Positions 1-24,251 of a stretch of DNA of 24,251 bases are shown here, one piece after another. The translations under genes were made by a program, and so were the position numbers. Source of the stretch: a virus. Numbering within the stretch: position 1 is the stretch's first letter; each line of letters starts with the position of its first letter. The stretch is from positions 1 to 24,251 of IMG/VR virus record IMGVR_UViG_3300012944_000060. One strand, written 5' to 3'. The notes under the pieces were generated by a model that ran no database searches, was not told the DNA's origin, and worked only from the letters and a program-made list of their open reading frames with translations.

Positions 1-959
1 ACGGTATCGGCGGACAGGGGAATCACCTTGCCCTGACGGGATGCCTCATCAATCACGGCCTTGCGTTCGGCTTCCTCAAGCTGGGCGGCGCGGGCGGTCA
101 AATCCTCCTGCATCCTGTTAACCGACGCCTGCAACGGAGTCAGCTTGGCGAGCAGCGTTTCCTCAAACTTGGCGGTCAGAGTGGCCATTACAATGTCCGT
201 GCCATGTTCCGGTGAATCGAGCGGGCCTTTGACGCCGCCGCCATGCATTTCGAGATGGGCCTTCAATTTTTCCATAACATCTTCATAGGTGCAGTTCTCA
301 GGCATTTTCAGGAAATGCTTGATGAATTCCATGTGTTCGTCGTTCATAGCGGTTCGGAATTTTTCCGCGTCCTCGCCACGGTCGGCAGCGGGGACGCTTT
401 TTTTGTTCGAGGTTTGAAAGTGGGCATCGGGGACGGACAAGGTTCGGAGCGTGGCGGACAGGGCGCGGAGGGCGGCGGATTCGATGGTCAACCCTTCATC
501 CGAACCCGCCGGAACCAACGCCAATGAATGCAATCCAACAATACGGCCTGTCTTTTCGTCCACCAATGGTGCGGCGGACAAATCCTTGAAATCAGAGGCT
601 TTTTTGATGCCGGAAGGTGTAGTTTCAATCGCCTCAACGAACATGCCGCAGCCGTTGACGATGACCGGCTGGCCGTAACCGCCAATATCCGGAACTCCCT
701 TCGCGGCGGCAAAGGCCGGAGTGCCTTCGACGGACGTATGGTTGAAATCAATGGGGATGGTCTGCCGGGCGAGCATCACCTGATTGCGGGAAAATACTTC
801 CGCGCTCTTATCGTCGAGGATGAAATCGCCCTGATTGGTCTTGTTGACGCCCCACTCGAAAATCTTCAACCGTTCGGGAAGCTCGCCCTTTTCATTGACG
901 CCATTGAAGGACGCCCGGAATGATTTGATGCCGATTTTAGGTGACGAGGCGCGTGCCAT
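1..959 (-). CDS. Mu gpI-like prohead protease with C-terminal scaffold region (partial)
   Basis: The first 319 codons of a head maturation protease are present; the 3' end lies beyond the left edge. Residues 68-98 (IPIDFNHTSVEGTPAFAAAKG...GGYGQP) match the Mu-type protease core, with His74 the likely catalytic base. The later FKDLSAAPLVDEKTGRIVGLHSLALV segment (residues 124-149) contains Ser128, the likely nucleophile. Residues 160-319 are charged and helical, including MQEDLTARAAQLEEAERKA, as expected for a scaffold domain fused to the protease; in Mu the scaffold Z is a nested product of gene I. An internal ATG at residue 205 could make a scaffold-only product, which is inference. The ATG at 959 was chosen because it is the first in frame, though no good ribosome binding site precedes it. 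The capsid gene would be expected to the left. Confidence 0.82.
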   Translation of the reverse strand, partial: MARASSPKIGIKSFRASFNGVNEKGELPERLKIFEWGVNKTNQGDFILDDKSAEVFSRNQVMLARQTIPIDFNHTSVEGTPAFAAAKGVPDIGGYGQPVIVNGCGMFVEAIETTPSGIKKASDFKDLSAAPLVDEKTGRIVGLHSLALVPAGSDEGLTIESAALRALSATLRTLSVPDAHFQTSNKKSVPAADRGEDAEKFRTAMNDEHMEFIKHFLKMPENCTYEDVMEKLKAHLEMHGGGVKGPLDSPEHGTDIVMATLTAKFEETLLAKLTPLQASVNRMQEDLTARAAQLEEAERKAVIDEASRQGKVIPLSADT

Positions 960-963
960 TAAA

Positions 964-980
964 TAAGGCGTAACACCTTA
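964..980. promoter_or_regulatory. Palindrome between divergent genes, candidate operator
   Basis: The 17-base sequence TAAGGCGTAACACCTTA is a near-perfect palindrome with TAAGG/CCTTA outer arms and inner GT..AC. It lies in the 63-base gap between the minus-strand prohead protease and the plus-strand methyltransferase. The position between divergent genes suits a repressor site rather than a terminator. No repressor can be paired with it. Confidence 0.35.
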
Positions 981-997
981 ATCCGCAACCGCAATAC

Positions 998-1015
998 GCT
1001 CAGTGCGCTCAGTGC
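998..1015. repeat. Two tandem copies of GCTCAGTGC
   Basis: A 9-base unit is repeated exactly twice in the divergent intergenic gap, just before a TAAATA at 1017-1022 that could be a -10 element for the plus strand. It may be a binding site or simple duplication. Confidence 0.4.
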
Positions 1016-1022
1016 GTAAATA

Positions 1023-1691
1023 ATGGTTGCGCTGGTAATGGGAAGATGGTTAAGTGGCGGCATGGAAAATCTCGCTGATGGTCAGAGAATTATTACTGTC
1101 ATCCCCGGCATCATCATCCCGCTAGACTGCCTGCCTGCGGTGTGGGAAGTGTTCCAAGGCCAGTATGACATTCCTAATTGCGAACCGGATACCATCATCG
1201 ACATCGGTGCGAATGTGGGTTTGTTCGCAATCTGGGCAAAGGAGAAGTGGCCTTGCGCGAAAGTCTTATGCTATGAGCCTCACCCGGAAACTTTTAAATA
1301 TCTGGAGAACAACGCCACCTTTGCGATGCGATTCAATAACGCGATTGGCGATTGCCGAATCATCACACTTTTCGATTCGACCAACCGGTTATGTTCCTCG
1401 CAATATGACTTGGGGCATCAATTTCCAGATAAGCCACGAATAAACATTATGGTTCAAGAACCCGCTTATTTGGTAAAACCGGAGGGTGATTGCCTGATGA
1501 AAATAGACGCGGAAGGGGCCGAGGCGTACATTTGCGAGAACCTTGCATGGACTCCGAAATGGCTGGTATGTGAATGTCACTCTCAAACATTATTCGAGCG
1601 CGTCCGCAAGGCTTTGGGCAAGACGATGAAAATGGTTCAAGTCCTGCCACAACACGAAAATTGTTTTCTGGCCAAGTTCGAGAGATTATGA
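1023..1691 (+). CDS. FkbM-type SAM-dependent methyltransferase
   Basis: This is a class I methyltransferase of the FkbM type. Residues 57-66 (DTIIDIGANVG) form the SAM-binding motif I. YEPHP at 84-88 is the acidic ribose-binding position. NNAIGD (105-110) and LMKIDAEGAEAYI (158-170) are hallmark FkbM motifs. At 222 residues it is close to the usual length. FkbM enzymes O-methylate sugars, polyketides or other small molecules; in a phage, modification of host glycans is a plausible but unproven use. It opens a plus-strand island set against the surrounding minus-strand head genes. The start is uncertain: ATGs at 1023, 1038 and 1062 are all in frame, and if TAAATA at 1017-1022 is a -10 box the later starts are likelier. 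The stop shares ATGA with the next gene. Confidence 0.85.
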   Translation: MVALVMGRWLSGGMENLADGQRIITVIPGIIIPLDCLPAVWEVFQGQYDIPNCEPDTIIDIGANVGLFAIWAKEKWPCAKVLCYEPHPETFKYLENNATFAMRFNNAIGDCRIITLFDSTNRLCSSQYDLGHQFPDKPRINIMVQEPAYLVKPEGDCLMKIDAEGAEAYICENLAWTPKWLVCECHSQTLFERVRKALGKTMKMVQVLPQHENCFLAKFERL

Positions 1692-1792
1692 ATGACAGTG
1701 AAAGCAATGAGTGGTTTTCATTTTTCATTGGAATCATAATGGGACTTTGGATATTCATATTCTTTTTTGTTTTATGTCACACCCATTCCTGA
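1688..1792 (+). CDS. Tiny membrane protein (34 aa)
   Basis: The 34-codon ORF begins at the ATG inside the ATGA that ends the methyltransferase gene, so it is probably translationally coupled. It reads MNDSESNEWF then a continuous hydrophobic stretch (FFIGIIMGLWIFIFFFVL) long enough for one membrane span, and ends CHTHS. No family is recognised. A superinfection or envelope role would be guesswork. It overlaps the next gene by 19 bases. Confidence 0.55.
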   Translation: MNDSESNEWFSFFIGIIMGLWIFIFFFVLCHTHS

Positions 1793-2202
1793 CCGAAAAG
1801 CAGCACGATGATTTGAAGATATTCGCCCGAATCATGCATGACCGTGGCGGCATGGAGGCCATTACGGATGACGGTTACATCATCCTGCACATGGCCATGA
1901 ACGGCGTCCCTAAACCGGTCGTTCAGGCGGGCGATAAGACTTCCGTGGTGATGTTTTCCGATAAAGAATGGACGTGGCTGGTCGCCATGTGGACAGGTTT
2001 TGAAGGACAAGGCGACAATGGCCTTGGATGTCTGCGGGTGAAGCGGGATTATTTGATGAAGGAATTTTGTCCGCTTGGAAACTTCTCGCAGAAACGGGCG
2101 GTGAAGATATTCCACGGAATGCTCTCGATTCTTTGCATTCATCCTGAGAAGATTGATTTCGACTATGGCAGCATGAACCCGATGAAAGTAAGGCTTAACT
2201 GA
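1774..2202 (+). CDS. Hypothetical protein of the cargo island
   Basis: A 142-residue protein of unknown function. The start at ATG 1774 gives MSHPFLTEKQ and overlaps the preceding membrane protein by 19 bases; an upstream in-frame ATG at 1711 would extend it by 21 residues over the hydrophobic coding stretch and is less likely. It looks soluble, with no signal peptide or TM segment and no recognised catalytic motif. Its 3' end overlaps the convergent gpG-like gene by 8 bases, so the island's right boundary has no terminator space. Confidence 0.65.
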   Translation: MSHPFLTEKQHDDLKIFARIMHDRGGMEAITDDGYIILHMAMNGVPKPVVQAGDKTSVVMFSDKEWTWLVAMWTGFEGQGDNGLGCLRVKRDYLMKEFCPLGNFSQKRAVKIFHGMLSILCIHPEKIDFDYGSMNPMKVRLN

Positions 2203-2659
2203 GTCTTGCCATCTCCTGTTTCGCAACTCGCTCCAACGCCGACTGAGCATACGGCGTCAACTTGAATTCATTGCCGCCGGGATATGCCCATTCAACCACC
2301 GGAAAATACGGACGCGCCGGAATATTGTTGCCACCACCGAATTGATGAACTGCCGCATACGCCACATCCGTCTCCACCGACGCTCTATTATTCTGTATAT
2401 ATCCGATGCGGATACTATTCATCAATACACCTGACCGAATCAGGGTCGGAGGCCCGAAATACTTTATTCGTTTCTGATATTTCGGTGAAAGAGGGGGCCA
2501 CCGGCGCGGACGGTCAACGCCCATCACGCCAAAATTGCTCTTGGTGATGTTGACGAATTCACGCGCCATCGCCGCGAGCATCTGCCGCTGGACAATATCC
2601 AGTTGCCTTGAAATGCCCGACAAATCATCACGAACCAGCCGGAGGCGTATCGGTAACAT
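2195..2659 (-). CDS. Mu gpG-like tail completion / virion morphogenesis protein
   Basis: At 154 residues this fits the phage virion morphogenesis family (tail completion, Mu gpG or P2 gpS type). The signature runs through the middle and C-terminal half: RRWPPLSPKYQKR, PTLIRSGVLMNSIRI, TDVAYAAVHQFGG and IPARPYFPV. These proteins act at the head-tail junction or tail terminus. It follows the portal and small unknown genes in the order usual for Mu-like head modules. The ATG at 2659 overlaps the upstream gene by 32 bases, so a later start is possible. Confidence 0.85.
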   Translation of the reverse strand: MLPIRLRLVRDDLSGISRQLDIVQRQMLAAMAREFVNITKSNFGVMGVDRPRRWPPLSPKYQKRIKYFGPPTLIRSGVLMNSIRIGYIQNNRASVETDVAYAAVHQFGGGNNIPARPYFPVVEWAYPGGNEFKLTPYAQSALERVAKQEMARLS

Positions 2660-2906
2660 TCAATGAGGCCGGTGGAATGTCAGTCACAACAGGGGGCGTA
2701 GCGGCAACCACCACCGGCTTTTCCGCATCAGGATTTACGATGGCATGGTTCGCAAGAAAGTCCGCCACCGGCCATGGTTTAATCCCGCCATGCGACAGCG
2801 GGATGGCATAAACCTCGCCATCGCCCGCCGGGGAGCGCAAGGCCAGCACATTCATCCCGCCGCCATTTGGCGCATAGATTTTTCCGAAAACAATGGTGTC
2901 GCTCAT
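2628..2906 (-). CDS. Hypothetical structural-region protein, Pro-rich C-terminus
   Basis: The protein is 92 residues long. Its start is coupled to the upstream gene through an ATGA overlap (2903-2906). The N-terminal half (MSDTIVFGKIYAPNGGG) looks like a compact beta domain, while the last 30 residues are rich in Pro, Val and Thr, like a flexible tail. No family is recognised. Its place in the head-assembly operon suggests a minor structural or assembly role, which is inference. Confidence 0.65.
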   Translation of the reverse strand: MSDTIVFGKIYAPNGGGMNVLALRSPAGDGEVYAIPLSHGGIKPWPVADFLANHAIVNPDAEKPVVVAATPPVVTDIPPASLNVTDTPPAGS

Positions 2907-3268
2907 AATGGTCGATAGTCCTTTTCAAACTTCTCCACATCGACCATCAACTCGGTCAGCACCTTGGGGAAATGCGTTGGCGTGCCGTCCTTGGCCACAA
3001 TCGTCCCGCAAATCACGCGCACATGATAGCGCATCTTGACCTTGCCATGGTCAACGTCGTGCGCGGGATACAGGTTGGTCGGCTCGAACTGAATCAACCG
3101 GGCCTTCTCGATTATCTTGCCGTCCGGCCCGACCTTGACGAACCTTTTGCCAATCCGTTTTTCCATCACGTCCAACAATTGCGGTGACGGCATGTTATTA
3201 GCTTGCAACCATGCCTCAGGCATGACGGTTTGCAGCAGTTCAATGGGCACATCTTCTTCAATTGTCAT
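2903..3268 (-). CDS. Hypothetical structural-region protein (121 aa)
   Basis: A 121-residue soluble protein between the HTH gene and the 92-residue unknown, sharing a 4-base overlap with the latter. It begins MTIEEDVPIELLQTVMPEAWLQ, with Val/Lys-rich beta segments after it (GKRFVKVGPDGKIIEKARLI, VKMRYHVRVICGTIVAKDG). No known catalytic motif is visible. It lies where Mu-like phages keep small head-tail connector genes, but its sequence does not match the Mu gp36 family that I know. Confidence 0.65.
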   Translation of the reverse strand: MTIEEDVPIELLQTVMPEAWLQANNMPSPQLLDVMEKRIGKRFVKVGPDGKIIEKARLIQFEPTNLYPAHDVDHGKVKMRYHVRVICGTIVAKDGTPTHFPKVLTELMVDVEKFEKDYRPL

Positions 3269-3286
3269 AGTTTGTTTAGGGATTTG

Positions 3287-3487
3287 TTATTTGTATCTGT
3301 CCGGCACTTGATGTTTCTTTTCGAGCACTTCCAGACGGGCGATACGCCAGTGGGCTTTCCTACCATTACCGGGTTTATGCGCGGTTGTAAACACCCCATC
3401 TTCACAAAGTTTCTGGATGTAACGAACCTTGAAATTGAGAATCTTGGCCGCGATATGCGTGTCAATGATGGCGGGGAGTTCAGGCAT
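3287..3487 (-). CDS. Small helix-turn-helix protein (excisionase/MerR-like)
   Basis: The 66 residues have the pattern of a helix-turn-helix 17 / excisionase domain: IIDTHIAAKILNFKVRYIQKLCEDGVF, then a basic wing (HKPGNGRKAHWRI) and a short helix (ARLEVLEKKHQ). Such proteins bind DNA as excisionases or small regulators. Its start overlaps the portal stop by 8 bases, so it is co-transcribed with structural genes, an unusual place for an excisionase. A late regulator or packaging-related DNA-binding role is possible. Confidence 0.7.
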   Translation of the reverse strand: MPELPAIIDTHIAAKILNFKVRYIQKLCEDGVFTTAHKPGNGRKAHWRIARLEVLEKKHQVPDRYK

Positions 3488-5039
3488 TAGCAGACTCCTT
3501 CTTCTTGGCCGGTTTTCCGCCCTTGGCCATACCGCCGCTCACCGTTTGCGGTTCCGGGTCAATCTCCACGTTGATGCCCAATTTCTCCGAGACCGTTTCC
3601 AGTGATTCTGGTTTCACCCGCAAACCGGCCTGTTTTAGCGATACCAGCACCGTGGCATATTTACCGGCGGTTTCCTCGTCTATCACGCCCCAGACGATTT
3701 TAGGCGCATTGCCGGGAATGCCGTTAATGGTCAGATATTTTTTAAACAACTGCCGCCGGTTGGTGTTGTTCAATAGTTTCTGGTCAAACTGATTGATGTC
3801 ATCGGCCACCTTCGCGTGAACCGTCGAAGTGCCATCCCCAATCCCGCCCCCACCGCGCTTCTCGCTGGACGTGGTCTGGCCAATCACATTCTTGGAAATC
3901 TCCCCATTGCAGGTGTCAAACAGAATCTTGAACCCTTCGCTCAGATTGGTCGCCGATGCCTGTATCAACTCGACCTCGTCCTTGCGGTCAATCGCCATGC
4001 CAAACACCTTGGTGGCCGTCTGGATGGCGGATTGCATGAAATTGACCGAATCCACCGATTGCGAATTAGTCTTGCCGACAATGAACGGAGCACCCGACCG
4101 TTCCATGCTGCGCGACCACCAATCCCGCGCCTGTAATGATAGGAATATCCAGAACATATTGGCCCGGAACGCCCCGCCAAAATTATCCCGTATGCCGCCA
4201 AACAACGTCCCGCGATGAATGATGTGCCGCATCGGGTCTGCCGCATACATGTTGGCCCATGAAAAGTCGATAAACCCGTTCGGATAGGTGCGATAAAATC
4301 GCAAATCCGGTTCCCATGAATCCGGGTTCCAGACCGAATCCATCGGGTCAACCGGATTGAGCAACCCTATCGGAGTCTGGTTTGGCGCGGGCAACATGCC
4401 CTGTCCCGGTATATTGGGAAGCATGAAACCACCCTGCGCCAGATACGGCAGTTTATACGACAGCAACTCGCACGGAACGCAATAAAAGCTCTTTAACCCG
4501 TACCGGACATTATTCTGATACTTTTCATCCTCGTTTTCCTCGAAGATGTTCTCATTCACCGCCACCGGCCATATCGCGGCATCCAGCAAATGACCTAGGC
4601 CGGTGTCCCAGTTCTCGCAATCCTCAATCATGTACTTGATGGCGTCGCACGCCACTTGGTCTTGCGGCTTGGTCTTGTCGAACGGCTGCAAACTGTATGG
4701 TGCGCCGCACACCGCCATTTTGCGCTTATTCAACTCGCTCTGAAAATGAGAACTGGCCAGCGTCATGTCACGGTAAAGTGTGAACAGCCGGTAGGTGTCC
4801 CCGCGTTCCGCCTGCCGTATCGCGTCCTGAATGTCGGTAATCTTGGTCGTTACCGTGGACAGGTTCGGGGCCGTTCCCCACCCGCTCATGCGTGCCTTGA
4901 TATATTCTGGTATGTCGCCCTTGGGCTGCGCGGCATCGCTTCCCTGCGGGATTTGCGGCAACTGCGGCATCTTGGCCGGGAACACGCCGCCTATCACGTT
5001 GCCAATGCCACTAACCATGCGTTGTAAAACGTTCGGCAC
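3480..5039 (-). CDS. Portal protein, DUF935 (Mu gp29-like)
   Basis: The 519 residues match the DUF935 portal family. Features include the early ITDIQDAIRQAERGDTYRLFTLYRDM segment, LNKRKMAVCGAPYSLQPFD, IEDCENWDTGLGHLLDAAIWPVAVNE, the central Asn/Gly-rich FGGAFRANMFWIFLSLQARDWWSRSMERSGAPFIVGK segment, and the later IGQTTSSEKRGGGGIGDGTSTVHAKVADDI region. Portals form the dodecameric ring through which DNA is packaged. The C-terminus is Lys-rich (KGGKPAKKKESA). The start is GTG at 5039, directly after the TAA of the upstream 50-residue gene; ATG at residue 8 (MVSGIGN) is the alternative. Confidence 0.9.
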   Translation of the reverse strand: MPNVLQRMVSGIGNVIGGVFPAKMPQLPQIPQGSDAAQPKGDIPEYIKARMSGWGTAPNLSTVTTKITDIQDAIRQAERGDTYRLFTLYRDMTLASSHFQSELNKRKMAVCGAPYSLQPFDKTKPQDQVACDAIKYMIEDCENWDTGLGHLLDAAIWPVAVNENIFEENEDEKYQNNVRYGLKSFYCVPCELLSYKLPYLAQGGFMLPNIPGQGMLPAPNQTPIGLLNPVDPMDSVWNPDSWEPDLRFYRTYPNGFIDFSWANMYAADPMRHIIHRGTLFGGIRDNFGGAFRANMFWIFLSLQARDWWSRSMERSGAPFIVGKTNSQSVDSVNFMQSAIQTATKVFGMAIDRKDEVELIQASATNLSEGFKILFDTCNGEISKNVIGQTTSSEKRGGGGIGDGTSTVHAKVADDINQFDQKLLNNTNRRQLFKKYLTINGIPGNAPKIVWGVIDEETAGKYATVLVSLKQAGLRVKPESLETVSEKLGINVEIDPEPQTVSGGMAKGGKPAKKKESANA

Positions 5040-5192
5040 TTATTTCTTGTCCAATATCGGATGGTTGCCGGGGTGCGGTGTCCGCATCACGTCTTTTGCT
5101 GGGGGCGTCGGTTTGCCTTTCATAGTCTTGATTCCATGATGAAACACCTGATGCGGCGCGGTGTGCGTGGAAGTTTTAACATGCGGTTTCAT
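5040..5192 (-). CDS. Very small basic protein (50 aa)
   Basis: An ORF of 50 codons linked on both sides: its ATG lies in the ATGA ending the DUF3008-like gene, and its TAA directly abuts the portal GTG. The product begins MKPHVKTSTHTAPHQVFHHG and is rich in His, Lys and Pro. It is not recognised. The tight packing supports it as a gene, though its role is unknown. Confidence 0.55.
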   Translation of the reverse strand: MKPHVKTSTHTAPHQVFHHGIKTMKGKPTPPAKDVMRTPHPGNHPILDKK

Positions 5193-5329
5193 TTCTTTTT
5201 ATAGCCTCCCTTCGGTTTTCTTGCGAATTCCTTGGCCACGGACTTGGGCGGACATTTGCCTTGAGCCGCGCCGGGGTTGTGGCTGCACATTGCCATGAAT
5301 TTCTGTTGGGATGAAGATTTAGCGGGCAT
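5189..5329 (-). CDS. DUF3008-like small protein (46 aa)
   Basis: The N-terminus MPAKSSSQQKFMAMC closely follows the pattern of small phage and bacterial proteins of the DUF3008 type (MPAKSKAQQ..F). The remainder includes SVAKEFARKPKGGYKKK, a basic tail. Function is unknown for the family. It sits just upstream of the portal gene, and its stop overlaps the next start by 4 bases. Confidence 0.65.
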   Translation of the reverse strand: MPAKSSSQQKFMAMCSHNPGAAQGKCPPKSVAKEFARKPKGGYKKK

Positions 5330-5346
5330 AATTGTAGTGTGTCAGT

Positions 5347-5547
5347 TTAGAAACGTATCCTCATCCAATCAGTATATTTCTTGTCTACAACGAGAAGTTT
5401 CAAATCAAATACAATGCTAGGCAATCCCCAAAAGCGCCATTTACCTCTAACTTGTTTTGCGACACCAACCCCATATTTACTTTCGGCTCGAATCTCTTTA
5501 GGCCAGTCCATGCCTTCCTTTAACACCCGCCACACCGATTGCAACAC
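5347..5547 (-). CDS. Hypothetical small protein
   Basis: The ORF can start at GTG 5547, directly after the TAA of the 24-residue membrane peptide, or at ATG 5511, which follows a strong AAAGGAAGG ribosome binding site and would give 54 residues (MDWPKEIRAESKYGVGVAKQ). The later start is favoured. The product is basic and aromatic, with no TM segment. No family is recognised. It lies in a packed string of tiny genes between the terminase and portal. Confidence 0.5.
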   Translation of the reverse strand: MLQSVWRVLKEGMDWPKEIRAESKYGVGVAKQVRGKWRFWGLPSIVFDLKLLVVDKKYTDWMRIRF

Positions 5548-5622
5548 TTATTTGTTCCGCCGATAATCCACCACCAGCGCCGCTATCACCATCAGAATCA
5601 GTATGAGCCAGAGCCATATCAT
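5548..5622 (-). CDS. Micro membrane peptide (24 aa)
   Basis: The ORF begins at the ATG within the ATGA that ends the upstream 91-residue gene and reads MIWLWLILILMVIAALVVDYRRNK: one hydrophobic span followed by a positive tail, giving an N-out/C-in prediction. Translational coupling and the clean TM pattern support it despite its size. The function is unknown. Confidence 0.5.
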   Translation of the reverse strand: MIWLWLILILMVIAALVVDYRRNK

Positions 5623-5894
5623 CCCCGGATGCTCCGTAGTCCATGCCCCGGCAACCGCTGAAACCCCAGCTTCACCACCACACCGCGCCATATGCCAAGG
5701 TAATCGCTGGTCTGCTGGTTCACCTGCCAGCGTTGATTGTAAATCCCGTTAGACACGCCCAACACATTAACCCGCGTCTGTCCCGTCCCGCTCACATACG
5801 TCGAGCCGGGCAATGCCACCACCGCGCTATTAAACCCGCCAATAGTAGTGCCAGTGACCGTCTGAGGAATTGAGGAAAATACGATTTGGCTCAT
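5619..5894 (-). CDS. Hypothetical protein (91 aa) between terminase and portal
   Basis: A 91-residue protein whose composition (Gly, Ser, Thr, Val; TGTTIGGFNSAVVALPGSTYV, GTGQTRVNVLGVSNG) resembles beta-rich structural proteins. It has no signal peptide or catalytic motif. ATG 5894 is the first in frame. The stop overlaps the following membrane peptide. A minor virion role is suggested only by location. Confidence 0.6.
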   Translation of the reverse strand: MSQIVFSSIPQTVTGTTIGGFNSAVVALPGSTYVSGTGQTRVNVLGVSNGIYNQRWQVNQQTSDYLGIWRGVVVKLGFQRLPGHGLRSIRG

Positions 5895-5924
5895 AAAATT
5901 AACTGCCGGGTGGGTCTCGGCTGA

Positions 5925-6071
5925 TTATCCTTCGCATACTTTCACCAACTTCATAAACCCATTTCGTCCGTTTCTATCATTGTCGTGAACAGTCCGGCAC
6001 ATGGCCACTAACGTTCGCCAGTCCGCTGTTGCAACGCCCGGCATGGGAAACTTAATACCTGCCGTTTCCAT
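5925..6071 (-). CDS. Hypothetical small protein (48 aa)
   Basis: An ORF of 48 codons (METAGIKFPMPGVATADWR...) ending KLVKVCEG. An in-frame TGA two codons upstream fixes the start at 6071. It is basic with no TM segment and is not recognised. It fits the run of tiny genes downstream of the large terminase. Positions 6072-6210 hold only two ORFs of 17-18 codons, neither convincing. Confidence 0.4.
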   Translation of the reverse strand: METAGIKFPMPGVATADWRTLVAMCRTVHDNDRNGRNGFMKLVKVCEG

Positions 6072-6210
6072 TCGTCAATAAGGGAATCAGGATTGGTTAC
6101 CTGAACGATGCGGGGTGTGCCACATCAGCGGGAGTGAAGGCATTATTTCAGCCAACCCCTGTCGCCATACAGGGCCGCCGCGTCTGATTCCGCCATTCCC
6201 TTGAATAACG

Positions 6211-8562
6211 CTACCATCCCAACCGCTGCTCCGCAATACCCATCGGCATCGCCCGGATAAACCCGGTATTGCCACCCGCACTCCATCCTGAATTGGGCAT
6301 CATGGCTCCGAGACAGTTCTCCACCAGAACCCCATTGGCATAATAAACGTTTTCAGTGGCCAACGTCAGATTGTAAACCGGAACGCTTTTGGAGAGTTGT
6401 AATCGTCGCACACGGCTTGGAGCAATGAGATGCCTGTCGGTATTTATAAGTCTTGAAAGATTTTGAACAAATGATGCAATTCCTTTCCACTTTGAGATTC
6501 CTGATTTTCCATTTATCCCGGCAACTTGTGCAACAGAATTTGTGCGGAGTGAGTGATTTGAGCTTGAATATATCGCTGCAATATTTGCATTTAGCGATTC
6601 CAAGTTTTTCCAATCTGGCCCTTGCCGTAACCTTCCCGTGCTCCACATGCCACGACCTTCCGGCAATGGATTTATGCCATTCAATAGCGGCTCGTTGTGC
6701 CTTTCGTTGTCCAGCCAGCACCTTGCGCCGATAGTCTGGATTTGTGGCGAACAGTTTGGTTGTATGGTCTCTGCTATGCTTTGAATGAGTCTGCAATTCG
6801 AGGTTGCTGATTCGATTGTCCGTCCAATCCTCGTTTTTATGATGTACCACCATGCCTTCAGGAATAGGGCCACGCCGTTCTGTCCAGATGACCCGGTGAA
6901 GAAGTCTTTCGGTGACACCATGCCGGTTCTGGTCTTGATAATATCTACCGCTTGTTTGAAGGCGATATTTTCGCCCCTTGTGAATAATGAATTTAGGATG
7001 TTCCATATTTCAATACCATACACGGACTCAATCCTATGTGTCAACATGATTGCATCGGCTCTAATCCAGCCATCGCGGGTTAGAATCTTGTGATTGCCGG
7101 TGAGCATTAAAGACCCGGCAACATGGGAAATCTCAACCAAACTATCGGACAAGTTGCGATGCAGTTTTACAACTGGAGAATATCCCATTGGCGTCAAAAC
7201 CATATCGCCAATATTGATTGATTCAATCGGCACTTGACCTGATGCGGTATGCACCAGAGTTCCGGCTTGGCAGCAGGCGTCAGCTCTATCCGGGCTTGGA
7301 ACGCCCCTCTCTTTCATTTCCGCTTTGGTTTCGATGGCAAGTCTCCCTTTTGTACCTTTGGTGCGTTTCCGGTTTATTATCTGCGCCCTCAAGTCAAAAT
7401 CGTTAGGAAGGATGATATTGTGCATATCCATTAACTGAGAAGCGTTGTACCATACCTCGGCCTTGCTGTCCTGAAAATGTTCCTCGTCCTTTGCGGCCGC
7501 TCCGTTGTTCCACCGGTTGAGATACCATCCGCGCCGGTCAAGCTCATCCATCACCAGTTGACCACCACCGCCTTCATCCCCGCTGATTTGGCCCGCTGAC
7601 AATCTAAGCCGGGTGAAGTGATGCACAAACTGGTCGCACACCGCGTGCAATCCCTCGGCCCGGAACGTCGCCTCCAATGTCACCTTATTGCCATTCCTGA
7701 GACACAACACCGATTCGTCACCATCGTTGCTCCATGCGAAGTCACAGAATGCGTGAACCTCGCCCGCCTTCCATTCTGGTGGATTGTTAATCGCCACATC
7801 GACCTGCTTGTAGTCAATCACGGCATTCTCGACCAACGCCATGAAGCCGTGGCCAAGAATGGAGTCGGCAAGACCAGACCGTCCCCACTTCTCCCGCACC
7901 GCCTTGATAGTCTCAGGCTTGATATGAGGGCAATCCTCGGCCCGTTGCACGATGCACTTGAATTGATGCTTGTACGTGGTCTGGGACTCGAAAAACCAGC
8001 CTTCGGCAAAACCATGAGAGGATAATAGCATCAACCGGTCGGGCCTGATACGTCCTTCAACAACTGCCGCAAGCCACGGCTGCGCTGATTTACATTCATC
8101 GACCAGAAATGCCAGCGGGCCTTCTGGCCCAGTCGAATGGTCGCCCTCCGCATAGCCCGGTTTATTAGTCGTGAATCCGCGCAGGAAGCCTCCCTTGTTG
8201 GTTTTAATGTTGGGCGTCTCGTACCATGTCCATTCCGGGAACTTGTGTTTATACATGTGCAGGCCCGGAAGTAACTGCGCCAGCAATTGCGGATAGACAC
8301 CGCTCGTCGCATCTACTATGCCTTTTGGGAACATGAACAAATGCCAGAGGATTGCCGCCACTTCAACCAATCGCGTTTTGCCTCCTTCATTGCACGATGC
8401 AAAACTGATTTTACAATTCAACGGAAAGAATGCGTCGAGCGCCTCAGCTTGCTTGGGATACAGATTCATTCCCAGCTTGGATTCGGCGAAAGATGCAGGC
8501 CGGGAATATTTGCGAGCGAGTGCAGCAACCTGTGGACTGTTAATCGCCTCCAAAGTTGTCAC
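6211..8562 (-). CDS. terL: Large terminase subunit interrupted by an intein
   Basis: The precursor is 783 residues. The N-terminal ATPase carries a Walker A variant SCNEGGKT (56-63) and a Walker B AFLVDE (151-156). The nuclease domain shows acidic motifs at CDFAW (Asp274), SGDE (Asp329) and SPDRADA (Asp425/Asp428). Directly after DRADAC an intein begins at Cys431 and ends at Asn749, followed by Cys750 as the +1 residue, so splicing would join DRADAC to CLGAMM and yield a mature protein of 464 residues. The C-extein is only 34 residues. The protein should cut and translocate phage DNA into the prohead. Its start shares ATGA with the upstream small-subunit gene. Confidence 0.9.
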   Translation of the reverse strand: MTTLEAINSPQVAALARKYSRPASFAESKLGMNLYPKQAEALDAFFPLNCKISFASCNEGGKTRLVEVAAILWHLFMFPKGIVDATSGVYPQLLAQLLPGLHMYKHKFPEWTWYETPNIKTNKGGFLRGFTTNKPGYAEGDHSTGPEGPLAFLVDECKSAQPWLAAVVEGRIRPDRLMLLSSHGFAEGWFFESQTTYKHQFKCIVQRAEDCPHIKPETIKAVREKWGRSGLADSILGHGFMALVENAVIDYKQVDVAINNPPEWKAGEVHAFCDFAWSNDGDESVLCLRNGNKVTLEATFRAEGLHAVCDQFVHHFTRLRLSAGQISGDEGGGGQLVMDELDRRGWYLNRWNNGAAAKDEEHFQDSKAEVWYNASQLMDMHNIILPNDFDLRAQIINRKRTKGTKGRLAIETKAEMKERGVPSPDRADACCQAGTLVHTASGQVPIESINIGDMVLTPMGYSPVVKLHRNLSDSLVEISHVAGSLMLTGNHKILTRDGWIRADAIMLTHRIESVYGIEIWNILNSLFTRGENIAFKQAVDIIKTRTGMVSPKDFFTGSSGQNGVALFLKAWWYIIKTRIGRTIESATSNCRLIQSIAETIQPNCSPQIQTIGARCWLDNERHNEPLLNGINPLPEGRGMWSTGRLRQGPDWKNLESLNANIAAIYSSSNHSLRTNSVAQVAGINGKSGISKWKGIASFVQNLSRLINTDRHLIAPSRVRRLQLSKSVPVYNLTLATENVYYANGVLVENCLGAMMPNSGWSAGGNTGFIRAMPMGIAEQRLGW
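6316..7272 (-). other. Intein (319 aa) in the large terminase
   Basis: The in-frame segment has the splicing blocks of a Hint domain. The N-terminal block is CQAGTLVHTASGQVPIESIN, then IGDMVLT. Block B is SLMLTGNHKILTRDGW, with His491 of the TxxH-type motif (here TGNH). The C-terminal blocks are SVPVYNLTLATEN and VYYANGVLVENC. The terminal dipeptide is Glu-Asn rather than the common His-Asn, with Cys+1. Between blocks B and F the frame is open, but the roughly 210 residues there do not look like a LAGLIDADG or in-frame HNH domain; they are the off-frame reading of the nested nuclease gene. The insertion site is the conserved third nuclease motif of TerL, typical of inteins that target essential sites. 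Confidence 0.88.
6353..7006 (-). CDS. HNH homing endonuclease nested out of frame inside the intein
   Basis: A 217-residue protein encoded in another frame of the same strand as the terminase and wholly inside the intein. It carries the HNH core LHRVIWTERRGPIPEGMVVHHKNEDWTDNRISNLE (roughly 36-70; His55-His56, Asn64, Asn68) and HSKHSRDH. A middle segment WHKSIAGRSWHVEHGK (110-125) recurs in phage HNH proteins. Two C-terminal cysteine clusters (C140/C143/C159/C162 and C177/C180/C195/C199) look like zinc fingers for DNA binding. It would be the homing enzyme for this intein, cutting intein-free terL. The ATG at 7006 has only a weak upstream purine run, so expression could depend on coupling. Its last 12 codons overlap splicing block F. 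Confidence 0.88.
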   Translation of the reverse strand: MEHPKFIIHKGRKYRLQTSGRYYQDQNRHGVTERLLHRVIWTERRGPIPEGMVVHHKNEDWTDNRISNLELQTHSKHSRDHTTKLFATNPDYRRKVLAGQRKAQRAAIEWHKSIAGRSWHVEHGKVTARARLEKLGIAKCKYCSDIFKLKSLTPHKFCCTSCRDKWKIRNLKVERNCIICSKSFKTYKYRQASHCSKPCATITTLQKRSGLQSDVGH

Positions 8563-9008
8563 GGCGAACTTTCAACGTCAATTGGCTTGTCCACCAGCAA
8601 TTGAGGATGCAACTCTGCCATGGCCAGTTTGCGAGCCACTAAATTAGACAATGCGTCCAGCGCTGAATCACCTTCTCTTTGTAGCTGTTGCGGGTTGTAA
8701 TGCTTTTCTAGGCCAAGCAGCTTATCCTTGCGCTCTCTCGCGTAAATACGCTCTCGAATTGGAACTGAATCATTGTGAATTACGCCATCATACCAAGCCA
8801 CGGATTCGGCCACGAGGTTTTCAAAAGTGCCTGCAATCTGCTCTCTTAAAAGGTCGCGGGCGCGTGAAGCATAAGTTTCTGTCTGTCTCTTGGTAATTCC
8901 CCATTCTTTGGTTTTCGCGTATATCTGGTATGATTTTAGTCCCTCTGTAAGCCATTGAGCTATTGAAGCGACTCTGAGTTGAATTTCGGCTTGTGTGCTC
9001 TTTCCCAC
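8559..9008 (-). CDS. terS: Probable small terminase subunit
   Basis: A 149-residue protein immediately upstream of TerL with an ATGA overlap, the standard position of a small terminase. The N-terminal half is an HTH-like region (AEIQLRVASIAQWLTEGLKSYQIYAKTKEWGITKRQTETYASRARDLL), consistent with packaging-site recognition. The rest is helical and charged (IRERIYARERKDKLLGLEKHYNPQQLQREG), suiting the oligomerisation domain. GTG 9008 is the only upstream start before an in-frame TAA at 9020-9018. The identification is by context and HTH pattern, not by a firm family match. Confidence 0.7.
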   Translation of the reverse strand: MGKSTQAEIQLRVASIAQWLTEGLKSYQIYAKTKEWGITKRQTETYASRARDLLREQIAGTFENLVAESVAWYDGVIHNDSVPIRERIYARERKDKLLGLEKHYNPQQLQREGDSALDALSNLVARKLAMAELHPQLLVDKPIDVESSP

Positions 9009-9295
9009 AAGACCATTTTACTAAGGTGGATTTTGGAATACGTCAAGTTAAATCGTAACTTTAACGATAATTCTTGTTTAAAATAGGTCTTTTGGAGCAA
9101 GACGCACTTCGAGGGAAGAGTCGCAGTTTCCGGTACTCTAACGCACGCTGGCGCGAGCCGTTGGCGGGGGCGCGGCTGCGCGTGCTGTTTAGCCGAGGAG
9201 GTGGTGCGTTGGAGGGGTTCTTCAGCCAGATAGACCATTTTTGGGGACACCCTGTCAATATTAAAATCGACGGTTTCACTATACTTTTTTGGCAT
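8960..9295 (-). CDS. Doubtful ORF across a GC-rich block
   Basis: ATG 9295 follows a good ribosome binding site (AAAGGA) and opens a 111-codon ORF. The first 37 residues look protein-like (MPKKYSETVDFN, SPKMVYLAEEP), but the middle is encoded by a block of unusual composition (about 68% GC by hand count over 9121-9220) and is low-quality, Arg/Pro-rich sequence. The 3' part crosses the candidate terS promoter and overlaps terS by 49 bases. It may be a small gene truncated or disrupted by an inserted GC-rich element. No family is recognised. Confidence 0.3.
   Translation of the reverse strand: MPKKYSETVDFNIDRVSPKMVYLAEEPLQRTTSSAKQHAQPRPRQRLAPACVRVPETATLPSKCVLLQKTYFKQELSLKLRFNLTYSKIHLSKMVLWERAHKPKFNSESLQ
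9018..9046 (-). promoter_or_regulatory. Candidate sigma70-type promoter for the terminase genes
   Basis: On the minus strand a TTGACG (9041-9046) is followed after 17 bases by TAGTAA (9018-9023). The terS GTG lies 9 bases after the -10 box, so the transcript would be nearly leaderless. The -35 is strong and the -10 moderate. Confidence 0.45.
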
Positions 9296-9315
9296 AGTCC
9301 TTTCGGTCAATGTTA

Positions 9316-9792
9316 TCAGCCGTTTGCTCGGTAGTTCACATCTTCATCCAGACTACTCAACATCATCGCAATTCGTTTCGATGCAGAACGGTTTGGCCTC
9401 CTATTCCGGCGATACATCCTTGGAATTTTCGCAACTTCGGATAAATCAACACCCTGCCAATGCAAATCCTTTATCTTTCGGGCCAATGGTTCGGCATGGC
9501 TCAACTGACACATTCCAAAAACCGGAACGCCTAGCTGCTTGTAACGCTTCATTTGCTTTGATTCATACCAGATGACCCCGCCGGGATTCTTGCATTCCAC
9601 AATGGCGCGCAAGCGCATGCAACTGTCATCAAGAACCGCGATGTCCAGCCTGCCAACCGGGGTTGTCATTTCCAAACAGCAATTTATGTTGAGAACGCGA
9701 CACCAATAATAAAATTCTCCTTGGATATTCGCTTCTGGATACCATTCATGGAGAGCACCGAATTGCCAGCAACCGCCTATGTTTTCATTCAT
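9316..9792 (-). CDS. PD-(D/E)XK nuclease-like protein
   Basis: The 158 residues contain a restriction-endonuclease-like core: GRLDIAVLDD, then RAIVECKNPGG, giving the D-(x)n-ExK catalytic triad (Asp50, Glu67, Lys69 approximately), followed by the helix QMKRYKQLGVPVF. A Cys/Trp-rich N-terminus (GGCWQFGALHEWYPEANIQGEF) precedes it. The family is typical of phage DNA-processing nucleases. It is the first gene of the minus-strand late unit, divergent from the plus-strand early genes. Whether it resolves DNA branches, degrades host DNA or aids packaging cannot be told from sequence. Confidence 0.7.
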   Translation of the reverse strand: MNENIGGCWQFGALHEWYPEANIQGEFYYWCRVLNINCCLEMTTPVGRLDIAVLDDSCMRLRAIVECKNPGGVIWYESKQMKRYKQLGVPVFGMCQLSHAEPLARKIKDLHWQGVDLSEVAKIPRMYRRNRRPNRSASKRIAMMLSSLDEDVNYRANG

Positions 9793-9814
9793 GCCTTACG
9801 CTAATCGATTTCCC

Positions 9815-9843
9815 TTTACAGCACAACCCTTTTATGCTATTTT
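9815..9843 (+). promoter_or_regulatory. Candidate extended -10 promoter for the plus-strand early genes
   Basis: TTTACA (9815-9820) is followed by a 17-base spacer ending in TGC and a TATTTT -10 (9838-9843), so it has an extended -10 element. The ATG of the first plus gene lies 8 bases after the -10. The 9-mer TATGCTATT recurs in the next promoter at 10053-10061. Confidence 0.5.
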
Positions 9844-9851
9844 TCCGCCAG

Positions 9852-10016
9852 ATGAAGAAATTAACGATTGAAGATTTTCGGAGATGGGGACGTATCGGCG
9901 GCCGGAAATCCAAACGTGTTTTATCATCAGAAGAAGCCTCCCGTATATCACTTTTACGGCGCAACATTCGTAAAGCATTGCCACTCCAATCCTCCGAGCA
10001 TACCAAAAACGTATAG
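9852..10016 (+). CDS. Small basic protein (54 aa), first early gene
   Basis: The sequence starting at ATG 9852 is MKKLTIEDFRRWGRIGGRKSKRVLSSEEA and continues with basic helices. The RxGRIGGRKSKR pattern resembles small DNA-associated proteins seen in phage and plasmid early regions, but I cannot name a family. An ATG at 9834 would add six residues but would lie inside the promoter. With the promoter above, translation would be leaderless. Confidence 0.55.
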   Translation: MKKLTIEDFRRWGRIGGRKSKRVLSSEEASRISLLRRNIRKALPLQSSEHTKNV

Positions 10017-10035
10017 TCCTTTTCACAAATAATCC

Positions 10036-10063
10036 TTGCAAGCATAAGGGGGTATGCTATTGT
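10036..10063 (+). promoter_or_regulatory. Second candidate plus-strand promoter with overlapping inverted repeat
   Basis: TTGCAA (10036-10041), a 16-base spacer ending TGC, and TATTGT (10058-10063) form an extended -10 promoter. An inverted repeat AGCATA-AGGGGG-TATGCT (10041-10058) lies across the spacer, which would suit an operator. The nearest ATG (10070) is 6 bases past the -10. Confidence 0.45.
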
Positions 10064-10069
10064 GTGGGT

Positions 10070-10117
10070 ATGAAAGTTGAAAATGCAATGAATCTCGAAC
10101 CCCGAAAGGCGATATGA
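10070..10117 (+). CDS. Possible 15-residue leader peptide
   Basis: A short ORF (MKVENAMNLEPRKAI) begins 6 bases after the candidate -10 and ends with a TGA overlapping the ATG of the next gene in an ATGA. It could couple translation of the downstream gene to the promoter-proximal start. No regulatory residues are repeated, so attenuation is not indicated. Confidence 0.35.
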   Translation: MKVENAMNLEPRKAI

Positions 10118-10293
10118 ACGATACGAATGTGAAGTTTCGAGTCAGAGGGCTAACCCAAGGCGAGCGCATTGTTTTTGTTGATGTGCGGGCTTCTGATTCG
10201 ACCGTGGCGAAACGCAAGGCCAGCCGCAAGTTCAAGGGTGGCCTTCGCACCATGAGCGCAAGCTGGCTCGACCACCTCCCCGCAACCAAATAA
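10114..10293 (+). CDS. Small hypothetical protein (59 aa)
   Basis: An ORF of 59 codons starting at the ATG of an ATGA overlap, with product beginning MNDTNVKFRVRGLTQGERIVF. It has a beta-rich N-terminal half followed by a basic segment (VAKRKASRKFKGG). It has the look of a small nucleic-acid-binding protein, but no family is recognised. The next gene follows after one base. Confidence 0.55.
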   Translation: MNDTNVKFRVRGLTQGERIVFVDVRASDSTVAKRKASRKFKGGLRTMSASWLDHLPATK

Positions 10294-10294
10294 T

Positions 10295-10543
10295 ATGAAA
10301 TACCAAATCATCGGCAGTGAAGCTCAAGTTGCGGCGACCGAAACTCAATGTCGGCTGGCGACGGCCCGGCGTCTGTTCAAGCCCGCGCAATTCACCAACG
10401 GCCACAAGGCTCTCGTCGTGGCCGAGGTCAAGACTCAACGCGATGCCCGGAATTTGCTGAATCGGTCAAACTCCGCGCTGGCCTTTGTCAGCGGTCGCTT
10501 GGGCCGGTGGCTGACGCCGTCCTTCGTAATCGTTCACAACTAA
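10295..10543 (+). CDS. Hypothetical protein (82 aa)
   Basis: The gene starts one base after the previous stop. The product (MKYQIIGSEAQVAATE...) is soluble, rich in Ala, Arg and Leu, and includes KALVVAEVKTQRDARNLLNRS. The segment VAEVKT resembles a nuclease ExK strand but lacks other motifs, so no nuclease call is made. It is unrecognised. Confidence 0.6.
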   Translation: MKYQIIGSEAQVAATETQCRLATARRLFKPAQFTNGHKALVVAEVKTQRDARNLLNRSNSALAFVSGRLGRWLTPSFVIVHN

Positions 10544-10561
10544 CCACCACACAAGGCAAAT

Positions 10562-10852
10562 ATGAATACAACCATCAAACCATCCGAGACGAAGAAGCTC
10601 CTTGGAGGCCAGCAACGGCTTTATAAGTTTGCTAATGGGTTTGGCGCATCAGTCGTTCGTCATCATGGCAGCTATGGCCATGAAAGCCAATTGTGGGAGC
10701 TTGCCATTTTGCATGGCCCAACCCAAGACATCCTCTACAAGAATCGCATCCTGCCCGAAGGCGTGAAGGGCTGGCTGGACGAGGATGAAGTCCAAGAATA
10801 TTTGCAACGCATCAAAAACCTGAAAGCCCGTCAACCCGCCTTGACCGTCTAG
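10562..10852 (+). CDS. Conserved small phage protein of unknown function (96 aa)
   Basis: The product follows the pattern of a phage family recalled by its QRLYKFANGFGASVVRHHGSYG start, a WELAIL strand, and a GWLDEDEVQEYLQRIKNL helix at the end. It has no catalytic motif and no TM segment. The function is unknown. It sits among early small genes upstream of the recombination cluster. Confidence 0.65.
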   Translation: MNTTIKPSETKKLLGGQQRLYKFANGFGASVVRHHGSYGHESQLWELAILHGPTQDILYKNRILPEGVKGWLDEDEVQEYLQRIKNLKARQPALTV

Positions 10853-10866
10853 CGGACTTCCGCCCA

Positions 10867-11052
10867 ATGAGCGAGCCGCGAGAAAAGATAACCGTGTGGA
10901 AATCACGCGATGGCAAGACATCGGTAGTTTGGGATTTCACCCAAATAGAGGACTGCGCTCAGTTGGACGATGAGCGTGAATCCTATATCCGTCGAAGAAA
11001 CGAACAGGTTGAGCGGGCCGTGAATGAGAAGCAAGTGAACAATAACAAATAA
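10867..11052 (+). CDS. Hypothetical small protein (61 aa)
   Basis: The product starts MSEPREKITVWKSRDGKTSVVW and ends in a strongly charged helix (DDERESYIRRRNEQVERAVNEKQ). It is unrecognised. The gene lies in line with its neighbours, 14 bases after the previous stop and 3 bases before the next start. Confidence 0.55.
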   Translation: MSEPREKITVWKSRDGKTSVVWDFTQIEDCAQLDDERESYIRRRNEQVERAVNEKQVNNNK

Positions 11053-11055
11053 AAT

Positions 11056-11730
11056 ATGACAACACATCAAACATTCAAGCCAACCAAGAAAATCGTTAAT
11101 CGAATCCTGTCTATTGTTGATTGCGGGTTGACCAAAGGGGCAGGTAAACCGATTGCCGGGCAGCTTTGTGTTGAGGCTGCAATTTGTCTCGCTTTGGGCC
11201 TGCCACACGGCGACGAACCGCCTTGTGTTGGCGCTGCCGTTCGCTCATTCAAAATCGCCTTGAACGATTCGCAATGGTCAAGTGATAAAGCCCGCGCCAA
11301 AGGAATGCGAAAATTAGCCATTGCCCAGCTTGGCAGCGATTCAATTGACCAGAATCTATTCGTGAAAGAACTGACATTGGCCACAATTCGTAAAATTGTT
11401 CCACTGGCGTTGAGAGCGGCTGCCAAGATAAATCCAAAACATTCTAAATCGCTTGAATCACATGCGGTCAAATGCGAGTTGATTGGCGATGATTTAAACG
11501 CCGCCAGTGACGCCGCCAGAGCCGCCAGTGACGCCGCCAGTGACGCCGCCAGTGACGCCGCCAGAGCCGCCAGTTACGCCGCCAGTTACGCCGCCAGTGA
11601 CGCCGCCAGTGACGCCAGTGACAAAGTGTTGACTCTCATGGCAGATATTGGATTGGAGGCATTAATCAAATGCAAATCACCCGGTTGCAAATGGCTCTTT
11701 TTGTGCAACCCACCCAAGGCCCAACCATGA
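11056..11730 (+). CDS. Conserved phage protein with an Ala-Ala-Ser-Asp repeat domain
   Basis: The 224-residue product has a conserved N-terminal domain of about 145 residues (GAGKPIAGQLCVEAAICLALGLPHGDEPPCVG, then WSSDKARAKGMRKLAIAQLGS and TIRKIVPLALRAAA), a pattern seen in a family of phage and bacterial proteins of unknown function. A low-complexity region of about 40 residues follows (AASD/AASY/AARAASD units). A short C-terminal piece (ALIKCKSPGCKWLF) has two cysteines. The family, as remembered, often has Ala/Tyr-rich repeats of variable length at this position. The repeat is encoded by near-perfect 12-base units. The stop overlaps the next start (ATGA). Confidence 0.75.
   Translation: MTTHQTFKPTKKIVNRILSIVDCGLTKGAGKPIAGQLCVEAAICLALGLPHGDEPPCVGAAVRSFKIALNDSQWSSDKARAKGMRKLAIAQLGSDSIDQNLFVKELTLATIRKIVPLALRAAAKINPKHSKSLESHAVKCELIGDDLNAASDAARAASDAASDAASDAARAASYAASYAASDAASDASDKVLTLMADIGLEALIKCKSPGCKWLFLCNPPKAQP
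11499..11622 (+). repeat. 12-base tandem repeat array within a coding sequence
   Basis: Imperfect 12-base units (GCCGCCAGTGAC and variants with TAC, or with an extra GCCAGA) are repeated about nine to ten times. The units are multiples of 3, so changes in copy number keep the frame. Two variants (TAC for GAC; the AGAGCC insertion) recur in ordered positions. Confidence 0.85.
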
Positions 11731-11873
11731 ATTTCGCACGTGGACAACTAACCGGCGAGCCGCCGCGCCGTTTACAACGCCTGATGCCGCTTGGCCCATG
11801 TGTGAACTGTGTAGTCATTGCCATCAATCAGGCATCGGCGGCAACCAACCATCAAACGAAGGAGACAATTTGA
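11727..11873 (+). CDS. Small hypothetical protein (48 aa)
   Basis: The ATG lies inside the ATGA that ends the repeat-containing gene, and the TGA overlaps the TTG start of the next. The product begins MNFARGQLTGEPPRRLQRLM and has a CVNC motif. It fits the coupled chain but is weak on composition; an alternative frame over 11798-11869 encodes MCELCSHCHQSG, a Cys-rich N-terminal extension of the next gene. Only one of the two is likely real. Confidence 0.4.
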   Translation: MNFARGQLTGEPPRRLQRLMPLGPCVNCVVIAINQASAATNHQTKETI

Positions 11874-12094
11874 ACACCGTGACATTATACGCATCGAGAT
11901 TCCCGCTGGCAGAAACCAGCCCTTTGACCATAAATCACAATGGGTTCAAGGGCACAAATCAATACACTGGCGTTCTCTACATTCGCTGCGAAATCAGCGA
12001 GGAAGATATTGAGGATGCTTTTGAAAAGGCTTCACCGCGACCCGGAGAAGTTCTCCTGAACACCGTCCACTATCTACCAAAGGAGGCCAAATGA
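11870..12094 (+). CDS. Hypothetical protein (74 aa), TTG start
   Basis: The TTG at 11870 is preceded by AAGGAG at an ideal spacing, which decides the start; it overlaps the TGA of the preceding ORF. The product (translated as MNTVTLYASRFPLAET...) contains GVLYIRCEISEEDIEDAFEKA. An in-frame ATG at 11798 would add 24 residues including CELCSHC and cannot be excluded. It is unrecognised. Confidence 0.55.
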   Translation: MNTVTLYASRFPLAETSPLTINHNGFKGTNQYTGVLYIRCEISEEDIEDAFEKASPRPGEVLLNTVHYLPKEAK

Positions 12095-12276
12095 GCAACA
12101 TCGAACAGCTTGCACAATCGGAACACGCGGCTTGGATGCGCATGGAGGACGCCAAGACCGCTCGAAATCGCCTTGAGAATCGAATCGACGAATTGCGCGA
12201 AGAATGGCAGGATGCTCTTGCCGCTCTCAACGCTGCCCGCACACAAACAATCCTTGAACATCCCCTTACCAAATGA
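12091..12276 (+). CDS. Coiled-coil protein (61 aa)
   Basis: This begins within an ATGA overlap and encodes a product that is almost entirely one amphipathic helix (HAAWMRMEDAKTARNRLENR, ELREEWQDALAALNAAR), so a short coiled coil is likely. It could be a subunit of a small complex with its neighbours. There is no family match. Confidence 0.6.
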   Translation: MSNIEQLAQSEHAAWMRMEDAKTARNRLENRIDELREEWQDALAALNAARTQTILEHPLTK

Positions 12277-12527
12277 AACTAAGAGACCTTCGCATCGAAT
12301 TGGAAACGTACGGCGACAACAAGGGCCGCTACATCGCCCGCATTGATTACGAAAACCCCACCGGCAACATCAAACTGATTCTCACGCCTGACGTGTCGGA
12401 GGAACTGCTCAAACACGTCGGGCCGATGCTCAACAAGTTTGCGCTGAACGGCATGGCCGAGATTCAGAACGCCATCGTTGCCGCGTGCCAGCAACCCGCC
12501 GCAGAGCAATCGAAGGAGAAGGTATGA
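12273..12527 (+). CDS. Hypothetical protein (84 aa) upstream of the ATPase
   Basis: It is coupled on both sides through ATGA overlaps. The N-terminal part is beta-rich (LRIELETYGDNKGRYIARIDYENP, NIKLILTPDVSEELL), followed by helices. Its position immediately before the AAA ATPase suggests an accessory in recombination or replication, which is inference. No domain is recognised. Confidence 0.6.
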   Translation: MKLRDLRIELETYGDNKGRYIARIDYENPTGNIKLILTPDVSEELLKHVGPMLNKFALNGMAEIQNAIVAACQQPAAEQSKEKV

Positions 12528-13498
12528 GCTTTACCATCAAACCAGCGACACGGCAGGGTGTCATTCCGCTAATCGACTTGTATTCTGAGAGCGGTTGCGG
12601 CAAGACCATGTCCGCATTGCTTCTCGCCAGAGGACTGGTGGGGTCATCCGGCAACATCGCCATGGTTGACACTGAAACTCGCCGAGGCAGTTTGTATGCC
12701 GATGTTATTCAGGGCGGATTCAACGTCTTGGATTTGGATGCCCCATTCACCCCGGCCCGTTACATGGAGGCTCTGGATGCCATCTACGCGAGCAAGGCCA
12801 GCGTGGTAGTCGTTGATTCCATGTCTCACGAATGGGAAGGGGTTGGCGGGGTAAATGACATGGCCACGGAAAACGAATCCCGTTCCGGCAAGCCGGGATT
12901 GCACAACTGGCGTCAACCGAAGATGGAGCATCAAAAGCTGGTTGGACATATTCTCCGCTCGCCCATTCCGATAATCTGCTGCATCCGGGCGAAGTACAAG
13001 ACCCGGCAGAAGAAGGATGAGCGCGGCAAGACCATCATCGTTCGGGACGAAACCACATCGCCGATTCAGGCCGAGGATTTTATTTTCGAGGCCACGGCCC
13101 ATGCGGAAATCCTGCAAGACCATTCCATCATCGTCACTAAATGCAGCCATCCCTCATTGCGGGAATGTTTTCCAACGCGGGAACAGGGGCCGATTACGAT
13201 GGCGCACGGCGAACAGATTGCCAAATGGTGCGCGGCGGCGGGAATGCCAGCGCCCACAACTGAATCCAAGAAGCCAGTCGGTCAGGCGGTTGAACTGCAA
13301 ACCAAACTTTGGAAGCTCCTATCCGGCATCCGCACGCCGGGGCACAAGGGATGGGACGAGGTAAATAACTGGCTGGCGGTGAATAAAATCATCGGCGTTT
13401 CGCAAAGCGTCACCGGAATGAGTGCGGAACAAATCGAAGATGTCATCGGCAAGGCAAAAGTGGTGCTATCCGAACAGCAGGAAGCGGGGTTGCTATGA
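12524..13498 (+). CDS. Phage AAA ATPase (AAA_24 / Sak4-like)
   Basis: The 324-residue protein starts at ATG 12524 (ATGA overlap); a longer in-frame start at 12485 is not needed. Walker A is SESGCGKT (21-28) and Walker B is VVVVDS (94-99) followed by MSHEWEGVGG. ETRRGSLYAD and DAPFTPARYMEALDAIY lie between them, the usual layout of the phage RecA-like ATPases. A conserved IICCIRAKYKTR strand follows. Such ATPases act in phage recombination as annealing or strand-exchange helpers. It sits next to the DUF3799-like nuclease gene, a typical pairing. The C-terminal ~80 residues form an additional helical part. Confidence 0.85.
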   Translation: MSFTIKPATRQGVIPLIDLYSESGCGKTMSALLLARGLVGSSGNIAMVDTETRRGSLYADVIQGGFNVLDLDAPFTPARYMEALDAIYASKASVVVVDSMSHEWEGVGGVNDMATENESRSGKPGLHNWRQPKMEHQKLVGHILRSPIPIICCIRAKYKTRQKKDERGKTIIVRDETTSPIQAEDFIFEATAHAEILQDHSIIVTKCSHPSLRECFPTREQGPITMAHGEQIAKWCAAAGMPAPTTESKKPVGQAVELQTKLWKLLSGIRTPGHKGWDEVNNWLAVNKIIGVSQSVTGMSAEQIEDVIGKAKVVLSEQQEAGLL

Positions 13499-14388
13499 CG
13501 CTCATCCGAAACGCCAAGGTCATCGGGTCGGATACCGACCCGCTCACCTATCATCACCAGCCCGGCAAACGCGGGGAGCGAAGTTTTGTGATGAGCCGCA
13601 GCGAATTGCTGGAATTTGCCAAGTGCCCGATGAAATGGATGTATGGCGGCAACGAGGATGAGGAAATCGATTCGACCACGTTCGGAACGCTGGTGGACAT
13701 CCTGCTGACCCAACCGGGCCGGTTCGAGGATGCAATCGCCGTGAAACCAGATACTTACGCCAGTGATGAAGGGGAGAAACCGTGGAATGGCAACTCCAAA
13801 GTCTGCAAGGCATGGTTGAAGGAGCACGAGAAATGCCTCGTGGTGAGCCGTAAAGAGCATTCAGACGCGGGATTGGCGGTTGCGCGGCTCCAATCTGACC
13901 CCGCCATCTCCGGCTTCTTAAAAGGTTGCCAGTGCGCGGTAATGGTCACGGCAGATTATCACGACGCGGATACGGGCCTGATTGTGCCGCTGAAATGCCT
14001 GATTGACATAGTTCCGCAGCATGAAAAGAGCTTGGCTGACCTCAAAACCACACGGAATGCCGGCCATCGGAAATGGCAACGGGATGTTTTTGACAACGGC
14101 TACGCCTGCCAAGCCGCGTTGTATCTGGATTGCTATGTTGCCGCCACTGGCGAGGACAGGGTGGACTTCAGGCATGTTCTGGTGGAAAATGTGTTCCCGT
14201 TTCAAGTGGGCAGGCGCATTCTTACCGAGGACTTTTTAAACGTTGGACGCGCCCAATATCTTTCCGCCTTACGCCTTTATGCCAAATGCGTGAATGAGCA
14301 GCAATTTCCGGGCTATGACGATAATCGCACGGATGGCTACAATGGCTGGACGTTTGTTCATCCTGAACCTTACATGCTTGCCCAATAA
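13495..14388 (+). CDS. PD-(D/E)XK exonuclease-like protein (DUF3799 type)
   Basis: The 297-residue protein carries the layout of the RecB/lambda-exo-like nucleases: an early MSRSELLEFAKCPMKWMYG motif, FGTLVDILL (63-71), the catalytic PLKCLIDIVP strand (Asp171) with ADLKTT (Asp182, Lys184), and the helix QAALYLD (206-212). It overlaps the AAA ATPase gene by ATGA, so the two are made together and probably form a recombination pair, with the nuclease resecting ends and the ATPase acting on strands. The canonical His of the GTAxH motif is Asp here (GTLVD). Confidence 0.85.
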   Translation: MTLIRNAKVIGSDTDPLTYHHQPGKRGERSFVMSRSELLEFAKCPMKWMYGGNEDEEIDSTTFGTLVDILLTQPGRFEDAIAVKPDTYASDEGEKPWNGNSKVCKAWLKEHEKCLVVSRKEHSDAGLAVARLQSDPAISGFLKGCQCAVMVTADYHDADTGLIVPLKCLIDIVPQHEKSLADLKTTRNAGHRKWQRDVFDNGYACQAALYLDCYVAATGEDRVDFRHVLVENVFPFQVGRRILTEDFLNVGRAQYLSALRLYAKCVNEQQFPGYDDNRTDGYNGWTFVHPEPYMLAQ

Positions 14389-14389
14389 T

Positions 14390-14578
14390 ATGACCGACCA
14401 AGAAGCATTTGAAGCCGTGGTGGGGCTGGTGGCGAAGGCGTTTAACCCGCCGTTGCAAGTTCCCCTAACGGAGTATCCGTGGCTGGTGCCGCAAGGTTGC
14501 TCGCAACTTGACCCATTCCGACACGAACTGGATGGCGGCGCGCTGGACGTGAGCAGGCATCTAGGGGAGGATTTGTGA
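14390..14578 (+). CDS. Small hypothetical protein (62 aa)
   Basis: The ORF starts one base after the nuclease stop and its own stop overlaps the next start (GTGA). The product starts MTDQEAFEAVVGLVAKAFNP and is acidic. No domain is recognised. Confidence 0.5.
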   Translation: MTDQEAFEAVVGLVAKAFNPPLQVPLTEYPWLVPQGCSQLDPFRHELDGGALDVSRHLGEDL

Positions 14579-14871
14579 GCCATTGCCATGTTTTAAAATG
14601 CCGGCCAGAATACTTTCGCGCAGTTGGTGAAGGGTTAAAAACCTTTGAGATTCGCAACAACGACAGGTGTTTTATGGCTGGTGATTGGTTGGAATTGCAG
14701 GAGTATTTTCCAGCCGACAATGTCTATTCCGGAAAATATATCACTTGCCGCGTGAAGTATATACTTGATAAGGGATTTGGGCTTCAAAATGGATATGTGG
14801 CGATGGCGATTGAACTTCCATCACACCATCAATGGCCAATCCCTGACACTCAACCCAAGGAGACGACGTGA
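14575..14871 (+). CDS. DUF3850 / ASCH-domain protein
   Basis: A close match to the DUF3850 pattern: HVLKCRPEYFRAVGEGLKTFEIRNNDRCFMAGDWLELQEY, then YSGKYITCRVKYIL, DKGFGLQNGYVAMAI. These are PUA-like ASCH folds thought to bind RNA or modified nucleotides; the role in phages is not established. The GTG start overlaps the previous gene (GTGA), and the stop overlaps the next GTG. Its length (98 aa) is usual, with an extra 20-residue tail. Confidence 0.85.
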   Translation: MSHCHVLKCRPEYFRAVGEGLKTFEIRNNDRCFMAGDWLELQEYFPADNVYSGKYITCRVKYILDKGFGLQNGYVAMAIELPSHHQWPIPDTQPKETT

Positions 14872-15074
14872 AACGCGCTCTTAGAATCCACATTCCACCA
14901 CTTGTCACAAAGCAGATTAGGCATCGGTGGGAACTGAAAGTTGTTCGTGAAACCAATTCACCGCATTATCGGGCTGGATTACATTCTCCTGATTGGATTA
15001 TGGCCGAGTATGGCGCGACACCATCAAGAGCCGTTGCAGCATTGGAGAAAGCCTTGGAAAGAGAATTAAAATGA
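14868..15074 (+). CDS. Hypothetical protein (68 aa)
   Basis: A GTG start within a GTGA overlap. The product starts MKRALRIHIPPLVTKQIRHRW and ends in a helix (SRAVAALEKALERELK). It is basic and soluble and is not recognised. Confidence 0.6.
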   Translation: MKRALRIHIPPLVTKQIRHRWELKVVRETNSPHYRAGLHSPDWIMAEYGATPSRAVAALEKALERELK

Positions 15075-15262
15075 ACGAAATCCCGTCGCACCTGCACCGG
15101 AGACGGCGTCAAATTTCTCCCAAAGCCCTCGCCTCGCTGCGCCGCGAAATCGACCGGCATCTGGCGAAGGGACGCGACATGGCGACAATTTCTGGATGGC
15201 TTGACCTCCCGATGAGCCAGCTATCGGAAATCATCGCTAAGACCGGAGGAATAAAAACATGA
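15071..15262 (+). CDS. Small HTH-like protein (63 aa)
   Basis: ATGA-coupled. The start is very basic (HLHRRRRQ), followed by SPKALASLRREIDRHLAKGRDMATISGWLDLPMSQLSEIIAKTG, which has the helix spacing of a helix-turn-helix (short LDLP turn). This suggests a small DNA-binding regulator. No family name is assigned. Confidence 0.55.
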   Translation: MNEIPSHLHRRRRQISPKALASLRREIDRHLAKGRDMATISGWLDLPMSQLSEIIAKTGGIKT

Positions 15263-15591
15263 AAAGACAACAGAGATTCAGTAGCCGAGAAAGCATCATC
15301 GCGACCATTGAACGCACTCACGCGACCATGCGCGACAGGTCAATTAGAGCCGATGAATATGAGGATTTGAACAAGGCCGCATATCAGACAATGGCCAAAC
15401 TCAAACCAAGTGACAGCCGTTATCTCAGCCTTTTGCGTGAGACCGAGGAACACAAACTGGAATGTTCCAAGCTGCGACGAAAGAACAACGGCACGCTCAA
15501 GCGGCTCGATAGGCTCAAACGCACCCTTGCCGCATTTGACACCAAAACCATGCCCGGATTCCCCGGAGACGCGGTTGTGCTCCAGCCATGA
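15259..15591 (+). CDS. Hypothetical helical protein (110 aa)
   Basis: ATGA-coupled on both sides. Most of the product is charged helix (SSRESIIATIERTHATMRDR, LRETEEHKLECSKLRRK, TLKRLDRLKRTLAAFD), indicating coiled coils. No catalytic motif is seen and it is not recognised. Confidence 0.6.
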   Translation: MKRQQRFSSRESIIATIERTHATMRDRSIRADEYEDLNKAAYQTMAKLKPSDSRYLSLLRETEEHKLECSKLRRKNNGTLKRLDRLKRTLAAFDTKTMPGFPGDAVVLQP

Positions 15592-15782
15592 CCCGCGCTC
15601 AATCAGCCGTTCTGATAATTCACCGCCTTGGACGCGGCAAGGGCCAGTTCGTGCGTTGTGAAGGCTACGATGCCAACGAAAACAAGGTCTGGACGCAGTA
15701 TGGCCCGTTGAAGGCAAATGCCGCCCGCAACGCCATGAAGTCCAGAGGCAAACCGGTGCAGACGAAGATTGTCACGAAATGA
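15588..15782 (+). CDS. Hypothetical small protein (64 aa)
   Basis: ATGA-coupled. It starts MTRAQSAVLIIHRLGRGKGQ; the RGKGQFVRCEGYDANENKVW segment suggests a compact beta fold, with a basic C-terminus. It is unrecognised. Confidence 0.55.
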   Translation: MTRAQSAVLIIHRLGRGKGQFVRCEGYDANENKVWTQYGPLKANAARNAMKSRGKPVQTKIVTK

Positions 15783-16093
15783 AAACTATGAATGAAATGC
15801 CACATTGCCCGCATATCGAATATTGCCATTGTTATCCTGAACAAGAGACCAATATTCGACAACAAGACGGCACTCATTGTGTCTGTGGTGAAACTGAGAA
15901 AGCACTTCGCGGCTGGCTCAATAAGCGAATCACCAAGCCAATGACACCAGAGCAACGGGAATGGTGCTACGAGGAAATAAATTCAGTCGAAGCACATGAC
16001 CGCAAGGATTACGAAGAGGGCACGGATGCCGAGCTTGCTATGGGCGTTCTGAGCGCGTGGCAAGAATATTGCCAAGACAAAGGACTACTATAA
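15779..16093 (+). CDS. Cys/His-rich hypothetical protein (104 aa)
   Basis: ATGA-coupled. The N-terminal 45 residues contain CPHIEYCHCYP and CVCG, a plausible metal site. The C-terminal half (TPEQREWCYEEINSVEAHDRKDYEEGTDAELAMGVLSAWQEYC) is helical, in the style of small phage family proteins of unknown function. The stop TAA is followed by CTAACCCC, part of a repeated junction module. Confidence 0.6.
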   Translation: MKTMNEMPHCPHIEYCHCYPEQETNIRQQDGTHCVCGETEKALRGWLNKRITKPMTPEQREWCYEEINSVEAHDRKDYEEGTDAELAMGVLSAWQEYCQDKGLL

Positions 16094-16121
16094 CTAACCC
16101 CACCGGGCAGGAATTAAGAGT

Positions 16122-16925
16122 ATGAGAATACACAGTCAAAACCTTAACGAAACAGGTTCAAAATTTTGGAAAGGTCGAGCGTGGTTTTATCTTGGGAAAA
16201 ACCGGCATGACGAATCGTTCCACACGGAATGGCTCTTTGGCAAGTTCGCCAGACAATTCGCCATCACAGCCGGTTTCGGAGAAGGAGACGACGACCGAAG
16301 TTTGTGCTTGCATGTTTGCATACCATTTTTATTTTCGGTCTTCCTTGTCATCTGCGGTTTGTGGAGATTGAAGCAGCCCCACCGAACGGGAATTTCGGTT
16401 CACAACGGAGCATTCTGGTTTTACCCGTTCACCAATGACCATGAATCGCGTCGGGATATGCCGTGGTGGGAAAAGAATTATTGCTGGTATTTTCCGTGGA
16501 ATTACGAATGGCACATGACGGAGATTCTTGAGCACAAAGCGAACCTACCGTTACTGGCAAGAGCAATTCATGTTGAGCAACGGCATCTCGGATTAAAGGA
16601 TTTCTGCAAGGACTACGAGCAGATGAAGACGGTCAAGGCGTCAGTGTCCGAAACTTATGATTACACGTACGTCTTGAAAAACGGAACGGTGCAAAAACGC
16701 AAGGCTACTGTGTTTGTTGAAAGACGAACGTGGCGTATGAAATGGTGGCCATTATTGCCAATGAAAAAGGTAAGCACTTCGATTGACATTGCATTCGACG
16801 ATGAAGTCGGTGACCGCACCGGCTCTTGGAAAGGCGGTTGTATTGGCTGTGGATATGAAATGCTAAACGGTGAAACGCCACTCGCAACGCTTCGACGAAT
16901 GGAGACTGAGAGAAAGTTTAGATGA
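16122..16925 (+). CDS. Conserved phage protein of unknown function (267 aa)
   Basis: The product resembles a recurring phage family: GFGEGDDDRSLCLHVCIPFLFSVFLVI (one hydrophobic stretch near residue 70), TGISVHNGAFWFYPF, and a C-terminal IDIAFDDEVGDRTGSWKGGCIGCGYEML..ETPLATLRRME signature. It is rich in Trp and aromatic residues. The hydrophobic segment is short, and membrane association is uncertain. Function is unknown. The stop overlaps the next ORF by ATGA. Confidence 0.7.
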   Translation: MRIHSQNLNETGSKFWKGRAWFYLGKNRHDESFHTEWLFGKFARQFAITAGFGEGDDDRSLCLHVCIPFLFSVFLVICGLWRLKQPHRTGISVHNGAFWFYPFTNDHESRRDMPWWEKNYCWYFPWNYEWHMTEILEHKANLPLLARAIHVEQRHLGLKDFCKDYEQMKTVKASVSETYDYTYVLKNGTVQKRKATVFVERRTWRMKWWPLLPMKKVSTSIDIAFDDEVGDRTGSWKGGCIGCGYEMLNGETPLATLRRMETERKFR

Positions 16926-16990
16926 TAATGGTTCACCAACCAAAAATCATCGCCCTGCCCGTCGCGGCGTTCGTTGCGAAGGGGAAATGA
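16922..16990 (+). CDS. Possible 22-residue linker peptide
   Basis: A tiny ORF (MIMVHQPKIIALPVAAFVAKGK) begins in the ATGA that ends the previous gene and stops one base before the HNH start codon. It may only serve to carry ribosomes to the HNH gene. Weak support. Confidence 0.25.
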   Translation: MIMVHQPKIIALPVAAFVAKGK

Positions 16991-16991
16991 T

Positions 16992-17438
16992 ATGTCAGCC
17001 AAAAGAAACAAAAAATACGATGTGGCTGCGCGTTTATACGCGACTGGATTGAGCATTCGTCAATGTGCCGCCCGTTTCAGCGTAACCGAACAATGCATGT
17101 CAAAGGCTTTAAAGCGAAGAAATGTTTCATTTAGGCCAGCATTGCAATTCGGAAAAGACAATTGGCTTTGGACTGGAACAAAGAGAACTTCACTGGAAAG
17201 AAAAACCCAAGGCAAAGTGGCGTATGCGATTAAAAAAGGAATCATTTCAAGGAAACCTTGCGAAATATGCGGTACAAGCTCTAAAACAAAGAACGGACAA
17301 CCAAATATAGAAGCCCATCATGATGACTACAACAAACCCCTATCCGTCCGATGGCTCTGCCGGAAACATCATCGCATCTGGCATAAAGAAAATACCCCAG
17401 TGCGAGCCAAGGACTATGTTCAATCCACCATCGATTGA
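16992..17438 (+). CDS. HNH endonuclease with N-terminal HTH
   Basis: The 148-residue protein has an N-terminal resolvase-like HTH (YDVAARLYATGLSIRQCAARFSVTEQCMSKALKRRN) and a C-terminal HNH (CEICG at 90-94, NIEAHHDDYNKPLSVRWLCRKHHRIWH, with His109-His110, Cys123, His126-His127). This is the layout of free-standing phage homing nucleases. The start at 16992 follows an AGGGG-type site. It overlaps the following gene by 23 bases, so it may have moved in next to that gene. Confidence 0.85.
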   Translation: MSAKRNKKYDVAARLYATGLSIRQCAARFSVTEQCMSKALKRRNVSFRPALQFGKDNWLWTGTKRTSLERKTQGKVAYAIKKGIISRKPCEICGTSSKTKNGQPNIEAHHDDYNKPLSVRWLCRKHHRIWHKENTPVRAKDYVQSTID

Positions 17439-17718
17439 AGAATGCAAATTGTTTGCCGCGAAGATTGGATTACCCGACATCGAATCAGACTTGTTCTTTT
17501 ATTTTTATGAATCGAAATCATGGCATGTTGGAAAATCCAAGATGAAGGTCTGGCGTCAATCTATGCAGGGGTGGAAACTTCGCTGGCAAGAGCGTCAGCA
17601 GTCACGAAGCACAAAGGACAACGCGGCCTTCCTGATTCTGCGGCATGACGAACTAAAGCGCATAGAAGCGAAGATGGCCGACATCAAGAAGCGCAATGGC
17701 GATTCAGGCTGGCCGTAG
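17416..17718 (+). CDS. Replication-protein C-terminal-domain-like protein (100 aa)
   Basis: From ATG 17416 (AAGG upstream) the product starts MFNPPSIEECKLFAAKIGLP and continues DLFFYFYESKSWHVGKSKMKVWRQSMQGWKLRW. That pattern (PPsieEv ... FydfYeskgW.vgk.kMkdWraavrtW) is the C-terminal module of phage replisome organiser / replication proteins. The rest is a charged helix. Here it stands alone, without the N-terminal DNA-binding part, directly after an HNH gene. An ATG at 17320 would extend it across the HNH gene and is unlikely. Confidence 0.7.
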   Translation: MFNPPSIEECKLFAAKIGLPDIESDLFFYFYESKSWHVGKSKMKVWRQSMQGWKLRWQERQQSRSTKDNAAFLILRHDELKRIEAKMADIKKRNGDSGWP

Positions 17719-17721
17719 GAT

Positions 17722-17793
17722 GTGAAAGTCTTGTGGGGCTCGCTGATACGCCGCCGCGATGAACTCCGCAAGGTGCTCGATTTTATCTGTTAA
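17722..17793 (+). CDS. Possible micro-ORF (23 aa)
   Basis: The GTG at 17722 follows a TAGGA and begins MKVLWGSLIRRRDELRKVLD. It is amphipathic and basic. It lies in the 108-base gap between two genes and is supported only by position and a fair ribosome binding site. Confidence 0.25.
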   Translation: MKVLWGSLIRRRDELRKVLDFIC

Positions 17794-17826
17794 AGCAAAA
17801 CTGAAAACCAACAAACGAAAGGAATT

Positions 17827-17970
17827 ATGACACGAAAACAACGGCGAGAGCATAAACAGGGCAATCAGGTGAGGAAAAAGATTCTGCTATTGCTAAACCG
17901 GCGGGATTTTCGCGGCACTTGTCCATTGGGCAGGCATGTCACCACGCCGCAGGATGGCAAATACTCATGA
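17827..17970 (+). CDS. Small basic protein (47 aa)
   Basis: ATG 17827 follows a strong AAAGGA site. The product starts MTRKQRREHKQGNQVRKKILL and contains a CPLGRH motif. It is highly basic, so nucleic-acid binding is plausible. It overlaps the next gene by ATGA. Not recognised. Confidence 0.6.
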   Translation: MTRKQRREHKQGNQVRKKILLLLNRRDFRGTCPLGRHVTTPQDGKYS

Positions 17971-18161
17971 CCAACGAACCCACCGCCTCAGACCTAGCCG
18001 CGTATTCGGGGCTGTTGTATGCCATCGCGGCAGAAGCGGTCGAGAAGTCTGTGCAGCCGATTGGCGGGTCGCATCGGGAAGTAAAGCAACAAGTGACCGC
18101 CTTTCTTAAAACAGCAGCAGCTATTGAAATGGACAAAGCGAAAAATAAAAGGAAAAAGTGA
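17967..18161 (+). CDS. Hypothetical helical protein (64 aa)
   Basis: ATG 17967 sits in an ATGA overlap; the in-frame ATG at 17919 is inside the previous gene and not preferred. The product is Ala-rich and helical (SDLAAYSGLLYAIAAEAVEKS) with a Lys-rich tail. Not recognised. Confidence 0.55.
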   Translation: MTNEPTASDLAAYSGLLYAIAAEAVEKSVQPIGGSHREVKQQVTAFLKTAAAIEMDKAKNKRKK

Positions 18162-18463
18162 ACGCGAAAACTGAAATCAAACTGCCGGTTAAGGCACACC
18201 TGACCATTATCGATGATGCCGATGGCCTGTCCATACTCTACACCGGAAATACCGGGTTTTCTCACGAGCAATGTTGTGCCCAAGCCGCCCAAGCCGCCCT
18301 TGCGATTAACTGCCATGCAAAGCTCGTGGAGGCGTTAGATACCCTTTTGGAGTTGCATGGGCAGGCGGTGTTCGTCCATGAAGATTCCTGCGATGCCGTG
18401 GATATTCGCAAGGCAATCGAGGCGGCCCAATCAATCTTTGAACTGGCCAAAGGAGGCGCATGA
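18158..18463 (+). CDS. Hypothetical protein (101 aa)
   Basis: A GTG start in a GTGA overlap. The N-terminal part is beta-rich (KAHLTIIDDADGLSILYT), followed by Ala-rich helices. Its end (AKGGA) overlaps the VRR-NUC gene by ATGA. Unknown function; it may be a partner of that nuclease by position only. Confidence 0.55.
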   Translation: MNAKTEIKLPVKAHLTIIDDADGLSILYTGNTGFSHEQCCAQAAQAALAINCHAKLVEALDTLLELHGQAVFVHEDSCDAVDIRKAIEAAQSIFELAKGGA

Positions 18464-18879
18464 CCGTTCTCTCTGAATCATTTCTAAAATGCCTTGACCC
18501 CGATGAGCGCAAGAGGCTGGGAATGGCCGGACTGCTGGCTTCCGAAGCGCAAGCGCGATACGACGCGAAGAGCGAGAAGCAAGTCCACACGCAAATCGAA
18601 AACTGGTTGCGGCTTAAGGACATTTTCTTCGTTCACAGTCGAACCGACAAGCGCACCACCAATCAGGTCGGACTACCGGATTTTCTGTTCGCTTGGCCAT
18701 TCGCCGGGGAAATCCGACCCGTCGCTATCGAAGTCAAGGTGAATGGCAATAAGCTCTCACCCGCGCAGGAAAAGGTTCGCCAACAGATGATTCGCAACTG
18801 GTGGAGATACTTCCTCGTATCGTCACTGGGCGACATGCTTGACCAATTTAACATCAAAGCAACCGAAACAAAGGACTAA
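18460..18879 (+). CDS. VRR-NUC domain nuclease
   Basis: The 139-residue product has a PD-(D/E)XK core of the VRR-NUC type: QIENWLRLKDIFFVHSRTDK (45-64), GLPDFLFAWP (Asp74), AIEVKVNG (Glu91, Lys93) and the LSPAQEKVRQQM helix (Gln103). The order GxPD, (V/I)E.K, QxxW/Q suits the family. Stand-alone VRR-NUC proteins in phages are structure-specific nucleases, possibly resolving recombination intermediates. It is ATGA-coupled upstream and sits next to the early recombination genes. Confidence 0.85.
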   Translation: MTVLSESFLKCLDPDERKRLGMAGLLASEAQARYDAKSEKQVHTQIENWLRLKDIFFVHSRTDKRTTNQVGLPDFLFAWPFAGEIRPVAIEVKVNGNKLSPAQEKVRQQMIRNWWRYFLVSSLGDMLDQFNIKATETKD

Positions 18880-18880
18880 T

Positions 18881-19414
18881 ATGAAGATTCACGGACACGA
18901 TGGGGAGATTTTCGGCACGGAAAGCAAAATGGAATACCGTGAGGCCGTGGCGGCGACTTACGAGGACGGCATCGCCAAAGGCATCGAACAAGAGAGGGTG
19001 AGATGCGTAGGGATTCTAAACGAGCAAATAAGTGGCGTATCACCAGTTGGTCTTGTAAGGCGGGTAGTCCAAGATACATTGCACAGAATCCTCCAACCTG
19101 CCACGGAAAAGCCATTATTTAGCATCACGCTTGCCAGAAGAACTTGCCCAAAGTGCAAAGATGATTCTATAATTACCGACGGTTATTGTATTGGTATTTG
19201 CAGAGAGATAACCATGCTGCCCATGCCATCAACTCCCACCCCGCCAGAAGGATTTGAGTTGATAATGGATAGAAGTCTAACTGTTCAAGATGGTTGGATT
19301 CATTACAATAAAGAAAGCGAAGCATGGATGCCATGTGGTCTATCAATCGGCTGTGCTATACATTCTATTCATAACAATTTAACTTTCGCTCGTCCCATAC
19401 AATCTCGAAAGTAA
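18881..19414 (+). CDS. Hypothetical protein with zinc-ribbon-like centre (177 aa)
   Basis: ATG 18881 follows an AAAGGA-type site. The N-terminal helix (YREAVAATYEDGIAKGIEQERVRC) is followed by RRTCPKCKDDSIITDGYCIGIC, a possible metal-binding knuckle, and then PPEGFELIMDRSLTVQDGWIHYN..WMPCG, which fits a small domain often seen at the ends of phage accessory proteins. Beyond the stop the +1 frame continues with a protein-like sequence, see findings. Confidence 0.6.
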   Translation: MKIHGHDGEIFGTESKMEYREAVAATYEDGIAKGIEQERVRCVGILNEQISGVSPVGLVRRVVQDTLHRILQPATEKPLFSITLARRTCPKCKDDSIITDGYCIGICREITMLPMPSTPTPPEGFELIMDRSLTVQDGWIHYNKESEAWMPCGLSIGCAIHSIHNNLTFARPIQSRK

Positions 19415-19514
19415 GGGCGACACTATTGCCGAAGCAGAAAACCAGCGCATTGTCGAGGAACTCAACGAACTAAAACAAAGAATCGACCCGTCAGAAAAGT
19501 CCCGAAGCGATTGA
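19383..19514 (+). pseudogene. Out-of-frame protein-like tail without a start codon
   Basis: Just after a TAA, this frame reads LSLVPYNLESKGDTIAEAEN then a charged helix (RIVEELNELKQRIDPSEKSRSD) to a TGA at 19512-19514. It overlaps the end of the 177-residue gene and has no ATG, GTG or TTG in a usable place. It could be the continuation of the upstream protein reached by +1 frameshift, or a remnant of a deleted gene. Confidence 0.35.
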
Positions 19515-19526
19515 CTATTTGAAGAT

Positions 19527-19844
19527 ATGAGCGTTTACGTTGACCCCAATATGCGATGTCAGACCACGCCGGAATGGACGTTCAAAACCGTTTGTCATTT
19601 AACTGCGGACAGTGAAGACCAGCTTCACAAATTTGCGTCCATGCTTGGATTGCGAAGGGAATGGTTTCAACATGGTTCGGTTAAACGTCTGCCGCATTAC
19701 GACCTTACATCCGGCAGGAGGCGCGTGGCGGTCGAGCTTGGGGCGATTCAAATCACGCGCAATGAAATGGCAAAACGAGTCATTGTCCACCGGAAATCGT
19801 TCTCCAAAACGTCTGCGGCTGGCTCGAATCCACCTGAATCATGA
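19527..19844 (+). CDS. DUF4031 family protein
   Basis: The product shows the DUF4031 pattern: MSVYVDPN, WTFKTVCHLTADSEDQLHKFASMLGLRREWFQ, PHYDLTSGRRRVAVELGA. This family of small proteins (about 80-100 residues) is common in phages and bacteria and has no established function. The 15-residue C-terminus is extra. Its stop is coupled to the DUF1643 gene by ATGA. Confidence 0.8.
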   Translation: MSVYVDPNMRCQTTPEWTFKTVCHLTADSEDQLHKFASMLGLRREWFQHGSVKRLPHYDLTSGRRRVAVELGAIQITRNEMAKRVIVHRKSFSKTSAAGSNPPES

Positions 19845-20416
19845 GCGTTAGACGCGAAACCATATTCAGTCCATGTCGTAAATACCGCTACACGCTATGG
19901 CGTCAATGGCCTTTTGAGTTTGGAGAATTCAACGGTAATCTTCCTCCACGTTCATTCGTGGCATTTATCGGTTTAAATCCATCTACTGCTGATGAAAATA
20001 ATGATGACCCAACCATAAGGCGATGTAAGGGATTCACGCAATCATGGGGATTTTCAGGAATGTTCATGCTTAATTTATTCGCATTTAGAGCTACTGACCC
20101 GAAAGACATGATGAAGCGTGAAAATCTGGCCGATGTGGACAATCAACATCATATTTTGAGTTGCTGCTCTGAGGCGGCATTTGTTATTGCCGCATGGGGA
20201 GTTAATGGAACATTCGCCGCCCGCGATTTGACTGTCAGACAATGGCTGTCACAGGCGGGAATAAAACTACATCATTTGGGACTTACGAAAGAAGGCCACC
20301 CAAAGCATCCGCTTTACCTGCCGAAAACTCTGACGCCTATTGCATGGAAGTGCGAAACCATGTATGAGCCTGAGAGCCGTCCACGCGCACCTGCCAAGGC
20401 CCATTCGTGCCCGTGA
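19841..20416 (+). CDS. DUF1643 family protein
   Basis: The 191-residue product fits DUF1643: FSPCRKYRYTLWR, FVAFIGLNPSTADENNDDPTIRRCKGFTQSWGFSGMFMLNLFAFRATDP, VIAAWGVNG, HLGLTKEGHPKHPLYLP. Function is unknown. The family core ends near HPLYLPKTLTPIAW; the last 25 residues are an extension encoded by the region antisense to the lipoprotein gene's 3' end, so the two convergent genes overlap by 80 bases. That suggests the lipoprotein gene was placed against this gene after its original stop was lost. Confidence 0.8.
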   Translation: MSVRRETIFSPCRKYRYTLWRQWPFEFGEFNGNLPPRSFVAFIGLNPSTADENNDDPTIRRCKGFTQSWGFSGMFMLNLFAFRATDPKDMMKRENLADVDNQHHILSCCSEAAFVIAAWGVNGTFAARDLTVRQWLSQAGIKLHHLGLTKEGHPKHPLYLPKTLTPIAWKCETMYEPESRPRAPAKAHSCP

Positions 20417-21074
20417 CCGTCGCATTGCTCTGCCACATGACCAAATCCGTCGAGCTTTGAATCTGGTAAACCGCGCCTGCCGCTCCCCAACCCACCAGTT
20501 GCAGCCCGTTCGTGAACGCCATCAAGGCGATTGATTGGCAGTTGGTGGGTACGAATAGAAAATCAGCGAATGTGGGTGTACCATTAATAGGCCCCTCGCG
20601 GAAGGTGATGGTTTGCGAACCGGTCGAGCCATCGTCATTCGTCCATGTCTGGACGATACCCGGCGCAGGCCAGTTGATAAACGACCGCACTTCGACTAGC
20701 GATGGTGCATCCATAGGCAGGCTCACCGGAAACACATTCGTATGGTCAAAAATAGCCAGCAAGCTCAGTGAACCGGGTTGCGGGCCGGAATAGACGTGGA
20801 CACCATCGAACGGCCCGGACAGGTCAATGTCGCATGTCAACACCACATTCGGCGCGGGAAGGGCCATTCTTGCGCTCAGGAACCTCTGTGGGGCGTTGGA
20901 GAAGGCTTGGACGCCAGTAGATGGTGGTTTGAGTCCGGGAGGGTAAATCGCCGCCAGTGGGTCAGGATGCTTGGGAACAAGTTGGCAAGAGGCCAAGACC
21001 GCCAAAACCACGCAAAGCCCAGCCACCGCCGCGAACTCAGGCCAGATTTGACGCCAAAGCGAAGGCTTGCCCAT
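20337..21074 (-). CDS. Lipoprotein with verrucomicrobial C-terminal module
   Basis: The start at 21074 gives 245 residues with a lipoprotein signal: MGKPSLWRQIWPEFAAVAGLCVVLAVLASC, lipobox LASC. An ORF start 44 codons upstream would bury that signal and is rejected. The body is beta-rich (VVLTCDIDLSGPFDGVHVYSG, SLSLLAIFDHTN). The C-terminus has AVYQIQSSTDLVMWQSNATV...WFR, the recurring C-terminal module of exported Verrucomicrobia proteins. It is minus-strand among plus-strand genes, which suggests a host-derived cargo gene acting at the envelope, perhaps in exclusion or surface change (inference). Confidence 0.75.
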   Translation of the reverse strand: MGKPSLWRQIWPEFAAVAGLCVVLAVLASCQLVPKHPDPLAAIYPPGLKPPSTGVQAFSNAPQRFLSARMALPAPNVVLTCDIDLSGPFDGVHVYSGPQPGSLSLLAIFDHTNVFPVSLPMDAPSLVEVRSFINWPAPGIVQTWTNDDGSTGSQTITFREGPINGTPTFADFLFVPTNCQSIALMAFTNGLQLVGWGAAGAVYQIQSSTDLVMWQSNATVTGTNGPWQVRVDGSQAHTWFRTSMQ

Positions 21075-21083
21075 TGAAATCAG

Positions 21084-21112
21084 TTGACAGCCTTTCGTCC
21101 AAACCGTAAAGT
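21084..21112 (+). promoter_or_regulatory. Sigma70-type promoter upstream of the HNH gene
   Basis: TTGACA (21084-21089) is followed after exactly 17 bases by TAAAGT (21107-21112). The expected transcript start near 21119 lies just before the long inverted repeat and 90 bases before the preferred HNH start. Confidence 0.55.
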
Positions 21113-21123
21113 CAAATCGTCGA

Positions 21124-21206
21124 ATGCCGGTGGTACGGCAACCAGTTTTCCATGTCGGATTGCTTGGCGCGTTTCTCTTTCGCGCCGTACCACGAGCATC
21201 CGGCAT
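21124..21206 (+). repeat. Long inverted repeat in the leader of the HNH gene
   Basis: The left arm (21124-21139, ATGCCGG+TGGTACGGC) pairs with the right arm (21184-21206), which has 7 extra bases between its two halves. A total of 16 base pairs flank a 44-base loop and a 7-base bulge. In RNA it would form a stable stem-loop ending 5 bases before ATG 21212. It could control HNH translation or be a recombination relic. Confidence 0.6.
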
Positions 21207-21211
21207 GGTTT

Positions 21212-21655
21212 ATGATTATCAATACTAACAAAACACGCAAAGAACTTTACTTGGAATATCTTGCCAGTGAGCATTGGCGAAATCTCAGAATGGAGAAGAT
21301 AATTCGAGCAGGAAAGAAGTGTGAGTCCTGTGGATTTACGGGCAAACTGCAAGTCCATCATTTGAACTATCGAAACTGGATTGATTGTACGGCCGAGGAT
21401 TTAATGTGCCTTTGTCGAGCATGTCACGAGGCTTTTCATAGGGCTATTAAACCGAATTGGAGCAGGCCGGACTTTTACAATATTGGGCAGACAATAACTC
21501 TCATCCGGCGATACCTTGAGATTGACGATGAAGTGCAGAACAACGTTCCACTGAGAATCGAACGCGCATACAAGAAATGTGTTGCCGCTGGATTTACCAA
21601 GAAAGCGATATTACATTGCGCCAACACAATGAAGGCTGTCGCTAAAAAGGCTTGA
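21212..21655 (+). CDS. HNH endonuclease (stand-alone)
   Basis: From ATG 21212 the 147-residue product reads MIINTNKTRKELYLEYLASEHW, then the HNH core CESCGFTGKLQVHHLNYRN and DLMCLCRACHEAFH (CxxC, HH, CxxC). The arrangement is that of HNH_5-type nucleases with two zinc knuckles. The C-terminal half is helical. An in-frame ATG at 21152 would add 20 residues, encoded by the loop and right arm of the inverted repeat, so the shorter form is preferred. It may be a homing nuclease; it lies next to the host-like lipoprotein gene. Confidence 0.8.
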   Translation: MIINTNKTRKELYLEYLASEHWRNLRMEKIIRAGKKCESCGFTGKLQVHHLNYRNWIDCTAEDLMCLCRACHEAFHRAIKPNWSRPDFYNIGQTITLIRRYLEIDDEVQNNVPLRIERAYKKCVAAGFTKKAILHCANTMKAVAKKA

Positions 21656-21661
21656 GAACAT

Positions 21662-21699
21662 TAACCCCTCAGAGTCTTGCAGAATCAGATTGGTATGAA
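21662..21699 (+). repeat. Junction module, TAACCCC type, copy 1
   Basis: TAACCCCTC then CAGAATC.GATTG..TATGAA leads into ATG 21695. It closely matches the segment at 22335-22369, and shorter matches (TAACCCC plus about 25 bases before ATG) occur at 16095, 22503 and 22738. Confidence 0.6.
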
Positions 21700-22024
21700 C
21701 CTTTGCCGATATTGCGGCCTTGAATTGTTGCCGGTGGATTCGGTCAAAACCATCTCCTACTGGAATGAGCAGACCTACCATTGTCACCGCATCTGCAAAG
21801 AGGCCGGGCAAAGGCAGGAGGCCATTGATTGTCAAATATTGGATGCAAACTGCAATGAATGCAGGCATTTTAAGCGTGGCAATAGAACCAGATTGCCGAC
21901 CGATGAATGTTGCGGGAGCGACAGCTTTTACGGAGAATGCCTCAAATTCAACCGGCCAACCGTGGCGACGGTGAAATGCTATGCGGGCCGTGAATGCTTT
22001 GAACATCGAAGATTAACCCCCTGA
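21695..22024 (+). CDS. Cys-rich small protein (109 aa)
   Basis: ATG 21695 gives MNLCRYCGLELL with further cysteines at HCHRICKEA, CNECRHFKRG, ECCGSDSFYGEC and KCYAG. At least ten cysteines suggest two or three zinc-binding knuckles. The later ORF start at 21677 lies inside the junction module and is not used. The final TTAACCCCC TGA shows the gene runs through the module sequence. Function is unknown. Confidence 0.6.
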   Translation: MNLCRYCGLELLPVDSVKTISYWNEQTYHCHRICKEAGQRQEAIDCQILDANCNECRHFKRGNRTRLPTDECCGSDSFYGECLKFNRPTVATVKCYAGRECFEHRRLTP

Positions 22025-22088
22025 TTCACGTGCAAGATTTTTGAAAATAGTTGTTGAAGTATTCTTAGATATGTGATTTATAAGGGTC

Positions 22089-22337
22089 ATGAACAAACAT
22101 AATTCCACAACCAATGGACAAATCAAGATTGAAAAAGGTGTGAAAATACCGTCGTGCGGACAAGCAGGAAAGGGTCGATGGCAGAAGTTTCTCAGTTGTC
22201 TGGATGTCAATGACAGCTTTGTTGTCACGCCAGCAAATCAGGGGGCAATCTGGGCAGCAGCCAAGAAACTTGGAATTACCGTTACCAGTCGCCTTTGCAA
22301 TGACAAAAAAAACAGGCGTATCTGGCGAACCAAATAA
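22089..22337 (+). CDS. Conserved small phage protein (82 aa)
   Basis: ATG 22089 follows AAGGG. The product has the pattern of a small phage family: IEKGVKIPSCGQAGKGRWQKFLSCLDVNDSFVVTPANQGAIWAAAKKLGITVTSRL..KKNRRIWRTK, with a 'dSFvv' strand and an 'AAKKLGI.V' helix. Function is unknown. The TAA is followed directly by CCCC. Confidence 0.65.
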   Translation: MNKHNSTTNGQIKIEKGVKIPSCGQAGKGRWQKFLSCLDVNDSFVVTPANQGAIWAAAKKLGITVTSRLCNDKKNRRIWRTK

Positions 22338-22369
22338 CCCCTCGACCGGCCAGAATCGGATTGTATGAA
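22335..22369 (+). repeat. Junction module, TAACCCC type, copy 2
   Basis: TAACCCCTC and CAGAATCGGATTG then TATGAA, nearly identical in order and spacing to copy 1 at 21662-21699. Here the TAA is itself the stop of the upstream gene. Confidence 0.65.
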
Positions 22370-22505
22370 TGAGCATCATTGTGAATCTTGTGCCGAACCC
22401 TGCAAGCAGACGTACGCTATTATAGCCAAGGGAAGCGGCATTGGATTGTCGGTATGCATCAAATGTCTTAAAATGCTTTTGAGACTCAAATGGCGCAAAC
22501 TCTAA
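22365..22505 (+). CDS. Small zinc-knuckle-like protein (46 aa)
   Basis: The ORF from ATG 22365 reads MNEHHCESCAEPCKQTY and later SVCIKCLKMLLRLKWRKL. Cys pairs (CESC, CAEPC/CIKC) suggest a small metal site, and the C-terminus is basic. Not recognised. Its stop TAA is followed by CCCC. Confidence 0.55.
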   Translation: MNEHHCESCAEPCKQTYAIIAKGSGIGLSVCIKCLKMLLRLKWRKL

Positions 22506-22530
22506 CCCCACCCCCGAACCGCCTTGAAGG

Positions 22531-22740
22531 ATGAAGCTAACAACGAATAAACCGACCAAGCCGGGCTGGTATTGGTACAAGAGTCTCGACATTGAGGACG
22601 CAACTCCCATGTGCGCTATGGTATTTGGCGAGCATCCGTGGCTTCTAACAATTGTCGAGAGCAGACACAATGGAGTTAAGAAAGTGCAATTTACCAATGG
22701 CCTTTGGTCTGATGAACCAATTCCTCTCCCGGAAGAATAA
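22531..22740 (+). CDS. Hypothetical small protein (69 aa)
   Basis: ATG 22531 has an AAGG site. The product contains TKPGWYWYKSL (a motif of several phage small proteins that begin '..kPG.Yw') and EHPWLLTIVESR..VQFTNGLWSDEPIPLPE. It looks like a compact beta domain. Function is unknown. Confidence 0.6.
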   Translation: MKLTTNKPTKPGWYWYKSLDIEDATPMCAMVFGEHPWLLTIVESRHNGVKKVQFTNGLWSDEPIPLPEE

Positions 22741-22744
22741 CCCC

Positions 22745-22957
22745 ATGAAAAAGACCGCCGCTAGGAGTGTGTTGGCATCGGTATTGTTGCTATGCGGGTG
22801 CGACCCTCCGAAGCATACATATCAGGCATGGATTGCCGCCACTGGCAAAACCAATGTCACTTACGAGCAATTTGTGGATTTATACCAGCACGATTGCCTG
22901 CCCGGACAGAACAAACCCGAAACCATATTTATTCCAGTTTACATTCCATCCCACTGA
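22745..22957 (+). CDS. Putative lipoprotein (70 aa)
   Basis: From ATG 22745, four bases after the previous stop, the product is MKKTAARSVLASVLLLCGC followed by DPPKHTYQAWIAA. It has a positively charged start, a hydrophobic core and lipobox LCGC. After cleavage a roughly 52-residue body remains. A small lipoprotein in a phage could be a spanin-type or exclusion protein, but no match is recognised. An ORF starting at 22652 is the same frame but begins inside the preceding gene. Confidence 0.6.
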   Translation: MKKTAARSVLASVLLLCGCDPPKHTYQAWIAATGKTNVTYEQFVDLYQHDCLPGQNKPETIFIPVYIPSH

Positions 22958-23116
22958 GCATAGGGTCAACACCCCCTTGCGAAACCCGCGAATATCATGT
23001 TAATTACCCCAAAAGGCCGCGATGTCGCCATCGTCAACACGATAGCGGAACTTTAGAAACTGTTTATGCGACAAATCCGGAATTGGAATCGTAGTCTTTG
23101 ACATGGATAAATCATA
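22958..23116. other. Intergenic gap between convergent genes
   Basis: The region holds only a 19-residue ORF (22997-23056, plus) with no supporting signal. A weak CGATG/CATCG inverted repeat occurs at the GATGTCGCCATCG stretch. No clear terminator was found. Confidence 0.3.
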
Positions 23117-23794
23117 TCAAAATATCACATGGCCCATCAAACCAATTCGGTACTGTTGGCCCGGAAATCCCGTCCATGTTTCTTTGTCGCCTACTATCTC
23201 GAATGACCTGAAACTGGCACTTGGATTGGAGTTTTTCCACAACGAGATTGCCCCGCCCAGACCTAGAATCGCGGTCGGTTGCCCATTGTTGTTCTTAGGT
23301 ACTTGACCCGGAACTACGACGCTTCCCACATGCGCCCCCGCCAACGGAATGCCAACTCCCACGAACCCAAAAGGCGTTACGGTGAGCCATTGCCACGATT
23401 TGATTGGCGTGATGGGAAGCTGCAATGTCGCCTGACCGGACGGCATCCAAAACCCTCCATCTACGTAATCCACACGCCAGCCGGTAAGGACGTACGTGGA
23501 CAACGGTGTGAATCCAGCAATGCCGCCGCCTTCCTTATGCTGCAAGCCCGGCGCATGGAGATAGTACGCCGTGAAATACCAATTCGTTGAAACCAGATGG
23601 TCAAAGATGTTTTGAAACGAGCTTTGTATCGTTGGTGGGTTATTTGTGTCCGGTGGGACTGGTATGGGATTTGTCACCTGCAATTCCGCCGCCGTAATGA
23701 GCAGCGGAATCGGCCCGAATGCGTTTCGTTGATGTTCCTGCGCCCCGGCGAAGCACGCGGCGAACAGGCTGAGGATGGTTAGTAGTTTTTTCAT
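23117..23794 (-). CDS. Secreted protein, possibly beta-barrel (225 aa)
   Basis: The N-terminus is a Sec signal peptide (MKKLLTILSLFAACFAGAQ with an AxA-type cleavage near residue 18). The mature part alternates polar and aromatic residues and Gly, with motifs such as GWRVDYVDGGFWMPSG, LGLGGAISLWKN and a C-terminal QQYRIGLMGHVIF ending in Phe, as in outer-membrane barrels. The start is ATG-coupled to the holin-like gene (ATGA), so it lies in the same operon. It could alter the host surface or be a virion-related export; function not known. Confidence 0.65.
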   Translation of the reverse strand: MKKLLTILSLFAACFAGAQEHQRNAFGPIPLLITAAELQVTNPIPVPPDTNNPPTIQSSFQNIFDHLVSTNWYFTAYYLHAPGLQHKEGGGIAGFTPLSTYVLTGWRVDYVDGGFWMPSGQATLQLPITPIKSWQWLTVTPFGFVGVGIPLAGAHVGSVVVPGQVPKNNNGQPTAILGLGGAISLWKNSNPSASFRSFEIVGDKETWTGFPGQQYRIGLMGHVIF

Positions 23795-24078
23795 AATGGT
23801 TTTTGATTTGTGTTGTCATCCCCATTTGTCACGTTTGGCAAAGGGGACTTCTTGAGAAATAACGCGGCATGAGTCACCGCCGAAATCAGGCACATGATGC
23901 CGAGCGCATTAAGATTGAGCTTTGGCACGTTCATGCCAATCGCCCCGGCACCGGCCATGCCAAGGAATTGCAGCACCGTGTTCGACACGCCGCCAATGAC
24001 CCCGCCAATGAGCAGCGACCACCAGACTTTCCACGTCATGATGGCCTGAACCGGTTTGATGAAGAAATCTGTGTTCAT
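23791..24078 (-). CDS. Holin-like membrane protein
   Basis: From ATG 24078 (in an ATGA overlap with the upstream gene) the 95-residue protein has two hydrophobic spans: WKVWWSLLIGGVIGGVSNTVLQ and LGIMCLISAVTHAALFL, linked by a Gly-rich loop, and a charged C-terminal tail. This shape is common to phage holins. The in-frame ATG at 24093 is inside the upstream gene and is not preferred. No endolysin gene is visible next to it. Confidence 0.6.
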   Translation of the reverse strand: MNTDFFIKPVQAIMTWKVWWSLLIGGVIGGVSNTVLQFLGMAGAGAIGMNVPKLNLNALGIMCLISAVTHAALFLKKSPLPNVTNGDDNTNQKPL

Positions 24079-24251
24079 TTGTGAAACAGCCAAAGCTTAA
24101 TGCCCTCCACGATGATGCCAAGCCCCAAAAGCACGCCCGATGCCTTCCACTTCCATTCGCTTTGAGTGGCGTCAATGCGCTCCACCTTTTGTTTGATGCC
24201 CTGTGCCTCCGAGTCCTTGTCCCCATACAGGTCGTCATGGTGTTTCAGCAC
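24075..24251 (-). CDS. XhlA-like coiled-coil/TM protein (partial)
   Basis: The last 58 codons are visible; the gene continues past the right edge. The segment KQKVERIDATQSEWKWK is coiled-coil-like and is followed by one TM span (ASGVLLGLGIIVEGIKLWLF) and a short tail. The order suits the XhlA (haemolysin/holin partner) type. It overlaps the downstream holin-like gene by ATGA. Confidence 0.6.
   Translation of the reverse strand: MLKHHDDLYGDKDSEAQGIKQKVERIDATQSEWKWKASGVLLGLGIIVEGIKLWLFHK

What the first reader, a model, noticed from the sequence alone, without database searches (positions are those of the whole stretch)
6316..7272. Intein that encodes its HNH homing nuclease out of frame
The intein frame gives Hint splicing blocks at both ends (CQAGTLV..., SLMLTGNHKIL, SVPVYNL, VLVEN|C). 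A complete 217-codon HNH gene (6353-7006) with HNH and two Cys4 clusters lies in another frame of the same strand, and the intein frame has no stop across it. The last 12 HNH codons overlap splicing block F. Most full inteins carry their endonuclease in frame, so this nested arrangement needs two functional constraints on the same DNA. It suggests an intein built from a mini-intein plus a captured HNH gene, with the intein frame kept open. I am not sure whether similar cases have been published.
Basis: partly seen in the sequence, partly recalled or inferred. Interest (0 to 1): 0.88.

Follow-up and report, generated by a model that had tools for sequence, protein, structure and literature searches.

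The report
Intein with hidden overlapping homing nuclease
A self-splicing insert in a phage's DNA-packaging gene carries its DNA-cutting 'homing' enzyme in a second, overlapping reading frame, and more than 100 other phage contigs share this dual-coded layout, which appears not to have been described for inteins.

Summary
On the minus strand, terL (8562-6211) is interrupted by an intein (7275-6316, 320 aa; one residue longer than stated). A 217-codon HNH_3 gene (7006-6353) lies inside it in the -1 frame. It is not a fluke or an assembly error. I found 106 distinct contigs (window included), plus two annotated phage records, with the same layout, always in the same relative frame. The intein frame is open in every one. 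Given the HNH proteins, 2.0-3.6 stops per locus would be expected, and free-standing HNH relatives do have stops. Substitutions peak at intein codon position 3 outside the overlap but at HNH position 3 inside it. AlphaFold folds the HNH (pLDDT 93.5) and the Hint ends (90-98), but not the dual-coded middle (<50). An in-frame stop ends 3 nt before the HNH ATG, so internal initiation is inferred. Near-identical inteins in divergent terminases indicate mobility. Free-standing relatives nearly all sit beside terL; split-intein and HNH-less mini-intein states also exist. The closest published case is the ShiLan 'hidden HNH' (PMC11855218), which has no splicing domain. Splicing, nuclease activity and translation are untested. 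Verdict: real, widespread new variant of a mobile intein.

The parts
7276..8562 (-). TerL N-extein (ends SPDRADA)
   Evidence: ORF; PHROG terminase large subunit hits; joined exteins align in one piece to the uninterrupted TerL of Akkermansia phage DTMo-2021a, 97% coverage
6316..7275 (-). Intein, 320 aa: C1 ... N320, followed by C+1
   Evidence: Hint_2 1.9e-7; alignment with 98 relatives; Foldseek to gp41-1 intein 6qaz 1.3e-6
7012..7275 (-). Hint N-terminal part (blocks A and B, TGNH)
   Evidence: HMM hit; AlphaFold pLDDT 89-98 over residues 1-90
7010..7012 (-). TGA stop in the HNH frame, ending 3 nt before the HNH ATG; essentially excludes a Hint-HNH frameshift fusion
   Evidence: nested frame opens at -3; sequence
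6353..7006 (-). Nested HNH homing endonuclease gene, 217 codons plus TGA, -1 frame relative to terL
   Evidence: HNH_3 5.9e-18, phrog_15471 3.2e-25, AlphaFold pLDDT 93.5
6770..6904 (-). HNH_3 catalytic domain
   Evidence: Pfam in own record; H55 H56 H77 invariant in 97 aligned members
6410..6589 (-). two Cys4 zinc-finger-like clusters of the HNH protein
   Evidence: C140 C143 C158 C162 invariant, C177 C180 C195 C199 at least 90% in 55 aligned members
6316..6387 (-). Hint C-terminal blocks F and G (VPVYNLTLATENVYYANGVLVEN); dual-coding with the HNH 3' end over 6353-6387
   Evidence: HMM hit; pLDDT 92-95
6211..6315 (-). TerL C-extein (CLGAMM..., C is the +1 nucleophile) and stop

Best explanation
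A mobile intein in terL whose homing endonuclease is a separate, overlapping gene. Shown computationally: (1) the TerL frame encodes a Hint splicing domain split by a stop-free, probably disordered linker; (2) the -1 frame of that linker encodes a complete, selectively constrained HNH_3 plus two Cys4-cluster endonuclease with its own start and stop; (3) the layout is conserved in over 100 phage terminases and the element has moved between divergent ones. Inferred: the 783-aa precursor splices itself to a 463-aa TerL; internal initiation at ATG 7006 on the same mRNA gives the 217-aa nuclease; it cuts intein-free terL near the insertion site, and recombinational repair copies the intein with its nested gene. 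Outside the short overlap with block F, the intein frame over the HNH is constrained mainly to avoid stops. Likely origin, less certain: HNH genes standing beside terL were taken into TerL mini-inteins.
For: Same layout in 106 distinct loci, HNH always at relative frame +2, intein-frame stops 0, third frame 1-36. Permutation: expected stops 2.0 (own usage) or 3.6 (extein usage) per locus, summed log10 P -112 or -190; free-standing HNHs have 4-7 stops, as expected. Substitution rates by intein codon position 1/2/3: exteins .24/.19/.50, HintN .14/.10/.28, HNH overlap .12/.27/.16 (peak = HNH position 3), HintC .13/.09/.34. Folds. Start codon in 101/106, best-scoring one ATG in 82; strong SD in 51% versus 24% (random codons) and 17% (internal start codons). 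Mobility: L111/L124 inteins 95% identical but extein third positions 58% different; L003/L004 HintN 2 differences in 276 nt versus 32% at extein third positions. Empty site; HNH-less mini-inteins at the equivalent site; free-standing HNHs beside terL.
Against: No experiment shows splicing, nuclease activity or HNH translation. The window copy has a weak SD (-2.8 kcal/mol) and Glu instead of the commoner penultimate His (59/106 have His). There is no close relative of the window itself (best HNH identity 45%), so selection on this copy is inferred from the family. Five loci lack a clear nearby start codon. The cleavage site is unknown. The HNH tree mixes nested and free forms, and the direction of change is unresolved.
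Confidence: 0.82

Rival explanations
1. The HNH is made as a Hint-N/HNH fusion by programmed -1 frameshifting (its frame is -1 of terL), not by internal initiation.
For: All nested genes are in the -1 frame; 14 scattered slippery heptamers around the HNH start over 106 loci.
Against: In the window a TGA in the HNH frame ends 3 nt before the ATG; in 43/106 loci the HNH frame is open for 30 nt or less upstream of the homology; no slippery site is conserved in position; start codons occur in 101/106 and Shine-Dalgarno-like sequences are enriched.
Confidence: 0.06
2. A degenerate element: a decayed in-frame HNH intein that lost frame by indels, with one frame open by chance or assembly error.
For: In-frame HNH_3 inteins exist (cyanophage CL131 dCTP deaminase, PMC6293099). 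L017 and L130 have one stop in the HNH frame, so decay happens.
Against: 106 loci, one relative frame, both frames open, HNH third-position substitution peak, invariant catalytic residues, own start and stop codons.
Confidence: 0.03
3. The HNH is a packaging (cos-cleavage) cofactor like HK97 gp74, co-encoded with terL, rather than a homing nuclease.
For: Free-standing relatives also sit beside terL; an HK97 HNH protein encoded next to the terminase assists cos cleavage, as noted in PMC10448857.
Against: The nuclease sits inside a mobile intein; near-identical inteins occur in divergent terminases; mini-inteins without HNH occur at the same site and intein-free terminases are common.
Confidence: 0.08
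4. The insert is a group I intron or a non-splicing insertion like ShiLan.
For: ShiLan also hides an out-of-frame HNH in an open insertion (PMC11855218).
Against: Complete Hint blocks A, B, F and G with C1, N320 and C+1; Foldseek match to gp41-1 intein; no Rfam match.
Confidence: 0.02

Closest known systems
ShiLan domain and Pacc40 'hidden' HNH insertions in phage methylases (Arsenault, Gosselin, Gogarten 2025, PMC11855218)
   Same: HNH endonuclease out of frame inside an insertion that stays open in the host frame; Zn-finger flanks; no clear RBS; mobility signature
   Different: No splicing domain there and the insertion is thought to stay in the methylase; here a full Hint intein surrounds the HNH, in TerL, in over 100 divergent loci
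Canonical inteins with in-frame endonuclease (LAGLIDADG; HNH_3 in the CL131 dCTP deaminase intein, PMC6293099; mycobacteriophage TerL inteins, PMC5050341)
   Same: Hint splicing domain, insertion in conserved active-site motifs, homing endonuclease in the insert
   Different: Endonuclease read in frame as part of the intein there; here a separate overlapping gene. Mycobacteriophage TerL inteins lie in the ATPase domain; here 99/106 lie near the TerL C-terminus, mostly at the nuclease motif
Fractured genes: split inteins with a free endonuclease gene between the halves (Dassa et al. 2009, own knowledge; Lactobacillus phage CL2 and Vibrio phage 1.238.A here)
   Same: Endonuclease is an independent ORF between intein halves
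   Different: There the intein frame is broken; in the window it is continuous and overlapped
HNH homing endonuclease I-HmuI (1u3e)
   Same: HNH core, profile match E = 4.7e-4
   Different: Intron-encoded; no significant whole-fold Foldseek match to the model
Collaborative homing by HEGs beside an intron-containing gene (ICP1, T3; described in PMC10448857)
   Same: Free-standing relatives beside terL fit it
   Different: Here the nuclease gene is inside the splicing element

Membership tests
Intein (Hint protein-splicing element) | Cys/Ser/Ala at position 1, TxxH block B, C-terminal Asn, C/S/T at +1 | tested here: met
   C1, TGNH, N320, C+1 in the window; +1 is C in 97 and S in 7 of 106; TxxH in 93 of 106. 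Penultimate His absent in the window (Glu).
Intein (Hint protein-splicing element) | Hint fold | tested here: met
   Hint_2 1.9e-7; AlphaFold ends 90-98 pLDDT; Foldseek 6qaz 1.3e-6
Intein (Hint protein-splicing element) | In-frame insertion in a conserved host protein with intein-free homologues | tested here: met
   TerL; exteins join and align in one piece to Akkermansia phage TerL
Intein (Hint protein-splicing element) | Autocatalytic protein splicing | not testable with these tools
   needs expression of the precursor
Canonical endonuclease-containing intein | Endonuclease encoded in frame between blocks B and F | tested here: not met
   HNH lies in the -1 frame; the in-frame middle folds poorly
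HNH homing endonuclease | HNH motif and DNA-binding/Zn module conserved under protein-level selection | tested here: met
   HNH_3 in 97/97; invariant His/Cys; substitution peak at HNH third position
HNH homing endonuclease | Mobility of its host element | tested here: met
   inteins far more similar than exteins, L111/L124 and L003/L004; met for relatives, not testable for the window copy, which has no close relative
HNH homing endonuclease | Site-specific cleavage of the intein-free allele | not testable with these tools
   needs an in vitro cleavage assay
ShiLan-type hidden-HNH insertion | Open insertion without splicing domain, containing an out-of-frame HNH | tested here: not met
   out-of-frame HNH present, but a full Hint domain is present too
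Split intein / fractured gene | Intein frame interrupted between N and C halves | tested here: not met
   window frame continuous; met in CL2 and Vibrio 1.238.A

The most novel reading that the evidence does not exclude
A previously unrecognised, widespread class of dual-coded mobile inteins. In phage terminases, this family of HNH_3 homing endonucleases is carried mainly as overprinted -1-frame genes inside Hint inteins, with repeated exchange between free-standing, split-intein and nested states. The frame choice would be shaped by the low stop density of that frame in HNH genes and by block F Tyr-Asp/Asn codons (TAT GA/AA) that double as the HNH stop in many members.
Probability: 0.6. Interest if true: 0.85.

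Novelty: new variant of a known kind. Interest (0 to 1): 0.79.

Why it matters
Inteins are usually described as mini-inteins or as inteins with an in-frame endonuclease. These look like mini-inteins with long meaningless linkers, so surveys in the intein frame would miss the nuclease, and annotation shows only 'terminase large subunit' (Highwayman, TJE1). If confirmed, they are a natural dual-coding system in which one DNA stretch serves a disordered linker in one frame and an enzyme in another, selfishly protected inside an essential gene. They also connect free-standing homing genes, split inteins and inteins in one family, making the question of how inteins acquire endonucleases directly testable.

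Tried and rejected
Frameshift fusion: upstream stop, no conserved slippery site. Intron: no Rfam match. Chance or assembly error: relatives and permutation. Looked for in-frame HNH among Hint-containing relatives: none; CL131 is the only in-frame case seen. RNA structure at the HNH start: nothing beyond shuffles, z -0.19. HNH versus Hint versus extein distance correlation: about equal (0.31 each), uninformative about swapping. Foldseek of the HNH model in PDB: no significant hit. Selection on the intein-frame linker beyond stop avoidance: slight (BLOSUM 4.59 versus 4.43, SE 0.06; stops 0 versus 6.4 expected). Ten literature searches found no out-of-frame HNH inside a splicing intein; the library lacks most subscription papers and preprints.

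Full report
WHAT IS THERE. The window is a virus record. terL lies on the minus strand, 8562-6211, with an ORF in the usual terS position upstream (8559-9008) and a Mu-type portal downstream (3480-5039). terL contains an intein from 7275 to 6316. The flanks read SPDRADA | CCQAGT...VLVEN | CLGAMM. Joining the exteins (463 aa) gives a protein that aligns in one piece over 97% of its length to the TerL of Akkermansia phage DTMo-2021a, which lacks the insert. Inside the intein, 7006-6353 encodes a 217-aa protein in the -1 frame with a Pfam HNH_3 domain (5.9e-18) and two Cys4 clusters.

MORE THAN CHANCE. Scans of IMG/VR with the HNH alignment (which is blind to inteins) and with the intein alignment gave 106 distinct loci, window included, with a Hint N block, a Hint C block and an HNH ORF between them. 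The HNH is in the same relative frame in all. The intein frame has no stop over the HNH in any; the third frame has 1-36. Two further annotated records show it (Rhodobacteraceae phage LS06-2018-MD07 and a human gut phage). Acinetobacter phage Highwayman and Tetrasphaera phage TJE1 are among the 106. An archaeal MAG (Methanimicrococcus, L169) also carries a HintN + nested HNH ORF, although its intein ORF ends near the HNH end. No Hint-containing locus had the HNH in frame. Redrawing synonymous codons with the HNH protein fixed predicts 2.0 stops per locus (own usage) or 3.6 (extein usage); 104 of 104 testable loci have none. Eight free-standing HNH relatives have 4-7 stops, close to their expectation. 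Two loci (L017, L130) have one stop in the HNH frame with the intein frame still open, as expected if the nuclease can decay but terL cannot.

WHICH FRAME IS SELECTED. In 13 related pairs, differences by intein codon position 1/2/3 run .24/.19/.50 in exteins.14/.10/.28 in HintN and .13/.09/.34 in HintC, but .12/.27/.16 across the HNH, where intein position 2 is HNH position 3. The HNH is therefore the constrained protein there. The intein frame is held open (0 stops against 6.4 expected among HNH-synonymous changes) and shows at most slight further constraint. AlphaFold agrees: HNH pLDDT 93.5; Hint ends 90-98 and middle residues about 128-280 mostly below 50. The Hint ends match gp41-1 and other inteins; the HNH profile matches I-HmuI.

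SHORT DUAL-CODED ENDS. In 104 of 106 loci the HNH ORF, with its stop, runs into the last 24 intein codons. In 45 the stop lies exactly 55 nt before the intein end; Tyr-Asp (28) and Tyr-Asn (12) are the commonest intein residues over the stop, in other words block F codons TAT-GA. or TAT-AA. read as TGA or TAA in the HNH frame. The window has TAC there, and its HNH runs 18 nt further.

HOW THE NUCLEASE IS MADE (inferred). A start codon is available near the HNH N-terminus in 101 of 106 loci, and the best-scoring one is ATG in 82 of them. Strong Shine-Dalgarno pairing occurs in 51%, against 24% for matched random codons and 17% for internal start codons. In the window a TGA in the HNH frame ends 3 nt before the ATG, so a frameshift fusion is essentially impossible. 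The window's own Shine-Dalgarno is weak (-2.8 kcal/mol), which is a real gap; no special RNA structure was found.

MOBILITY AND ORIGIN. L111 and L124 share a 95% identical intein while 58% of extein third positions differ; L003 and L004 differ at 2 of 276 HintN nt but at 32% of extein third positions. The host ORFs examined that could be classified are terminases. In 99 of 106 the C-extein is 90 aa or shorter, and the flanks mostly match the nuclease-domain Asp motif; seven have longer C-exteins. Free-standing relatives sit directly beside an intein-free terL in PAE1, vB_EauM-23, Shemara, SN1, FBPa53, Poludnitsa and contigs L019, L046, L050, L051, L064, L069 and L170 (terL identified by annotation or PHROGs), and before terS in BP10. 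L039 is the exception: no terminase was recognised beside it. In Lactobacillus phage CL2 and Vibrio phage 1.238.A the HNH lies between separate N and C halves of a TerL intein. HNH-less mini-inteins of 134-155 aa occupy the equivalent TerL site in L125, L126 and L149. An HNH tree mixes nested and free forms: 7-8 changes, at least 3 forced by well-supported branches. The states have interchanged repeatedly; the direction is not resolved, though capture of terL-adjacent HNH genes into mini-inteins is the simplest reading.

LITERATURE. Ten searches of the open library found no report of an out-of-frame endonuclease inside a splicing intein. The nearest is the ShiLan element (PMC11855218), an out-of-frame HNH in a methylase insertion with no detectable splicing domain. 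CL131's dCTP deaminase intein, shown to splice, carries HNH_3 in frame (PMC6293099). Mycobacteriophage TerL inteins lie in the ATPase domain (PMC5050341). Because most subscription papers and preprints are not held, prior description cannot be excluded.

LIMITS. Splicing, cleavage and HNH translation are inferred. The window copy has no close relative, so its selection is inferred from the family. The permutation statistics treat related loci as independent, which overstates the summed P; the distribution over many divergent lineages carries the argument. The search for relatives started from the window's own HNH and intein, so the ratio of nested to other forms is not an unbiased census of inteins.

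Noticed in passing
L180 (Lactobacillus phage CL2, NC_028835) 455-2771: terL appears fractured: N-half with IntN ends at 1951, HNH 1967-2590 follows, and an unannotated IntC plus C-extein (VHN|CMDATRYF) lies in ORF 2487-2771; probable trans-splicing terminase.
   Followed up: partly
L184 (Vibrio phage 1.238.A, NC_055735) 263-3991: Similar fractured terL with HNH between the intein halves; the 'hedgehog/hint domain protein' 3674-3991 looks like IntC plus C-extein. A second, in-frame intein lies upstream in the same TerL.
   Followed up: partly
L170 (Spirosoma MAG) 1349-3516: HNH ORF begins directly at the end of an intein-free TerL, an example of the terL-adjacent free-standing state in a bacterial genome.
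   Followed up: partly
L002 1-3420: TerL carries two inteins: an N-terminal in-frame one (LAGLIDADG-like) and the nested-HNH one near the C-terminus.
   Followed up: no
L177 (gut phage MT835839) 2351-3766: Hint N and C blocks in separate ORFs with a non-HNH, possibly LAGLIDADG-like interrupted insert between them; may be another split or decayed intein.
   Followed up: no
window 16974-17438 (+) and 21152-21655 (+): Two further HNH-like small ORFs (CxxC and HH motifs) without a Pfam match.
   Followed up: partly
window 11056-11730 (+): Alanine-rich repeat protein (AASDAARAASDAASDAA...), no Pfam match.
   Followed up: partly
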